Shown one piece after another: positions 1 through 64,000 of a DNA stretch of 64,000 nt. Made by a program: the position numbers and the translations under genes. Origin of the DNA: Pseudomonadota bacterium. GTDB taxonomy: Bacteria; Pseudomonadota; Alphaproteobacteria; Caulobacterales; Caulobacteraceae. Positions within the stretch are counted from its first letter, which is position 1. Each line of letters begins with the position of its first letter. The stretch is taken from assembly GCA_018241995.1 (NCBI GenBank), contig JAFECT010000004.1, forward strand, positions 1 through 64,000, given 5' to 3'. Below the pieces are notes generated by a model. The model made no database searches, was not told the origin of the DNA, and was given only the letters and a program-made list of their open reading frames with translations.

Positions 1-28
1 TACCTCTCTATCCGGGCAGCACAATCCG

Positions 29-97
29 GATCCTTCCCCTCTTGCGGGGGAAGGATGGGCCCCGCAAGCCGAAGGCGCAGCGGGAGGATGGGGGGTC
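29..97 (+). repeat. Left arm of inverted repeat enclosing DUF559 gene
   Basis: This 69-base arm is repeated in inverted orientation at 471-539. By hand alignment the two arms differ by one substitution and two single-base indels. Each arm is itself compound: a hairpin (CCTTCCCC pairing with GGGGAAGG, 33-55), a short GC linker, then a second weaker hairpin ending in GGATGGGGGGTC. The two arms enclose exactly one gene, so 29-539 looks like a 511-base unit. No target-site duplication is obvious at its ends. Confidence 0.85.
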
Positions 98-121
98 TGA
101 CAGACGTGTCAGAACAGAACT

Positions 122-466
122 GTGCCCGCGGATGAACTAACGATGCGGGCAAGGGCGCGTGCGATGCGCTCTGAGCCCACCGTCACCGAGCGCAAACTGT
201 GGCAACTGCTTCGTGGCGAGAAACTCGGCGTGAAGTTCCGCAGGCAGCAAGTGATCGGCCCTTACATTGCCGACTTCGCCTGCCTCCATCCGCGCCTCAT
301 CGTTGAGGCGGATGGCGCCTCCCATTTCGACGAAGAATACGACGCCCGGCGCGACCTCTGGTTCGAGCAGAACCTGTTCAGGGTGCTGCGGTTCAGGAAC
401 GTGGACATTCTCGAGAAGCCTGCGGAGGTTGAAGCCGCGATCCGGCGCGCGATCGGGCCGAGGTAG
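122..466 (+). CDS. DUF559 family endonuclease-like protein
   Basis: Predicted small nuclease of the DUF559 group, which belongs to the PD-(D/E)XK/Vsr-like fold. The 114-residue product shows the family pattern in order: ERKLWQLLR (23-31), the basic patch VKFRRQ (37-42), GPYIADFAC with Asp51, IVEADG with Glu62 and Asp64 as likely metal ligands, and the closing VLRFRN (88-93). The length is normal for the family. The start used is GTG at 122; ATG at 143 (residue 8) is an alternative, and neither has a clear ribosome-binding site. The gene stands alone between two 69-base inverted repeat arms, with the stop 4 bases before the right arm. There is no methyltransferase partner nearby, so an ordinary restriction-modification role is not supported. 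The true substrate is unknown. Confidence 0.82.
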   Translation: MPADELTMRARARAMRSEPTVTERKLWQLLRGEKLGVKFRRQQVIGPYIADFACLHPRLIVEADGASHFDEEYDARRDLWFEQNLFRVLRFRNVDILEKPAEVEAAIRRAIGPR

Positions 467-470
467 GCTC

Positions 471-539
471 GACCCCCCATCCTCCCGCGCGCCTGCGGCT
501 TGCGGGGCCCATCCTTCCCCCGCAAGAGGGGGAAGGATC
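471..539 (-). repeat. Right arm of inverted repeat enclosing DUF559 gene
   Basis: Inverted copy of 29-97, starting 4 bases after the DUF559 stop codon. It has the same two-hairpin architecture. Its outer end runs straight into the rpsB upstream region. Confidence 0.85.
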
Positions 540-667
540 GAAAAGCCCTTGCATTCTAGGCCATTCCGCCCTATCTCCGCGCCCACTTCACACGCAGACA
601 TGCGGCCGGCCCGGGAGTTCCGGGCCGTTTCCGTTCCGAGGCCCTGAGATTCACAAGGGGCTTTTCG
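539..667 (+). promoter_or_regulatory. rpsB upstream long-range inverted repeat with internal hairpin
   Basis: The 13 bases at 539-551 (CGAAAAGCCCTTG) are the inverted complement of 654-667, with one bulged base. Between them lies a perfect 8-bp hairpin with a 5-base loop at 607-627 (GGCCCGG pairing with CCGGGCC at its core). Ribosomal protein S2 operons often carry autoregulatory leaders, and this could be one. If transcription starts near 583, however, the 5' arm would lie outside the mRNA and the outer pairing would be irrelevant. Confidence 0.35.
549..576 (+). promoter_or_regulatory. Candidate rpsB promoter
   Basis: TTGCAT at 549-554 and CTATCT at 571-576, separated by 16 bases, are the best match upstream of rpsB to an alphaproteobacterial housekeeping promoter. 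The match is partial and based on sequence alone. Confidence 0.3.
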
Positions 668-701
668 TCTGCGGAGGCCATCGGAAGAAGGAAAGATTAC
701 T

Positions 702-1628
702 ATGGCCCTGCCCGATTTCTCCATGCGTCAGCTGCTCGAAGCCGGCGCGCACTTCGGCCACCAGACCCACCGCTGGAACCCGAAGATGCAGCGCTACATC
801 TTCGGTTCGCGCGCCAACATCCACATCATCGACCTGTCGCAGTCGATTCCGCTGCTGCACCAGGCCCTGGTGAAGGTGCGCGAAGTCGCCGCGTCCGGCG
901 GCCGCGTGCTGTTTGTCGGCACCAAGCGCCAGGCTTCGGAGCCCGTGGCCATCGCGGCCAAGCGCTGCGCCCAGTACTACGTCAATCACCGCTGGCTCGG
1001 CGGCACCATGACCAACTGGCGCACCATCTCGGGCTCGATCGCGCGCCTGCGTGAGTTGGAAGGCGTGCTGGACGCGGGCGAAAGCTCCGGCCGCACCAAG
1101 AAGGAGCTGCTGACCCTGACCCGCGAGCGCGACAAGCTCGAGCTGTCGCTGGGCGGCATCAAGGACATGGGCGGCATCCCCGACCTGATGTTCGTGATCG
1201 ACACCAACAAGGAAGCGATCGCGATCCAGGAAGCGCGCAAGCTGAACATCCCGGTGATCGCGATCCTGGACACCAACTCCGATCCGGACGGCATCACCTA
1301 TCCGATCCCGGGCAACGACGACGCCGCGCGCGCCATCCAGCTGTACTGCGACCTGGTCGCGGACTCGGTGCTGGACGGCCTGGCCGCGGGCCAAGCCGCG
1401 ATGGGCGTGGACCTGGGCGCTTCCGAGCGTCCGCCGGTCGAGCCCGCGCTGGCCAAGGCCGACGCTCAGCCTGAGCCGGCGGCCCCCGTCGACGAGGCCC
1501 TGGCCGCCGAGATGGGCGCTCCCGCCGAGGCCGCTGCTGAAGCTCCGGCCGCCGCGGAAGAACCCGCGGGCGAAGCCGCGACCACCGAAGCGCTGGACGC
1601 CGTGGCTGAAGATCAGGCGACCGGCTGA
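702..1628 (+). CDS. rpsB: 30S ribosomal protein S2
   Basis: Small-subunit ribosomal protein S2, needed for late 30S assembly and S1 binding. The 308-residue product carries the N-terminal block [15 protein letters not shown] (15-29), the S2 signature [11 protein letters not shown] (96-106) and the glycine-rich [17 protein letters not shown] region. It is about 65 residues longer than the E. coli protein because of an Ala/Pro/Glu-rich, low-complexity C-terminal tail starting near residue 245. Such tails are usual in alphaproteobacterial S2. The ATG at 702 follows a purine-rich GGAAGAAGGAAAG. The next gene is tsf, the normal partner, reached through a strong hairpin at 1669-1693. Confidence 0.99.
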
Positions 1629-1668
1629 TCAGCCCTTTCGGGTTGGTCGACGCATAAGAACTCTTTCC

Positions 1669-1693
1669 GCCGCCGGCTCCCCGAGCCGGCGGC
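1669..1693 (+). terminator. rpsB-tsf intergenic hairpin, probable partial terminator
   Basis: Perfect 11-bp stem (GCCGCCGGCTC at 1669-1679 pairing with 1683-1693) and a 3-base loop, followed six bases later by TTTT. It lies 40 bases after the rpsB stop and before tsf. Partial terminators between rpsB and tsf are known in other bacteria and set the S2 to EF-Ts ratio. The U-run here is short and displaced, so attenuation rather than full stop is likely. Confidence 0.6.
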
Positions 1694-1719
1694 CAGGCTT
1701 TTGAACAATGGAGGCTTCC

Positions 1720-2661
1720 ATGGCGGAAATCACAGCCGCTCTGGTCAAGGAACTGCGCGAAAAGTCCGGCGTGGGCATGATGGACTGCAAGAAGGCGCTG
1801 CAGGAAAACGGCGGCGACCTCGAAGCGTCGATGGACTGGCTGCGCGCCAAGGGCCTGTCCAAGGCCGCGAAAAAGGCCGACCGCATCGCCGCTGAAGGCC
1901 TTGTGGCCGTGGCGACGCGCGAAAACGGCATGGGCGAAGCCGGCGCCGTGGTCGAGTTCAACGCCGAGACCGACTTCGTCTCGCGCAATGAGCTGTTCCA
2001 GAACGCCGCTCGCGCCATCGCCCAGGCCGCTCTCGACGTGGAGAACGCCGAAGTCGAGGCCATCGCCGGGACCAAGCTCGGCTCGGGCGAGACCGTGCAG
2101 GACATGGTCACCCAGCTGATCGCCACCGTCGGCGAGAACATGATGCTGCGTCGCGCGGCCGCCTTCGCGGTCGAGCAGGGCGTCGTGGCCAGCTACATCC
2201 ACAACGCCACCGCGCCGGACCTCGGCCGTATCGGCGTGCTGGTGGCGCTGGAGTCGGCCGGCGACAAGGCCAAGCTGCGCGAACTGGGCCGCAAGATCGC
2301 CATGCACGTGGCGGCCACCCAGCCGCTGTCGCTGACCACCGACGACCTGGATCCGGCGGCGGTCGAGCGTGAGCGCGCGATCTTCGCCGAACAGGCCGCG
2401 GAATCGGGCAAGCCGCCCGCCGTGGTCGAGAAGATGGTCGAAGGCCGCATCCGCAAGTTCTTCGAGGAAGTCGTGCTGACCAAGCAGGCCTTCGTGATGA
2501 ACCCGGACCAGACCATCGAGCAATTGGTCGAGGCCACCGGCAAGGAAATCGGCTCGCCGATCAAGCTGGTCGGCTTCACCCGCCTGGCGCTGGGCGAAGG
2601 CGTGGAGAAGAAGTCGGAAGACTTCGCCGCCGAAGTCGCGGCCGCCGCGGCCGGCGGCTAA
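1720..2661 (+). CDS. tsf: Translation elongation factor Ts
   Basis: Guanine nucleotide exchange factor that recycles EF-Tu-GDP. The 313-residue product has the N-terminal UBA-like domain with [19 protein letters not shown] (9-27) and the core motif ETDFVSRN (83-90). An upstream in-frame ATG exists at 1708, but GGAGG lies at 1710-1714, five bases before the ATG at 1720, and the family begins MAEI, so 1720 is chosen. Second gene of the rpsB-tsf unit; it ends at an intrinsic terminator. Confidence 0.98.
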
Positions 2662-2687
2662 GCCCAAGCCGCAAGGCTGGAATGCGA

Positions 2688-2717
2688 AACGCCCCGGAGC
2701 GATCCGGGGCGTTTTTC
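2688..2717 (+). terminator. Intrinsic terminator of tsf
   Basis: Stem CGCCCCGGA/TCCGGGGCG with a short loop, followed by TTTTTCTTT. It lies between convergent tsf and the methyltransferase gene. On the minus strand the hairpin is followed by only TTT, so it mainly serves tsf. Confidence 0.85.
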
Positions 2718-2725
2718 TTTGGCCG

Positions 2726-3604
2726 TCATTTCCCGCCCGTCACCGCTGCGAAATAGCGCTCGGCGAAGATCTGGCCAGTGCGGCGGTCGTGCTCGCGCAG
2801 CAGGTAGTGCACGAGGTCGTAGGACCGATAACAGTCGTGCAGGATCACCGACATCTTCAGGAGTTGCTCGGGGCTCAGCAGATCCAGCCGGGTGACGTCG
2901 CGCATATAGACCGCGTCGGCCCACAGCACCTGGCTGTGGCCGAGGTAGGGGTCGGTTCCGAACAGCAGGGGCTTGAAATCGCGCGTCACCAGGGGCTCGA
3001 ACCGGTGCAGCATGAAGCCTCTGCTGCGCATGAACAGGTCCACGTCGGCGAACAGCGGCTGGCCGACGTACATCTGCATGAACTCGACCTCGGTGTGCAC
3101 CACCAACGCCTCGCCTATCCGCGCCGGCGCGTTCTGGAACACCAGGAGCTCGCCGCCCTGGATGTCGATCTTCAGAAGGTCGAGCCCTGAGGTCTCGGGC
3201 ACGTCGTCCAGGCGCACCGTGTCGACCTCGACCCGTTGGGTCACCTCGCCCCATTCCGCAAAGCCGTAGAACAGCGACAGGATCCGTGGGTCCGGCTCCA
3301 GGATCGAGGTCATGCCAGGCAGGCGGCATAGGCGTAAGGTGCGCCGCCCGCCGTCGCCGACCGCGTGGGGCAGGTAGGCCTCGTTCGGCCCCTTCCGACG
3401 ATTGAGCTCAGCCAGGGCGTCGGGATTGGGCTCGAACCCCACCACCTCGGTATGGCCCGCCGCCAGCAGGGGCGCGTAGGGGACCTCGCCGTCGATGGGG
3501 TTGGCGCCCACGTCGACCACCTTCAGGCGACACGAGAGCGGAAGCAGCTGGTGCAGCTGGGCGACCGGAACCTGGGGGTTCCGCTCGATGACCACCATCT
3601 CCAT
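2726..3604 (-). CDS. FkbM family SAM-dependent methyltransferase
   Basis: Probable O-methyltransferase of the FkbM class, a group that often modifies sugars or polyketides. The 292-residue product has the SAM-binding motif DVGAN (31-35), the acidic strand end GFEPN (56-60) and the characteristic KIDIQGGE (145-152; the family consensus is KIDVEGxE). No glycosyltransferase or polysaccharide genes flank it, so the substrate cannot be inferred. It runs towards tsf, with the two 3' ends separated by a terminator. It is 50 bases downstream of the TPR gene on the same strand and may be co-transcribed with it. Confidence 0.85.
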   Translation of the reverse strand: MEMVVIERNPQVPVAQLHQLLPLSCRLKVVDVGANPIDGEVPYAPLLAAGHTEVVGFEPNPDALAELNRRKGPNEAYLPHAVGDGGRRTLRLCRLPGMTSILEPDPRILSLFYGFAEWGEVTQRVEVDTVRLDDVPETSGLDLLKIDIQGGELLVFQNAPARIGEALVVHTEVEFMQMYVGQPLFADVDLFMRSRGFMLHRFEPLVTRDFKPLLFGTDPYLGHSQVLWADAVYMRDVTRLDLLSPEQLLKMSVILHDCYRSYDLVHYLLREHDRRTGQIFAERYFAAVTGGK

Positions 3605-3654
3605 GCCGTTCCCCCCGAGACCTGAGTCGGGGTCAGCTTAGACCGAGCCGCCGG

Positions 3655-5178
3655 CTATTTCTTGCGGGCCTTCTTGCGCTTGTGGACGACGCCCCGGATC
3701 GCGTCCTCCTGCTCCAGGTCGGCGAAGGCGCGGGCGAAGTCGCCCCGGGCCTGCCAGATCGCGGCGCGGTCGTGATAGGCGTCGGCGTAGTTGGGCCTGA
3801 GACGGATCGCCTCGTTGAAGGCCGCCAGGGCGCCGTTGCTGTCGCCGCGCAGGCGCAGCGCTATGCCCAGGTCGAGGTAGGTCTCCGCATCCTGCTTGTA
3901 GATCAGCGCCTCTTTGAAATCCGATGCGGCGCCGGCGTTGTCGCCCAGGTGCGAACGGGCGATGCCGCGATTGTGGAAGTTGATGAAGCTGCCCTTCAGC
4001 GCAATCGCCTGGTCGAGATCCGGCATGCCTTTGGCCCATTGCTTCGCGTCCATGGCCAGAAGCCCACGCCCCTCGTAGGCGTCGGAGGCCTTGGGGTCGA
4101 TTTGCAGCGCCTGCTCGAAATCCGCCCGCGCCCGCGCGACGTCGCCCTTCTTGCGCCAGGATGAGCCCCGGCTCTGGATCGCGTCGACGAAGTCCGGCTT
4201 CAGTTTCACCGCCTCGTCGAAGTCGGCGATGGCCTTGTCGTAGTCGCCCTTGCGATGCCAGGTCAGACCGCGGTTGTAGAAGTTCTCGGGGACAGTGGCC
4301 TTGAGCGCGATGGCATGGGTCAGGTCGGCGATGGCGCCTTCGTTGTCCTCGGTTCGATAGCGGGCCAGGCCGCGCCCGCCGTAGCCGCCTTCGTCGTCCG
4401 GCTTGAGCCGGATCACGGTTTCGAAGTCGGCGATGGCGCTGGCGCCCCCGTTTTCGTCCAGCTTGACGCTGCCACGCGCCAGATAGGCCTCGACCATGTC
4501 CGGTTGCAGGGCGATGGCGTTGTCGAAGTTGGCGATGGCGGTGGCCCGCGCGCCCTTCCGCCACCACGCTAGGCCGCGGTTGAAGTAGACGCGGGCGTCC
4601 TTTTTCAGCCTGAGCGCGGCGTCGTCGTCGGCGATCGCTCCGTCGTAGTCCTTCTGTTGCATGCGGACGTGCGAGCGCTCGTCCAGGGCGTCGAATGAAT
4701 CCGGTGCGAGAGCCAGCGCCTTGTTCAAATCCGCCAGGGCGGCGTCGAGGTCGCCGGTGCGCCCGCGCAGGCTGCCACGGTTGATCAGCAGGGGGAGGCT
4801 GTCGCCCTTGATGCGCAGCGCCTGATCGTAGTCGGCCAGGGCGGCCTTCAGATCACCCTTGCGCTCGTAGGCGGCGCCGCGGTTTCCATAGGCGTTCAGG
4901 TTCTCGGCCTTGGCGGCGATGGATTGGGTGAAATCGTCGATGGCCCCGTCCACATCGTCCTTGTGCATCCGCGCAAGGCCGCGGTTGTTGTAGGCGGGCG
5001 CCAGATTGGGCGCGTTCTTGCGGCCTTTCATCGCCTGCAGCTCGGCGGTGCAGGCGGCGATCCGGGCATCGTCGGCGGTGTCGCCGGCGAAGCAGGGCGG
5101 GGGAGGCGCGGCGCGGGCCGCACCGGCCAGGATCGTCGTCGCCGCCAGGACGGCGAGCGTGGTCATGCGATGGTTCAT
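3655..5178 (-). CDS. Secreted tetratricopeptide repeat protein
   Basis: Protein of 507 residues with an N-terminal signal peptide (about 1-23, ending AGAARA) followed by roughly a dozen tandem 34-residue TPR units from about residue 62 to 490. Repeating landmarks are NRG at helix A and the DY/DFD-AL segment at helix B. The tail is very basic (KRKKARKK). TPR arrays are protein-binding scaffolds, so a periplasmic adaptor role is plausible. No enzymatic domain is visible. It starts divergently from pyrH, with 161 bases between the two start codons. Confidence 0.85.
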
Positions 5179-5339
5179 CTGGCCCCCCGGCCTTGACGTC
5201 AGGCGTACTACCCGTGCGCGAAGTCTTGCGGCCGCGGCTCAGATTGTCCAGCCGCACGGCGCCTTTAGTGGCCGCCCGGCGTCAGGATCGTCTAGAATGG
5301 CCCGAATCCAGTCCCCGCCGCGCTTTCCAAGAGTCACCC

Positions 5340-6095
5340 ATGACCGCACAGCCCGTCCCCGCGCCCAAATACAGGAAGGTCCTGCTCAAGATCTCCGGCG
5401 AGGTCCTGATGGGGGAGCAGGGCTACGGCATCGACATGAAGACAGTGGACGCCATCGCCGCGGAGGTCGCGCAGGTGGTCGCCGCGGGCGTGGAGCTGTG
5501 TCTGGTGATCGGCGGCGGCAACATCTTCCGGGGCCTCTCGACCGCCGCGCGCGGGATGGAGCGGGCCAGCGCGGACTACATGGGCATGCTGGCGACCGTC
5601 ATGAACGCCCTGGCCATGCAGAACGCGCTGGAGAAGATCGGCGTCGACACCCGCGTGCAGTCGGCCATCCCGATGCAGACGGTCTGCGAGTCCTACATCC
5701 GCCGGCGCGCGCTGCGTCACCTGGAGAAGGGCCGGGTGGTGATCTTCGCCGCGGGCACCGGCAACCCGTTCTTCACCACCGACTCCGGCGCGGCGCTCAG
5801 GGCCGCCGAAATGGGCTGCGACGCGCTCTTGAAGGGGACCAGCGTCGACGGCGTCTATACCGCCGACCCCAAGAAGGACCCCAAGGCGGTCCGCTATGAG
5901 CGCCTGACCTATCTGGATGTGCTGTCCCAGGACCTGAAGGTGATGGACGCCTCGGCGATCAGCCTGATGCGCGAAAACGGCATCCCCATTGTGGTATTCT
6001 CGATCCGCAAGCGCGGCGCGCTGCTGGACGTTCTGACGGGCTCGGGCGTGCACACGGTCATCGCCGAAGACAGCCGCGCAGACGACCAGGCCTGA
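5340..6095 (+). CDS. pyrH: Uridylate kinase (UMP kinase)
   Basis: Cytosolic hexameric kinase converting UMP and ATP to UDP and ADP in pyrimidine nucleotide synthesis. The 251-residue product has KISGE (17-21), GGGNIFRG (58-65) and the nucleotide/UMP-binding loop [14 protein letters not shown] (139-152), with DPKKDP at about 177-182. The frame is open upstream to 5193, but family alignment begins at ATG 5340. pyrH followed by frr is the standard order after rpsB-tsf. Here the two pairs are separated by two minus-strand genes. Confidence 0.98.
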
Positions 6096-6208
6096 TTCAT
6101 CGCCGTTTGAGGGGACAAATCCCCCTGGCGTGGCTAAACATCGACTCCAGGCTCGCGCCGCCCTAAGGCGAGCGGGCGATCTGTGAGCGAGCGGACAGGA
6201 AGAAGAAG

Positions 6209-6775
6209 ATGAGCACCGCAGCCAAACCTGACCTGAAGACCTTCACCAGCCGCATGGACAAGGCTGTCCAGGCGCTGAAGGACGAGTTCGCCGGCCTGCG
6301 CACGGGCCGCGCCTCCGCCGGCCTGATCGAGCCGGTGATGGTGGAGGCCTACGGCTCCTCGATGCCGATCACCCAGTGCGGCGCCATCAGCGTGCCCGAG
6401 CCGCGCATGATCACCGTCAACGTCTGGGACCGCGGCCTGGTGGTCTCGGTGGAAAAGGCGATCCGCAATTCAGGACTGGGCCTGAACCCGATCGTCGAGG
6501 GCCAGCTGTTGCGCATCCCGATCCCGGCCCTGACCGAGGACCGCCGCAAGGACTTGGTGAAGCTCGCCGGCAAGTACGCCGAGCAGCAGCGTATCGCCGT
6601 GCGCAACGTGCGCCGCGACGCCAACGACGACCTGAAGAAGGCCGAGAAGGACCACGCGATCAGCGAGGACGAGCACAAGAAGCTCGGCGTCGAGGTCCAG
6701 CACGCCACGGACGCGGCCATCAAGCGCATCGACGAGGCCTTGAAAGTCAAAGAACAAGAGATCATGCAGGTCTGA
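6209..6775 (+). CDS. frr: Ribosome recycling factor
   Basis: RRF splits post-termination ribosomes together with EF-G. The 188-residue product has the usual length and layout: a long helical domain I at both ends and an inserted domain II. Landmarks are LRTGRAS (30-36), VNVWD in domain II and the C-terminal helix [11 protein letters not shown]. The start ATG 6209 follows AGGAAGAAGAAG. It is the second gene of the pyrH-frr pair and leads into uppS after 91 bases. Confidence 0.98.
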
Positions 6776-6866
6776 GTGTCGGCCCCCGTCGCCGGACGGG
6801 AGGACGATTTCCGGGCGGCCAACCGGTAAGAGAAAGCCGTCGAAACGCTCAGGGAGAAGGACGCGC

Positions 6867-7646
6867 ATGTCGCGGGCGTCCGACAAATCCGATCAGGCCG
6901 CCCCCTCGGCGCCGGAAAACTCCGGCGGGCCGAAGCATGTGGCCGTGATCATGGACGGCAACGGCCGCTGGGCGAAGGCGCGGGGCATGCCGCGCACGCT
7001 GGGTCACCGCGCCGGCGTCAACGCCCTGAAACGCACTGTCGAGGCGGCGCCGCAGTTCGGGTTGGAGTGCCTGACCGTGTTCGGCTTCTCGACCGAGAAC
7101 TGGCGCCGGCCGGTGGCCGAAGTTTCTGAGCTGATGGGGCTGGTCAAGCTCTACGTCCAGACCGACCTCGACCGTTTGGCTCGCGAAGGGGTGCGGGTGC
7201 GCATCCTGGGTCGCCGCGACGGCCTGCCGCCCGACATCCAGGAGATCGTCGAGCGCGCCGAGGCCAAGACCGCGCACAATTCCAATTTCCTGCTGCAGGT
7301 CGCGTTCAACTATGGCTCGCGGGGCGACATTGTGGACGCGGCGCGCAAGTTCGCGATCCAGGTGCGGGACGGCAAGGCGGATCCCGCCGACCTCGACGAG
7401 GCCATGTTCGGCTCCTTGCTGTGCACCGCCAAGGGCCCGCCGGTGGACCTCGTGATCCGCACCTCCGGCGAGCGGCGCATTTCCAACTTCCTCCTGTGGG
7501 AGGCGGCCTACGCCGAGTTCGTGTTCCAGAACGTGCTGTGGCCCGACTACGGCCCCGAAGCCTTGTCCGAAGCCATTGAAGAGTTCCGACGTCGCGAGCG
7601 ACGCTTCGGCGGATTAGACGCGCATGACGTCCTCGCCGCCGGCTAA
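6867..7646 (+). CDS. uppS: Undecaprenyl diphosphate synthase
   Basis: Cis-prenyltransferase that condenses eight isopentenyl diphosphates with farnesyl diphosphate to give the C55 carrier for peptidoglycan and O-antigen. The 259-residue product shows HVAVIMDGNGRWAKARG (24-40) with catalytic Asp30, FGFSTENWRRP (72-82), and RTSGERRISNFLLWE with the AYAEFVF block near residues 200-225. The first 20 residues form a variable tail. Its 3' end overlaps cdsA by 23 bases, which indicates translational coupling. Confidence 0.98.
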   Translation: MSRASDKSDQAAPSAPENSGGPKHVAVIMDGNGRWAKARGMPRTLGHRAGVNALKRTVEAAPQFGLECLTVFGFSTENWRRPVAEVSELMGLVKLYVQTDLDRLAREGVRVRILGRRDGLPPDIQEIVERAEAKTAHNSNFLLQVAFNYGSRGDIVDAARKFAIQVRDGKADPADLDEAMFGSLLCTAKGPPVDLVIRTSGERRISNFLLWEAAYAEFVFQNVLWPDYGPEALSEAIEEFRRRERRFGGLDAHDVLAAG

Positions 7647-8511
7647 GCCCCGCCGCATGAACGATCTGGCGGTGCGGGCGCTTTCGGCGCTGGTGCTGAT
7701 CCCGACCGCCGTGGTAGCGGTGGCCCTGCCGGGCACGGGCGCCCACGGCGGCTGGCTGTTTCTGGCCCTGGTGGTGATCGGCGCGGCGCTGCTGTGCCTG
7801 GAGTGGGGCAAGATGAGCGCACCCCGCACACCCATCCGCATGGGCGCGGCGGTGGCGCTTGCAGTCGTAGCTTCGGTCCTGGCCGCCTGGGTCGACCATT
7901 TTTCCGTCGCTCTTATCCTCTTGGTGTTCGGCGCCGCCGCCGTGGCCGCCTTCGCGCGGCTGCTGAAGGTCTCGGCCCTCGATGCCGCTTACGGCGTGCT
8001 TTATATCGGCTGGCCCTGCGCGGTGCTGGTCTGGCTGAGGATGCGGCCCGACGACGGCCTGGGTTGGACAATCCTGCTGTTCGCGGTCGCTTGGTCGGCC
8101 GACATCTGCGCCTATCTGCTGGGTAGCCTGCTGAAAGGCCCCAAGCTCTGGCCGCGCTTTTCGCCCAACAAGACCTGGTCCGGGTTCATCGGTGGTTTGA
8201 TCGCCGGTTCCGGCGCCGCGGCCATCATCGCCGCCTTCGCGCCGCAGGTCGGGGGCTGGGTCGGGCTGGGACCCGACATCGACCTGGGCCTCCCGGTCTG
8301 GCTGGCTCTGCTGATCGGCCTGATCGCCGCGCTGGCGACCATGGCCGGAGACCTCTGGGAATCGGCGCTGAAGCGTCGCTTCGGGGTGAAGGACGCGGGC
8401 GACCTGATCCCCGGCCACGGCGGCCTGCTCGATCGGGTCGACGGCATGATGTTCTCGGTCGTGGCGCTGGCTGCCTGCCGCCTGATCGTGCGTGCTTGGG
8501 GGCTGGCATGA
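7624..8511 (+). CDS. cdsA: Phosphatidate cytidylyltransferase
   Basis: Inner-membrane enzyme making CDP-diacylglycerol from phosphatidate and CTP, the branch point of phospholipid synthesis. The 295-residue product has about eight hydrophobic segments and the C-terminal family signature S[10 protein letters not shown] followed by [13 protein letters not shown] (near 258-280). ATG 7624 overlaps the end of uppS; ATG 7657 (MNDLAVRA) is an alternative start. The stop overlaps the dxr start by ATGA. Confidence 0.96.
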
Positions 8512-9713
8512 CGCTTCGCCGCCGCGTGACCGTCTTGGGCTCCACCGGATCAGTGGGCCTGTCGACCCTGGACCTCATGGCCCAGGCCCAAGGCGTGGGC
8601 TCAGCGGAGTTCGAGGTGCAGGCCCTGGTCGCCGGCGCCAATGTCGAGCGGCTGGCCGAGCAGGCCCTGCGCTGGCGGCCCAAGCTGGCGGTGGTCGCCG
8701 ACCCTTCGCGGCTGGAGGAGCTGCGTGCGCGGCTTCAGGGTTCGGGCATCGAGGCCGGGGCCGGTGAGGGGGCGGTGCTTGAGGCTGCGACTCTGTCGGC
8801 CGACTGGATCATGGCGGCCATCGTCGGCGCCGCGGGGCTGAAGCCGGCCTGGGCGGCGGCGAAGACCGGCGCGGTGGTGGGCCTGGCCAACAAGGAGAGC
8901 CTGGTCACCTGCGGTCCGGCCCTGCTCAAGGCTTCGCACGACGCAGGCGGCACGGTGATCCCGGTCGATTCCGAGCACTCCGCCGTCTTCCAGGTGCTGC
9001 AGGCGCCGTGCGCGGCGCGGCTGAAGAAGATCGTGCTGACCGCCTCGGGCGGCCCGTTCCGCACCTGGGCCCGCGCCGCCATGGCCTCGGTGACGCCCGA
9101 GCAGGCCGTGGCGCACCCGAACTGGAGCATGGGCGCCAAGATTTCGGTCGATTCAGCAACCATGGCGAACAAGGGCCTGGAGATGATCGAAGCCTCCTAC
9201 CTGTTCGACACGCCCGAGGATCGCATCGAGGTCATGGTCCACCCGCAGTCGGTGATCCATTCGATGGTGGAGTACGAGGACGGCTCGACCCTGGCGCAGT
9301 TGGGGCCGCCGGACATGCGCACGCCGATCGCCTGCGCCCTGGCCTGGCCCGACCGGTTGCCGTGGCCCGCGCCGGCGCTGGACCTCGCCGCCATCGGCGC
9401 CCTGACCTTCGAGCGGCCCGACGAGGAGCGTTTCCCGGCGCTGAAGCTGGCGCGCGAGGCGCTGCGCGCGGGCGGATTGGCCCCTGCTGTGTTCAATGCG
9501 GCCAACGAGATCGCGGTCGAGGCCTTCCTGGCGCGACGTTTGGCCTTCCTCGACATCGCGAGCGCGGTAAGCGAAACCCTGGACAGACTGGCCGCTGGCC
9601 CCGATCCTGCAAGGGAAGACGGGGACGGCCCGGTCGAGGTCGCATTGCGGGCGGACAGCCAGGCGCGCATCGCCGCGCGCGAGGCGGTCCGTCGCCTGGC
9701 GCGCGCGGCCTGA
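8508..9713 (+). CDS. dxr: 1-deoxy-D-xylulose 5-phosphate reductoisomerase
   Basis: Second step of the MEP isoprenoid pathway: DXP to 2-C-methyl-D-erythritol 4-phosphate with NADPH. The 401-residue product has the dinucleotide-binding GSTGSVG (11-17), ANKESLV (127-133), the metal-binding [11 protein letters not shown] (near 155) and the flexible-loop region [24 protein letters not shown] 8508 overlaps the cdsA stop (ATGA), so translation is coupled. The pathway recurs in this window at ispDF. Confidence 0.98.
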
Positions 9714-9732
9714 GCGGGAGTAGGGGATTCTA

Positions 9733-10956
9733 TTGTCAGTCATCGACATCATCGCCTGGGCGCCGGCCTACATCCTGCCGTTCCTGTTCGTGATCACCCT
9801 GATCATCGGCTGGCACGAGATGGCGCACTTCCTGGCGGGCCGCGCTTGCGGGATGAAGATCGACACCTTCTCCCTGGGTTTCGGGCCGGCGCTGTTCCGG
9901 CGCGTCGACAAGAGCGGCGTCGAGTGGCGCCTGTCGTGGATTCCGCTGGGCGGCTACGTGAAGTTCGCCGGCGACGCCAATGTCGCGGGCGTGCCTGACG
10001 CCGAGGACCTGGCCGAACTCAGGCGCCAGATCATCGAGGCCGAGGGGCCAGGGGCGGAGCGCAATTACTATCATTTCAAGCCGATCTGGCAGCGCGCCTT
10101 CGTCGCCGCCGCCGGGCCGATCTCGAATTTCGTGCTGGCGGTGCTGATCTTCGCGGTGGTGGTGGCCGTCACCGGCGAGGTGGTCGGGCCGCAAGTGGTC
10201 CAGTCTGTCCAGCCAGGCCAGGCGGCGGAAGCGGCCGGCCTGAAGGCCGGGGACCGAATCGTCACCTTCGACGGCGAGGCGGTGAACACGCCCGAACAGG
10301 TGGTGGAGCACACCATGCTGCGCTCGGGCACGCCGATTCCCATCCTTATCGACCGTGGCGGCAAGCGCATGCTGATCGTCGCCACGCCGCGCCGCGTGCT
10401 CGACCGCGACCCGACGGTCGGAGAACGTAAGATCGGCCGCCTGGGAATGACGCTTGGGCCCGACCCAAAGCTGGCGCGCTACGTGCGCTACGGCCCGATC
10501 AAGTCGCTGCAGCTGGGCGCCAAGCGCACCTGGACGATCCTGGACACTACGCTGACCTACATCGGCAGAATCTTTGTGGGTAAGGAATCCGGCGATCAGG
10601 TCGGCGGCGTCATCGGCACCGCGGCTGTGGCCGGCAAGGTTACGCAGCAGGCTATTTCAATGGACGGCTCAGTCGGCCTCAAAGCCGCCAATGTCGTGTT
10701 GATGCTGCTACAGCTGACGGCGATGCTGTCGGTCGGGATTGGGTTTCTGAATCTTTTGCCTATCCCGGTTCTGGACGGCGGGCACCTGCTGTTCTACGCG
10801 TACGAAGCCGTTGCACGGAAGCCTCTGGGGGCGAAGGTGCAGGAGGTGGGCTATCAAGTCGGTCTTGTTTTGGTTATCGGATTGATGTTGTTCGCAACGT
10901 GGAACGATCTGCATAAGCAGGGCCTGTTTAAATTCCTCGGCGGGCTGTTCAGCTGA
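9733..10956 (+). CDS. rseP: Site-2 intramembrane metalloprotease RseP/MmpA
   Basis: Zinc protease that cuts substrates within the membrane. In E. coli it releases sigma E, and the Caulobacter orthologue MmpA cleaves the polarity factor PodJ. The 407-residue product has HEMAH (28-32) in the first membrane segment, a central PDZ domain around PGQAAEAAGLKAGDRIVTFDG (about 160-180) and the C-terminal zinc-ligand segment NLLPIPVLDGG. The start is TTG at 9733, directly after dxr, and no ATG fits the conserved N-terminus. It is followed by bamA, the usual order. Confidence 0.97.
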   Translation: MSVIDIIAWAPAYILPFLFVITLIIGWHEMAHFLAGRACGMKIDTFSLGFGPALFRRVDKSGVEWRLSWIPLGGYVKFAGDANVAGVPDAEDLAELRRQIIEAEGPGAERNYYHFKPIWQRAFVAAAGPISNFVLAVLIFAVVVAVTGEVVGPQVVQSVQPGQAAEAAGLKAGDRIVTFDGEAVNTPEQVVEHTMLRSGTPIPILIDRGGKRMLIVATPRRVLDRDPTVGERKIGRLGMTLGPDPKLARYVRYGPIKSLQLGAKRTWTILDTTLTYIGRIFVGKESGDQVGGVIGTAAVAGKVTQQAISMDGSVGLKAANVVLMLLQLTAMLSVGIGFLNLLPIPVLDGGHLLFYAYEAVARKPLGAKVQEVGYQVGLVLVIGLMLFATWNDLHKQGLFKFLGGLFS

Positions 10957-10972
10957 ACCCCGCCGCCCGCCG

Positions 10973-13336
10973 ATGGTAAACAACACAATGTCGCATTCCT
11001 TCTTCCGCGCCCGTTGCCTTGCCCTGGCGTCCAGCTTGGCGGTGCTGACGTGCGGGACCGTCCTGGCGGGCCCCGCCATGGCCCAGACGGCCGTGCAGCA
11101 GCAACAGTCCGGCGTGGTCGGCCGCATCATCGTCAAGGGTAACGAGCGGATCGACGGCTCGACCATCGGCTCCTACCTACCGATCCAGGTCGGCGACACG
11201 GTCGACGGCCAGCGCATCGACCTTGCGGTGAAGACCCTGTTCCGCACCGACCTGTTCTCGGACGTGCAGATCACGCTGCAGGGCACGGACCTGATTGTGA
11301 AGGTGGTCGAGAACCCCATCGTCAACCAGGTGGTGTTCGAGGGCGAGCACGCCCTGGCCGAGACCAAGCTGCGCGACGAAGTCACCATCCACCCGCGCTC
11401 GATCTTCACCAAGGCGCGCGTGCAGGCCGACGTGGCCCGCATCGTCGAGCTCTATCGCCGCGCCGGCCGCATCACCGCGACGGTGACGCCGAAGATCGTC
11501 GAGCTGCCGCAGAAGCGCGTCGACCTGGTGTTCGAGATCGACGAAGGCGCCAAGACCGGCGTCTCGCGCATCAATATCCTGGGCAACAAGGCTTTCTCGG
11601 ACAGCGACCTGCGCGACGTGGTCGTAACCAAGGAATCCAACTGGTGGCGGTTCCTGTCGTCCAATACCAACTACGACCCCGACCGCCTGGACTATGACCG
11701 CGAGCAGCTGCGCAAGTACTATACGAACCGCGGCTACTACGATTTCCGCGTGATCTCGGCCGTGGCCGAACTGACGCCGAACCAGAAGAATTTCGCGATC
11801 ACCTTCACCGTCGACGAAGGCCCGAAGTACAAGTTCGGCGATCTGAAGGTCTCCACCGAGAACAAGAAGCTCGACGCCGACTTCCTCAAGGCGCTGCTGC
11901 CGATCCACAAGGGCCAGCTGTACGACAGCTCCAAGGTCGAGGACGCCATCGACGCCCTGACCTTCGCGTCGGGCTCGGCCGGCTATGCGTTCGTGGACAT
12001 CCGCCCGCGCTTCAAGGCCGACCGCGACAAGCGCACCGTGGACGTGTCGTTCGAGGTCCGCGAAGGCCCGCACGTCTATGTCGAGCGCATCGACATCATC
12101 GGCAACACCCGCACGGTCGACCCCGTCATCCGGCGCGAGATCCTGCTGACCGAGGGCGACGCCTACAACAAGGTGCTGCTGGACCGCTCGCGCAACCAGA
12201 TCCGCGCGCTCGGCTTCTTCAAGGACGTGAAGATGGCCGAGGTGCCGGGTTCGGCGCCGGACAAGACGATCGTCCAGGCCACCGTCGAAGAGCAGCCCAC
12301 CGGCGAGTTCTCGTTCGGCATCGGCTTCTCGTCGATCGACAAGTTTCTGTTCGACATCGGCGTGACCGAGCGCAACTTCCGCGGCCGCGGCCAGGAACTG
12401 CGCGCGCGTGTCTCGACCGGCTCGCTCAGCCAGACCATCGACCTCAGCTTCACCGAGCCGCGCTGGCTCGGGCGCAACCTGCGCGCCGGGGTGGATATCT
12501 TCAGCTACCGCTACAACTACGCCAACCAGGCGTCGTTCACGACCACCCAGACCGGCGCGGCCGTGCACGTGGGCTTCCCGATCAACGGGGCCACCTACTT
12601 CAACACCCGCTATCAGATCTCCGACAGCGGTGTGCAGGTGGACGACAGCTTCTGCACCAGCCAGCCCATCCTGTGCGCCCAGCGCGGTACCTTCCTGACC
12701 TCTCAGGTCGGCTACACCCTGGCCACCGATCACCGTAACGACCCGATCAACCCGACGCGCGGCTGGCGTGGCGACTTCCGCCAGGACATCGCGGGCCTGG
12801 GCGGGGACGTGCGCTACCTCCGCACCGAAGCTGACGCCAGCTGGTTCCACGGCTTCTGGCCCCAATGGGTCCTGACCGTCCAGGGACAGGTCGGCTACAT
12901 CCACGGCTGGGGCGGCGACACGGTTCGCATCAACGACCGCTTCTTCAAGGGCGGCAACAGTTTCCGCGGCTTCCAGACCGCGGGCATCGGCCCTCGCGAC
13001 ACCACCACCAAGGACGCGCTGGGCGGCAATCTCTACGCCATCGGCACTGTGGAAATGGGCTTCCCGACCGGACTTCCGGACGAATACGGGATCAAGACGG
13101 CCCTGTTCACCGAGTTCGGCACCGAAGGGGAGCTGGACGATCTCTACAAACGCGTTTCGCCGGGGGTGCCCAACACCGCCGTGCGCGACGATCTGGCGCT
13201 GCGGGCTTCGGCCGGCATCAGCGTAAAATGGAAATCTCCGATGGGGCCGGTCCAGTTCGACTTCAGCCAGATCCTGGCCAAGACGAGCTATGACAAGACC
13301 GAGCTCTTCCGGTTCTCAACCTTCAGGCAGTTCTGA
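10973..13336 (+). CDS. bamA: Outer membrane protein assembly factor BamA
   Basis: Core Omp85 component that folds and inserts beta-barrel proteins in the outer membrane. The 787-residue product has a signal peptide ending near GPAMAQ, five POTRA domains over roughly residues 45-430 (for example RIIVKGNERIDGSTI opening the first), and a 16-strand barrel closing with a C-terminal aromatic residue (FRFSTFRQF). The barrel includes the lid-loop motif family block (V/D)RINDRFFKGG. ATG 10973 is used; ATG 10988 would only shorten the n-region of the signal peptide. It lies between rseP and the skp/ompH chaperone gene. Confidence 0.98.
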   Translation: MVNNTMSHSFFRARCLALASSLAVLTCGTVLAGPAMAQTAVQQQQSGVVGRIIVKGNERIDGSTIGSYLPIQVGDTVDGQRIDLAVKTLFRTDLFSDVQITLQGTDLIVKVVENPIVNQVVFEGEHALAETKLRDEVTIHPRSIFTKARVQADVARIVELYRRAGRITATVTPKIVELPQKRVDLVFEIDEGAKTGVSRINILGNKAFSDSDLRDVVVTKESNWWRFLSSNTNYDPDRLDYDREQLRKYYTNRGYYDFRVISAVAELTPNQKNFAITFTVDEGPKYKFGDLKVSTENKKLDADFLKALLPIHKGQLYDSSKVEDAIDALTFASGSAGYAFVDIRPRFKADRDKRTVDVSFEVREGPHVYVERIDIIGNTRTVDPVIRREILLTEGDAYNKVLLDRSRNQIRALGFFKDVKMAEVPGSAPDKTIVQATVEEQPTGEFSFGIGFSSIDKFLFDIGVTERNFRGRGQELRARVSTGSLSQTIDLSFTEPRWLGRNLRAGVDIFSYRYNYANQASFTTTQTGAAVHVGFPINGATYFNTRYQISDSGVQVDDSFCTSQPILCAQRGTFLTSQVGYTLATDHRNDPINPTRGWRGDFRQDIAGLGGDVRYLRTEADASWFHGFWPQWVLTVQGQVGYIHGWGGDTVRINDRFFKGGNSFRGFQTAGIGPRDTTTKDALGGNLYAIGTVEMGFPTGLPDEYGIKTALFTEFGTEGELDDLYKRVSPGVPNTAVRDDLALRASAGISVKWKSPMGPVQFDFSQILAKTSYDKTELFRFSTFRQF

Positions 13337-13338
13337 CC

Positions 13339-14049
13339 ATGAAAAACCTTCTTCCCGCCGCGCTCGGCGCCCTTGCGGCCGTCGCTTTCGCCGGCGCCGC
13401 CCAGGCTCAGGCCGCCGCTCCGGCTGCAGCTCCCGCGGGCACGCCGATCAACTTCGGCCCGGCGATCCCCGGCCTTTGCGTGCTCAACAAGCAGGCGGTG
13501 GTGTTCGGTTCGGCCGTCGGCCAATCCGTGCAGCGCCGCATGCAGGACCTGGGCAAGTCGGTCGAGGCCGAGCTGACCCCGGAAAACAACGCGCTCAACA
13601 CCGAGAAGGCGCAGCTGGAAGCCCAGGTCGCGACCTTCAACCAGAACCACGTCGAGCCCGACCAGGCCTTCATCACCCGCTACCAGTCGTTCCAGCAGCG
13701 CGGTCAGGCCTTCGAAGCCAAGCGCGAGCAGCGCACCGCCGAACTGCGTGAGACGCTCAACAAGCAGACCAGCCGTATCGCCGAACAGATCGAGCCGCTG
13801 GTGCCCGGCGTGCTGACCGAGAAGGGCTGCAGCCTGCTGCTCGACTCCTCGACGGTGATCGCCGGCAATCCGGCCATGGATGTGACGCAGCAACTGATCA
13901 ACCGGCTGAACGGCAAGATCACGACGCTGAGCTTCGATCGCGAGCATCTCGACCAGCGCGCCGGCGCGGCTCCGGCCGCCCCGACCGCGGCCGCTGCAGC
14001 GCCGCGTCCGGCCGCCGCCGCTCCGGCGCCGGTCAAGAAGAAGAAGTAA
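13339..14049 (+). CDS. skp: Periplasmic OmpH/Skp family chaperone
   Basis: Periplasmic holdase that escorts unfolded outer-membrane proteins to BamA. The 236-residue product has a clear signal peptide (1-23, ending AQA), a long helical/coiled-coil middle (about 75-165) typical of OmpH, and an Ala/Pro-rich tail ending in KKKK. It starts 2 bases after the bamA stop and is followed closely by lpxD, the standard neighbourhood. The tail is longer than in E. coli Skp. Confidence 0.93.
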   Translation: MKNLLPAALGALAAVAFAGAAQAQAAAPAAAPAGTPINFGPAIPGLCVLNKQAVVFGSAVGQSVQRRMQDLGKSVEAELTPENNALNTEKAQLEAQVATFNQNHVEPDQAFITRYQSFQQRGQAFEAKREQRTAELRETLNKQTSRIAEQIEPLVPGVLTEKGCSLLLDSSTVIAGNPAMDVTQQLINRLNGKITTLSFDREHLDQRAGAAPAAPTAAAAAPRPAAAAPAPVKKKK

Positions 14050-14076
14050 GAACCGGAGGTCGCCAGAGAGCACGGG

Positions 14077-15105
14077 ATGCCCGATCGTCGCTTCTTCGCG
14101 CACGCGGGACCGTTCGACCTGGCGACCCTGGCCAAGGCCAGTGGCGTCAACGTCGACGCCGCGGTTCGCGATCTGCAAATCCACACGGCCGCTCCGCTTG
14201 TCGTCGCCGACGAGCGGAGCGTTTCGTTCTTCGCGGACCGTCGCTACCTCGACGACCTGAAGGCGACCAAGGCCGCCGCCGTCTTCCTGCCGCAGGCCTT
14301 CGCCGAGCATGCGCCCGAGGGCGTGGCTGTGGTGATCACGCCCGAACCTCAGGCCGCCTGGGCCCGCGCGGCCCTGATGCTGCATCCCGGTCGGGTGCTG
14401 GACAACGAGACAGCCATCCACCCCAGCGCCGTCATCGATGAGGGCGTGGTGCTCGCCCCCGGAACCGTGGTCGGCGCCGACGCCCGTATCGGCCGCGGCA
14501 CGGTGGTCGGCGCACACACCACCATCGGCCCGGGCGTATCGATCGGGCGCGACTGCTCGATCGGCTCGGGCGTGTATCTGGGCTACGCCCTGGTGGGCGA
14601 CCGGGTGCGGCTGGCGTCAGGCGTGATCGTGGGCGAGGCGGGCTTCGGGGTGGCGGGCTCGGCGACGGGCGCCGTGGACGTGCCGCAACTGGGCCGCGTG
14701 ATCCTGCAGGACGGCGTGACCATCGGCTCCAACACCTGCGTGGACCGCGGAGCCTTTGACGATACGGTGATCGGCGAGAACACCAAGATCGACAATCTGG
14801 TGCAGATCGCCCACAACGTCGTCCTCGGACGCAGCTGCGTTGTGGCGGCGCACACCGGCATCTCCGGCTCGGTCAAGGTCGGTGATGGCGTGATGTTCGG
14901 GGGCGCGGCGGGTATCGCCGACCACCTGACCATCGGTGACGGCGCCAGAATCGCGGCAAGGTCCGGTCTGATGCATGACGTCCCGGCGAAGGAAACCTGG
15001 GGTGGCATGCCCGCCAAGCCGGCGCGGCAGTGGTTCCGCGAGACGGCGTGGCTGACGAAGCAGGTCGCCGCCCAGACTCCGGGCCGCGACAAGGGCGAGG
15101 GGTGA
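14077..15105 (+). CDS. lpxD: UDP-3-O-(3-hydroxyacyl)glucosamine N-acyltransferase
   Basis: Third step of lipid A synthesis: transfer of a 3-hydroxyacyl chain from ACP to the 2-amino group of UDP-3-O-acylglucosamine. The 342-residue product has the N-terminal uridine-binding domain and a left-handed beta-helix of hexapeptide repeats (about 110-300). The core has [21 protein letters not shown], with the catalytic His in the IAHN motif. The stop overlaps fabZ by one base (TGATG). Confidence 0.97.
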
Positions 15106-15569
15106 TGGACGACACTGGCGGCGGTACGCCGATCGAATACGCGGAGGTGCTTCGGCGCATTCCGCACCGCTACCCCTTCCTGCTGGTCGATCGGGCCGAG
15201 GATTATCGCCCGCACGCCTCCATCGTCGGCATCAAGAACGTCACCTTCAACGAGCCGTTCTTCCAGGGGCACTTCCCCGAGAATCCGGTGATGCCGGGCG
15301 TGCTGATCGTCGAGGCCCTGGGCCAGACGGGCGCGGTGCTGATGTCGAAGTCGCTGAACGCCGACGTCACCGGCAAGACGATCTTCTTCACCGGCATTTC
15401 TGAGGCCCGGTTCCGCCAGCCGGTCAGGCCCGGCGACACCCTGCGCATGAATGTGATCGTGCTCCGCCACCGCGGCGACGTGTTCAAGTTCCGCGGCGAA
15501 GCCTTCGTCGACGGCAAGATCGCCGCCGAGGCCGAGTTCACCGCCATGGTGGTCGAGAACAGATCCTGA
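15105..15569 (+). CDS. fabZ: 3-hydroxyacyl-ACP dehydratase
   Basis: Hot-dog fold dehydratase of type II fatty acid synthesis, converting 3-hydroxyacyl-ACP to trans-2-enoyl-ACP. It competes with LpxA and LpxC for hydroxyacyl chains, so its place inside the lipid A operon balances membrane types. The 154-residue product has [12 protein letters not shown] (19-30) and [20 protein letters not shown] (55-74), with catalytic His56 and Glu70. ATG 15105 overlaps the lpxD stop; the stop overlaps lpxA in the same way. Confidence 0.98.
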
Positions 15570-16363
15570 TGCCCGCCAATATCCACCCCACCGCGATCGT
15601 CCACGACGGCGCGACGCTGGGCGCCGATGTCGAGATCGGCCCCTATTCGATCGTGGGGCCCAAGGTGACGCTGGGCGACGGCGTTAGGCTGATCTCCCAC
15701 GTGGTGCTGGATGGCCTGACCTCGATCGGCGAGTCCACGACCATCTATCCCTTCGCCATGCTGGGCGGGCCGCCGCAGCACCTGGGCCACAAGGGCGAAG
15801 ACACCCGGCTGATCATCGGCAAGCGCAACATCATCCGCGAGCACTGCAACTTCCACACCGGCACCGTCATGGGCCGTGGGGAGACCGTGATCGGCGACGA
15901 CGGGCTGTTCATGGCGTCGTCGCACATCGCCCACGACTGCATCGTCGGCAACAAGGTGGTGTTCGCCAACAGCGGCACCATCGGCGGCCATGTGCAGGTC
16001 GGCGACTTCGTGTTCATGGGCGGGCTGGCGGCGGCGCACCAATACACCCGCATCGGCCGCTACGCCTTCGTGGGCGGCCTGGCGGCGGTGACGCGCGACG
16101 TGATCCCCTACGCCTCGGTGTGGGGCAACCACGCGCGGCTCGAAGGCCTGAACCTGGTCGGCCTGCGCCGGCGCGGCGCGGCGCGCGAGACCATCGCCCA
16201 CCTGCGCTCGGCCTATCGTCTGCTGTTCGCCGAGGAGGGCACCTTCCAGGAACGCCTGGACGAGGTGGCGACCGACTATGCCCAGTGGCCGGAGGTGATG
16301 GAGATCGTGGATTTCATCCGCGCCGACGCCAACCGTCCGCTGTGCATGCCCTCGCCGGAATGA
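15569..16363 (+). CDS. lpxA: UDP-N-acetylglucosamine acyltransferase
   Basis: First step of lipid A synthesis: 3-O-acylation of UDP-GlcNAc from 3-hydroxyacyl-ACP. The 264-residue product is a hexapeptide-repeat beta-helix with a helical C-terminal cap. The motif [12 protein letters not shown] (118-129) places the catalytic His at 122, equivalent to His125 of E. coli. ATG 15569 overlaps the fabZ stop (TGATG), and lpxI follows after 1 base. Confidence 0.98.
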
Positions 16364-16364
16364 C

Positions 16365-17213
16365 ATGGAAAAGCTCGGCCTGATCGCCGGTGGCGGCACG
16401 CTGCCGCTGGAGATCGCCGCGGCCTGCGAGCGGGCGGGGCGGCCGCTGTTCGTGGTGCGCATCGAGACCCTGGCGTCCGAGGCGTTGCACCGCTTCGAGG
16501 GGATCGACGTCTCGCTCGGCCAGTTCGGCAAGTCGGTCTCTGCCTTGAAGGGGGCGGGGATCAAGCGGGTCTGCCTGGCCGGCAATGTGCGCCGACCGGA
16601 CTTCCGCGCGCTCAAGACCGATTTTCGCGGCGCGTTCGTGCTGATAGGCGCCATCCAGGCCGCCAAGCAGGGCGACGACGCCCTGCTGCGCCATCTGGTG
16701 CGCGAGTTCGAGAAGGCGGGCTTCGTGGTCGAGGGCGCCAACGAGGTGACCGGCCATCTGCTGCTGGGCGAGGGCGCGCTGGGCGCGGTCCGGCCGACGC
16801 GGGACCAGCTGAAGGACGCTGCCAAGGCCATGGACGTGGCCGCCGAGATCGGGCGGCTGGATATCGGCCAGGGCGCGGTGGTTTGCGAGGGCCTGGTGCT
16901 GGCGGTCGAGGCCCAGGAAGGCACAGACCTGATGCTCAAGCGCGTGGCCGAACTGCCGACGGCGATCCGGGGCTCGGCGCAGGCGAGGCGAGGGGCGTTG
17001 GCCAAGGTTCCGAAGCCTCAGCAGGAGCGCCGCGTCGACCTGCCGGTGATCGGCGTCGCCACTGTCGAAGGGGCCGCCGCCGCCGGGCTTGCCGGGATCG
17101 CCGGGCCGAGCGACGGCCTGATGGTGCTGGAGCGCGAGGCGGTGATCGCGGCGGCCGACCGGCTGGGCCTCTACGTCTGGGGCGCCTCCGTGCGCGGGCC
17201 GGCGGCGGAATGA
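16365..17213 (+). CDS. lpxI: UDP-2,3-diacylglucosamine pyrophosphatase LpxI
   Basis: Hydrolyses UDP-2,3-diacylglucosamine to lipid X and UMP. LpxI (formerly DUF1009) replaces the unrelated LpxH in alphaproteobacteria and was characterised in Caulobacter. The 282-residue product opens with GLIAGGGTLPLEIA (4-17), has the middle block VCEGLVLAVEAQEGTD and ends with a two-domain C-terminal half (IAGPSDGLMVLERE). Its position between lpxA and lpxB fits the missing step exactly. The stop overlaps lpxB (ATGA). Confidence 0.95.
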   Translation: MEKLGLIAGGGTLPLEIAAACERAGRPLFVVRIETLASEALHRFEGIDVSLGQFGKSVSALKGAGIKRVCLAGNVRRPDFRALKTDFRGAFVLIGAIQAAKQGDDALLRHLVREFEKAGFVVEGANEVTGHLLLGEGALGAVRPTRDQLKDAAKAMDVAAEIGRLDIGQGAVVCEGLVLAVEAQEGTDLMLKRVAELPTAIRGSAQARRGALAKVPKPQQERRVDLPVIGVATVEGAAAAGLAGIAGPSDGLMVLEREAVIAAADRLGLYVWGASVRGPAAE

Positions 17214-18391
17214 AACCGACCACGATCATGCTGGTGGCGGCCGAGGCGTCGGGCGACAGCCTGGGCGCAGGCCTGGCCAAGGCGCTGCGGCGTCGGCTGG
17301 GGCCTGAGAACGTGCGCTTCGTCGGCGTCGGCGGCTCCAAGATGGCGGCGGAGGGGATCGAGAGCCCGTTCGACATCTCCGAACTGTCGATCTTCGGCTG
17401 GATCGACGGGTTGAAGGCCTATCCGCGAGTCATGCGTCGGGTGCGCGAGACCGCAGCCCTGGCGCGGCGCGAAAAGCCCGACATCGCAGTGCTGATCGAC
17501 AGCTGGGGCTTCACCCTGCGCGTGGCCAAGGCGATCCGGGCCGAGGCGCCGGAGGTTCCGCTGGTGAAATACGTCGGGCCGCAGGTCTGGGCCTCGCGCC
17601 CGGGCCGCGCCAAGACGCTGGCCGGCGCCGTGGATCACCTGCTGGCGCTCAACACCTTCGATGTGCCCTGGTTCGAGCGCGCGGGCCTTGCAACCACCTT
17701 CGTCGGCAATCCGTCGCTGGCGACGGACCTGTCGGGCGCTTCAGGCGAGCGGTTCAGAGCGTCGATCGGCGCCGGCGCGGCCGATCCGGTGCTGCTGGTG
17801 CTGCCCGGCAGCCGGCCGAAGGAGATCGAGCGGCTGATGCCGCCGTTCGAGGACGCGGTGAAGCGGCTCAAGGAGACGCGCCCCGAGCTGCACGTGGCCG
17901 TGGTCGTGGCCGATACCGTGGCCGATCGCGTGAAGGGCATGGTCTCCGGCTGGCCATTCCGCGCCCATCTCATCGACGGCGAGGGCCCAAAGCGGGACGC
18001 CATGGTGGGCTCGACCGTCGCCCTGGCCTGCAGCGGCACCGTCTCCAGCGAGATCGCGCTGGCGGGTTGCCCGATGATCATCGCCTACCGCCTGGACAAG
18101 CTGACCTACAGCCTGGCCAAGCATGTGGTGACCTGCCGCTACATCACCCTGATGAACATCGCGGAGGACCGCGCGGTCGTGCCCGAGTTCATCCAGGACG
18201 ACTGCAACGGCCCGGCCCTGGCCACGGCGCTGGCCGAGCGCCTCGACAACCCGGCGCTGCGCGAAGCCCAGGTCGCCGACCAGTTCAAGGCACTGGAGAC
18301 TATGGGCCGCGACGCCGGCGAGCCGTCCGAGAACGCGGCCGAGGCGGTGCTGAAGGTGCTGGAGCAGGCGAGGGCTGGCGCCGCCGCCTGA
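17210..18391 (+). CDS. lpxB: Lipid-A-disaccharide synthase
   Basis: GT19 glycosyltransferase that joins lipid X and UDP-2,3-diacylglucosamine to the beta-1,6 disaccharide. The 393-residue product starts MLVAAEASGDSLGAGL (near residues 6-21), has the GVGGSKM loop and the donor-site segment VLPGSRPKEIERLMP followed by CSGTVSSEIAL. ATG 17210 overlaps the lpxI stop. It is the last gene of the tightly coupled lipid A run; the lipoprotein gene follows after 38 bases. Confidence 0.97.
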   Translation: MKPTTIMLVAAEASGDSLGAGLAKALRRRLGPENVRFVGVGGSKMAAEGIESPFDISELSIFGWIDGLKAYPRVMRRVRETAALARREKPDIAVLIDSWGFTLRVAKAIRAEAPEVPLVKYVGPQVWASRPGRAKTLAGAVDHLLALNTFDVPWFERAGLATTFVGNPSLATDLSGASGERFRASIGAGAADPVLLVLPGSRPKEIERLMPPFEDAVKRLKETRPELHVAVVVADTVADRVKGMVSGWPFRAHLIDGEGPKRDAMVGSTVALACSGTVSSEIALAGCPMIIAYRLDKLTYSLAKHVVTCRYITLMNIAEDRAVVPEFIQDDCNGPALATALAERLDNPALREAQVADQFKALETMGRDAGEPSENAAEAVLKVLEQARAGAAA

Positions 18392-18429
18392 ACCCGGTAG
18401 GCTGCGTAGGGGCAGCTGAGGGGAGCGGC

Positions 18430-18936
18430 ATGTCACGCTGGAAGCTTGCATTGGTGATGACGGCCTGCGGCCTGGCCGCGGCCTGCGGCAAGGGCGGCGA
18501 AGCGGCTTCAGGAGGAAGGGCGACCTCCGCCTCGGCCTCCGGGAGCGGATGCGCGGCCTATCATGCCGGTTCGGCCGGCGTGATCCGCGCCTTCTGCGAC
18601 GGGCCGGCCAAGGTCACCTTCACCCTGGCGGGCCAGACCCACACCATGACCGGGGGCACGTGCGAGGCCGCGCCGGTGTTCAACCTCAATGTCGGCGTGG
18701 TGACCAATTCCGACGCGCCGAAGCCGGAGCCGGACTATTTCGGCGTGACCAAGCTCGGGCCGGGCGACACCTTAGGGCAGGGCGACGTGATCGCCGTGCG
18801 CGTCGGCGGCAAGTCCTACCTGTTCGGTGACAAGTCGGGTCCGGCCGGCATGAAGGGCGGCCACATCTCCGCCGATGGCCGCGAGGTCGGCGGCGACAAG
18901 GCGCCGGTGAAGCTGGAAGCCGACTACAGCTGCTGA
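18430..18936 (+). CDS. Putative lipoprotein of unknown function
   Basis: Unrecognised 168-residue protein. The N-terminus is a lipoprotein-like signal (KLALVMTACGLAAAC) with a candidate lipidated Cys at 19; Cys13 is the alternative. A Gly/Ser/Ala linker follows, and the rest is a soluble domain with several cysteines (about 39, 56, 76 and the C-terminal residue 168) that could form disulfides. ATG 18430 follows GGGGAGCGGC. It lies 38 bases after lpxB on the same strand and ends at a hairpin shared with gltA. No domain assignment is offered. Confidence 0.75.
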   Translation: MSRWKLALVMTACGLAAACGKGGEAASGGRATSASASGSGCAAYHAGSAGVIRAFCDGPAKVTFTLAGQTHTMTGGTCEAAPVFNLNVGVVTNSDAPKPEPDYFGVTKLGPGDTLGQGDVIAVRVGGKSYLFGDKSGPAGMKGGHISADGREVGGDKAPVKLEADYSC

Positions 18937-18944
18937 GCCACAAG

Positions 18945-18975
18945 AAAACGCCGCCCCGGCGGGACCGGGGCGGCG
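18945..18975 (-). terminator. Intrinsic terminator of gltA
   Basis: Perfect 11-bp stem (CGCCGCCCCGG at 18949-18959 with 18965-18975) and a 5-base loop. Read on the minus strand it ends in TTTTC, so it terminates gltA. It may also cap the convergent lipoprotein mRNA. Confidence 0.85.
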
Positions 18976-19000
18976 CATCTGTCTTCGCTTTGCGTCAGGC

Positions 19001-20302
<1,302 letters not shown>

Positions 20303-20387
20303 AGGGTATCCTCGAGTACGGCGGCGGCTCATGGGGAGGGGCCGCGAAATTGGGGCGGTTGGTAGCCGCAGGCGCGGTTATAAACCC

Positions 20388-21803
20388 TTAAGCCCGGCTG
20401 GAAAGGGCGTCTTCCATCCGCGCCAGACTCTCTTCTCGCCCAAGCGCCGCCAGGGTTTTCGCCAGGTCGGGCGAAGGCGTTCCACCGGTCAGCATGCCGC
20501 GCAGGCCGGGGCCGATCTTGCCCAGGCCCACGCCCTCTGATTCGGCGAAGGCCTTGATCTCGGCCTCGAGCGCCAGAACGTCCCAGCTCGCGAAAAGCTT
20601 CAGCCGTTCGTTGAGCCGCGAGAGCCGCGCGTGGGTCTCCGCGTCGGCCAGCAGGCCCTGCGTCTTCTCGTCGAGCGTCAGGGGCCGCGCCTTCAGCACG
20701 AAGGCCAGCTGGTCGGCCAGTTCCAGGGTGGTCTTGGCCCGCTCCTTCACGAACGGGATGGCGGTTTGGATGGCCGCGATCTGCGCCTGCGAGGGCGGCT
20801 CGCCGCGCCGGCCGAGATCGGCGGCGACGAGGTGCGCCAGGCGAGCGTCGTCGGCAAGGCGCAGCCAGTGGGCGTTGACGTGGGCCAGCTTGTCGAAGTC
20901 CAGGCGCGCGGGCGCTCGGCCCACATCCTTCACGTCGAACCACTCGATGGCCTGCGCGTCGGAGAAAATCTCGTCGTCGCCGTGGCTCCAGCCCAGGCGC
21001 GCGAGGTAGTTGCGCATGGCCTCGGGCAGGTAGCCCATGTCGGCGTAATCCCCGACGGCAGTGGCGCCGTGGCGCTTCGACAGCTTGGCCCCGTCGGAGC
21101 CGTGGATCAGCGGGATGTGGGCGAAGCGCGGCTTTTCCCAGCCCAGCGCCTCATAGATCAGTGACTGGCGCGCGCCGTTGTTCAGGTGATCGTCGCCGCG
21201 GATGATGTGGGTCACGCCCATGTCATGGTCGTCCACGACAACGGCGAGATTATAGGTCGGCGCGCCGTCCGAGCGCAGCAGCACCAGGTCGTCCAGCACC
21301 GCGTTCTTCCAGCGTACCGGACCCTGCACCAAATCATCGACCACGGTCTCGCCCTCCAGCGGGCCGCGGAAGCGGATCACATGGGGTTTGTCGAGCAGGT
21401 CGGGCGTGGGCTCGCGGTCGCGCCAGGGCGAGCGCAGCGCGCGGCCCTCGGCATGGGCGGCCTCCCGCAAGGCCGTGGTTTCGTCAGGCGTCAGGAAATC
21501 CCGATAGGCCGCGCCCTTGGCCAACAGCTCGTCCACCACCTCGCGGTGGCGCTCGGCGCGCGAGAACTGGAAGATCGGCTCCTTGTCGGCCCTCAGGCCC
21601 AGCCACTCCATGCCGTCATAGATCGCCTGCACCGCGGCCTCGGTGGAGCGCTCGCGGTCGGTGTCCTCGATACGCAACAAGAACGTGCCGCCGGTGTGTC
21701 GCGCATATAAATAGTTGAAAAGCGCGGTGCGGGCGCCGCCTATGTGCAGATAGCCGGTGGGGGAAGGCGCGAAGCGGGTGACGACGGGTCGGGGGTCGGT
21801 CAT
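20388..21803 (-). CDS. gltX: Glutamyl-tRNA synthetase
   Basis: Class Ic aminoacyl-tRNA synthetase charging tRNA-Glu. The 471-residue product has the HIGH-type motif YLHIGG (18-23) after RFAPSPTG, IEDTDRER, and KLSKRHG (KMSKS loop, near residue 240), then the anticodon-binding helical domain. ATG 21803 gives the family N-terminus MTDPRPVVTRFAPSPTG. The 5' end overlaps or abuts the divergent comEC frame, which has no good start codon outside gltX. Confidence 0.97.
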   Translation of the reverse strand: MTDPRPVVTRFAPSPTGYLHIGGARTALFNYLYARHTGGTFLLRIEDTDRERSTEAAVQAIYDGMEWLGLRADKEPIFQFSRAERHREVVDELLAKGAAYRDFLTPDETTALREAAHAEGRALRSPWRDREPTPDLLDKPHVIRFRGPLEGETVVDDLVQGPVRWKNAVLDDLVLLRSDGAPTYNLAVVVDDHDMGVTHIIRGDDHLNNGARQSLIYEALGWEKPRFAHIPLIHGSDGAKLSKRHGATAVGDYADMGYLPEAMRNYLARLGWSHGDDEIFSDAQAIEWFDVKDVGRAPARLDFDKLAHVNAHWLRLADDARLAHLVAADLGRRGEPPSQAQIAAIQTAIPFVKERAKTTLELADQLAFVLKARPLTLDEKTQGLLADAETHARLSRLNERLKLFASWDVLALEAEIKAFAESEGVGLGKIGPGLRGMLTGGTPSPDLAKTLAALGREESLARMEDALSSRA

Positions 21804-24012
21804 CGATGGCCTGGAAACGGGAACGGACGCCGCCGGGACAGCCGGCGACGGCGCCCTTATAGCGCCTGACGCGTCCAAGCCTAGCGGCGGCTTCCGACCG
21901 ACGCTCTCCGCCGCCTGGCGCAGCGTTTGCGACGAGGTCCTAGCCCAAGCCGAGCGCTGGCCGCTGTGGATGCCGGTGGCGTTCGGCGGCGGCTGCGCGG
22001 TCTATTTCGGCCTGAGGTTCGAGCCGCCCGCGTGGCCGCTGTACATTGCGGCGCTGGTTCTGATCGGGCTGGCCCTGGTGGCGCGGCGCACGACCTGGTC
22101 GCTGCTGATCATCGTCAGCGCCTTGCTGGCCTGTTTCGTCTCAGGCGTGGCGGTATCGAAGTTCCGGTCCGACCGGGTCGCCGCGCCCATCGCGCCGGCC
22201 AACCTCGGCATCGTCACCGTCGAGGGCTGGGTGGTCGACGTGGCCGGGGGCGGCAAGCGCGGGGCCAAGGTGGTGATCGCGCCGATCGCGGTCGGTGATC
22301 TCCCGCCCGAGAAGACGCCGGCGCGGGTGCGCTTGGTGCTGAGCGGGCCGACGCCTGAGCCCGGATCGGCCATCCGCGTGCGCGCCCTGCTCAATCCGCC
22401 GCCGCCTCCGGCCGCGCCTGGCGCCTACGACTTCGGCCGCGACGCCTGGTTCCAGAGCATCGGCGGGGTGGGGCTGGCGATGGGCGATGCACGCGCCATG
22501 CCGGCGCCCGAAAACCCGCCGTGGGGCCTGAAACAGGCCATGGCGATCAACGCCTGGCGCTGGAACCTGGCCAACAAGATCGTCAACGCCATCGGCGAGC
22601 GCGAGGGCGGCATGGTCACGGCCATGACCACAGGCCACGAGACCTGGCTGACCCAGGACCAGCTCGATTCCATGCGCGATTCCGGCCTGGCGCACCTGCT
22701 GTCGATCTCCGGGGTGCACATGGCCATCGTCGGGGGCTTCACCTTCTTCCTGGTCAGGCTGCTGGCGGCGTGCTGGCCGTGGCTGGCGCTGAGGGTTTCG
22801 ACCAAGAAGGTGGCGGCGGCCGCGGGCCTTTTCGCCGTCTGCGCCTATCTGGTGGTTTCGGGCGCGCCGGCGCCGGCGGTGCGATCGTGGGCCACGGCCT
22901 CCATCGCCTTCATCGCCATACTGCTCGACCGGCGCGCCATCACCTTCAACGCCCTGGCCTTCGCGGCCGGGATCGTGCTGCTGGGGCGGCCCGAGTCCAT
23001 CGTGCAGCCGGGCTTCCAGATGTCGTTCGCGGCGACCGCGGCCCTGGTGGCGCTGGCGGAGATCTGGCCGAAACGGGTGAAGGAGATCAAGACGCCCTGG
23101 CCCATCGCGGCGGTGCAGAAGACCGCGTCGTGGGTGTTCGCCGGGCTGATGGTCAGCCTGGTCGCGGGCATGGCCACGGGGCCGTTCGCGATCCACCACT
23201 TCAACCGCACCTCGGTCTACGGCCTGATCGCCAATGCGCTGGAGTCTCCGATCTCGACCTTCTTCACCATGCCGGCGCTGGCGCTCGGGGCGGCGCTGGA
23301 GACCATAGGCCTCGGCAAGCCCTTCCTGATCCTGGCGGGATGGGGCGTGGAGGCGACGCTCGCGATCTCGGACTTCATCGCCAAGCTGCCCCATGCGGTG
23401 GTGATCGTGCCGAGCGCGCCTCTGATCGCCCTGCCGAGCTCGTTCCTCGGTATCCTGTTCATCTGCCTATGGAAGGGCCGGCTGCGATGGATCGGCCTGC
23501 CGTTCGCGGCGGCGGTGCTGATCTGGCCGCGCGTCGCGCCGCCCGACGTGTGGGTCTCATCGGATGGGGCGGACGTGGCGGTGCGCTCCACCAGCCATGC
23601 CTTGATCCTTCGGCCCAAGACCAAGGTGTTCGACAGCGATCTCTGGATGAAAAGGCGCGGCCTGACCGCCTTCGCCGATCCGGATGCGGCGCTGGATGCC
23701 GCCTACGATTGCGACCGCTACGGCTGCACGCAGAAGCCGGGCGCGGCGGCTGGACCGCGCGTCGCCGCCTGGTGGGGCAGGAAGGCGCCGGACGAGGACC
23801 GGCTGAAGGCCATGTGCAACGGCGCCGAACTGGTGATCCTGCGCGCCGCGGTCGACGCCCTGCCGGCTGAGTGCGCCCACGCCACCCTGTTCGACGGCCG
23901 CGATTTCGAGCGGGGCGGCTCGCTGGAGCTGTGGCGGCGCGGGAGCGGCTGGGCCGGGCAGTGGGCCGGCGACCTGCGCGGGGACCGGCCCTGGAGCCGG
24001 CCCGCCGCGTGA
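21757..24012 (+). CDS. comEC: ComEC/Rec2 family DNA-uptake channel protein
   Basis: Polytopic inner-membrane protein of the competence family that transports single-stranded DNA into the cytoplasm. The 751-residue frame has N-terminal membrane segments, a DUF4131-like soluble domain (about 140-250) and the Competence domain with HLLSISGVHMAIVGG (near 312-326) and GAPAPAVRSWATA. The C-terminal metallo-beta-lactamase-like region lacks an HxHxDH motif, so a nuclease function there is unlikely. The start is uncertain: GTG 21757 and GTG 21778 both lie inside the 5' end of the divergent gltX, and the next in-frame ATG (near 21967) would remove sequence before the first membrane segment. Confidence 0.88.
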   Translation: MGEGAKRVTTGRGSVIDGLETGTDAAGTAGDGALIAPDASKPSGGFRPTLSAAWRSVCDEVLAQAERWPLWMPVAFGGGCAVYFGLRFEPPAWPLYIAALVLIGLALVARRTTWSLLIIVSALLACFVSGVAVSKFRSDRVAAPIAPANLGIVTVEGWVVDVAGGGKRGAKVVIAPIAVGDLPPEKTPARVRLVLSGPTPEPGSAIRVRALLNPPPPPAAPGAYDFGRDAWFQSIGGVGLAMGDARAMPAPENPPWGLKQAMAINAWRWNLANKIVNAIGEREGGMVTAMTTGHETWLTQDQLDSMRDSGLAHLLSISGVHMAIVGGFTFFLVRLLAACWPWLALRVSTKKVAAAAGLFAVCAYLVVSGAPAPAVRSWATASIAFIAILLDRRAITFNALAFAAGIVLLGRPESIVQPGFQMSFAATAALVALAEIWPKRVKEIKTPWPIAAVQKTASWVFAGLMVSLVAGMATGPFAIHHFNRTSVYGLIANALESPISTFFTMPALALGAALETIGLGKPFLILAGWGVEATLAISDFIAKLPHAVVIVPSAPLIALPSSFLGILFICLWKGRLRWIGLPFAAAVLIWPRVAPPDVWVSSDGADVAVRSTSHALILRPKTKVFDSDLWMKRRGLTAFADPDAALDAAYDCDRYGCTQKPGAAAGPRVAAWWGRKAPDEDRLKAMCNGAELVILRAAVDALPAECAHATLFDGRDFERGGSLELWRRGSGWAGQWAGDLRGDRPWSRPAA

Positions 24013-24019
24013 TCGGTGT

Positions 24020-24643
24020 TTAGGCCGCCAGCCGCTCCGTGCCGGCGATGACCGCCCGGGCCGCGGCGACGGCCTGGACCTTGTGCTCGGGCGAGAAGTT
24101 CACGCCCTCGGCGCGAACGAACTCGATGTCGGTGATGCCGAGGAAGCCCAGGACGGTCTTCAGATAGGCCTCCTGGAAGTCCATGTGGCTGAGCCCTTCC
24201 GAATAGACCCCGCCGCGCGAGGAGACGATCACCACCTTCTTGCCGCCGGCCAGGCCTTCGGGGCCGTTTTCGGTGTAGCGGAAGGTCTTGCCCGCCTGGG
24301 CGACGCGGTCGATCCAGGCCTTCAGCTGGCTGGGGATCGAGAAGTTGTACATGGGCGCGCCGATGACGATGACGTCGGCGGCCAGGAAGTCGTCGAGCGC
24401 CTTGTCGCTGGCCTCCACGTCGCGCTGCTGCGCTTCGGTGCGTTGGTCCGCATCGATCGCGCGGGCGGCGAACAGGGAGCCGGACAGGTGCTCGAGCGGC
24501 GTCGCCGCGAGGTCCAGGTGCGTGACGACGGCGCCGGGCTCCGCCGCGAAGCGCGCCACGAGGTCGGCGCCGAGGGTGCGGGTGACGGAGTTGTCGCCCA
24601 GGATGCTGGAATCGATGTGCAGGATGTTGGTCGTCTTGGTCAT
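24020..24643 (-). CDS. azoR: FMN-dependent NADH:quinone oxidoreductase/azoreductase
   Basis: Flavodoxin-like reductase of the AzoR family, which reduces quinones and azo compounds with NADH. The 207-residue product has the FMN phosphate-binding [14 protein letters not shown] near the N-terminus, [17 protein letters not shown] (about 97-113) and the [14 protein letters not shown] loop. ATG 24643 has GGAGG 7 bases upstream. It is transcribed divergently from a LysR-type gene with 131 bases between, the classic layout for a regulator and its target. Its 3' end faces comEC with a 7-base gap. Confidence 0.92.
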
Positions 24644-24735
24644 GAACCCACCTCCGATGGACGCGACGCAACAGGAGCGTCGCGAGGCAGGCATGCATCT
24701 ATGAATGGGACGGCGAGGCCATTAGATAGGCATTT

Positions 24736-24752
24736 CGGGACTGTTCGTCCCG
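24736..24752. promoter_or_regulatory. Candidate operator between azoR and its LysR regulator
   Basis: CGGGACTGTTCGTCCCG is a perfect 6-bp inverted repeat with a 5-base spacer, 22 bases before the regulator start and 92 bases before azoR. Its size suits a LysR-type dyad. The T-N11-A core is not exact, so this is tentative. Confidence 0.4.
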
Positions 24753-24774
24753 TGAATGGAACGTCGGAGCGGCC

Positions 24775-25728
24775 GTGCAGGATCTGAACGACCTCTACTA
24801 TTTCGCCGCCGTGGTGGATCACCACGGCTTCGCCGCCGCCGCGCGGGCGCTGGCCGTGCCGAAGTCGACCTTGAGCCGGCGGGTGGCGCAGCTGGAGGCG
24901 CGGTTGGGGGTCAGACTGCTGGAGCGCTCAACCCGACGGTTCTCGGTCACGCCCGCGGGCCAGACCTTCTACCAGCACTGCCGCGCCATGGCGGCGGAAG
25001 CCCAGGCCGCCGAGGACGCCATGGCCGAGGCCCAGGCCGAGCCGCGCGGGCTGGTCCGGATCAGCGCGCCGGTGATGGTCGCGCAGGGGCAGCTGGCCGG
25101 GTTGCTGCCGCGTTTTCTGCATCAGTATCCCAAGGTGCGAGTGCAGATGCTGGTGACCAATCGGCGTGTCGACCTGATCGAGGAGGGGGTGGACATCGCC
25201 CTGCGCATCCGCACCCGGCTCGACACCGACCAGGACCTGACCCTGCGCCAGCTCGGCCGCGAGCGGGTGCTGCTGGTGGCGAGCCCGGCCTTCATCGCGG
25301 AGCACGGCGCGCCTGGCGAGCCGCAGCACCTTGCCGCCCTGCCGACGCTGAGCATGAACGATGATGCGCCACGCGACACTTGGCGGCTGCAGGCCCAGGA
25401 TGGACGCGAGGAGGCGGTGACGCTCGAGCCGCGCCTGGCGGCCAGCGACTTCAAGACCCTGCTCTACGCCGCCCTGGCCGGTCAGGGCATCGCCTTCCTG
25501 CCCGACGTGATCTGCGCCGAGCCGTTGCGCGAAGGGCGCCTTGTGCGCGTGCTGCCCGAGTGGTCGGAGTTGCAGGGCATGTTCCACATGGTCTTCACCA
25601 CCCGGCGCGGCCAGAGGCGCGCGGTGACAGCCCTGATAGACTTCCTGGCCGAACATCTGCCGCGCACGGAGGCCTTGCCCTGGCCGACGCCGCCGGAGTG
25701 CCCGCCGCAAGACAAGCATGGCAGCTAG
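24775..25728 (+). CDS. LysR family transcriptional regulator
   Basis: The 317-residue product has the N-terminal winged helix-turn-helix (1-60; DLYYFAAVVDHHGFAAAARAL then KSTLSRRVAQLEARLGVRLLER) and a periplasmic-binding-like effector domain (about 90-300). The form resembles the DhcR/YhaJ subgroup that often sits opposite quinone or redox enzymes. The start is GTG 24775, the only codon preserving the full helix-turn-helix. It is divergent from azoR and probably controls it. The effector is unknown; a quinone or electrophile would fit the target. Confidence 0.93.
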   Translation: MQDLNDLYYFAAVVDHHGFAAAARALAVPKSTLSRRVAQLEARLGVRLLERSTRRFSVTPAGQTFYQHCRAMAAEAQAAEDAMAEAQAEPRGLVRISAPVMVAQGQLAGLLPRFLHQYPKVRVQMLVTNRRVDLIEEGVDIALRIRTRLDTDQDLTLRQLGRERVLLVASPAFIAEHGAPGEPQHLAALPTLSMNDDAPRDTWRLQAQDGREEAVTLEPRLAASDFKTLLYAALAGQGIAFLPDVICAEPLREGRLVRVLPEWSELQGMFHMVFTTRRGQRRAVTALIDFLAEHLPRTEALPWPTPPECPPQDKHGS

Positions 25729-25737
25729 CCCAATCGC

Positions 25738-26547
25738 TCAAATAGTAGGGATGGCGTGTTGGCTAAGGAACCGATCGAGCGACACGGCGAGGCGGTAGAT
25801 GCTCGTGTAGTCGAGCGTCGTAAGGGGTGGCCACGTGGTTCGCGCTCGACGAAGCGGCCAAATCTGCTTTGCAATTCGTTGGCTAGGCGGCGGTAGCTGG
25901 ATGTCGTCGAGTCGGGCGTGGATACACCAACAAACCAAATGCCCAATTCCAAAGAGGACCGTCTGTGTGTTCGGCTCGGTTAGGTTTTGGCCGCGGTATC
26001 TCTCAACTAGGTAGAGCGACGTGAAGGCGCGTGTAACGTGTGCGAAATCACGTTGTCCGACCTTGAGCAGCCAAAGGCGCACACGGTCTGGAATTGTGCG
26101 TAGGCACGCGAAATTGAGGGTTTCTTCCCGAGAGAAGACGCTTCCGCGAGGGTCCGTCTGCTCCCAAACCATTAGCTTCAAGACAAGCCATTGTGCGAGG
26201 ACTTGTTGCTGGGGTTCGTCGAGCGTGAGTTTTCGTCCTTGAACTAGTGGCAGAAGCACAGGCTTTGCAGCCGCCTCCAAGCGGCTCATCCAACCGTTAT
26301 TGCAGCTTCGGCAAACAGCCTTGATCTTGCGAGCCGTCGGATGGTGATGCGAAATGTGAATCGCCGGAGGCTGAAGCTTCCGGCTACCCAGCCGGTGATG
26401 CGTTTCAAAGCTCTTGTCGTGCGAGGTTCGAGCAAAGAGCGGCCGCATCCAAGCTGGCCACATATGTTCACCGCTATTTGCTTGGTTCTCGCAAAATAGG
26501 CATTTCGAGCGAACGCAAGCTTGCGGGGAAGACCCGCGAACCCCCAT
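25738..26547 (-). CDS. HNH-like endonuclease family protein, lower GC
   Basis: Product of 269 residues whose first 90 positions form a zinc-ribbon/HNH-like unit: CLFC (16-19), the ANSGEHMWPAWM block with the probable catalytic His, and CRSCNNGWMSRLE (about 78-90). The rest is helical with no recognised domain. Base composition is clearly lower than in the neighbours: four 60-base lines counted by hand gave 47-58% GC, against 75% for one lexA line. This suggests horizontal gain. ATG 26547 lies 12 bases after the lexA stop, with AGG spaced 7 bases before it and no terminator between, so it is probably read through from lexA. It could equally be a defence or repair nuclease; the function is unproven. 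Confidence 0.72.
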   Translation of the reverse strand: MGVRGSSPQACVRSKCLFCENQANSGEHMWPAWMRPLFARTSHDKSFETHHRLGSRKLQPPAIHISHHHPTARKIKAVCRSCNNGWMSRLEAAAKPVLLPLVQGRKLTLDEPQQQVLAQWLVLKLMVWEQTDPRGSVFSREETLNFACLRTIPDRVRLWLLKVGQRDFAHVTRAFTSLYLVERYRGQNLTEPNTQTVLFGIGHLVCWCIHARLDDIQLPPPSQRIAKQIWPLRRARTTWPPLTTLDYTSIYRLAVSLDRFLSQHAIPTI

Positions 26548-26559
26548 CAATTAACCTAC

Positions 26560-27252
26560 TCAGTGATACCGCCGGATTAGGCCCACCAGCTTGCCCTGCA
26601 CCTCGACCTGGTCCGGGCCGAAGATGCGCGTTTCGTAGGCGGGGTTGGCGGCTTCCAGGGCGATCGAGGCGCCCTTTTTGCGCAGGCGTTTCAGGGTGGC
26701 TTCCTCGCCCTTGATCAGGGCGACGACGATCTCGCCGGAGGCTGCGTGATCGGTGCGGCGGATCACGACGTGGTCGCCGTTGAAGATGCCGGCGCCGATC
26801 ATGGAGTCGCCTTCGATCTCCAGCAGGAAGTGCTCGCCTGAGCCCAGCAGGGCTTCGGGGACGGCCATGCGGTCGCGCTCGTGCTGGATGGCCTCGATGG
26901 GCGAGCCGGCGGCGATCTTGCCCAGGATCGGGAGGTCGCGCACGTCGTTGGCGGGGGCGGGATCGGCCATGCGTGCGCCCTCGACCACCTGGGGCCGGAA
27001 GGGCGCCCGGCCCTTGGGCGGGGCGGTGGTGGTGGCCTGCTCGGGCAGGCGCACGACTTCCAGGGCGCGGGCCCGGTGCGGCAGGCGGCGCAGGAAGCCG
27101 CGTTCCTCAAGGGCGGTGATCAGGCGATGGATGCCGGACTTGGACGCCAGGTCCAGGGCCTCCTTCATCTCGTCGAAGGAGGGGGAGACGCCGCTCTCCT
27201 TGATCCGCTCGTGGATGAACATGAGCAGTTCGTGCTGTTTGCGCGTAAGCAT
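26560..27252 (-). CDS. lexA: SOS repressor LexA
   Basis: Transcriptional repressor of the SOS response that self-cleaves when stimulated by RecA-ssDNA. The 230-residue product has an N-terminal winged helix (1-65) and a C-terminal S24 protease fold with cleavage site Ala115-Gly116 (KIAAGSP), nucleophile Ser150 (EGDSMIGAG) and Lys188 (ATLKRL). Two LexA boxes lie in its own promoter, so it is autoregulated. The stop is followed 12 bases later by the HNH-like gene. Confidence 0.98.
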
Positions 27253-27263
27253 GGCGACCTCTG

Positions 27264-27278
27264 GAACAAGGCGTGAAC
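27264..27278 (-). promoter_or_regulatory. LexA box, proximal
   Basis: GAAC-AAGGCGT-GAAC on the plus strand, which reads GTTC-N7-GTTC on the lexA coding strand. This is the direct-repeat LexA box of alphaproteobacteria. It lies 11 bases before the lexA start codon. Confidence 0.85.
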
Positions 27279-27287
27279 CTTGGTCGA

Positions 27288-27302
27288 GTTCTGTAAGTGT
27301 TC
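27288..27302 (+). promoter_or_regulatory. LexA box, distal
   Basis: GTTCTGTAAGTGTTC is an exact GTTC-N7-GTTC match, in opposite orientation to the proximal box and 9 bases from it. It sits where the -10 region would lie for a TTGACA at 27311-27316 (read on the minus strand). Confidence 0.88.
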
Positions 27303-27306
27303 TTCC

Positions 27307-27321
27307 TTAATGTCAACTTAC
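27307..27321 (+). promoter_or_regulatory. lexA -35 element overlapping a CtrA-like motif
   Basis: Minus-strand TTGACA (27316-27311) is a perfect -35 hexamer for lexA. The same bases overlap TTAA-N7-TTAC, one base from the Caulobacter CtrA consensus TTAA-N7-TTAA. The -35 reading is the stronger one. Confidence 0.35.
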
Positions 27322-27365
27322 CGGACGGGCCGATGTTCTGGATCGGTTCCGGGGTCAGTCCGGGG

Positions 27366-28154
27366 CTAGCGGAGCAGGGCGCGGGCGGCGGCGGTGACGT
27401 CGGCCTGGCGCATCAGGCTCTCGCCCACCAGCATCGCCTTGGCGCCGCACGCGGAAAGCCTTGCGGCGTCGGCGTTTGAGAAGATGCCGCTCTCGGTGAC
27501 CAGCAGCGCGCCGGAAGGCGCCTGGGCGGCCAGCCGTTCGGTCACCGCCAGGTCGACCTCGAAGGTCCTGAGGTCACGGTTATTGATCCCGACCAGATCG
27601 GCCCTGAGCGCCACGGCGCGGGCCATTTCCGAATCGTCGTGCACCTCGACCAGGGCGTCCATGCCGAATCGGCGGGCCTCGGCCATCAGGCGATGGGCCA
27701 GGGCGTCGTCGACCATGGCCAGGATCACCAGGATGGCGTCGGCGCCCAGGGCACGGCTCTCGGCCACCTGCCAGGGATCGACCAGGAAGTCCTTGCGGAT
27801 GCAGGGCAGGGCGACCGCCTCGCGCGCGGCGACCAGGAAGGCGTCCGCGCCCTGGAAGCTGGGCTCGTCGGTCAGGACCGAGAGGCAGGCGGCGCCGCCC
27901 TCGGCATAGGCGCGGGCCAGGGCCGGCGGATCGAAGTCCTCGCGGATCAGACCCTTCGACGGGCTGGCCTTCTTGATCTCGGCGATCAGGGCGAGGCGAC
28001 CGGGGCCAGAGGCGCGCTCCAGCGCCTTCTTGAAGCCGCGGGGCGGCGTGGCGCCGGCGGCCTTGCGCTCGATCTCGTTCTGGGTGAGCGCACGCATGCG
28101 CGCGGCCACGTCCTGCCGCTTGTAGGCGGCGATCTTCGCCAACACGTCGTTCAT
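27366..28154 (-). CDS. trpC: Indole-3-glycerol phosphate synthase
   Basis: TIM-barrel enzyme converting CdRP to indole-3-glycerol phosphate in tryptophan synthesis. The 262-residue product has [12 protein letters not shown] (near 55-66), the strand motif [12 protein letters not shown] and [14 protein letters not shown], with the catalytic Lys and Glu pairs of the family. ATG 28154 overlaps the trpD stop (ATGA). Monofunctional: there is no fused TrpF domain. Confidence 0.98.
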
Positions 28155-29164
28155 GCGTGCGAAGCCTCGACCAGCTTGTCGAGCGCGGCCTGGGCGCGGC
28201 CGTCGGCGATGGCGGCGGCGGCGATCTCGACGCCTTCGCGCAAGCTCTCGGCCTTGTCCGACACGATCAGGGCGGCGGCCGTGCTCATCAGCACCACGTC
28301 GCGATAGGGGCCGGATTTGCCGGCGAGCACTTCGCGCAGGGCCTTGGCGTTCTTGACCGGGTCGCCGCCGCGCAGGGCCTTGAGCTCGACGCGCTGGAGG
28401 CCGGCCTCTTCGGGCGTGACCTGAAAGCGCCGCACGGCGCCGTCGCGCCATTCGGCGATCTCGGTGGGGCCGGTGGTGGTGATCTCGTCGAGGCCCGAGC
28501 CGTGCACGACCCAGGCGCGGGTGGCGCCGAGGCGTCCCAGCACCTCGGCCAGGGGCTCGATCAGGTGCGGGGCGTAGACCCCCAGGACCTGCCGCCTGGC
28601 CCCGGCCGGGTTGGAGAGCGGCCCCATCAGGTTGAACACGGTGCGGAAGCCGAGCTCCGCCCGGACCGGCGTCACGTGGCGCATCGCGCCGTGATAGGCG
28701 GGCGCGAACATGAAGCAGATGCCGGCCTCGGCCAGGGCGCGTTGCGACTGCTCGCGGGTGGCCTCGATATTGACCCCCAGCGCCGCCAGAACGTCGGAAG
28801 AGCCGGACTTGGACGACAGCGACCGCGTGCCGTGCTTGGCGACCTTCAGCCCGGCGCCGGCCGCCACGAAGGCCGCGGCGGTGGAGATATTGTAGGTGTG
28901 GGCGCCGTCGCCGCCGGTGCCGCAGGTGTCGATGACGTCGAACTCGTGTTCGAGTTTCAGGCCGGCCTCGCGCATGGCGGCCACGCCTGCGGCGATCTCA
29001 GACACCGTCTCGCCCCGCACCCGCATGGCGGTGACGGCGGCGGCCACCTGGGCCGGGGTCGGCTCGCCCCGCAAGCAGGCGGCGAAGAACTCGCCGGTCT
29101 CGGCGTCGGTGAGGATCTCGCCGTTGGCGAGGCGGCTCAGCAGGGGCTTGAAGGCGTCGGACAC
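28151..29164 (-). CDS. trpD: Anthranilate phosphoribosyltransferase
   Basis: Transfers phosphoribose from PRPP to anthranilate. The 337-residue product contains the PRPP loop [17 protein letters not shown] (near 80-96) and [17 protein letters not shown]. The N-terminus [16 protein letters not shown] fits the family only from GTG 29164; no ATG is suitable. It lies 8 bases after trpG and overlaps trpC by 4 bases, giving a trpG-D-C block. Confidence 0.97.
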
Positions 29165-29172
29165 GGGTGAGC

Positions 29173-29769
29173 CTACGCCGGAATCTGCTCGACGCGCGCG
29201 ACGCCGGCGATGTCGAGGAAGTTGGCGAGGAGCCGGTGGCCGCCTTCGGTGGCGATGGACTCCGGGTGGAACTGCAGGCCGTGGATCGGGCGGGTCTTGT
29301 GCTGGAAGCCCATGATCTCGCCGTCGTCGGTCCAGGCGGTGACCTCCAGCTCTTCCGGCAGGGTCTCGCGAGTGACGGCGAGGGAGTGATAGCGCGTGGC
29401 GTTGAACGGGTTGGGCATGTCCTTGAACAGGCCTTTGCCCGTGTGATGGATCGGGCTGACCTTGCCGTGCATCAGGCTTTTGGCGCGGATCACCTCGCCG
29501 CCCAGCGCCTGGCCGATCGACTGGTGGCCCAGGCACACGCCCAGGATCGGCAGGTCTTCCGGCGCGCCGCGGATCAGGGGCAGGCAGATGCCGGCCTCGT
29601 TCGGCGTGCAGGGGCCGGGCGACAGGACCACGGCCTCGGGCTTCATGGCGAAGGCGTCCTGGACGCTGATCGCGTCGTTGCGGCGCACGACCGGATCCGC
29701 CCCAAGCTCGGCCAGATAGTGGACGAGGTTGTAGGTGAAGCTGTCGTAGTTATCGATCACCAGGATCAT
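29173..29769 (-). CDS. trpG: Anthranilate synthase glutamine amidotransferase subunit
   Basis: Class I glutaminase that supplies ammonia to TrpE. The 198-residue product has LSPGPCTP (49-56), the nucleophile in GVCLGHQ (Cys79) and the C-terminal FHPES with catalytic His and Glu. It heads the trpG-D-C unit. Its partner trpE is about 1 kb away on the same strand, separated by two small unrelated genes. The same fold also serves PabA in folate synthesis. Confidence 0.97.
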
Positions 29770-29853
29770 GCGGGCGGCGCCTCCAGCCGAGCTATCTAGG
29801 CCGGGGAACCGGTCACGCCAAGGCGGAACGCCGCATTCGCCGCTCAGAGTTCG

Positions 29854-29861
29854 TTAACCAA
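29854..29861 (+). promoter_or_regulatory. CtrA half-site-like TTAACCAA
   Basis: TTAACCAA differs in its last base from the CtrA half-site TTAACCAT known in Caulobacter. It lies 36 bases upstream of the small membrane-protein gene, inside a 6-bp dyad (AGTTCG at 29848, CGAACT at 29869). A short motif, so chance is possible. Confidence 0.25.
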
Positions 29862-29896
29862 ACCGGCCCGAACTGGTCGCGTCGAGCGAGGGGCGC

Positions 29897-30148
29897 ATGA
29901 CCGACATCACTGCAGAGATCGAGACCGGCTTCACCGTGGTCGAACCGACCGTCGCCGAGCGCCTGAGCGCCGCGCGCGAGAAGCTGATCAGCCCGACGCC
30001 GCGCCAAGCCAGCTCGATGAAGGCGCTTGGGGCGGCCGCGCTCGCCGCGATGACCGCGCTGATGCTGGCGGCCGCCGTGATCATGGGGCCGGGGATGGAC
30101 AGCGGTCCGACAGTCTCGCCCTACGCCGCCCACGTCAGCGGGCGCTGA
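29897..30148 (+). CDS. Small single-pass membrane protein, unknown
   Basis: Protein of 83 residues with a polar, Glu-rich N-terminal half (about 1-40) and one hydrophobic segment near 43-65 (ALGAAALAAMTALMLAAAVIM), then a short tail. No family is recognised. It is oriented against the surrounding trp genes and converges with the next gene with a 4-base gap. High GC and normal codon use support it being real, but the small size keeps confidence moderate. Confidence 0.55.
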   Translation: MTDITAEIETGFTVVEPTVAERLSAAREKLISPTPRQASSMKALGAAALAAMTALMLAAAVIMGPGMDSGPTVSPYAAHVSGR

Positions 30149-30152
30149 CTGC

Positions 30153-30731
30153 TCACGGCTGGCCGCACATTTCGGGGCGTTGCCCGTCGCTATCCGAGCC
30201 CCATCCGACGTTGATATCGATCCAGCGGCTGCCGCGCGCGGCGAAATCGATCACGACGACCGGAACGCAGTGCCCCCGCCTCTGCCGATCGAGGTCGAAA
30301 CTTGTATGATCGATCAGGGTTCGGCGATGATCCGGATATCTCCACGTGCTGTGGCTTCGGTGTCCGATGACGAAGTTCTGAATCAGCCTGTCCGTGATGG
30401 CTTGTCCGTCGGCAGGCAGGGCAAGCACCCGGCAGTAGCCTGCGTAGTGATCGTAGTAGACTAATCCGGATGTCGTCGGCGCCTTGAGGGCCGAAGGCGA
30501 CAAATCGTGCTGTGACGCGACCTTAGCGTCTTGTTCTCCGCGCGGGATGCCGCTCGGAGCCATCACCTTTCCCGCGAGTGTTTCGGGGAGGCAGTGCTGC
30601 ATGACCAGCGAGATCACCACATCCTCCAGCTTGGAGGACGGAGCTTGCGCTTGGGGTTCGGCATGCGCGGGCGTGGCGAACGCGATGACGGCAACTAAGG
30701 TCGCAAGCTTCACGGCTTCCGCTCCCCCCAT
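30153..30731 (-). CDS. Secreted hypothetical protein between trpE and trpG
   Basis: Product of about 192 residues with a good signal peptide (LATLVAVIAFATPAHA). The mature part has four or five cysteines (MQHCLPET, GYCRVL, GHCVPV and the C-terminal EMCGQP) and no recognised domain. ATG 30731 is chosen because AGGG lies 9 bases upstream; ATG 30740 or 30737 are alternatives. It begins 11 bases after the trpE stop on the same strand and could be co-transcribed. A hand count of one line gives 53% GC, below the local level, so recent gain is possible. Confidence 0.6.
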   Translation of the reverse strand: MGGAEAVKLATLVAVIAFATPAHAEPQAQAPSSKLEDVVISLVMQHCLPETLAGKVMAPSGIPRGEQDAKVASQHDLSPSALKAPTTSGLVYYDHYAGYCRVLALPADGQAITDRLIQNFVIGHRSHSTWRYPDHRRTLIDHTSFDLDRQRRGHCVPVVVIDFAARGSRWIDINVGWGSDSDGQRPEMCGQP

Positions 30732-30742
30732 GCGCATCATCC

Positions 30743-32278
30743 CTAAGAGAACCGCCAAGCCTCTTCCGCCGCCCGTTTGAGCGCGCGCGACTTGTGCATG
30801 GTCTCGTCGTATTCGGCGTCGGGGTCGGAGTCGGCGACCACGCCGCCGCCGGCCTGCACGTACATGGCCCCGTCCTTCACGCAGGCGGTGCGCAGCAGGA
30901 TGCAGGCGTCGACCGAGCCGTTGGCGGAGATGTAGCCGGCGGCCCCGGCGTAGGCGAGGCCGCGCTTTTCGACCTCAAGCTCGTCGATGATCTCCATGGC
31001 CCGGACCTTGGGCGCGCCGGAAAGGGTGCCGGCGGGAAGGGCGGCCATCAGCACGTCGACCGGGTCCACGCCTTCGGGCGCGTCGCCCTCGACGTTGGAG
31101 ACGATGTGCATGACGTGGCTGTAGCGCTCGATCACGAAGCTCTGGGTCACGCGCACGGCGGGGCCACGCTTGCGGGGCGTCCCGGCGTTGCGGCGCTCCT
31201 CGCCCAGCATGGCGACGCGGCCCACGTCGTTGCGGCCGAGGTCCAGAAGCATCAGGTGCTCGGACCGCTCCTTGGGGTCGGCCAGCAGCTCCTGCTCCAA
31301 CGCCAGGTCTTCCTCCGGCGTCTTGCCGCGGGGGCGGGTGCCGGCGATGGGGCGGATGGTGATCTTGCCGTCGCGCAGGCGCACCAGGATCTCGGGGCTG
31401 GAGCCCACCAGCTGGAATCCGCCGAAGTCCAGGAAGAACAGGAACGGCGAGGGGTTCAGCCGGCGCAGCGAGCGGTAGAGGGCGAACGGCGGCAGGTCGA
31501 AGGGCGCGCGGAAACGCTGGCTCGGCACCACCTGGAAGATGTCGCCCGCGCGGATGTAGGCCTTGGCCTTCTCGACCGCCTCGCCATAGGTCTCGCGCGT
31601 GAAGGGCGAGGTGAAGGCCGCCTGCTCGCGCGGCGTCGGCGCTTCGGCCGAGCGCTCCAGCGGCTGGGCCAAGTCGGCGACCACGCGGTCGAGCCTCCCC
31701 TGGGCCGCGTCCCAGGCGGCCTTGGCGTCGGCGCCTGAGGGCCTGACGGTGGTGACCAGCACGATCTCCTGGCCGATGGAGTCGAAGATCGCGACGATCG
31801 AGGGGCGCGTCATGATCCCGTCGGGCAGGCCCAACGGGTCGGGATTGACGTGGGGTAGGCGCTCGACCAGGCGCACCATGTCGTAGCCGATGGCGCCGAA
31901 CAGGCCCGCGGCCATGGGCGGCAGCTCAGCCGGCAGGTCCATGCGGGTGCGCGCGACCAGGTCCTTCAGCGAATCCAGCGCGCCGCCGACCTGCTTGCGG
32001 AACACGCCGGCCTTGATGTCATCGCCCTCGCTGACCTCCGCCTCGTCGCCGCGGCAGCGCCAGATCAGGTCGGGGTCGAAGGTGATGATGGAATAGCGGC
32101 CGCGCCAGGCGCCGCCTTCCACCGACTCGAACAGGAAGGGGTGGCTGCGCCCCTTGGCCAGCTTCAGATAGGCCGAGACCGGCGTCTCCAGATCGTCGAC
32201 CACGCGGCGGTGGATGACCTGGGATACGCCGGACTCATAGAGACGCGCGAAGGAACCGAAATCCGGCCCTGAACTCAC
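30743..32278 (-). CDS. trpE: Anthranilate synthase component I
   Basis: Chorismate to anthranilate, using ammonia from TrpG. The 511-residue product has the N-terminal regulatory domain with the LLES-like tryptophan-site segment (FLFESVEGG) and the chorismate-binding domain with PIAGTRPRG, LDLGRNDVGRVA and AGTLSGAPKVRAMEII. The start is GTG 32278, overlapping the ppiD stop (GTGA), so translation is coupled to the chaperone gene. No obvious trp leader peptide was found upstream. Confidence 0.97.
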   Translation of the reverse strand: MSSGPDFGSFARLYESGVSQVIHRRVVDDLETPVSAYLKLAKGRSHPFLFESVEGGAWRGRYSIITFDPDLIWRCRGDEAEVSEGDDIKAGVFRKQVGGALDSLKDLVARTRMDLPAELPPMAAGLFGAIGYDMVRLVERLPHVNPDPLGLPDGIMTRPSIVAIFDSIGQEIVLVTTVRPSGADAKAAWDAAQGRLDRVVADLAQPLERSAEAPTPREQAAFTSPFTRETYGEAVEKAKAYIRAGDIFQVVPSQRFRAPFDLPPFALYRSLRRLNPSPFLFFLDFGGFQLVGSSPEILVRLRDGKITIRPIAGTRPRGKTPEEDLALEQELLADPKERSEHLMLLDLGRNDVGRVAMLGEERRNAGTPRKRGPAVRVTQSFVIERYSHVMHIVSNVEGDAPEGVDPVDVLMAALPAGTLSGAPKVRAMEIIDELEVEKRGLAYAGAAGYISANGSVDACILLRTACVKDGAMYVQAGGGVVADSDPDAEYDETMHKSRALKRAAEEAWRFS

Positions 32279-34233
32279 TTGGCCTTGCCCTTCTTGGCGT
32301 CGGCCTTGTCGTCGGGCAGGCCGAGCGCCGCGTTCAGGCGGTCGGTCATGATCTTGGTCTTCATCTTGGTGCGCACCTGCTGGCGGGCGACGCCATAAAG
32401 GTCCTGCACGTGCTGGCCGCTCATGCGCGGGCGGATCTGCTCGATCATGGCCCCGACCACGGCGGGGTCGGGAGTGTGCACGCCCTCGAGCTTGACCACG
32501 TCGAAGCCGTCGACGCCCTGCGGCGTCACCACGTCGCCCATCGAGGCGCCGAAGGCGGCGTCTAGCGCAATCAGTTCCGGGTGTTGGGCGATGAGGGCGC
32601 GGGTGTCGACGCCCTGCGGGATTTGCGGACGCTTGGCGTCCTTCAGAGTCTCCAGCTTGGCGCCGACCGAGGCGGCGACGGCCTGGATGCTCTCGCCCTT
32701 GCGCACGCGCTGGGCCAGTTCCTCGGCCTTGGCGTGCAGGCGAGTGCGCAACTGCTCCATGCGCCAGTCCTGGGCCAGGCGGTCGTGGATCTGGGCGAAG
32801 GGCGGGGCGGCGGCAGGCGCGACCTCGTCCACGTGCAGGGCGTAGAACACGCCGCCTTCGGCCTGCTCGACCTCGGTCTGCGCGCCCTTCGGCCGGTCGA
32901 ACAGGGTCTTGAGCACGTCCTGCGGCACGGGCTGGCCGCCGAGCGTGGCGGGCTTGCCGTCGGCGCCGCGGCCGTCGGCGGTGGTCAGCGGCAGGGTGAA
33001 GACCGGCAGGTTCAGGCTCTTGGCCGCGTCGGCCATGGCCATGCCCTTGGCGCGGGCGGCGTCATAGCGGGTGGCGAGGTCGTCGAGTTCGCCCTTGGCC
33101 TTGTCGTCGCGCACCTTGGCCTCGATGGCCTTCTTCTGCTCGGCGGTGGGGCTCGTGACGGGCTTGGAGACGCCGTTGAGCTTGACCACGACCCAGCCGG
33201 TGTCGCCCTGCAGGGCGGCCACGTCGCCGGGCTTCATGGCGAAGACGGCGGCGGCGACCTTGGGGAAGGGCAGGCCGGCCTGGGGCTTGTCGTCGAAGCT
33301 GACGGCCGAGAGCTTGGCGGCCTGGGCCACGGCCGCGGGCGAGCCGCCGGCCTTGATGGCGTTGGCCATGGACTGGGCCTGGGCCTGGCTGGGCGCGGCG
33401 ATCTGCACGAAGCTGCGGGTTTCGGGCTTGGCCAGGCGCAGCTTGACGAAGGCGTCCTGGACCTCGGCGTCGGAGACCTTCAGGTCCTTGCCGATCAGGG
33501 CCGGCGAGAACAGCACGACCGTGGCCGCACGCATGTCGGGCAGGCGATAGCGGGCGTTGTTGGCGGCCAGGTACTTCTGCAGGTCGGCGTCGGTCGGGGC
33601 GGGCGCGGGGCCGGCCACCTTCTCGTTGACCGAGAACCAGCTGAGGTCGCGGGTCTGGGCCAGGGCCGAGACCATGAAGGCGCCGTAGATGCGCGGCAGG
33701 CGCATGGCCGAGCTGAAGCCGATCTGCAGGTGGTGCTCGGCCACCTCGGTGCGGAGGTTCTGCTCGAACAGGTCGGGGCGCACCCCGGCGCGGGCCAGGG
33801 CGGTCAGGTAGGTGTTCTTGTCGAAGGCGCCGGTGGCCGGGTTGGCGAAGGCCTGGATCTGCTGCATCTGCTCGCCGACCAGCTTGTCGGACGGCTTCAG
33901 GCCGATCTTCTTCATCCAGCCTTCCAGCGCCACGTCGCTGGCGTAGTCGTTGGCGACCTTCTGCGGCAGGCCGTAGGCCTGGATCACCTCGGGCGGAATC
34001 GTCTGGCCGCCGTTCTGCTCTTCGATCTGCTTCTTCTGGCGGTCGAAGACCTGCTTGAACTCCGCCGCCTCGACGCTGCGGCCGCTGGTCTGGATCACGC
34101 CGCGGGAGAAGATGCCCGACAGCGCTTGCTGGACCTGGCCCTGGCCGAAGATCAGGCCGAAGCTGAGGATGAGGACCCCGAACAGGAGCTTGGCGGCCCA
34201 AGTCTTCGAGAAGGCGCGTAGGTAGGCGAGCAT
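32275..34233 (-). CDS. ppiD: PpiD/SurA-like periplasmic folding factor
   Basis: Membrane-anchored periplasmic chaperone at the Sec exit. The 652-residue product has one N-terminal membrane segment (about 11-35), a SurA_N-like helical domain (about 30-180), a degenerate parvulin-type domain (about 230-370) and a long helical C-terminal part. Key prolyl-isomerase residues are not clearly retained, as in many PpiD proteins. ATG 34233 (MLAYLRAFSKTW) is the conserved start; further upstream codons overlap the tpiA promoter region. It is divergent from tpiA, and trpE is translationally coupled behind it. Confidence 0.92.
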   Translation of the reverse strand: MLAYLRAFSKTWAAKLLFGVLILSFGLIFGQGQVQQALSGIFSRGVIQTSGRSVEAAEFKQVFDRQKKQIEEQNGGQTIPPEVIQAYGLPQKVANDYASDVALEGWMKKIGLKPSDKLVGEQMQQIQAFANPATGAFDKNTYLTALARAGVRPDLFEQNLRTEVAEHHLQIGFSSAMRLPRIYGAFMVSALAQTRDLSWFSVNEKVAGPAPAPTDADLQKYLAANNARYRLPDMRAATVVLFSPALIGKDLKVSDAEVQDAFVKLRLAKPETRSFVQIAAPSQAQAQSMANAIKAGGSPAAVAQAAKLSAVSFDDKPQAGLPFPKVAAAVFAMKPGDVAALQGDTGWVVVKLNGVSKPVTSPTAEQKKAIEAKVRDDKAKGELDDLATRYDAARAKGMAMADAAKSLNLPVFTLPLTTADGRGADGKPATLGGQPVPQDVLKTLFDRPKGAQTEVEQAEGGVFYALHVDEVAPAAAPPFAQIHDRLAQDWRMEQLRTRLHAKAEELAQRVRKGESIQAVAASVGAKLETLKDAKRPQIPQGVDTRALIAQHPELIALDAAFGASMGDVVTPQGVDGFDVVKLEGVHTPDPAVVGAMIEQIRPRMSGQHVQDLYGVARQQVRTKMKTKIMTDRLNAALGLPDDKADAKKGKAK

Positions 34234-34387
34234 CGACGGAACCTTTCGGGCGGCGGCCAGCGCATCCGGACGCGCCGCCTCGACCCCCAGGGCGGTATAG
34301 GAGATCGGCCTAAGGTCCCGCAAGCGAGCTTGGCGCCCGGCGGCCGCTCGCCTAAGAGCGGGCCGACCTGAAAAGACCGGAGCGCCC

Positions 34388-35137
34388 ATGGCCACCGTCC
34401 GCCCCCTGATCGCCGGCAACTGGAAGATGAACGGGCTTTCGCACCAGATCGCGGAAGCCGAGGCCGTGGCCAAGGGCTTGGCCGAGACGCCGTCCTCCGC
34501 GCGTGTGGCGATTTGCCCGCCCGCGACCCTGATCGACCGGATCAGCCGCGAACTGGCCGACAGCGGGGTCGAGGTTGGCGGCCAGGACTGCCATGCCGAG
34601 GCTTGCGGCGCCTTCACCGGCGACGTTTGCGCCGAGATGCTGGCCGACGCGGGCGCGACCCTGGTGATCCTGGGCCATTCCGAACGCCGGGCCGGCTACG
34701 GTGAGACCGATGCCGTGGTGGCGTCCAAGGTCGAGGCGGCGCTCAGGGCCGGGCTGGAGCCTATCGTGTGTGTCGGCGAGACGCTGGAGCAGCGCAAGGC
34801 GGGCCAGGCGGTCCAGGTGGTGCAGGCGCAGGTGAGGGGCTCCCTGCCGCAGAGCCTGAAGCGTAGGGCGTTCTCCGTGGCCTATGAGCCGGTCTGGGCC
34901 ATCGGCACGGGCCTGACGCCGACGCTCGAGGACATCGAGGAGGTCCACGTCGCCGTGCGCGCCGTGCTGGTCGAGGCCTTCGGCGAGCAGGGCGCCACGG
35001 TTCCGATCCTCTACGGCGGCTCGGTGAAGCCCTCGAACGCGGGCGAAATCCTGCATGTGAAGGACGTCGGCGGGGCGCTGGTGGGCGGCGCGTCGCTGAA
35101 GGCCTCGGATTTTCTCGGAATCATCCGCGCGCTTTGA
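34388..35137 (+). CDS. tpiA: Triosephosphate isomerase
   Basis: Interconverts dihydroxyacetone phosphate and glyceraldehyde 3-phosphate. The 249-residue TIM barrel has N11 and K13 in GNWKMNG, electrophile His97 (LGHSERR) and catalytic Glu167 in AYEPVWAIGTG, followed by the phosphate-binding YGGSVKPSNA. The length is normal. The gene starts 154 bases from divergent ppiD and is followed by secG. Confidence 0.98.
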   Translation: MATVRPLIAGNWKMNGLSHQIAEAEAVAKGLAETPSSARVAICPPATLIDRISRELADSGVEVGGQDCHAEACGAFTGDVCAEMLADAGATLVILGHSERRAGYGETDAVVASKVEAALRAGLEPIVCVGETLEQRKAGQAVQVVQAQVRGSLPQSLKRRAFSVAYEPVWAIGTGLTPTLEDIEEVHVAVRAVLVEAFGEQGATVPILYGGSVKPSNAGEILHVKDVGGALVGGASLKASDFLGIIRAL

Positions 35138-35260
35138 GCGCTCAGCCAGCCTATGGCGCTCCGGTCTCGCCGGTGATAGAGACGCGCGCTTGATCCGCGG
35201 CCCCGGTATCCACACCTTACCGGGACGCACAGCTATATACGGCGCACGTCAGACCCCATC

Positions 35261-35716
35261 ATGTTGTTCGGCATCCTCCTCACTCTCGAAGCGCTCGTGG
35301 CCGTCGGCCTCGTGCTCGTGATCCTGCTGCAGCGCTCCGAAGGCGGCGCGCTTGGCATCGGCGGGGGCGGCGGCGGCTTCATGACCGCGCGCGGGGCCGG
35401 TAACCTGCTGACCCGGACCACCGGGATCCTGGCGACGCTGTTCTTCCTGCTGGCCATCACCCTGACCATTCTGGGCAACATCGACCGCGGCCACACCTCG
35501 GTCGCCAGCAAGATCAACCTGACCGGCGGGACTTCCCAGCCGGCGGCCAAGCCGGGCCTGCCGATCCAGACGACGGCGCCGTCCAGCAACCCGTCGCCGC
35601 TGCAGAACCTGACCCTGCCGGGCAATCCGCCGGCCTCGGGCAAGGCCTCGACCGACCCGCTGGCGGGTCTGGCTCCGGCCAGCGCGCCGCAACCCACTTC
35701 GAACCGCAAGCCGTGA
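35261..35716 (+). CDS. secG: Preprotein translocase subunit SecG
   Basis: Accessory subunit of SecYEG that speeds SecA-driven export. The 151-residue product has two membrane segments (about 2-20 and 52-74) joined by a Gly-rich loop with LLQRSEGGALGIGGG, then a Pro/Ser/Thr-rich cytoplasmic extension of about 70 residues, longer than in E. coli but common in alphaproteobacteria. The order tpiA-secG-pyrG is typical of the class. Confidence 0.95.
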   Translation: MLFGILLTLEALVAVGLVLVILLQRSEGGALGIGGGGGGFMTARGAGNLLTRTTGILATLFFLLAITLTILGNIDRGHTSVASKINLTGGTSQPAAKPGLPIQTTAPSSNPSPLQNLTLPGNPPASGKASTDPLAGLAPASAPQPTSNRKP

Positions 35717-35883
35717 GGGCGGGCGCGACCTTCGCCGGCCGCGCTTCCCACGACAGCCTCCTTCACCCCCGACGCCAAGCGGCGCCGGGAGCCAGCCTCG
35801 TGAGTCCCGTTCGCATGTCCGCTTTTCAGTCTTCGGAACACTCGCGCGCCCGGTTTTGGGCCGCCGAATCGGGCATAAGCTGA

Positions 35884-37530
<1,647 letters not shown>

Positions 37531-37536
37531 CGAGCG

Positions 37537-38820
37537 TCAGCAGTACGGCTCCGGTTCGGGGCGCGGTTCTCCGTAGCCCGTCTTCAGCGCCAGCCGTTCC
37601 ATGGTCATGCTCTGCACGACGATGGAGAAGATGACGACGCCGAAGGTGGCGGCCACGATGGGCTGACGCCACGGCCCCTCGGGCAGCGACAGCGCCATGG
37701 CCGCGGAGAGGCCGCCGCGCACGCCGGCCCAGGTCAGCACATTGACCAGCGCCAGACTGCCCCGCCGCTTGACCAGCGGCAGCAGGGCGGTCGGCAGGGC
37801 CATGGCGATCCAGCGCGCGGCCAGGATCAGCAGCGGCGCGGCGACGGCGAGGATCAGGGCGGCCGGATCGAGACGCAGCTCCCAGGCCTTCAGGCCCAGC
37901 AGCAGGAACAGGACGGCGTTCATGCCCTCGTCGACCATGCGCCAGAACGGGTGCAGGTGGTCAACCGTGCGCCGGCTCATGCCGCGTCCGGCCCAGTCCG
38001 AGCCGGCGACGAGGCCCGCGACGACGACGCCGATAGGGCCGGACCAGTGCAGGTGCAGCGCCAGGGCATAGACCGCGGTGGCCGTGGCCAGGGTGACGAG
38101 GGTTTCGGTCGCCCAGTCGTCCACCGCGCGGATCACCGCCATGGCGAAGACGCCCCCGGCCAGGCCCACGACCGCGCCGCCGCCGGCCTCGATCAGGGCG
38201 TGGCTCGAAAGGCCTGAGAGGCTCAGATGATCCGCGCCTGAGCCGACGGCATAGGCCAGGGCCGCGCGGAACAGCACCACCGCCACGCCGTCATTGAACA
38301 GGGCCTCGCCCTCCAGCTGCGCGCGCAGCTCCTCCTGCAGCGCGGTGCGCTTGGTCATGGCCAGGACGGCGATCGGATCGGTCGGGCTGATCAGGACGCC
38401 GAACACCAGGGCCCAGGACAGCGGCATGGCGATGCCGACCATATGCGCAAGGCCGTAGAACCCCAGGCCCACGATCCCGGCGGTGATCAGGGTACCGAGG
38501 GTGGCCAGAATCGCGACTGCCCAGCCGCGCTGGCGAAGCGCGCCCAGATTGACGTTCATGGCGCCGGCGAAGAGCAGATAGGCCAGGAGCACGTTCAGCA
38601 CGAGCGCCGGATAGTCGATCCTGGCCAGCAGGCCGCCGAAGGCCGCTCCATAGGCCAGGCCAGGGGCGAGACGATCCACTGCCGCGACGACAAGGGTGAG
38701 CCCCAGTCCGATCAGCAGCAGGCCGACGGCAAGCGGCAGGCGCAGGAGCCTGGCGTTGAGCCAGCAGGCCCCGGCGGTGACGACCAGGACGAGGGCGGTC
38801 AGCTCGAATAGCGCCGGCAT
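37537..38820 (-). CDS. CPA1 family Na+/H+ antiporter
   Basis: Inner-membrane cation/proton exchanger. The 427-residue product has about 12 hydrophobic segments and the family motifs SPTDPIAVLAM and EGEALFNDGVAVVLF (ion-binding Asp pair), plus WAGVRGGLSAAMALSLP near the C-terminus. ATG 38820 follows GGAGGG. It is tail-to-tail with pyrG (6-base gap). Physiological cations cannot be told from sequence. Confidence 0.93.
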   Translation of the reverse strand: MPALFELTALVLVVTAGACWLNARLLRLPLAVGLLLIGLGLTLVVAAVDRLAPGLAYGAAFGGLLARIDYPALVLNVLLAYLLFAGAMNVNLGALRQRGWAVAILATLGTLITAGIVGLGFYGLAHMVGIAMPLSWALVFGVLISPTDPIAVLAMTKRTALQEELRAQLEGEALFNDGVAVVLFRAALAYAVGSGADHLSLSGLSSHALIEAGGGAVVGLAGGVFAMAVIRAVDDWATETLVTLATATAVYALALHLHWSGPIGVVVAGLVAGSDWAGRGMSRRTVDHLHPFWRMVDEGMNAVLFLLLGLKAWELRLDPAALILAVAAPLLILAARWIAMALPTALLPLVKRRGSLALVNVLTWAGVRGGLSAAMALSLPEGPWRQPIVAATFGVVIFSIVVQSMTMERLALKTGYGEPRPEPEPYC

Positions 38821-38870
38821 GGCGGGCCCTCCCGATCGCGCGGAGTCTAAGGGGTGTCGGGGGTGGTCGG

Positions 38871-40100
38871 CTAGCGGATCAGGCGCTGCAGCTCCCTGAT
38901 GCCGGCGTCCAAGACATCCGAGCCGTCGGCGCGGACCGATCGTACCGGCACATCCGGCCGCAACTTCCAGCGGGGCTCGCCGCCCGGAGTGTAGACCGGT
39001 TCCGCGGAGTACTGGGCCTGGATGCCGGTCCGGTCGAGCCGCAGCGGGAACACTGCCGCGCCGAGGCCCTGCATCGGCGTGCCGACCAGCCGCGCGCCGC
39101 AGATGGCGCGCATGCCCATGGGGAAACCCTCCGCCATGGACGCGCTCCAGTGGTCGATCAGCACGACTACGGGCCTGGCCCAGGTGAAGGGGCCGCGCGG
39201 CTCGACGTGCTCGGACCATGGCTCGGACAAACCTGAGCCCGCGCGCCGGCGCATGGTGGCGTAGACCTTAGGCTCGGTGATGAAGCGGGCCATGATCGGC
39301 TTAGCGACGGCGGTGTCGCCGCCGCCGTTGGAGCGCAGATCCAGGATCAGGCCGGCAGTGTCCTTCAGCTCGACGAGCGCCTGGTCGAACTGGACCACAG
39401 CGGCTGAGTCGCCGAACGTCGAGACGCGGATGTAACCGAAACCCGCTTCGAGCCGGCGCCAGCTCACCGGCTTATCGGGGCCGGGCGTCGTTGGCTTACC
39501 GATCGCGGCCTTGCGGGGCCGGCCGCCGGGCTCGATGACCTCCAGGGTGCGGTCCTGGCCGCGATGACCCGCCGCAGCGCTCTGCAGCGCCCAGAGGTCG
39601 GCGGCGGGGTCGGGACGGGAGAGGCAGCGGGGCAGGGCGGCCTTGGCGGCCTCGGCGATGGGTTTGCCGTCGACGGCGACGATCTCGAGCCCGGGCAGCA
39701 GGCCCGCGTCCATGGCGCCGGAGCCCGGCTGGACGTCGAGAATCACCGCCTTGCCGTCCCGCCACTCGGTCCAGAGGTCGAAGGGCGGGAAGCGGGGCGA
39801 GCCGTCGGGCGGCTCGGACAGGCGGGTGTGCGGGTCATAGAGTTCGCACAGGACCTGGCGCAGCACCTCGGCGTACTCGGGAATGGTCTCGGCCTTGTCC
39901 GCCAGCGGGCGGTAGAGGCGGCGCACCGCCTGCCAGTCCGTGGCCTTCTCCGCAAAGAAGCAGTAGCGTTGGCTCAGCGTCTCCCACAGCTCGTCGAAGT
40001 CCTGGGTGGCGGTGATGTCGTGCTCTGGCTCCGCGTTTGCGGGTAGCGCGGCCGCCGAGAGCGCCGCGCCGCAGAAGAGACGCCTGTTCAGACCCGTCAT
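38871..40100 (-). CDS. S41 family peptidase, probably Tat-exported
   Basis: Secreted protease of the C-terminal-processing (S41) type. The 409-residue product has a twin-arginine-like signal (NRRLFCGAALSAAALPANA, 5-23), a PDZ-like region (about 115-160) and the S41 core AGLILDLRSNGGGDTAV followed by the serine loop IDHWSASMAEGF. The Lys of the CtpA Ser-Lys dyad is not evident after the serine, so it may use a Ser/His/Glu arrangement as in other S41 branches. ATG 40100 is chosen because it starts the signal peptide. Confidence 0.85.
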   Translation of the reverse strand: MTGLNRRLFCGAALSAAALPANAEPEHDITATQDFDELWETLSQRYCFFAEKATDWQAVRRLYRPLADKAETIPEYAEVLRQVLCELYDPHTRLSEPPDGSPRFPPFDLWTEWRDGKAVILDVQPGSGAMDAGLLPGLEIVAVDGKPIAEAAKAALPRCLSRPDPAADLWALQSAAAGHRGQDRTLEVIEPGGRPRKAAIGKPTTPGPDKPVSWRRLEAGFGYIRVSTFGDSAAVVQFDQALVELKDTAGLILDLRSNGGGDTAVAKPIMARFITEPKVYATMRRRAGSGLSEPWSEHVEPRGPFTWARPVVVLIDHWSASMAEGFPMGMRAICGARLVGTPMQGLGAAVFPLRLDRTGIQAQYSAEPVYTPGGEPRWKLRPDVPVRSVRADGSDVLDAGIRELQRLIR

Positions 40101-40237
40101 CGCCCTATATCCACGCCCCAACTTGAAACCTGCGCCCACTTCGTGCATAGACGCGCGCTCGACGGCGGCGGGCACCAGCTTCGCCGCCGCTATCTGTTTA
40201 CGCGCCAAGCGGCGCAGAGCCCATAAGAGAGACGGAC

Positions 40238-40420
40238 ATGGCCGTTCCCAAGCGAAAAACCTCGCCCTCGCGGCGGAACATGCGCCGGTCGCACCACGCC
40301 CTGGCCAAGAACACCTACGTGGAAGACAAGGACACGGGCGAGCTGAAGCGTCCGCACCACGTCGACCTGAAGACCGGCATGTACAAGGGCCGCCAGGTCC
40401 TGACGCCGAAGGAAGACTGA
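40238..40420 (+). CDS. rpmF: 50S ribosomal protein L32
   Basis: The 60-residue product begins [20 protein letters not shown], the L32 signature, and lacks the zinc-binding cysteines (a C-minus form). A GAGAGACGG ribosome-binding site precedes ATG 40238. It is monocistronic here, away from the plsX/fabH neighbourhood seen in many bacteria, and is followed by a strong hairpin. Confidence 0.98.
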
Positions 40421-40428
40421 TTCCTTCC

Positions 40429-40450
40429 CGGCCGGGGTTCGCCCCGGCCG
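40429..40450 (+). terminator. Hairpin after rpmF
   Basis: Perfect 9-bp stem (CGGCCGGGG with CCCCGGCCG) closed by a TTCG tetraloop, 8 bases after the rpmF stop. No T-run follows, so it may protect the 3' end or assist factor-dependent termination. Confidence 0.55.
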
Positions 40451-40462
40451 CCTGAGAGATAG

Positions 40463-41872
<1,410 letters not shown>

Positions 41873-41890
41873 GGAGCGGGCTGCTCTTCA

Positions 41891-42044
41891 CTCCTCCCTC
41901 GCTGGCGAGGGAGGGGGACCACCCGCAGGGTGGTGGAGGGTGCTTTTACGCCGCCTAGTTCGGATGCGGCGGTTGGTGGGGAGGCGTGGCTAGGCACCCA
42001 CCACCGCCTTCGGCGGTCCTCCTCCCTCGCAGGCGAGGGAGGAG
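41891..42044. repeat. Compound palindromic element, copy B (after eno)
   Basis: Arms at 41891-41943 and 41994-42044 are inverted copies with scattered differences. Each arm holds a hairpin (CCTCCCTCGC with GCGAGGGAGG) followed by a linker and a second hairpin ending in a GGTGG-rich GGGTGC. The 50-base centre contains another short dyad (GCCGC/GCGGC). It occupies most of the 289-base eno-ftsB gap, and no gene is seen in it. Confidence 0.85.
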
Positions 42045-42161
42045 TAGGGTGAAAGACCTTCAAGCCAACGCAAACTCTACGGCTAAGCTACGCTTCGGTA
42101 ACCCTTTTCGGGCCATGCTTAACGAGTCGTTCTCGTACCGCTCAGAAGGAGCGCGCGTCTC

Positions 42162-42476
42162 GTGTCGGACCGCCTTCGGCCCTATCTGCTGACCAGCCTG
42201 TTCACAGCGCTGATCGCCTATTTCGCGTTCCAGGCCCTGACCGGGGACCGCGGCCTGCTGAGCGAGCAGGCGCGGCGCACGACCCTGGCCGAGCGCAGCG
42301 CCGAGCTGAAGACCCTGGTGGCCAGGCGCCAGGAGCTGGAGGCGCGCGTCACCCTGCTCAGCGACAAGCACCTGTCGAAAGACCTGCTGGAAGAGCGGGC
42401 GAGGGTGGTTCTGGGCTTCGCCGATCCGCACGAATACGTCATCCGCACGCCGTCCGGCCAAGCTCGGCGCTCCTGA
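42162..42476 (+). CDS. ftsB: Cell division protein FtsB/DivIC family
   Basis: Septum-formation initiator protein; FtsB bridges FtsL and FtsQ in the divisome. The 104-residue product has a short cytoplasmic start, one membrane helix (about 8-25) and a coiled coil (about 35-70; SEQARRTTLAERSAELKTLVARRQELEARV), then the conserved ERARxxLGFADPHEYVIR segment. The start is GTG 42162 with AGAAGGA upstream. Its place between eno and pdhA is the usual one in alphaproteobacteria. Confidence 0.93.
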   Translation: MSDRLRPYLLTSLFTALIAYFAFQALTGDRGLLSEQARRTTLAERSAELKTLVARRQELEARVTLLSDKHLSKDLLEERARVVLGFADPHEYVIRTPSGQARRS

Positions 42477-42520
42477 ACATCGGCCTAAGCTTGGCCGTTA
42501 TGTGCCTTACCGGTACGTAT

Positions 42521-42539
42521 CTCAAATCTGCGTTTTGAG
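42521..42539 (+). promoter_or_regulatory. Dyad upstream of the pdh operon
   Basis: CTCAAA-N7-TTTGAG, a perfect 6-bp inverted repeat about 100 bases before pdhA. Its size would suit a dimeric regulator. A second weaker dyad (CGGCC-N7-GGCCG) is at 42481-42497. Neither matches a motif I can name. Confidence 0.35.
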
Positions 42540-42642
42540 CGCCTTTTGGGCCTCCCACGCGGTTCCCTCACAGGGTGAAACCGCGCTATAGCCGCCCGCC
42601 TGAGATAAGGCCGACCCGCGTTCGGCCGTGAGGAGGACGCCC

Positions 42643-43677
42643 ATGGCGCGCGCCGCTAAGGCCCCGGCCAAGAAAGCCGCCCCGTCTAAAACCGCAGCCA
42701 AATCCGTCCCCGGCAAGGCGTCGAAGGACGAACTGCTCGGCTACTATCGCCAGATGCTGCTGATCCGCCGTTTCGAGGAGCGCGCCGGCCAGCTCTACGG
42801 CATGGGTCTGATCGGCGGCTTTTGCCACCTCTACATCGGCCAGGAGGCCGTGGCGGTGGGCATGCAGTCGGTGGCCAAGAAGGGCGACGAGATCATCACC
42901 GCCTACCGCGACCACGGCCACATGCTGGCCGCGGGCATGGACCCCAAGGAAGTCATGGCCGAGCTGACCGGCCGGGCCGGGGGCTCGTCCAAGGGCAAGG
43001 GCGGGTCGATGCACATGTTCTCGATCGAAGCGGGGTTCTTCGGCGGGCACGGCATCGTGGGCGCCCAGGTTTCGCTGGGTACGGGCCTGGCCTTCGCCAA
43101 CCGCTACCGGGGCAACGACAACGTCGCCTACGTCTATTTCGGCGACGGCGCGGCCAACCAGGGCCAGGTCTATGAGAGCTTCAACATGGCCGAGCTGTGG
43201 CGTTTGCCGGCCGTCTATCTGATCGAGAACAACCAGTACGCCATGGGCACCTCGGTCGAGCGCTCCTCGGCGACGGTGGAGCTGTTCCACCGCGGCGCCA
43301 GCTTCGGCATCAAGGGCGAGCAGGTCGACGGCATGGACGTGCTGGCGGTGCGCGCGGCGGGCCTCAGGGCCACCGAACACGCCCGGGCCGGCAAGGGTCC
43401 CTACATCCTCGAGATGAAGACCTACCGTTACCGCGGCCACTCGATGAGCGACCCGGCCAAGTACCGGACCAAGGAAGAGGTGGACGAGGTCAAGAAGACC
43501 CGCGACCCGATCGACCACGTCAAGGGCCTGATGGCCGAGGCGGGCGTTTCCGAGGACGCGATCAAGAAGATCGACGAAGAGATCAAGGCCATCGTGCTGG
43601 AGGCCGTCGACTTCGCCCAGAAGAGCCCCGAGCCCGATCCTTCGGAGCTCTACACCGACGTCTATCTGGAGGCCTGA
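42643..43677 (+). CDS. pdhA: Pyruvate dehydrogenase E1 component, alpha subunit
   Basis: Thiamine-diphosphate subunit of the pyruvate dehydrogenase complex, decarboxylating pyruvate. The 344-residue product has an Ala/Lys-rich lead (1-25), LLIRRFEERAGQLYGMG, and the ThDP/magnesium motif GDGAANQGQVYESFNMA. AGGAGG at 42631-42636 fixes the start at ATG 42643; an in-frame GTG at 42628 is rejected. First gene of the pdhA-pdhB-(GFA, GFA)-pdhC-lpd cluster; pdhB follows after 3 bases. Confidence 0.98.
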   Translation: MARAAKAPAKKAAPSKTAAKSVPGKASKDELLGYYRQMLLIRRFEERAGQLYGMGLIGGFCHLYIGQEAVAVGMQSVAKKGDEIITAYRDHGHMLAAGMDPKEVMAELTGRAGGSSKGKGGSMHMFSIEAGFFGGHGIVGAQVSLGTGLAFANRYRGNDNVAYVYFGDGAANQGQVYESFNMAELWRLPAVYLIENNQYAMGTSVERSSATVELFHRGASFGIKGEQVDGMDVLAVRAAGLRATEHARAGKGPYILEMKTYRYRGHSMSDPAKYRTKEEVDEVKKTRDPIDHVKGLMAEAGVSEDAIKKIDEEIKAIVLEAVDFAQKSPEPDPSELYTDVYLEA

Positions 43678-43680
43678 GCG

Positions 43681-43911
43681 ATGACGGACATCCTGATGCC
43701 CGCCCTGTCGCCGACCATGGAAGAGGGCGGCCTGGCCAAGTGGCTGGTCAAGCCCGGCGACAAGATCGAGCCCGGCCAGGTCATCGCCGAGATCGAGACC
43801 GACAAGGCGACCATGGAGGTCGAGGCGGTCGACGACGGCGAGATCGCCGAGATCCTGGTGCCCGAGGGCACGCAAGGCGTGAAGGTCAACACCCCGATCG
43901 CGCGCCTGAAG
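43681..43911 (+). repeat. Lipoyl-domain repeat, copy 1 (in pdhB)
   Basis: These 231 bases encode the first 77 residues of PdhB and are nearly the same as 45919-46149 in pdhC. The peptides differ at one position (Leu22 against His22). The DNA has an exact 68-base run (43783-43850 and 46021-46088), including synonymous positions. Confidence 0.95.
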
Positions 43912-45078
43912 AACGGCGCCGGCGCCCCGGCTCCGAAGGCCGAGCCCGCCGCCGCGCCCGCGGCGCCGGCTGAACAGGCCGCAGGCGATCCGGAGAAGCA
44001 GCCGCCCGAGACGGCCAAGCCGCGCAAGGAAGGCGAGGGCGCCGCTCCGGTGGCCGCCGTGACGCCGAACGATCCGGAACTGCCGCACGACGCCAAGATG
44101 GTCCCGACCACCGTGCGCGACGCCCTGCGCGACGCCATGGCCGAGGAGATGCGCCGCGACGACAGGGTGTTCCTGATCGGCGAGGAAGTCGCCCAGTACC
44201 AGGGGGCCTACAAGGTCAGCCGCGAGCTGCTGCAGGAGTTCGGCGATCGTCGCGTGGTCGACACGCCCATCACCGAGCACGGCTTCACGGGCCTCGCGGT
44301 CGGCGCGGCCATGGCGGGGCTGAAGCCCATCGTGGAGTTCATGACCTGGAACTTCGCCATGCAGGCGATCGACCAGATCATCAACTCCGCCGCCAAGACG
44401 CTCTACATGTCGGGCGGCCAGATCAAGTCGTCGATCGTGTTCCGCGGCCCCAACGGCGCGGCCGCCCGCGTGGCCGCCCAGCACAGCCAGGACTACTCCT
44501 CCTGGTACGCCCACGTGCCGGGCCTGAAGGTCATTGCGCCCTACGACGCCGCCGACGCCAAGGGCCTGCTCAAGGCCGCCATCCGTGACCCGAACCCCAT
44601 CGTCTTCCTGGAGCACGAGATGCTCTACGGCGTGGAGTTCGATGTGCCGGAGGTCGAGGACTGGGTGCTGCCGATCGGCAAGGCCAAGGTCCGCCGCGAG
44701 GGCAAGGACGCCACCATCACGGCCCACTCACGCATGGTCGGCCTGGCCCTGAAGGCCGCCGAGCAGCTGGCCGGCGAGGGCATCGAGGCGGAGGTCATCG
44801 ACCTGCGCACCCTGCGTCCGCTGGACAAGGACACCATCCTGGCCTCGGTCAAGAAGACCAACCGACTGGTCACGGTCGAGGAGGGCTGGGGCCCGATGGG
44901 CGTCGGCGCCGAAGTCGTCGCCATCGTGACGGCCGAGGCCTTCGATTACCTCGACGCCCCGCCGACGCGCGTCCATGGCGAGGACGTGCCCATGCCCTAC
45001 GCCGCCAACCTCGAAGCCCTGGCCCTGCCGTCGGTCGAGAAGATCGTCGAGGCGGTCAAGGCCGTGACCTACAAGTAG
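43681..45078 (+). CDS. pdhB: Pyruvate dehydrogenase E1 component, beta subunit with lipoyl domain
   Basis: Second ThDP-site subunit of E1. The 465-residue product starts with a complete lipoyl domain (1-77; lipoylated Lys42 in ETDKATMEV), then an Ala/Pro linker (about 80-135) and the transketolase-like catalytic domain, with [17 protein letters not shown] and the C-terminal transketolase domain. An E1 beta with its own lipoyl domain is characteristic of alphaproteobacteria. The lipoyl segment nearly duplicates that of pdhC. Confidence 0.98.
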
Positions 45079-45089
45079 GAGCCCCGCGC

Positions 45090-45521
45090 GTGAGCGAGCC
45101 CCACCTGCATCACGGGCAGTGCCACTGCGGCACGGTCAACGCGACCTTCCGCACCGAGGGCGCGGGCGTGCATGTGCGCGCCTGCCAGTGCGGCTTTTGC
45201 CGCCGTCACGGCGCCAAGACGGTCAGCGACACCGACGGTTTCGCCGACATCGTCTCGGACGGGCCCCTGGTGCGCTACCACTTCGGCCTGATGACCGCCG
45301 ACTACTTGATGTGTCCCAGGTGCGGGACCTATGTCGGTTCGGTGCTGGAGGCGGACGGCATCGCGCGGGTGACGCTGAACGCGGCGGGCCTGCAGATGAA
45401 GCCTTGGGACGACCAGGTGGCCGAGCCGGTCGACTATGCCGGCGAGACCCTGCACGAGCGCCTGGACCGGCGCCGCGCCCGCTGGACGCCCGCGCGGTTG
45501 CGCGAAAGGGCGATGGCGTGA
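45090..45521 (+). CDS. GFA/CENP-V domain protein, first of two
   Basis: Member of the family named after glutathione-dependent formaldehyde-activating enzyme (Gfa). The 143-residue product has the complete zinc pattern CxC (11, 13), CxCxxC (32, 34, 37) and CxxC (75, 78). The start is GTG 45090, 11 bases after pdhB. It overlaps the second GFA gene by 4 bases (GTGA), and both lie inside the pdh operon. Most members have no proven substrate; small-thiol adduct chemistry is the usual guess. Formaldehyde activation itself is doubtful for the family as a whole. Confidence 0.85.
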   Translation: MSEPHLHHGQCHCGTVNATFRTEGAGVHVRACQCGFCRRHGAKTVSDTDGFADIVSDGPLVRYHFGLMTADYLMCPRCGTYVGSVLEADGIARVTLNAAGLQMKPWDDQVAEPVDYAGETLHERLDRRRARWTPARLRERAMA

Positions 45522-45922
45522 CGGGGGAGCGCACATGGCGCGCCGGCGGCTGCCACTGCGGCGCGGTGCGCTTCGAGGCGGAGCTGGAGCCCGTGGTCGA
45601 GGCGCAGACCTGCAACTGCTCCATGTGCGCCAAGACCGGCTTCGTGCACGTGATCGTGCCGGAGAGCCGCTTCCGCCTGACCCAGGGCTCTGACGCCCTC
45701 ACCACCTACACCTTCAACACCGGCGTCGCGCGGCACCTGTTCTGCAGCGTCTGCGGGGTGAAGGCCTTCTATCGCCCGCGCTCCAACCCGGACGGCTGGT
45801 CGGTCAACGCTCGCTGCCTGGACGACGCGGAGGGCCTGGATGTGCGCATCGAGGCTTTCGACGGACGAAACTGGGAGGCGAACGCCCATTCGCTGGCCCA
45901 CCTGAGCCGAGAGGACCAATGA
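45518..45922 (+). CDS. GFA/CENP-V domain protein, second of two
   Basis: A 134-residue paralogue of the preceding gene's product, with the same seven cysteines: C12, C14, C32, C34, C37, C76, C79. Outside these the two are quite different, so it is not a recent tandem duplication. The start is GTG 45518, coupled to the previous stop; its own stop overlaps pdhC ATG 45919 (ATGA). Translation across pdhB-GFA-GFA-pdhC therefore looks continuous. The function is unknown; the location suggests a link to the pyruvate dehydrogenase complex or merely an expressed insertion site. Confidence 0.85.
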
Positions 45923-46149
45923 CGGACATCCTCATGCCCGCCCTGTCTCCGACCATGGAGGAGGGCGGCCTCGCCAAGTGGCACGTGAAGCCCGGCGACA
46001 AGATCGAACCGGGTCAGGTGATCGCCGAGATCGAGACCGACAAGGCGACCATGGAGGTCGAGGCGGTCGACGACGGCGAGATCGCCGAAATCCTGGTGCC
46101 GGAAGGCACGCAGGGGGTGAAGGTCAATACGCCGATCGCGCGCCTGAAG
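45919..46149 (+). repeat. Lipoyl-domain repeat, copy 2 (in pdhC)
   Basis: Partner of 43681-43911 in direct orientation, about 2.2 kb away. The segment encodes residues 1-77 of PdhC. Similarity drops sharply right after the shared ARLK, where the linkers begin. Confidence 0.95.
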
Positions 46150-47193
46150 GGCGACGCGGCCGCGCCTGCGCCCAAGCCTGCGGAAGCACCGAAGGCGGAA
46201 GCGCCCAAGGCCGCCGAGCCCGCCAAGGCTGAAGCGCCGAAGCCCGCCTCCGCTCCGGCGGCTGCGAAGGCCGAGGGCGGCGAGCGCATCTTCGCCTCGC
46301 CGCTGGCCCGTCGCCTGGCGGCCCAGGCCGGGCTGGACCTGAAGGCGATCAAGGGCAGCGGTCCGCACGGCCGCATCGTCAAGTCCGACGTCGACGGGGC
46401 CGCCAAGGGCGGGGTCGCCGCTCCGGCCGGGGCCGCCCAGCCCGCCAAGGCTGGCGCCGAGCCGCGCCAGGTCCTTTCGCTGGAGCAGATGGGCATCGCG
46501 CCCGGCAGCTACGACCTGGTTCCGCTCGACGGCATGCGCCGCACGATCGCGCGCCGTCTGACCGACAGCTTCCGCGACGTGCCGCACTTCCCGCTGACCA
46601 TCGACCTGGAGATCGACGGCCTCTTGGCCGCGCGCGCCAAGCTCAACGCCCTGCTTGAGAAGTCGGGCGTGAAGGTGTCGGTCAACGACTTCGTGCTGAA
46701 GGCCTCGGCCATGGCGCTGAAGCTGGTGCCGGAGGCCAACGCCTCCTACACGCCGGACGGCATCGCCATGCACCACCACGCCGACGTGGCCATGGCCGTG
46801 GCCATCGACGGCGGCCTGATCACCCCGATCATCCGCGCCTGCGAGACGAAGGGCCTGGCCCAGATCGCCAAGGAGTCGAAGGACCTGGCCGAACGCGCCC
46901 GCAGCCGCAAGCTGAAGCCCGAGGAGTTCCAGGGCGGCACCTTCTCGGTGTCCAACCTCGGCATGTTCGGCATCAAGTCCTTCGCCTCGATCATCAACGA
47001 GCCCCAGGGCGCGATCATGTCGGTGGGCGTGGGCGAGCAGCGGCCGGTGGTGAAGAACGGCGTCCTGGCCGTGGCCACGGTGATGACCGTCACCCTGACC
47101 TGCGACCATCGCGTGGTCGACGGCGCCATCGGCGCGAAGTTCCTGCAGGCGTTCAAGAGCTTGCTGGAAGATCCTGTGACGATGCTGGCCTAA
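45919..47193 (+). CDS. pdhC: Dihydrolipoamide acetyltransferase (E2) of pyruvate dehydrogenase
   Basis: Core of the complex; transfers acetyl from lipoyl-Lys to CoA. The 424-residue product has one lipoyl domain (1-77, Lys42), an Ala/Pro/Lys linker, a peripheral subunit-binding domain (about 117-155; [28 protein letters not shown]) and the catalytic trimer domain ending with [15 protein letters not shown] (active-site His). It overlaps the second GFA gene. Called pdhC here following alphaproteobacterial use; aceF in enterics. Confidence 0.98.
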
Positions 47194-47208
47194 GGAACGA
47201 GAGCGGAA

Positions 47209-48612
47209 ATGGCTGACTTCGACCTCATCGTCATCGGCTCCGGCCCGGGCGGCTATGTGGCCGCGATCCGGGCCAGCCAGCTGGGCCTGAAGACCGCGAT
47301 CGTGGAGCGCGAACTCCTGGGCGGCATCTGCCTGAACTGGGGCTGCATCCCGACCAAGGCGCTGCTGAAGTCCGGCGAGGTGTTCGAGAAGCTGTCTCAC
47401 CTGGCCGACTACGGCGTCTCGGCGTCCGAGCCCAAGGCCGACCTGGAGAAGATCGTGGCCCGCTCGCGCGGCGTGGCCAAGCAGATGAATTCCGGCGTCG
47501 CCTTCCTGATGAAGAAGCACAAGATCGAGGTGATCGAGGGCGCCGCGACCCTGGAGAAGGGCAGCCCTGCGCCGAAGGTCGTGGTCAAGCTGAAGGCCGG
47601 GGGCGAGCGCACGGTCCAGGCCAAGAGCGTGGTGCTGGCGGTGGGCGCCCGTTCGCGTCCGATTCCCCAGATCGGCCTGGAGGCCGACGGCGAGCGCATC
47701 TGGGCCTATCGCGAAGCCCTGGTCCCGAAATCACTGCCGAAGTCTATGCTGGTGGTCGGCTCCGGCGCCATCGGCGTGGAGTTCGCGAGCTTCTATCGCG
47801 CGCTCGGCTGCGAGGTGACGGTGATCGAGGCCATCGACCGCATCGTGCCGGTGGAAGACGAAGAAGTCTCCAAGGCGGCGCAGAAGGCGTTCGAACGGCG
47901 CGGCATCAAGTTCCGCGTCGGGGCCAAGGTGACCAAGGTCTCCAAGTCCAAGGCCGGCGTCTCGATCGATCTGGAGGCCGGCGGCAAGGCCGAGACCCTG
48001 ACCGCGGACGTGTGCATCGCCGCCGTCGGCATCGTGGCCAACACCGACCAGGTGGGCGCCGACAAGGTGGGCCTGGAACTCGACCGGGGTCATGTGAAGA
48101 CCGGCCCGCACGGCGAGACCAACGTGCCCGGCCTCTACGCCATCGGCGACTGCGCGGGCAGTCCTTGGCTGGCGCACAAGGCCAGCCACGAGGGCATCCA
48201 CTGCGTCGAGCACATCGCCGGCTTCAAGTCGCCGAACGTGCATTCGCCTATCGCCGGCTGCACCTACACCCAGCCGCAGATCGCCTCGGTCGGCCTGACC
48301 GAAAAGCAGGCCAAGGACCAGGGCCGCGAGCCCAAGGTCGGCCGCTTCCCGTTCCGCGTGAACGGCAAGGCGGTGGCGGCCGGCGAGATCGAGGGCTTCG
48401 TCAAGGTGGTGTTCGACGGCAAGACCGGCGCCCTGATCGGGGCCCACATGTTGGGCGCCGAGGTCACCGAGATGATCCAGGGCTACGTCACCGCCATCAC
48501 GCTCGAGGCGACGGAGGAGGACCTGCAGTCCACCGTCTATCCGCACCCGACCATGAGCGAGGCGATGCATGAAGCGGCGCTGGACGCCTACGGCCGGGTG
48601 CTGCACCTTTAG
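47209..48612 (+). CDS. lpdA: Dihydrolipoamide dehydrogenase (E3)
   Basis: FAD flavoprotein that reoxidises dihydrolipoamide with NAD+. The 467-residue product has the FAD motif GSGPGGYVAAIRA (10-22), the redox disulfide Cys41/Cys46 in GGICLNWGCIPTK, the NAD motif VVGSGAIGVEFASFY and the C-terminal HPTMSEAMHEAA with the catalytic His-Glu pair. It lies 15 bases after pdhC and completes the operon. The ECF sigma gene follows after 6 bases. Confidence 0.98.
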   Translation: MADFDLIVIGSGPGGYVAAIRASQLGLKTAIVERELLGGICLNWGCIPTKALLKSGEVFEKLSHLADYGVSASEPKADLEKIVARSRGVAKQMNSGVAFLMKKHKIEVIEGAATLEKGSPAPKVVVKLKAGGERTVQAKSVVLAVGARSRPIPQIGLEADGERIWAYREALVPKSLPKSMLVVGSGAIGVEFASFYRALGCEVTVIEAIDRIVPVEDEEVSKAAQKAFERRGIKFRVGAKVTKVSKSKAGVSIDLEAGGKAETLTADVCIAAVGIVANTDQVGADKVGLELDRGHVKTGPHGETNVPGLYAIGDCAGSPWLAHKASHEGIHCVEHIAGFKSPNVHSPIAGCTYTQPQIASVGLTEKQAKDQGREPKVGRFPFRVNGKAVAAGEIEGFVKVVFDGKTGALIGAHMLGAEVTEMIQGYVTAITLEATEEDLQSTVYPHPTMSEAMHEAALDAYGRVLHL

Positions 48613-48618
48613 GCCCTG

Positions 48619-49194
48619 ATGCACCCTGAAACCGAGCGCCGAGGAACCCGGGACGCCGCGCGAGCGGCGCTGGCGGGGCAGTTGGTGCTGACCGGCAAGG
48701 GCGACCGTGCGGCGTTCCGCGCGGTCTATCAGGCCACCTCCGCGAAGCTATTCGGCCTGATCTTGCGTATCTGCAACGACCGGGAGACCGCGGAGGACGT
48801 CTTGCAGGAGGTCTACGTCACCGTCTGGAACAAGGCCGAGGCCTTCGATCCTGCGCGCGCCAGCCCGATCACCTGGCTGGCGGCCATCGCCCGCAACCGC
48901 GCCATCGATCGCATCCGGGCAAGGAAGCCCGCGGCGCAACCGCTTGAAGCGGCGGCCGAAGTCGCCGATGCGGCGCCGCTGGCGGACGGCGCGCTAGAGC
49001 AGTCCGACGAAAAGCGCAGATTGGAAGGCTGTTTGGATGGGCTCGAACCCCGCCATGCGGCGGTGATTCGCATCGCCTTCTTCGAAGGACGCACCTACGA
49101 AAGCCTGGCCGAGCGCGAAGGCGTGCCGGTCGGCACCATGAAGAGCTGGATCCGGCGCAGCCTGATCCGACTGAGGACCTGTCTGGAAGGATGA
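48619..49194 (+). CDS. ECF RNA polymerase sigma factor (RskA-linked type)
   Basis: Group 4 sigma factor. The 191-residue product has region 2 (about 28-105; DRETAEDVLQEVYVTVW and WLAAIARNRAIDRIR) and region 4 (about 135-190; LEPRHAAVIRIAFFEGRTYESLAEREGVPVGTMKSWIRR). The next gene overlaps its stop and encodes an RskA-type anti-sigma factor, placing it with the SigK-like ECF class. ATG 48619 is only 6 bases from lpdA, so basal transcription may come from the pdh operon. Likely targets are the following envelope genes; the signal is unknown. Confidence 0.93.
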   Translation: MHPETERRGTRDAARAALAGQLVLTGKGDRAAFRAVYQATSAKLFGLILRICNDRETAEDVLQEVYVTVWNKAEAFDPARASPITWLAAIARNRAIDRIRARKPAAQPLEAAAEVADAAPLADGALEQSDEKRRLEGCLDGLEPRHAAVIRIAFFEGRTYESLAEREGVPVGTMKSWIRRSLIRLRTCLEG

Positions 49195-49913
49195 GCGACC
49201 CGCGCGACGAAGCCCGTGACCTGAACGCCGCCGAGCACGTGCTGGGCGTCGAAGACGCCGACGCGCGCGCGGCCTCGCAGGCGCGGCTGCGCAACGACCC
49301 GGCCTTCGCCGCCGACGTCGAGGCGTGGGAGGCGCGGCTCGGGCCGCTGGCGGAGGATGCGCCGGCCGAGGCGCCGGGCGCCCACGTCTGGACCCGCATC
49401 GAGCAGGCCACCGGCGACAATGTGATCGCGGCTTTGCCAAGGCCGGCCGCCAAGCCCGTGGCGAGCGGGAAGGGCGTGAACTTCTGGCGCGGCTGGGCCA
49501 TGGCGGCCTCCGCCGTGGCGGCCGCCGCGCTGGTCGGCGTGTTCATGCTCACAACCCCGAAAATGGCGCCGGCGCCGCACCATATGGTGGCCAAGGTCAT
49601 GGGCATGGACGGCAAGCCGGACGTGGTGGTGTCCTACACCACGGGCACGAAGAACCTGATGCTGACGCCGGTGGGCGACATGCCGCCCAAGGGCATGACC
49701 CCGCGCATGTGGCTGATGCGCAAGGACGGCAGCGTGATGCTGGTGGGCGACGTCGACATGGCCCACCCCGAACGCAAGCAACTCAACCCCGCGATGGCCG
49801 ACGAGGTGGCCCACGCCAAGGGCGTGATGATCTCCCTGGAAGAGGCCGGTCGCCAGCCGGGCCGCAAGCCGTCCGGGCCGATGGTGGCCAAGGGCATGTT
49901 CTCGCTAGTCTGA
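49191..49913 (+). CDS. RskA family membrane anti-sigma factor
   Basis: Holds its cognate ECF sigma factor at the membrane until regulated proteolysis. The 240-residue product has a cytoplasmic anti-sigma domain (about 8-75; LNAAEHVLGVEDAD), one membrane helix (100-121) and a periplasmic RskA domain (about 125-240) with the typical SLEEAGRQPGRKPSGPMVAKG ending, split as SLEEAG at about 216-221 and KPSGP near 226. It lacks the zinc motif of ZAS anti-sigmas. ATG 49191 overlaps the sigma stop (ATGA), giving stoichiometric synthesis. Met is enriched in the periplasmic domain. Confidence 0.92.
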   Translation: MSDPRDEARDLNAAEHVLGVEDADARAASQARLRNDPAFAADVEAWEARLGPLAEDAPAEAPGAHVWTRIEQATGDNVIAALPRPAAKPVASGKGVNFWRGWAMAASAVAAAALVGVFMLTTPKMAPAPHHMVAKVMGMDGKPDVVVSYTTGTKNLMLTPVGDMPPKGMTPRMWLMRKDGSVMLVGDVDMAHPERKQLNPAMADEVAHAKGVMISLEEAGRQPGRKPSGPMVAKGMFSLV

Positions 49914-49986
49914 ACGCATCCGGCTGCGGCCTGGCTGCGTAGCTTCGATCGCCGCGAGCAAGCGGTGACAATCGGAGCCATTCCCA

Positions 49987-50295
49987 ATGAAATCCCTTGC
50001 CCGCATCGCGCTCGCGGCCGCGACCCTGTCGGTCGGCCTGGCCGGCGCCGCCTTCGCCCAGGACGCAATGAAGTCCGAAGGTATGAAGTCGGAAGCCATG
50101 AAGAGCGAATCCATGGCCGCGCCGATGGCCGACAAGCCGATGGCGAAGCCCATGGCCAAGCATCACCACAAGAAGAAGCACGCCATGAAGGACAAGCCGA
50201 TGATGTCGGACGGCATGAAGGACGACGGCATGCATTCCGACCCGATGAAGTCGGACTCCATGAAGTCCGATTCGATGAAGTCCGACCCGCACTAG
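49987..50295 (+). CDS. Pentapeptide MxKDx repeat protein, secreted
   Basis: The 102-residue product has a signal peptide (1-22, ending AAFA) and a mature chain built from 5-residue units of the form MKSDS or MKSEG (about 27-45 and 67-102), interrupted by a HHHKKKH cluster. It fits the MxKDx repeat family described from genome annotation. Met and His spacing suggests a metal, perhaps copper, sponge, but no function is established. It has its own GGAG ribosome-binding site and terminator, and follows the sigma/anti-sigma pair by 73 bases, so it is a good candidate target of that sigma factor. Confidence 0.85.
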   Translation: MKSLARIALAAATLSVGLAGAAFAQDAMKSEGMKSEAMKSESMAAPMADKPMAKPMAKHHHKKKHAMKDKPMMSDGMKDDGMHSDPMKSDSMKSDSMKSDPH

Positions 50296-50337
50296 GCGAC
50301 TGACCTGCGCCTTTGAGTGCGCGTTTCGCGCCTGAGC

Positions 50338-50367
50338 GGCGAGCCTTCCCCCAGGCTCGCCGTTTTT
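50338..50367 (+). terminator. Intrinsic terminator of the MxKDx gene
   Basis: Perfect 9-bp stem (GGCGAGCCT with AGGCTCGCC), a 6-base loop, then GTTTTT. It separates the sigma/anti-sigma/MxKDx block from the DUF2946-TonB receptor pair. Confidence 0.9.
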
Positions 50368-50450
50368 CTTCGACGCTCGGGAACAACCGCTCGTCGACCG
50401 GCGTCTGATGGCTGCTGGACGGACGATGCGACGGGCACTAGAGGGGCGGC

Positions 50451-50873
50451 ATGAATCGGGTTGGGCGACACGGCTGGCAGCGGAGGGGCGCGCTTGCGCT
50501 CGCCTGCCTGGCCTTTGCGCTCAGGGCCCTGGTGGCGAGCGGCTACATGCTGGCGCCGCGGGGGCCGGGCGGCGCGCCGACCATCCAGATCTGCACCGCC
50601 CAGGGGATGATCGCCATCCCCGACCCCGCCGTATCGAAGGATGCCGCGCCCCGCCAGAGTTCGGGAAAGTCGGCGCCCGCCAAGTCCGACCCGCACCCTT
50701 GCCCCTATGCCGCCACGGCCGCGGCTCTGAGCGCGCCCAACGCCTTCGCGACGGCCGCGCCGTTCGCCATCGCCTCCGCCGACCGCCTGCCGGCAGCTGT
50801 CCCCGATCAGCGGCCGGGCCTGGGGCTGGCCGCCCCGCCGCCGCAACCGACCGGACCGCCCGCCATCGTCTGA
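50451..50873 (+). CDS. DUF2946 family protein
   Basis: The 140-residue product has a basic N-terminus, one hydrophobic segment (about 13-32; ALALACLAFALRALVASGYM) and a Pro/Ala-rich periplasmic part with Cys48 (IQICTAQG) and a HPCPYA motif near residue 85. The pattern RALVxSGYMLAP followed by a CTAQG segment is typical of DUF2946, a family often found beside TonB receptors and copper genes. It precedes the receptor gene by 66 bases and is probably co-transcribed. Its biochemical role is unknown; the two cysteine sites suggest metal or redox binding. Confidence 0.75.
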   Translation: MNRVGRHGWQRRGALALACLAFALRALVASGYMLAPRGPGGAPTIQICTAQGMIAIPDPAVSKDAAPRQSSGKSAPAKSDPHPCPYAATAAALSAPNAFATAAPFAIASADRLPAAVPDQRPGLGLAAPPPQPTGPPAIV

Positions 50874-50939
50874 CGCCGTCCTTCGCCGCCCGCGCGCCTT
50901 CCGCGTGGGGCCATGACCCGTCTCGACGATCGGAATTCC

Positions 50940-53270
50940 ATGTCTTCGCACCTACGCAGCGCCGTTTCGGCGCGCGCTCTTATCGCCGCCATAGCCCTGG
51001 CGCCGCTCCTTACGCCCACGTTCGCCCATGCCGGCGACGATGACCTGGACGGGCCTAACCAGGTCGCGCCGGTGGAGGTGCGCGCCATACGCTCCACCGC
51101 CGAGCAGGGTGAGCTGCCGCTCAAGACCGAGGCCGTCTCGGCCGAGCAGATCGCGCGCACCGTCAATGCGCTCAATGTCGAGGACGGGCTGAAGTACCTG
51201 CCCGACGTGGTGATCCGCAAACGTCATCCCGGCGACGTGCAGGCGCCCATCGCCACGCGGACTTCCGGCGTCGGCCAGAGCGCGCGCAGCCTCGTCTATG
51301 CCGACGATGTGCTGCTGTCGGCGTTGATCGGCAACAACAACAGCTTCGCCTCGCCGCGGTGGGGGATGGTGGCGCCGGAGGAGGTGCAGCGCATCGAGGT
51401 GCTCTACGGTCCCTTCGCGGCGCAGTATCCGGGCAATTCGGTGGGGGCGGTGGTGCAGATCACCACGCGCCTGCCGCAGCGCTTCGAGGCCACGGCCGGC
51501 GTCGAGGCGGCGAACCAGAGCTTCGACCTTTACGGCACGCACGAAGCCTTCGGGACCTGGCGCGCGGGCGCGACCATCGGCGACCGCAAAGGGGCCTTCG
51601 CGTGGTGGCTGTCGGCGTCACGGCTCGACACCCAGGGTCAGCCCTTGAGCTTTGTCACGGTCTCGCGCCCGGCGGCGACCAGCGGGGCGGGCGCGCCGAC
51701 GACGGGCGGCTTCCTCGACACCAACCGCACCAATGCCCCGATCCTGGTGCTGGGCGCGGGCGGGATGGAGCACCAGGTCCAGGACACGCTGAAGCTCAAG
51801 CTGGCCTGGGACCTGACCCCGGATGTGCGGGCCGTCTGGACCGGTGGGTATTTCGGCCATGCGGACGACGCGCGGGCCGAGAGCTATCTGCGCGACGCGG
51901 GCGGGGCGCCGGCCTATGCGGGCGCGCTGAACGTGCGCGGCTATGCGGTGAATGTGCCGGTCAGCGCCTTTGCCAACACCGTCTATCGCCTGGACGAAAG
52001 GCATTGGATGCAGAGCCTGAATGTCGGCTCGCACAGCGGCGGCGTGTTCGACTGGGAGGCGGTGGCCACGGCCTACGACTTCGCCACCGACCGGCAGCGC
52101 ACCCCGACGACCGCCTTGCCCGGCGGCTTTGCGGGCGGGGCGGGGACGATCAGCGTCCTGGACGGCACGGGCTGGACGACACTGGACCTGAAGGGGGCGT
52201 GGCGGCCGGCGGGCGAGCAGGGCGCACATGTGCTGAGCTTCGGCGGGCACATGGACCGGTTCGTGTTCTCCAATCCGAAGTACCTGACCAGCGACTGGAT
52301 CGGCGGCTCGACCGGCGCCCTGGCCAGCCTCGCCCAGGGCAAGACCCGGACCGACGCCCTGTGGGGCCAGGACGTGTGGCGGCTGACCGATACGCTGAAA
52401 CTGACCCTGGGCGCGCGCTGGGAGCGGTGGCGGGCCTATGACGGCTTCAACTTCTCGGCTGCGCCGGCGTTGTCGGCAGTCCAGCCGCAGCTGGAGCGGG
52501 ACGCGATATCGCCCAAGGCGTCCCTGGCCTGGGCGCCGGACGACGCGTGGCGGCTGACGGCGTCCTACGGCCGGGCCTACCGCTTCCCGACGGTGACGGA
52601 GCTCTATCAGGCCATCACCACGGGTCCGACCCTGACCGTGCCGAACCCGAACCTCAGGCCCGAGCGCGCCAATTCCTGGGAGCTATCCGCGGAGCGGCGT
52701 GACTCGAGCGGCCATGTGCGGGTCAGCCTGTTCCAGGAAGACCTGAAGGACGCCCTGATCTCGCAGAACGCGCCGCTGGTCCCAGGATCGCCGACCCTGT
52801 TCAGCTTCGTGCAGAACGTCGACCGGGTGCGCTCGCGCGGGGTCGAGGTGGTGGCCGAGCGGCGTGACGTGCTGGTTCCGGGCCTGGATCTTTCCGGCTA
52901 CGTCACCTTGCTGGACTCGCGCATCCTGGCCGACAGCGCCTTCGCCGCCGCGGTGGGCAAGCGCACGCCGCAGCTGCCGCGCTGGCGGGGCTCCCTGGTG
53001 GCGAGCTATCGCGCCGACGACCGGCTCGATCTGACCCTGGGCGCCCGCTACAGCGACCCGGTGTTCTCCACCCTGGACAACACCGACACCCACTCGACCA
53101 CCTGGCAGGGCTTTGACGGCTATTTCGTCGTCGACGTCCGCGCGCGCTACCGCCTGAGCAGCCGCTGGACCGCGGCGTTGGGCGCCGACAATCTGTTCGG
53201 GCGGAAGTACTTCCTGTTCCACCCGTTCCCGCAGCGCACGGTGCAGGCGGAGATCAAGTACGCGTGGTGA
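50940..53270 (+). CDS. TonB-dependent outer-membrane receptor
   Basis: Outer-membrane active transporter. The 776-residue product has a signal peptide (1-31, ending AHA), a plug domain (about 40-165; GLKYLPDVVIRKRH, RIEVLYGPFAAQYPGNSVGAVVQI) and a 22-strand barrel ending RTVQAEIKYAW with the C-terminal aromatic residue. ATG 50940 has GGAA five bases upstream; ATG 50913 is an alternative that adds nine residues. The ligand is not evident. The DUF2946 neighbour and the Met-rich protein hint at a metal, such as copper, rather than a siderophore or sugar. A palindromic element starts 7 bases after the stop. Confidence 0.9.
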   Translation: MSSHLRSAVSARALIAAIALAPLLTPTFAHAGDDDLDGPNQVAPVEVRAIRSTAEQGELPLKTEAVSAEQIARTVNALNVEDGLKYLPDVVIRKRHPGDVQAPIATRTSGVGQSARSLVYADDVLLSALIGNNNSFASPRWGMVAPEEVQRIEVLYGPFAAQYPGNSVGAVVQITTRLPQRFEATAGVEAANQSFDLYGTHEAFGTWRAGATIGDRKGAFAWWLSASRLDTQGQPLSFVTVSRPAATSGAGAPTTGGFLDTNRTNAPILVLGAGGMEHQVQDTLKLKLAWDLTPDVRAVWTGGYFGHADDARAESYLRDAGGAPAYAGALNVRGYAVNVPVSAFANTVYRLDERHWMQSLNVGSHSGGVFDWEAVATAYDFATDRQRTPTTALPGGFAGGAGTISVLDGTGWTTLDLKGAWRPAGEQGAHVLSFGGHMDRFVFSNPKYLTSDWIGGSTGALASLAQGKTRTDALWGQDVWRLTDTLKLTLGARWERWRAYDGFNFSAAPALSAVQPQLERDAISPKASLAWAPDDAWRLTASYGRAYRFPTVTELYQAITTGPTLTVPNPNLRPERANSWELSAERRDSSGHVRVSLFQEDLKDALISQNAPLVPGSPTLFSFVQNVDRVRSRGVEVVAERRDVLVPGLDLSGYVTLLDSRILADSAFAAAVGKRTPQLPRWRGSLVASYRADDRLDLTLGARYSDPVFSTLDNTDTHSTTWQGFDGYFVVDVRARYRLSSRWTAALGADNLFGRKYFLFHPFPQRTVQAEIKYAW

Positions 53271-53277
53271 GCGCGCG

Positions 53278-53430
53278 CCTCCCCCGAAAAGCGGCAGCGT
53301 TCGGGGGAGGGGGACCACGAAGTGGTGGAGGGGGCGCGCCAAGCCCGCCGCCATTTCAACCCTTCAAGCACCCGCACGCCCTCTCCACCACGCTACGCGC
53401 GGTCCCCCTCTCCCGCCGGCGGGAGAGGTG
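53278..53430. repeat. Compound palindromic element, copy C (after TonB receptor)
   Basis: Arms 53278-53336 and 53377-53430 in inverted orientation, each with a CCTCCC/GGGAGG-type hairpin, a GGGGACC linker and a GGTGGAG tail. The 40-base centre (AAGCCCGCC-x-CCA, then TTCAAC) is also present in copy D, so C and D derive from one element. It fills the whole gap between the convergent receptor and synthetase genes. Confidence 0.85.
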
Positions 53431-53436
53431 TAGGGC

Positions 53437-54993
53437 TCAGGCCGCCGCCTGGGTCGCGGCCATCTTCTGGATCGCGACATAGTCGGTCTTGCCGGTGCCG
53501 AGCACAGGCACTTCGGGCAGCTTCACGATCTTCTTGGGCACCGCCAGCTCAGGCGCACCGTGGCTCCTGGCCCAGGCGGCCATGGCGGCGACGTCGGCGT
53601 CCCTGCGGTCGGTGAAGAGGATCAGGCGCTCGCCCTTCTTGGCGTCGGGGATCGAGACCACAGCGTGGCGGCTCTCGGGCCAGACGGCCTCGGCGATGTT
53701 CTCGACCGCGGTCAGGGAGACCATCTCGCCGCCGATCTTGGCGAAGCGCTTCACCCGGCCCAGGATCTTCACGCAGCCGTTCTCGTCGAACTCGACCACA
53801 TCGCCGGTGTCGTGCCAGCCGTCGGCGGGCGGCTCGATCTCGCCTGAGCCGTCTTCCCTGAGATAGCCGGCCATGACGTTGGGGCCGCGCACGAACAGGC
53901 GCCCGCCGACGTTGATGCCTTCGACCTTGTCGAGGCGCGTCTCCATGCCGGGCAGCATCTTGCCGACGGTGCCGGGGTGGTTGTCGTGGGGCTGGTTCAC
54001 GGCGATGACCGGAGCGGCCTCGGTGGCGCCATAGCCCTCAAGCACCGGCACGCCTTTGTACTCGCGCGCGAACAGCTCGACCGTCTCGGCCCGCACCTTC
54101 TCGGCGCCGCAGACCACGAACTCCAGCGAATCGAAGTCGCCCGGCTCGGCCACGCGGGCGTACTGGTTCACGAAGGTGTCGGTGGCCAGGAGGATCGAGG
54201 CCTTGGCCTCGCGGATCAGGGGCGGGATCTGCTTGGTGTGCAGGGGCGACGGATACATGAACGACTTCATGCCCGTCAGCAGCGGCAGGAGGATGCCGCC
54301 GGTCACGCCGAAGCTGTGGAAGGTGGGCAGGGGGTTGAACAGCACCCAGTTCGGATCGAGGTCGATGTGGGCGGCGACCTGCTCGACATTGGCGACCAGG
54401 TTGCGCTGGGTCAGGACCACGCCCTTGGGCGCGCCGAAACTGCCGGAGGTGAACAGCACCACCCCGACATCGTCGGGCGAGGCCTCGACGCGGAAGCGCT
54501 TGGGAAACAGGCCCGCGGCCAGGCCGAACAGCTTGTCCTCCGTGCCGACCGAGGCGCGCAGGTCGTCGAGCCAGATGATCTCGGCCAGGGATTCGAGGGT
54601 GTCGACCACGTCCTCGAGCCGCGCATTCTCGATGAAGCGGCGCGCGGTGACGATGCGTTTGACGCCCGCGGCCTTGCAGGCGGTACGCAGGTTCCGGAGC
54701 CCAGAGGTGAAGTTCAGCATCACCGGCACGCGGCCGAAGGCGTGCAGGCCGTAGAAGGTCACCACCACCCCCATGCTGGAGGGCAGGAGCACGCCGATGC
54801 GCTCCTTGGGGTCGGTCAGGCGCGCGATCTTGCGGCCGAGCACGAAGGCGGCCCGCACCAGGCCGGTATAGGTCAGGGGTTTGCGGTCCTGGTCTTCCAG
54901 GACCTCCTTGTTGCCGCCGTACCGCGCGCGCGCCTTCAAGAGCGCGTCGAAGATCGGTGTTTCCCCCGCCCGTGCGTCATAGGCACGTGGCAT
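53437..54993 (-). CDS. AMP-binding acyl-CoA/acyl-ACP synthetase
   Basis: Adenylate-forming enzyme that activates fatty acids to a thioester. The 518-residue product has the phosphate loop LFTSGSFGAPKGVVLT (near residues 180-195), the adenine-site EGYGATEAAPV, and the hinge plus C-terminal lid GRVKRFAKIGGEMVS with the catalytic Lys close to the C-terminus (GTGKTDY). The overall form resembles the synthetase half of Aas (2-acyl-glycerophosphoethanolamine recycling), so a lipid-recycling role is possible. It is tail-to-tail with the TonB receptor gene. Confidence 0.88.
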   Translation of the reverse strand: MPRAYDARAGETPIFDALLKARARYGGNKEVLEDQDRKPLTYTGLVRAAFVLGRKIARLTDPKERIGVLLPSSMGVVVTFYGLHAFGRVPVMLNFTSGLRNLRTACKAAGVKRIVTARRFIENARLEDVVDTLESLAEIIWLDDLRASVGTEDKLFGLAAGLFPKRFRVEASPDDVGVVLFTSGSFGAPKGVVLTQRNLVANVEQVAAHIDLDPNWVLFNPLPTFHSFGVTGGILLPLLTGMKSFMYPSPLHTKQIPPLIREAKASILLATDTFVNQYARVAEPGDFDSLEFVVCGAEKVRAETVELFAREYKGVPVLEGYGATEAAPVIAVNQPHDNHPGTVGKMLPGMETRLDKVEGINVGGRLFVRGPNVMAGYLREDGSGEIEPPADGWHDTGDVVEFDENGCVKILGRVKRFAKIGGEMVSLTAVENIAEAVWPESRHAVVSIPDAKKGERLILFTDRRDADVAAMAAWARSHGAPELAVPKKIVKLPEVPVLGTGKTDYVAIQKMAATQAAA

Positions 54994-55079
54994 GATGGCG
55001 CGTCGCCTCCTCGAGGACCCTTTGGGTCTTTTCTTTGAGCCCGGAAGCTAGCCGTTCGCGCGTGCGGTGAAAAGATCGG

Positions 55080-56078
55080 TTACGCGCCGTGAGGCGGGGC
55101 GGCGTGTTGCGCGGCGATCGCGTCCTCGACAAAGCCGGTGAAGGCCTTGAGCCAGGCGTTGCGGGGCCCGTCGGCGCCGAGGGGGGGCGGCTGGTCGCCG
55201 GCCTCGACAGCGGCCTGGGCGCAGTGGGGCAGGGCCTTGCAGGCGGCCTCGGCGCGCGGGTCCCGCCGATCGTTGACCAGCAGCACAGGCGCGGTGACGG
55301 CCTTCAGGCGCGTGGCGTCGGTGACGGCTGAGGCGGCGTTGGCCTGGGCGAGGAACCAACTCCACGGGCGCTTTCCCGGCCTGAGATCGGGATTGGCCAC
55401 GCGCCAGGCGTCGGCCAGGGTGGCGCGGCCGGTGATGTCCCAGGTCGGGCGGAGCCAGGCCTTCTCGCCGCCCGGGGTCGAGGCGCCCTGGCCGTTGCGC
55501 ACGGCGTCGGCGGCCTGGCCGGCCAGGGGCTCGGACAGCTTGGGCGTCCACAGCACGACGCCTGAGACGGGCAGGGGGCCGCGCTCCACCGCGCTCAGGA
55601 TCGGCAGGACGGCGGAACGGCCGCCGGCCAGGATCACGGTGTCGCCGGTCTGCGGACGGACGAGGCCCAGCACCGTGGAGCGCACGGCCTCCGCGCCGGC
55701 GTCGGGCGTGGGCGCCGGATCGAGGATCCAGACCGTGTAGCCCTTGGCCAGCAGATCGCGTGCGGTCTCGAAATAGACCTCGGCGTTCTCCTCGACGCTG
55801 GCGACGATCACCACGGTCGCGCGGGGCCCGACGGGCGGGGCGGCGACGCCATAGCGGACCGGCGCATAGCCCGGCAGGCCCAGCCAGGTCGCGGTCCAGC
55901 CGTCCGGCGCATAGAAGCGCGGCGACAGGGACGGCGGCGTGCGCATCTCAGCCGACTTGGCCGGCGCGGGCTTGTGGCAGGCGGCCAGCACCACAGCGCC
56001 CACGGCCAGGGCCAGCGCGGCCCAGACCAGGGGCTGCGTGCGGGAGGCTGTGGCGGAAAGGTGCGCAGGCGGGCTCAA
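55080..56078 (-). CDS. Alpha/beta-hydrolase-like lipoprotein, possibly inactive
   Basis: The 332-residue product has a lipoprotein signal (LALAVGAVVLAAC, candidate Cys near 33) and a body that follows the lysophospholipase (Hydrolase_4) layout: ENAEVYFETARDLLAKGYTVWILD, a nucleophile-elbow-like LAGGRSAVLP and LLVNDRRDPRAE near the acid strand. At the place where the family carries its catalytic His, the sequence reads VEAGDQPPP, so the triad seems broken. The start is TTG 56078, one base after the Sel1 gene stop, and is needed to include the signal; coupling to the Sel1 gene is likely. Confidence 0.65.
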   Translation of the reverse strand: MSPPAHLSATASRTQPLVWAALALAVGAVVLAACHKPAPAKSAEMRTPPSLSPRFYAPDGWTATWLGLPGYAPVRYGVAAPPVGPRATVVIVASVEENAEVYFETARDLLAKGYTVWILDPAPTPDAGAEAVRSTVLGLVRPQTGDTVILAGGRSAVLPILSAVERGPLPVSGVVLWTPKLSEPLAGQAADAVRNGQGASTPGGEKAWLRPTWDITGRATLADAWRVANPDLRPGKRPWSWFLAQANAASAVTDATRLKAVTAPVLLVNDRRDPRAEAACKALPHCAQAAVEAGDQPPPLGADGPRNAWLKAFTGFVEDAIAAQHAAPPHGA

Positions 56079-56079
56079 G

Positions 56080-57684
56080 CTAGGGCTTCGCCTCCAGGCG
56101 GGCGAGGGCGGATTTGCCGAAGTCGTCGCCCTGGTCGGCGGCCTCGCGATAGAGCGCCTTGGCCTGTTCGAGGTCCTTGGGCAGACCGCCTTCGCCGGCT
56201 TCGTACATCGACCCCAGCCAGGCCTGGCCGAAGCTGTCGCCGCGCTCGGCCGAACGGCGGAACAGGGAGACCGCCACGACCGCATCCTTCGGCAGGCCGC
56301 CTTCGCCGTGGTAGTACATGGCGCCCAGGGTCGCCATCGCCTGGGCCTGGCCCTGGATGGCGGCCAGGCGGTAGAGGCGCGCCGCCTCCTGCGGGTTCTT
56401 CGTCAGGCCCGCGTCGCCCTCGTAGTAGAAGATGCCGAGGTCGGTCTGGCCGGTGGGATCGCCCCCGGCCGCGGCCTGGCGGAACAGGCGCAGGGCTTCG
56501 GCCGGGTTCTTGGCGAGGGGCGCGGTCCCGTCGCGGTAGAGTTCGCCGAGCGCCGCCTGGGCCGCAGGCACGCCCTGCTTCGCCGCCTCGCGGTAGAGGT
56601 CGACGGCCTTCAGCGGATCCTTGGCCAGCCCGCCTTCGCCGTACATGTAGCTGACGCCGAGGTTATAGGCGCCGTTGCCGTCGCCGCGGTCCGCCGCGCG
56701 CTTGAACAGCGCCAGCATCTCGTTCTCGTCGCGGGCCAGGCCGCCGCGCGCATTGGCGATCATCGAGCCCAGGCCGACCTCGGCGCGGCTGTCGCCCCGG
56801 TCGGCGCCCTGACGGTAGAGCGAGGCGGCGAGGCGTTCGTCCTTGGCGTAGCCGCCCAGGCCGTATTCGTAGATGGCGGCCAGGATCACCTGGGCGCGAC
56901 CGTCGCCGGCCTGGGCCAGGGCCTCGACGCCCTTGGCGGGCGCCTGGTCGACGACGCGGGCGGCCAGGGCGCGGCGCGGGGCCGTGCGCCACTCCTGATC
57001 GGTGATGGCGGTGAGCGCGGTCTTGGCCGCGGCGCGCGGGTCGCCGGGGGCGTAGGTCTTGGCCGGTTCGGCCAGCACGTCGCCGGGCGCGCCTTCGCCG
57101 ACCTGGGCGCTGCGGTCAGTGTCGGCCGGCGCGGAGGCCATCGGGGCATCGGGCGCCGGCGCGGCTTCAGGGGCAGGGGCCGGGGCGGGAGCAGGCGCGT
57201 CGGCGGGCGCGGCTGACTGTTCGGTCATGCCCTGGCAGGCGAAGCTGGCCTCCCGCTCGGCCAGGGAGCCTTCGGGATCGGGCGACCAGTCGCCTTCGCC
57301 GCGCTGGCCGACCTGCACCTGCCCCTGCGGATCGCGGAAGAAGGCGGTGGAAAGGGGCCGCGAGCGGTGGCCCTGGCAGTCGAAGGCCTTGGTCACGACC
57401 ACGCTGCCGAACACCATGGGGCCGGAGCGCATGGGGCGCATGCCGACCACCTTGAACTGCAGGATGACCGTGCCGGGCTCGCCGGCGTTCTGGGCCTGGG
57501 TGGAGGTGAACAGCAGCTGGTCGCCCTGGAAGTCGACCAGGTTCCAGCGATCGTCGGGCGGCAGGTACTGCTGGGCCCACGCCTGGGCCTGGTCCATGCT
57601 CTGGAAGCCGGTGGATTGCGCCGAAGCGGCCCCCGCCGACAGGGCGAGCGCCACCGCCGCCGCAGCAATTGCAGACCTGACCAT
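56080..57684 (-). CDS. Secreted Sel1-like repeat protein
   Basis: The 534-residue product has a signal peptide (1-22), an N-terminal domain of unknown type (about 25-150, two cysteines), an Ala/Pro/Asp-rich linker (about 155-200) and seven full plus one partial 37-residue Sel1 repeats from about residue 260 to the end (landmarks GD-x-x-A/G, LG-x-Y, GGL-x-KD, A-x-x-LYR-x-AA). Sel1 arrays bind other proteins and are common in envelope stress and secretion systems. ATG 57684 has GGAGG upstream. It is divergent from lipA and followed directly by the hydrolase-like lipoprotein. Confidence 0.88.
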   Translation of the reverse strand: MVRSAIAAAAVALALSAGAASAQSTGFQSMDQAQAWAQQYLPPDDRWNLVDFQGDQLLFTSTQAQNAGEPGTVILQFKVVGMRPMRSGPMVFGSVVVTKAFDCQGHRSRPLSTAFFRDPQGQVQVGQRGEGDWSPDPEGSLAEREASFACQGMTEQSAAPADAPAPAPAPAPEAAPAPDAPMASAPADTDRSAQVGEGAPGDVLAEPAKTYAPGDPRAAAKTALTAITDQEWRTAPRRALAARVVDQAPAKGVEALAQAGDGRAQVILAAIYEYGLGGYAKDERLAASLYRQGADRGDSRAEVGLGSMIANARGGLARDENEMLALFKRAADRGDGNGAYNLGVSYMYGEGGLAKDPLKAVDLYREAAKQGVPAAQAALGELYRDGTAPLAKNPAEALRLFRQAAAGGDPTGQTDLGIFYYEGDAGLTKNPQEAARLYRLAAIQGQAQAMATLGAMYYHGEGGLPKDAVVAVSLFRRSAERGDSFGQAWLGSMYEAGEGGLPKDLEQAKALYREAADQGDDFGKSALARLEAKP

Positions 57685-57849
57685 TACGCGTCCTCCCGAC
57701 TTACTGCTTGAGACCTTCGCCCAAACCGAAGCGGGAGACAATTCACAGGCTGGTTGACGGGCAATGGGCCGCGACCTCCGCTCGCCTTGATATGCGGCTC
57801 CGAAAAGACGACATATCGCGCGCAGATCAGAGGCTTGACGGTTCAGTAC

Positions 57850-58818
57850 ATGGTCACGGTCATCGACACGGTCGCCGCGCGCGCCCAGCAGCGCGAGCTG
57901 CGGCACCCGGAGAAGCAGGCGCGGCCGGATACGCCGGTGCTGCGCAAGCCGGACTGGCTGCGGGTCAAGGCGCCGGGCTCGGGCCAGTACCTCGAGACCA
58001 AGAAGATCGTGCACGACAAAGGCCTGCACACGGTCTGCGAAGAGGCCGCCTGTCCGAACATCGGCGAGTGCTGGAGCCAGAAGCACGCCACCCTGATGAT
58101 CATGGGCGACACCTGCACGCGGGCCTGCGCCTTCTGCAACGTCAAGACCGGCCTGCCCGCTGCGCTCGACCCCGATGAGCCGGTCAAGGTCGGCCGGGCG
58201 GTGGCGGAGATGGGCCTGAACCACGTGGTCATCACCTCGGTCGACCGCGACGACCTGGCCGACGGCGGCGGCGCCCACTTCGCCGAGGTGGTGCGCCAGA
58301 TCCGGCTGCAGGCGCCGGGGACCACCATCGAGATTCTGACGCCGGACTTCCTGCGCAAGGACGGGGCGGCGGAGGTGGTCATCGACGCCAAGCCCGACGT
58401 GTTCAACCACAACCTGGAAACCGTGCCGCGGCTCTATCTGAAGATCCGGCCGGGCGCGCGCTACTTCCACTCGCTTCGCCTGCTGCAGCAGGTCAAGGAG
58501 CGCGATCCCTCCCAGTTCACCAAGTCCGGCATCATGGTGGGCCTGGGCGAGACCAAGGAGGAGGTGATGCAGGTGATGGACGACATGCGCTCGGCCGGCG
58601 TCGACTTTATCACCATCGGCCAGTACCTGCAGCCGACCCGCAAGCACGCCGCCATCGACCGCTTCGTCACGCCGGAAGAGTTCAAGGCCTACGAATCCAT
58701 CGCCCGGGCCAAGGGCTTCCTGATGGTGTCGTCCAGCCCGCTGACCCGCTCCTCGCACCACGCCGGCGAGGACTTCGCGCGCCTGAGGGCCGCGCGAGAG
58801 GCGAAGCTGGGGCGGTGA
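57850..58818 (+). CDS. lipA: Lipoyl synthase
   Basis: Radical SAM enzyme inserting two sulfurs into octanoyl groups on lipoyl domains, such as those of PdhB and PdhC in this window. The 322-residue product has the auxiliary cluster ligands C63, C68, C74 ([12 protein letters not shown]), the SAM cluster C89, C93, C96 (CTRACAFC) and the C-terminal [10 protein letters not shown], whose Ser ligates the auxiliary cluster. ATG 57850 gives the family N-terminus. A palindromic element follows 19 bases after the stop. Confidence 0.98.
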
Positions 58819-58837
58819 TGGAACGCCGTGCCGATTT

Positions 58838-59077
58838 CTCCTCCCTCGCCTGCGAGGGAGGGGGACCGCGAAGCGGTGGGGGGTGCGCGTGAAGCCCGCC
58901 ACCAGTTCAACTGCGAACCTTCACCGCCAGCCCAGTCGCGCACCCTCCACCACGCTACGGCCCAGCCTTGGCCGCGGGCCAAGGCGTTCGGCGCGAGGAT
59001 CGAGAAATCGTTCTCGATCCTATGCCGGCTTTAGCCGGCCGCTTCTCACCCCCCTCCCTCGTGGGACGAGGGAGGAG
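58838..59077. repeat. Compound palindromic element, copy D (after lipA), with an insert
   Basis: The left arm (58838-58886) matches copy B closely (CTCCTCCCTCGC and a GGTGG-rich tail). The centre shares AAGCCCGCC and TTCAAC with copy C. The right arm begins at about 58939 (GCGCACCCTCCACCACG), is interrupted near 58963 by about 88 bases of stacked hairpins, and resumes at about 59051 with CCTCCCTCG and GACGAGGGAGGAG. No gene is seen in the 269-base gap. Confidence 0.8.
58965..59039. repeat. Three consecutive perfect hairpins inside copy D
   Basis: Hairpin 1 at 58965-58985 (9-bp stem GCCTTGGCC, 3-base loop), hairpin 2 at 58996-59021 (11-bp stem AGGATCGAGAA, 4-base loop) and hairpin 3 at 59024-59039 (6-bp stem GCCGGC, TTTA loop). 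Copies B and C lack this block, so it appears to be a separate element nested in the right arm. Confidence 0.8.
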
Positions 59078-59087
59078 TAGTTCCGCC

Positions 59088-59582
59088 ATGGCCCGGCATT
59101 CGATGGAGCGAATATTGCCCTATCCGCCCGAGCGGCTGTTCGAGCTGGTGGGGGATGTGCGCCGCTATCCGGAGTTCGTGCCCTGGATCACCGCCATGCG
59201 GGTCTGGAATGAGCATGAGGAGGGGCCGGGCGTCAGTTCGCTGGATGCGGAGGCCCAGGTCGGCTTCTCGTTCCTGCGCGAGAAGTTCTCGACCCGCGTC
59301 AGGCGCGACCAGGGCAAGCTGAGGGTCGACGTCAGCCTGCTCTCCGGGCCGTTCCGCAAGCTCGCAAACCGCTGGATATTCGAGCCACATCCCGTTGGAA
59401 CGCTGGTGAAATTCGATATCGACTTCGAGTTCAAGTCGCGCCTGCTCGACGCCATGCTGCAGGCCAATTTCGAGCGGGCGGTGAACAAGCTGATCGCCTG
59501 TTTCGAGGCGAGGGCGATGGCGCTCTATCCGGCGCTCAAGGACGTTCCGACATCAGCACCGGCCGAGGCCGCGCGGCGCTGA
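59088..59582 (+). CDS. Coenzyme Q-binding COQ10/RatA family protein
   Basis: START-fold lipid-binding protein. The 164-residue product has the family opening YPPERLFELVGDVRRYPEFVPW (about 11-32) and a central FSTRV and FEF-SRLLD region. Eukaryotic COQ10 binds ubiquinone for respiration; E. coli RatA was reported to block 70S formation, so the annotation as toxin or quinone chaperone is open. No antitoxin gene is present and lipA lies upstream, which favours the quinone role. The nearest GGAGG before ATG 59088 (59071-59075) comes from the palindromic element, 12 bases upstream. The 3' end overlaps the convergent next gene by 47 bases. Confidence 0.88.
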   Translation: MARHSMERILPYPPERLFELVGDVRRYPEFVPWITAMRVWNEHEEGPGVSSLDAEAQVGFSFLREKFSTRVRRDQGKLRVDVSLLSGPFRKLANRWIFEPHPVGTLVKFDIDFEFKSRLLDAMLQANFERAVNKLIACFEARAMALYPALKDVPTSAPAEAARR

Positions 59583-60075
59583 GCTCCTCCAGGCGCTCCA
59601 GCAGCATCTGCAGGGCGACGCGCACCGAGGCCTCGCGCACCTGGCCGCGGCCGAGATCGCCGAACTGCTCCATGCGGTGAACGGTCTTGCCGCCGGGCAT
59701 GGCGGTGGCGAAGTGGACCAGGCCCACGGGTTTCTGCGGAATGCCGCCGCCGGGCCCGGCGATGCCGGTGATGGCCACCGACAGGCCGGCGTGGGAGTTG
59801 GCGAGCGCGCCCTCCGCCATGGCGCGGACCACGCCTTCGGACACGGCGCCGGTCTGCACGATCAGGTCGCGATCCACGCCCAGCAGCTCGGTCTTCGCCT
59901 CGTAGGAATAGACGGTGAAGCCACGGTCGAAGATTTCCGACGAGCCGGGCCGGTCGGTCAGGGCGGCGGCGACCAGGCCGCCCGTGCAGCTTTCCGCCGT
60001 GGCGATCATCAGCCCGGCCGCGCGGGCGCGTTCGAGGATTTGTTGGGCCGCCGCTACGACGTCATCGGGAAACAT
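59536..60075 (-). CDS. CinA C-terminal domain / nicotinamide-nucleotide amidohydrolase-like
   Basis: The 179-residue product consists only of the CinA C-terminal domain (PncC type), which hydrolyses NMN to nicotinic acid mononucleotide in NAD salvage. Landmarks are TAESCTGGLVAAALTDRPGSS (about 26-46), VYSYEAKTELLGV, AITGIAGPGGG and KPVGLVHFA. The MoaB-like N-terminal domain of full CinA is absent, as in many proteobacteria. ATG 60075 is the conserved start. It overlaps the COQ10-like gene tail-to-tail by 47 bases. Confidence 0.92.
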   Translation of the reverse strand: MFPDDVVAAAQQILERARAAGLMIATAESCTGGLVAAALTDRPGSSEIFDRGFTVYSYEAKTELLGVDRDLIVQTGAVSEGVVRAMAEGALANSHAGLSVAITGIAGPGGGIPQKPVGLVHFATAMPGGKTVHRMEQFGDLGRGQVREASVRVALQMLLERLEELSAARPRPVLMSERP

Positions 60076-60156
60076 GGCAGCTTCGGGCTCCTGGAGCGCG
60101 AGTCGGGACTCTGATCGCGCCCACGCCGAACGTCTTGCAGTACTTGGGGTTATCGA

Positions 60157-62499
60157 ATGTCGCAAGTCTCGGCGCTGACGCCGACCGCCCGCGTCGCGCC
60201 GCCGCTGTTCGCCCTGGCGATCTTCACCAGCGCCGCCCTGGTGTTCATGGTCGAGCCCCTGATCGCCAAGCTGATCCTGCCCAAGCTCGGCGGATCGCCT
60301 GCGGTCTGGAACACCTCGATGGTGTTCTTCCAGGCGGCTTTGCTGGCCGGATACGCCTATGCGCACCTGCTGCAGAGGGTGAAGTCGCTGCATGTGCAGG
60401 TGGCCGTGCACATGGGCCTGCTGGTCGTCGCCGCCCTGGCCCTGCCGCTGCGCGTCAACGGCCTGTTGGGCGACCCGCCGCCCGGCCAGCCCATCGCCTG
60501 GCTCTTGGGCACCCTGACCTTTTCCATCGGCGCCCCGTTCGCGGTGCTGTCGGCCACGGCGCCCTTGCTGCAGGCCTGGTATGCGCGGGTGAGGGCGGGG
60601 CAGCCGGACGCGGAGAACCCCTACACCCTCTATGCCGCCAGCAACCTCGGCAGCTTCGTCTCGCTGCTCGCTTACCCGGCCCTGATCGAGCCCCTGATGC
60701 GCCTGTCCACCCAGCGGATGATGTGGACCGGCGGCTACGGCCTGTTCCTCATCCTGGTGGCCGTGCTGGGCTGGATGAGCTGGCAGGCGCGCGCGGAGGC
60801 CCCGGCCGAGCCCCTGACCCGCAGCGCGCCGATCCCCTGGCGCGAGAAGGCGATCTGGGTGCTGCTGTCGGCGGCGCCGTCGAGCCTGATGCTGGGCGTG
60901 ACCCTGCACCTGACCATGGACGTGGCCTCGGCGCCCTTCCTATGGGTCATTCCGCTGGCGCTCTACCTTCTGACCTTCGTTCTGGCCTTCTCGGCCAAGC
61001 CGCTGCTGCCTGCGCCCTATGTGCTGATCGCCCAGGCGATCCTCGGCGGGCTGGCCCTGTCGCTGACCGCCTTCAGCCTGGGTGGATGGCCTGTGCAGTT
61101 CGCGCTTTCGGTGCTGACCTTCTTCGTGACCGCCCTGATGTGCCACCAGGCTCTGGCGGCGCGCCGGCCGCCTGCGGATCGGCTGACCGAGTTCTATCTG
61201 CTGCTGGCCTTCGGCGGGGTGGTCGGCGGGGTGTTCAACGCCCTGATCGCGCCGGTGATCTTCCACGACGTCTATGAGTACGCGATCGTGCTGGTGCTGG
61301 TGGCCCTGGCGCGGCCTTGGGGCCACGGCAGGCTGACCATCGCCCAGAGCGTCTGCGCCTGCGTCAGCCTGCTGATGTCGGTCCTCACCTACGGCATGTT
61401 CGCGCTGATGTACGCTTCACCCGACTTCGTGAGCGTCATGGCCAAGCTGCCGTTCACGCCCAATGCGTGGTCCACGGCGGAGTTCATCGCCCACATCCTG
61501 CTCAGCATGGCCGCGCTTTGCGCCTTCATGGTGCGCGACCGGGCGCCGGTGTTCGTGGTGACCCTCGCCGCCATCGCGCTGGGCGCCCAGATGGCCGGCG
61601 GGCGCAACGACTGGATCCACAGCGAGCGCAGCTTCTTCGGCGTGCTGCGGGTCTCGCAGGGCGACTACGCGCCCTATGAGGGCAAGTACAACCTCATGCA
61701 GAACGGCACGACCCTGCACGGGGCGCAGATCATCAACCCGAAATTCCGCTGCCACCCCATGACCTACTACGCCCCGGCCACGCCGATCGGCCAGGCGGTG
61801 ATGATGGTGCAGAAGCGGCCGCAGGAAGGCGTCGACATCGGGGTGGTGGGCCTGGGCAGCGGCGCGCTCGCCTCCTATCGGCGCAAGCACGACACCCTGA
61901 CCTATTTCGAGATCGACCCGAAGGTCCTGCATTTCGCCGAGAACCCCCGGCTGTTCACCTACATCAGCAACTGCGCCGAGGGTCCGGTGAACGTGGTGTT
62001 GGGCGACGCGCGCCTGTCGCTGCACAAGCAGCCGGCCGGCAAGTTCGACATCCTGGTGGTGGACGCCTTCTCGTCCGACAGCGTGCCGACGCACCTTCTG
62101 ACCACGGAGGCCCTGCGCGAGTACCTGCGGGTGCTCAAGCCCAACGGCGTGGTGCTGCTGCACCTTTCCAACCGCAATCTCGAGATCACCTCGTCCTCCA
62201 TCGCAACGGCGCGGGCGGTCGGCGCGCCGGTGCTGGCCCAGCTCTATATGGAGCCTGACGGCAGCTACTATCTGTGGGCTATCTCGACGGAAGCGGTGGT
62301 TCTGGCCCGCTCGCCCGAGGCGTTGAAGGACTTCGCCGCCGATCCGCGCTGGCGTCAGGCGCCCAAGGTGAAGACCGCGCCCTGGACCGACGACTACACC
62401 AACCTGATCGGGGCCCTGTGGCGGCACGCGACCCAGAAGCAGGTGGTGATCCCGCCGTCGCCGCCCCTGCCGGAGGACATCGCCAAGCCCAAGAGCTAG
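60157..62499 (+). CDS. Membrane-fused spermidine synthase-like protein
   Basis: The 780-residue product joins a polytopic membrane half (roughly residues 15-490, a dozen or more hydrophobic segments) to a C-terminal spermidine-synthase-like Rossmann domain (about 500-745). The latter has the nucleotide-site GVVGLGSGAL, the acidic YFEIDP and the VVDAFSSDSVPTHLLT segment where polyamine synthases place their catalytic Asp. Such fusions are widespread but their substrate is undetermined; no speD-like gene is nearby. The 3' end overlaps ispDF by 4 bases tail-to-tail. Confidence 0.85.
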   Translation: MSQVSALTPTARVAPPLFALAIFTSAALVFMVEPLIAKLILPKLGGSPAVWNTSMVFFQAALLAGYAYAHLLQRVKSLHVQVAVHMGLLVVAALALPLRVNGLLGDPPPGQPIAWLLGTLTFSIGAPFAVLSATAPLLQAWYARVRAGQPDAENPYTLYAASNLGSFVSLLAYPALIEPLMRLSTQRMMWTGGYGLFLILVAVLGWMSWQARAEAPAEPLTRSAPIPWREKAIWVLLSAAPSSLMLGVTLHLTMDVASAPFLWVIPLALYLLTFVLAFSAKPLLPAPYVLIAQAILGGLALSLTAFSLGGWPVQFALSVLTFFVTALMCHQALAARRPPADRLTEFYLLLAFGGVVGGVFNALIAPVIFHDVYEYAIVLVLVALARPWGHGRLTIAQSVCACVSLLMSVLTYGMFALMYASPDFVSVMAKLPFTPNAWSTAEFIAHILLSMAALCAFMVRDRAPVFVVTLAAIALGAQMAGGRNDWIHSERSFFGVLRVSQGDYAPYEGKYNLMQNGTTLHGAQIINPKFRCHPMTYYAPATPIGQAVMMVQKRPQEGVDIGVVGLGSGALASYRRKHDTLTYFEIDPKVLHFAENPRLFTYISNCAEGPVNVVLGDARLSLHKQPAGKFDILVVDAFSSDSVPTHLLTTEALREYLRVLKPNGVVLLHLSNRNLEITSSSIATARAVGAPVLAQLYMEPDGSYYLWAISTEAVVLARSPEALKDFAADPRWRQAPKVKTAPWTDDYTNLIGALWRHATQKQVVIPPSPPLPEDIAKPKS

Positions 62500-63641
62500 A
62501 GCTCTATCGTCGCGACGGCCTGGGCCAACAGGCCCTCGCCGCGGCCGGTGAAGCCCATGCCTTCGGTGGTGGTGGCCTTCACGCTGACCGCGTCGAGCGC
62601 CAGTCCCGCGATCTCGGCGATGCGGGCGCGCATGGCCTCGCGGTGCGGCTTGATCTTGGGCCGCTCACAGATCAGCGTGACGTCGAGATGGGCCACCTGG
62701 CCGCCGACGGCCCGGACCAGGGCCACGGCGTGCGCCAGGAACCGATCTGACGACGCGCCCTTCCACTGCGGGTCCGATGGCGGGAAGTGGTCGCCGATGT
62801 CGCCCTGGCCGAGCGCGCCCAGGACCGCGTCGGTAAGCGCATGAAGCCCGGCGTCGGCGTCGGAGTGGCCGATCAGCGTCTGGTCATGGTCGATGCGCAC
62901 GCCGCACAGCCACACCGCCTCGCCAGGCCCCCAGCGGTGGGCGTCGATCCCCTGGCCAACGCGCACGCGGCGCGTCTGGCCCGCCAGAGCTTCGGCCATG
63001 GCGAAATCCTCCGGATAGGTGAGCTTCATCAGGCGCGGATCGCCGGGGATCAGGCGCACGCGCCCGCCCGCGCGCTCGACCACGGCCGCGTCGTCGGTGG
63101 GGGCCTCGCCCTCGGGGAAGCGGGCGTAGGCGGCGATCAGGGTGCTGCGCCGAAAGGCCTGGGGCGTCTGGGCGCGCCAGAGACCCTCGCGGGAAACCGT
63201 GTCGGCGATCAGGCCGTCCTCGCCGCGCTTCAGTGTATCGGCGACGGGCAGGGCGGGCATGGCGCCGTCGACGCCGTCCAGCGCGGCCAGCAGGGTGCGG
63301 ATGTGCTCAGGCTTGAGCAGGGGGCGGGCGGCGTCGTGCACCAGGACGGGGGCGTCGCTCTCGCTCGACAGGGCTTCGAGGCCGTTGCGCACCGAGCGGT
63401 CGCGCGTGGCGCCGCCTTCGACCAGGCTCACCCGCTCCAGATCTGAGAACACGACCCCCGCCTGGGTTTCACCGCCGGGGGCGATGACCACGATCACGCG
63501 CCGCGCCCCGGCCCTAAGCAGGGCCTCGACCGACCAGCGCGCCACGGGCTTGCCAGCCAGAGGGCGCCACTGCTTGGCGCCGCCGGCGCGCGAGCCGGAA
63601 CCGGCCGCCACCACCACTGCGTCGAAGGTCTGTTCGCTCAT
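62496..63641 (-). CDS. ispDF: Bifunctional IspD/IspF of the MEP pathway
   Basis: Fuses 2-C-methyl-D-erythritol 4-phosphate cytidylyltransferase (IspD, about 1-225) and 2-C-methyl-D-erythritol 2,4-cyclodiphosphate synthase (IspF, about 228-381). IspD shows VVVAAGSGSRAGGAKQW and VHDAARPL; IspF shows GQGIDAHRW, the zinc-site GHSDADAGLHALTDAVLGA and ATTTEGMGFTGRGEG. The fusion is typical of alpha- and epsilonproteobacteria. It is divergent from the dus gene with 76 bases between. Confidence 0.97.
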   Translation of the reverse strand: MSEQTFDAVVVAAGSGSRAGGAKQWRPLAGKPVARWSVEALLRAGARRVIVVIAPGGETQAGVVFSDLERVSLVEGGATRDRSVRNGLEALSSESDAPVLVHDAARPLLKPEHIRTLLAALDGVDGAMPALPVADTLKRGEDGLIADTVSREGLWRAQTPQAFRRSTLIAAYARFPEGEAPTDDAAVVERAGGRVRLIPGDPRLMKLTYPEDFAMAEALAGQTRRVRVGQGIDAHRWGPGEAVWLCGVRIDHDQTLIGHSDADAGLHALTDAVLGALGQGDIGDHFPPSDPQWKGASSDRFLAHAVALVRAVGGQVAHLDVTLICERPKIKPHREAMRARIAEIAGLALDAVSVKATTTEGMGFTGRGEGLLAQAVATIEL

Positions 63642-63717
63642 CGCCTGCGGCTATCGGGCAAGGATGCCGCAAGCGCAAGGCTGGACCTCGTGCGCCGGCT
63701 GAGCCAGAAACCCCGCG

Positions 63718-64000
63718 ATGGTTCAGACCCTTCGCATCGGCGACGTGGAGATCGGCGGCCGGGTGCTGATCGCGCCCATGACCGGCGTCAGCGACCTGCC
63801 GTTCCGGCGGGTGGCCTCGCGCCTGGGCGCGGCCTATGTCGCCACGGAGATGGTCGCCTGCGCAGAGCTGGCCCGCGGCCGGCCCGACGTGGTGCGCCGC
63901 GCCGCGGTGGGGGAGGGCCTGCCCCTGACCGTGATCCAGCTGGTCGGCCGTGACCCGCAGATGATCGCCGAAGGCGTGCGCATGGCCGACAAGGCGGGCG
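63718..64000 (+). CDS. dusB: tRNA-dihydrouridine synthase (partial, runs off window)
   Basis: FMN enzyme reducing uridines in tRNA. The first 94 residues are visible: the FMN-binding opening VLIAPMTGVSDLPFRRVA (about 17-34), the TEMVAC segment (near 43-48) and VIQLVGRDP (about 72-80). The reading frame is open to the end of the window. ATG 63718 gives the family N-terminus. In related genomes the gene lies between ispDF and ntrBC, so ntrB may follow. The DusA/B/C subclass is not certain from this part. Confidence 0.9.
   Translation, partial: MVQTLRIGDVEIGGRVLIAPMTGVSDLPFRRVASRLGAAYVATEMVACAELARGRPDVVRRAAVGEGLPLTVIQLVGRDPQMIAEGVRMADKAG

Follow-up and report, generated by a model that had tools for sequence, protein, structure and literature searches.

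A Vsr-like DUF559 nuclease gene between inverted double-hairpin arms: an apparently undescribed type of mobile element in the Caulobacteraceae

Small genes and repeats with inverted symmetry are joined in several described systems. In the REPtrons, with their RAYT (TnpA-REP) genes and REP, BIME and REPIN sequences, a small gene lies between inverted palindromes and many gene-less doublets are present; enzyme and repeat types are matched, the locations are intergenic, and target duplication is not seen. The HUH enzyme of the RAYT systems performs both cleavage and strand transfer on the REPs (PMC8266576). Insertion sequences and MITEs combine terminal inverted repeats with a one-gene autonomous copy and shorter, gene-less copies that have the same ends. 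IS families without target-site duplication exist. The locus described here, a DUF559 nuclease gene enclosed by two inverted arms, resembles both systems in these respects and appears to be a mobile element of a type not yet described. It is probably a palindromic repeat element in its autonomous version, REPtron-like in its build, with a Vsr-like nuclease that acts on its own palindromes.

The window (the whole stretch of DNA that was analysed, 64,000 nt) opens with this unit, which occupies positions 29–539 (511 bp) and precedes rpsB and its leader. The left arm (29–97, forward strand) consists of an outer hairpin (30–56), an inner hairpin (about 61–84) and the tail GGATGGGGGGTC, which points towards the gene. 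The right arm (471–539, reverse strand) is an inverted copy of the left, with its tail at 471–483, the inner hairpin at about 484–506 and the outer one at 511–538. Between them lies the nuclease gene (122–466, forward strand), encoding 114 aa from the GTG at 122; there is an alternative in-frame ATG at 143. Aligned without gaps, the inverted arms match over 43 nt at 98% and 18 nt at 100% identity, and with gaps they share 67 identities over 69 nt (96% in a genome search with the right arm). They are the top inverted pair of the window, with a local score of 59.5 vs 19.5 for the next and a median of 11. Folding predicts two hairpins in each arm (z from -1.8 to -2.3). Both the inverted 69-nt arms around one small nuclease gene and the paired hairpins had been described in an earlier note made from the sequence, and both are borne out. 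Some 50 bp separate the unit from the rpsB leader (589–697, a weak, sub-threshold Rfam match), and rpsB itself follows at 702–1628. The contig starts only 28 nt outside the left arm, as would be expected if the repeat broke the assembly. A terminator search of the arms found no terminator-like site and no T-tract, and the absence of the latter rules against the arms being terminators. Unlike the GTAG-tagged REPs, each arm consists of two hairpins and a tail resembling GGRTGAGGG, and a GTAG tag adjoining the hairpin is absent from the arm consensus.

The encoded protein belongs to DUF559 (PF04480; E 4.4e-33, 113.9 bits against a curated cut-off of 20.6), and its only other Pfam match is a weak one to MTES_1575. 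DUF559 is common, though we know of no role for it. NGO0050 (3hrl) is the best match to the AlphaFold model of the protein (pLDDT 88), ahead of I-Bth0305I (3r3p), a homing endonuclease, and Vsr (1cw0). For 3r3p, the structural match has TM-scores of 0.64/0.73 and an E-value of 2e-4, and the profile E-value is 8e-4. With I-Bth0305I, an EDxHD homing endonuclease, and with Vsr, the protein shares the fold, a small catalytic domain and conserved acidic and histidine residues; the invariant residues include E23, D51, E62, D64, H68 and D74. It differs from them in being a single catalytic domain without a DNA-binding tail and in not residing in an intron or intein, while the units occupy many non-homologous sites, mostly with palindromes. 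The E. coli homologue YcjD had earlier been assigned to the PD-(D/E)XK superfamily and tied to Vsr by sequence (PMC1189080). Neither Pfam search nor fold comparison of the window protein revealed a transposase domain (DDE, HUH, serine or tyrosine recombinase), and padloc gave no match. In place of the HUH Y1 tyrosine transposase that marks a REPtron there is a Vsr/EDxHD fold, and the unit differs from insertion sequences in having neither a known transposase domain nor a target duplication, and in that its ends are themselves palindromic. Some of a set of DUF559 ORFs (L014, L020, L021, L075, L076) extend into the downstream arm, giving PSPQPSP-like C-terminal peptides.

At genus level the search returned the source genome only, and comparisons were therefore made at the level of the family, the class and GTDB. 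Flanks of 300 nt on each side of the DUF559 match were compared by local alignment of the upstream sequence with the reverse-complemented downstream sequence, a score of at least 16 counting as bracketed. DUF559 is carried by 76 of 99 genomes of the family, in up to 11 copies. Inverted arms bracket 81 of 93 DUF559 genes in the family, 19 of 30 in other families of the class, and 58 of 78 among GTDB relatives, which include Alpha-, Beta- and Gammaproteobacteria, Acidimicrobiia and Latescibacteria. The controls gave 1 of 360 random intervals and 0 of 30 ParE toxin genes from genomes of the family, so that DUF559 genes are flanked by inverted palindromes far more often than the controls, in favour of the proposal in the earlier note. 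At 12 of the 93 family genes no arms were detectable by this test. The medians for family units are 512 bp for the whole, 59 nt for an arm and 91% for arm identity; the tails point to the gene in 81 units, away from it in 3 and both ways in 4. Related arrangements occur in plasmid and E. coli records; on a plasmid of Sphingomonas parapaucimobilis (L071), an armed DUF559 unit sits inside an operon, separating the genes for the two parts of the NAD(P) transhydrogenase alpha subunit.

The source genome carries three DUF559 genes. Near-perfect inverted arms enclose each of them, with a different arm sequence in each case. When the genome was searched with the window unit's right arm, 20 near-full arm copies came to light, which form exactly 10 inverted pairs: the window unit itself and nine gene-less pairs of 186–222 bp. 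The outer hairpin (GATCCTTCC..GGAAGGATC) and the inward-facing GGATGGGGGGTC tail are shared by all ten, and so is the presence of an inner hairpin; gene-bearing and gene-less copies thus have their inverted terminal repeats in common. The gene-less pairs (L391–L408) mostly have one inner hairpin of GTTGC type and one of GAGCCGC type, as if left and right ends were distinct, and the window unit has the GAGCCGC type on both sides. Outside the arms, the flanks of the nine show no common sequence and no target duplication. The window holds two further gene-less inverted pairs, one at 41890–42045 and a less conserved one of the same type at 58838–59077. Their arm type (GGGGGACC..GGTGG) matches that of another DUF559 gene of the genome (L003), not the arms of 29–539. 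The earlier note had counted three other gene-less loci in the window; these two were identified, and a third was not found.

The two arms of one unit have a median alignment score of 41, compared with 11.5 between units. Arms are thus unit-specific by sequence comparison: matched within a unit and generally unlike between units. They fall into types by their tails (GGGTGAGGG, GGATGAGGG, GGTGGAGGG, GGATGGGG and AGGGTGGGG). When these types are placed on a protein tree of 86 DUF559s, 17 changes are needed, vs 44 after shuffling, and swapping arm types within genomes reached 17 changes in just 1 of 2000 trials. The tree was built with FastTree from few columns, so it is the clustering that counts here, single branches being unreliable. 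As judged from this tree, arm type tracks nuclease clade, even inside one genome. The arm type at DUF559 genes also predicts the type of the dispersed hairpins in each genome (rho 0.77, p 8e-7, 30 genomes).

Relatives provide filled, paired and empty versions of the same sites, the empty ones measuring 6–14 nt, as the idea of a mobile unit in the earlier note would have it. At the end of a pccB-like gene in one genus (g3; site 1), a 549-bp insertion contains the unit in G057, while the same two genes are 6–9 nt apart in G072, G310, G296 and G311; no target duplication is recognisable there. Between convergent genes in a second genus (g22; site 2), G046 has the DUF559 unit, G334 and G357 have a gene-less pair with near-identical outer arms (flanks 90–92% identical), G364 has one arm, G021 one hairpin, and G340 and G356 are empty, with 13–14 nt. 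In G357, both arms have the identical change in the loop. The sequences at site 2 are as compatible with gain of the gene as with its loss, and either the pair or the gene may have come first. At the rpsB site itself, no other member of the family has DUF559 directly upstream, a weak comparison, given how distant those genomes are and that only 28 nt of contig precede the left arm. Some units occupy orthologous sites across species and genera, which means that movement must be slow; concerted evolution of arms at orthologous sites had a mixed outcome. Sinorhizobium meliloti was considered as an empty site and rejected, since the orthologue of one unit there is a truncated gene; S. meliloti Ak57 (L083) retains just the 5' part of a DUF559 gene that Sinorhizobium sp. 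K101 (L069) has intact, and its copy is thus a decayed one.

A self-contained mobile unit had been suggested in the earlier note by analogy with RAYT and REP, and the bracketing, the nine gene-less copies, the filled and empty sites, and the match of arm type to clade all support this. The sole protein of the proposed element would be the single-domain Vsr/EDxHD-type nuclease, and its ends would be the two inverted double-hairpin arms. The nuclease would recognise its own arm type, probably as hairpins extruded in single-stranded or supercoiled DNA, and cut them at their foot or close to it. Through replication and repair by the host, the inverted pair might afterwards be copied to a different intergenic site or rejoined there; target duplication is not seen. 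Gene-less pairs would be non-autonomous copies moved in trans, as MITEs are by insertion sequences and REPINs by RAYTs. We infer the cutting and rejoining of the arms, and mobility at the present day. A nuclease that works by hydrolysis does not itself carry out strand transfer.

Homing offers a different account, in which the nuclease cuts gene-less pairs and break repair copies the gene between their arms, the palindromes spreading by other means. Among characterised folds, that of I-Bth0305I, a homing endonuclease, is the closest, and homing nucleases are known from both the EDxHD and the GIY-YIG family (PMC3943268). The gene-less pairs of two species at the orthologous position of a filled unit (site 2) would also suit it, although units lie at many different sites as well, and so would arm types that follow nuclease clades. 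However, it gives no account of pairs at sites that are empty in relatives or of ten pairs with the same arms scattered in one genome, and the arms of different units are generally unlike. We regard it as doubtful. Homing alone spreads a gene among existing pairs and makes no pairs at new sites, and as the fold is also without strand-transfer chemistry, cutting of the extruded arm hairpins by the nuclease, followed by rejoining or copying by the host, is preferred.

Within an arm type, the outer hairpin and the tail are conserved and the inner hairpin is hypervariable. Type A inner hairpins comprise 22 distinct sequences, all of them hairpin-like. Type B comprises 68, and 61 of these are hairpin-like; single positions show every one of the four Watson-Crick pair types. 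As the inner hairpin is varied yet paired, it is palindromy that is maintained, not sequence. A G.T pair occurs at one fixed position in 14 of the 22 type A inner hairpins. The substrates of Vsr are T:G mismatches, and the G.T pair is a lead only towards a comparable action. Together with the Vsr fold, it would suit a domesticated repair or hairpin-processing nuclease that performs a host service such as Vsr-like mismatch or cruciform repair, with palindromes that regulate or recruit the gene and spread otherwise. The Caulobacter DUF559 protein VsrA is linked to a solitary cytosine methyltransferase and to SOS induction (PMC12907096), which points the same way. Such a role is unlikely: the patchy presence, the up to 11 copies per genome and the empty sites are ill-suited to a housekeeping gene, and arms that match at each copy and differ between copies are left unaccounted for.

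Genome-wide, repeat and DUF559 counts are correlated (rho 0.59), within genera not significantly (p 0.14), and the preferred reading does not rest on this correlation. Four genomes have 17–92 hairpins of the common type and no DUF559 match (G001 with 92, G080 with 73, G079 and G054); the nuclease may have been lost, the assembly may be incomplete, or there may be another mover. G024, G003, G054 and G080 are densely populated with gene-less pairs that have the same tails. Repeats are abundant in many of these genomes, and they could pile up intergenically with DUF559 genes as passive neighbours in repeat-rich places and the arms as terminators or insulators, a very improbable reading given that controls from the same loci and genomes were almost never bracketed, that the arms contain no terminator-like site, that the two arms match specifically, and that arm type follows the protein clade, not the genome.

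The preferred reading, a nuclease acting on its own palindromes, may have a parallel in a second nuclease family. In several species, site 1 is occupied by a GIY-YIG gene between inverted palindromes that start with GTCATCC and end with CCA. Among small GIY-YIG genes of the family, 21 of 30 pass a flank test of the same kind with 350-nt flanks (the loci concerned are L196, L197, L202, L205 and L236–L265), most of them with palindromes of the GTCATCC..CCA type. These appear to be CGTC REPs, a likeness drawn from their published description. CGTC REPs have CCA-like tails and are commonest in Alphaproteobacteria, and a dedicated transposase has been reported absent (PMC3733652). They resemble the DUF559 repeats in being palindromic, intergenic, present in Alphaproteobacteria, arranged in inverted pairs and without a known transposase, and differ in sequence class; here they flank GIY-YIG and not DUF559 genes. 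GIY-YIG nucleases are thus a candidate partner for these transposase-less repeats.

In E. coli (L081, L076, L079 and L388), the DUF559 gene ycjD is present in 3366 of 5426 genomes, with a downstream palindrome in 3362, and palindromes lie on one side only. The upstream palindrome was rejected as an arm; it is the sapF terminator, because strains without ycjD have a similar one. In the ycjD-less E. coli examined, the eef efflux operon lies between sapF and fabI. A clean empty site was rejected as well, since ycjD replaces the eef operon (PMC12817139).

In the accessible literature naming DUF559 or COG2852, no link to palindromic repeats was found, nor did the accessible papers yield a report linking GIY-YIG nucleases to CGTC REPs; subscription papers or preprints may contain one in either case. 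The available discussions of VsrA (PMC12907096) and ycjD (PMC12817139) likewise draw no connection with palindromes. No enzyme assigned to the present palindrome class, whose repeats reach hundreds in some genomes, was found in the literature. More broadly, the intergenic palindromes of many bacteria might be mobilised by small stand-alone nucleases and not by transposases, Vsr-like DUF559 proteins serving the CCCTCTCCC/GGGTGAGGG class and GIY-YIG proteins the CGTC class, a proposal for which we see the chances as evenly balanced. If true, HUH and DDE would be joined by a third enzyme chemistry that moves palindromes. The link between DUF559 and the repeats gives each a testable function, and the arm types ease the pairing of enzyme and substrate in vitro. 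It may also account for the movement of a large class of bacterial repeats. If palindromes can be spread by small nucleases that lack transposase chemistry, the set of mechanisms known to mobilise DNA and rearrange genomes would need to be extended.
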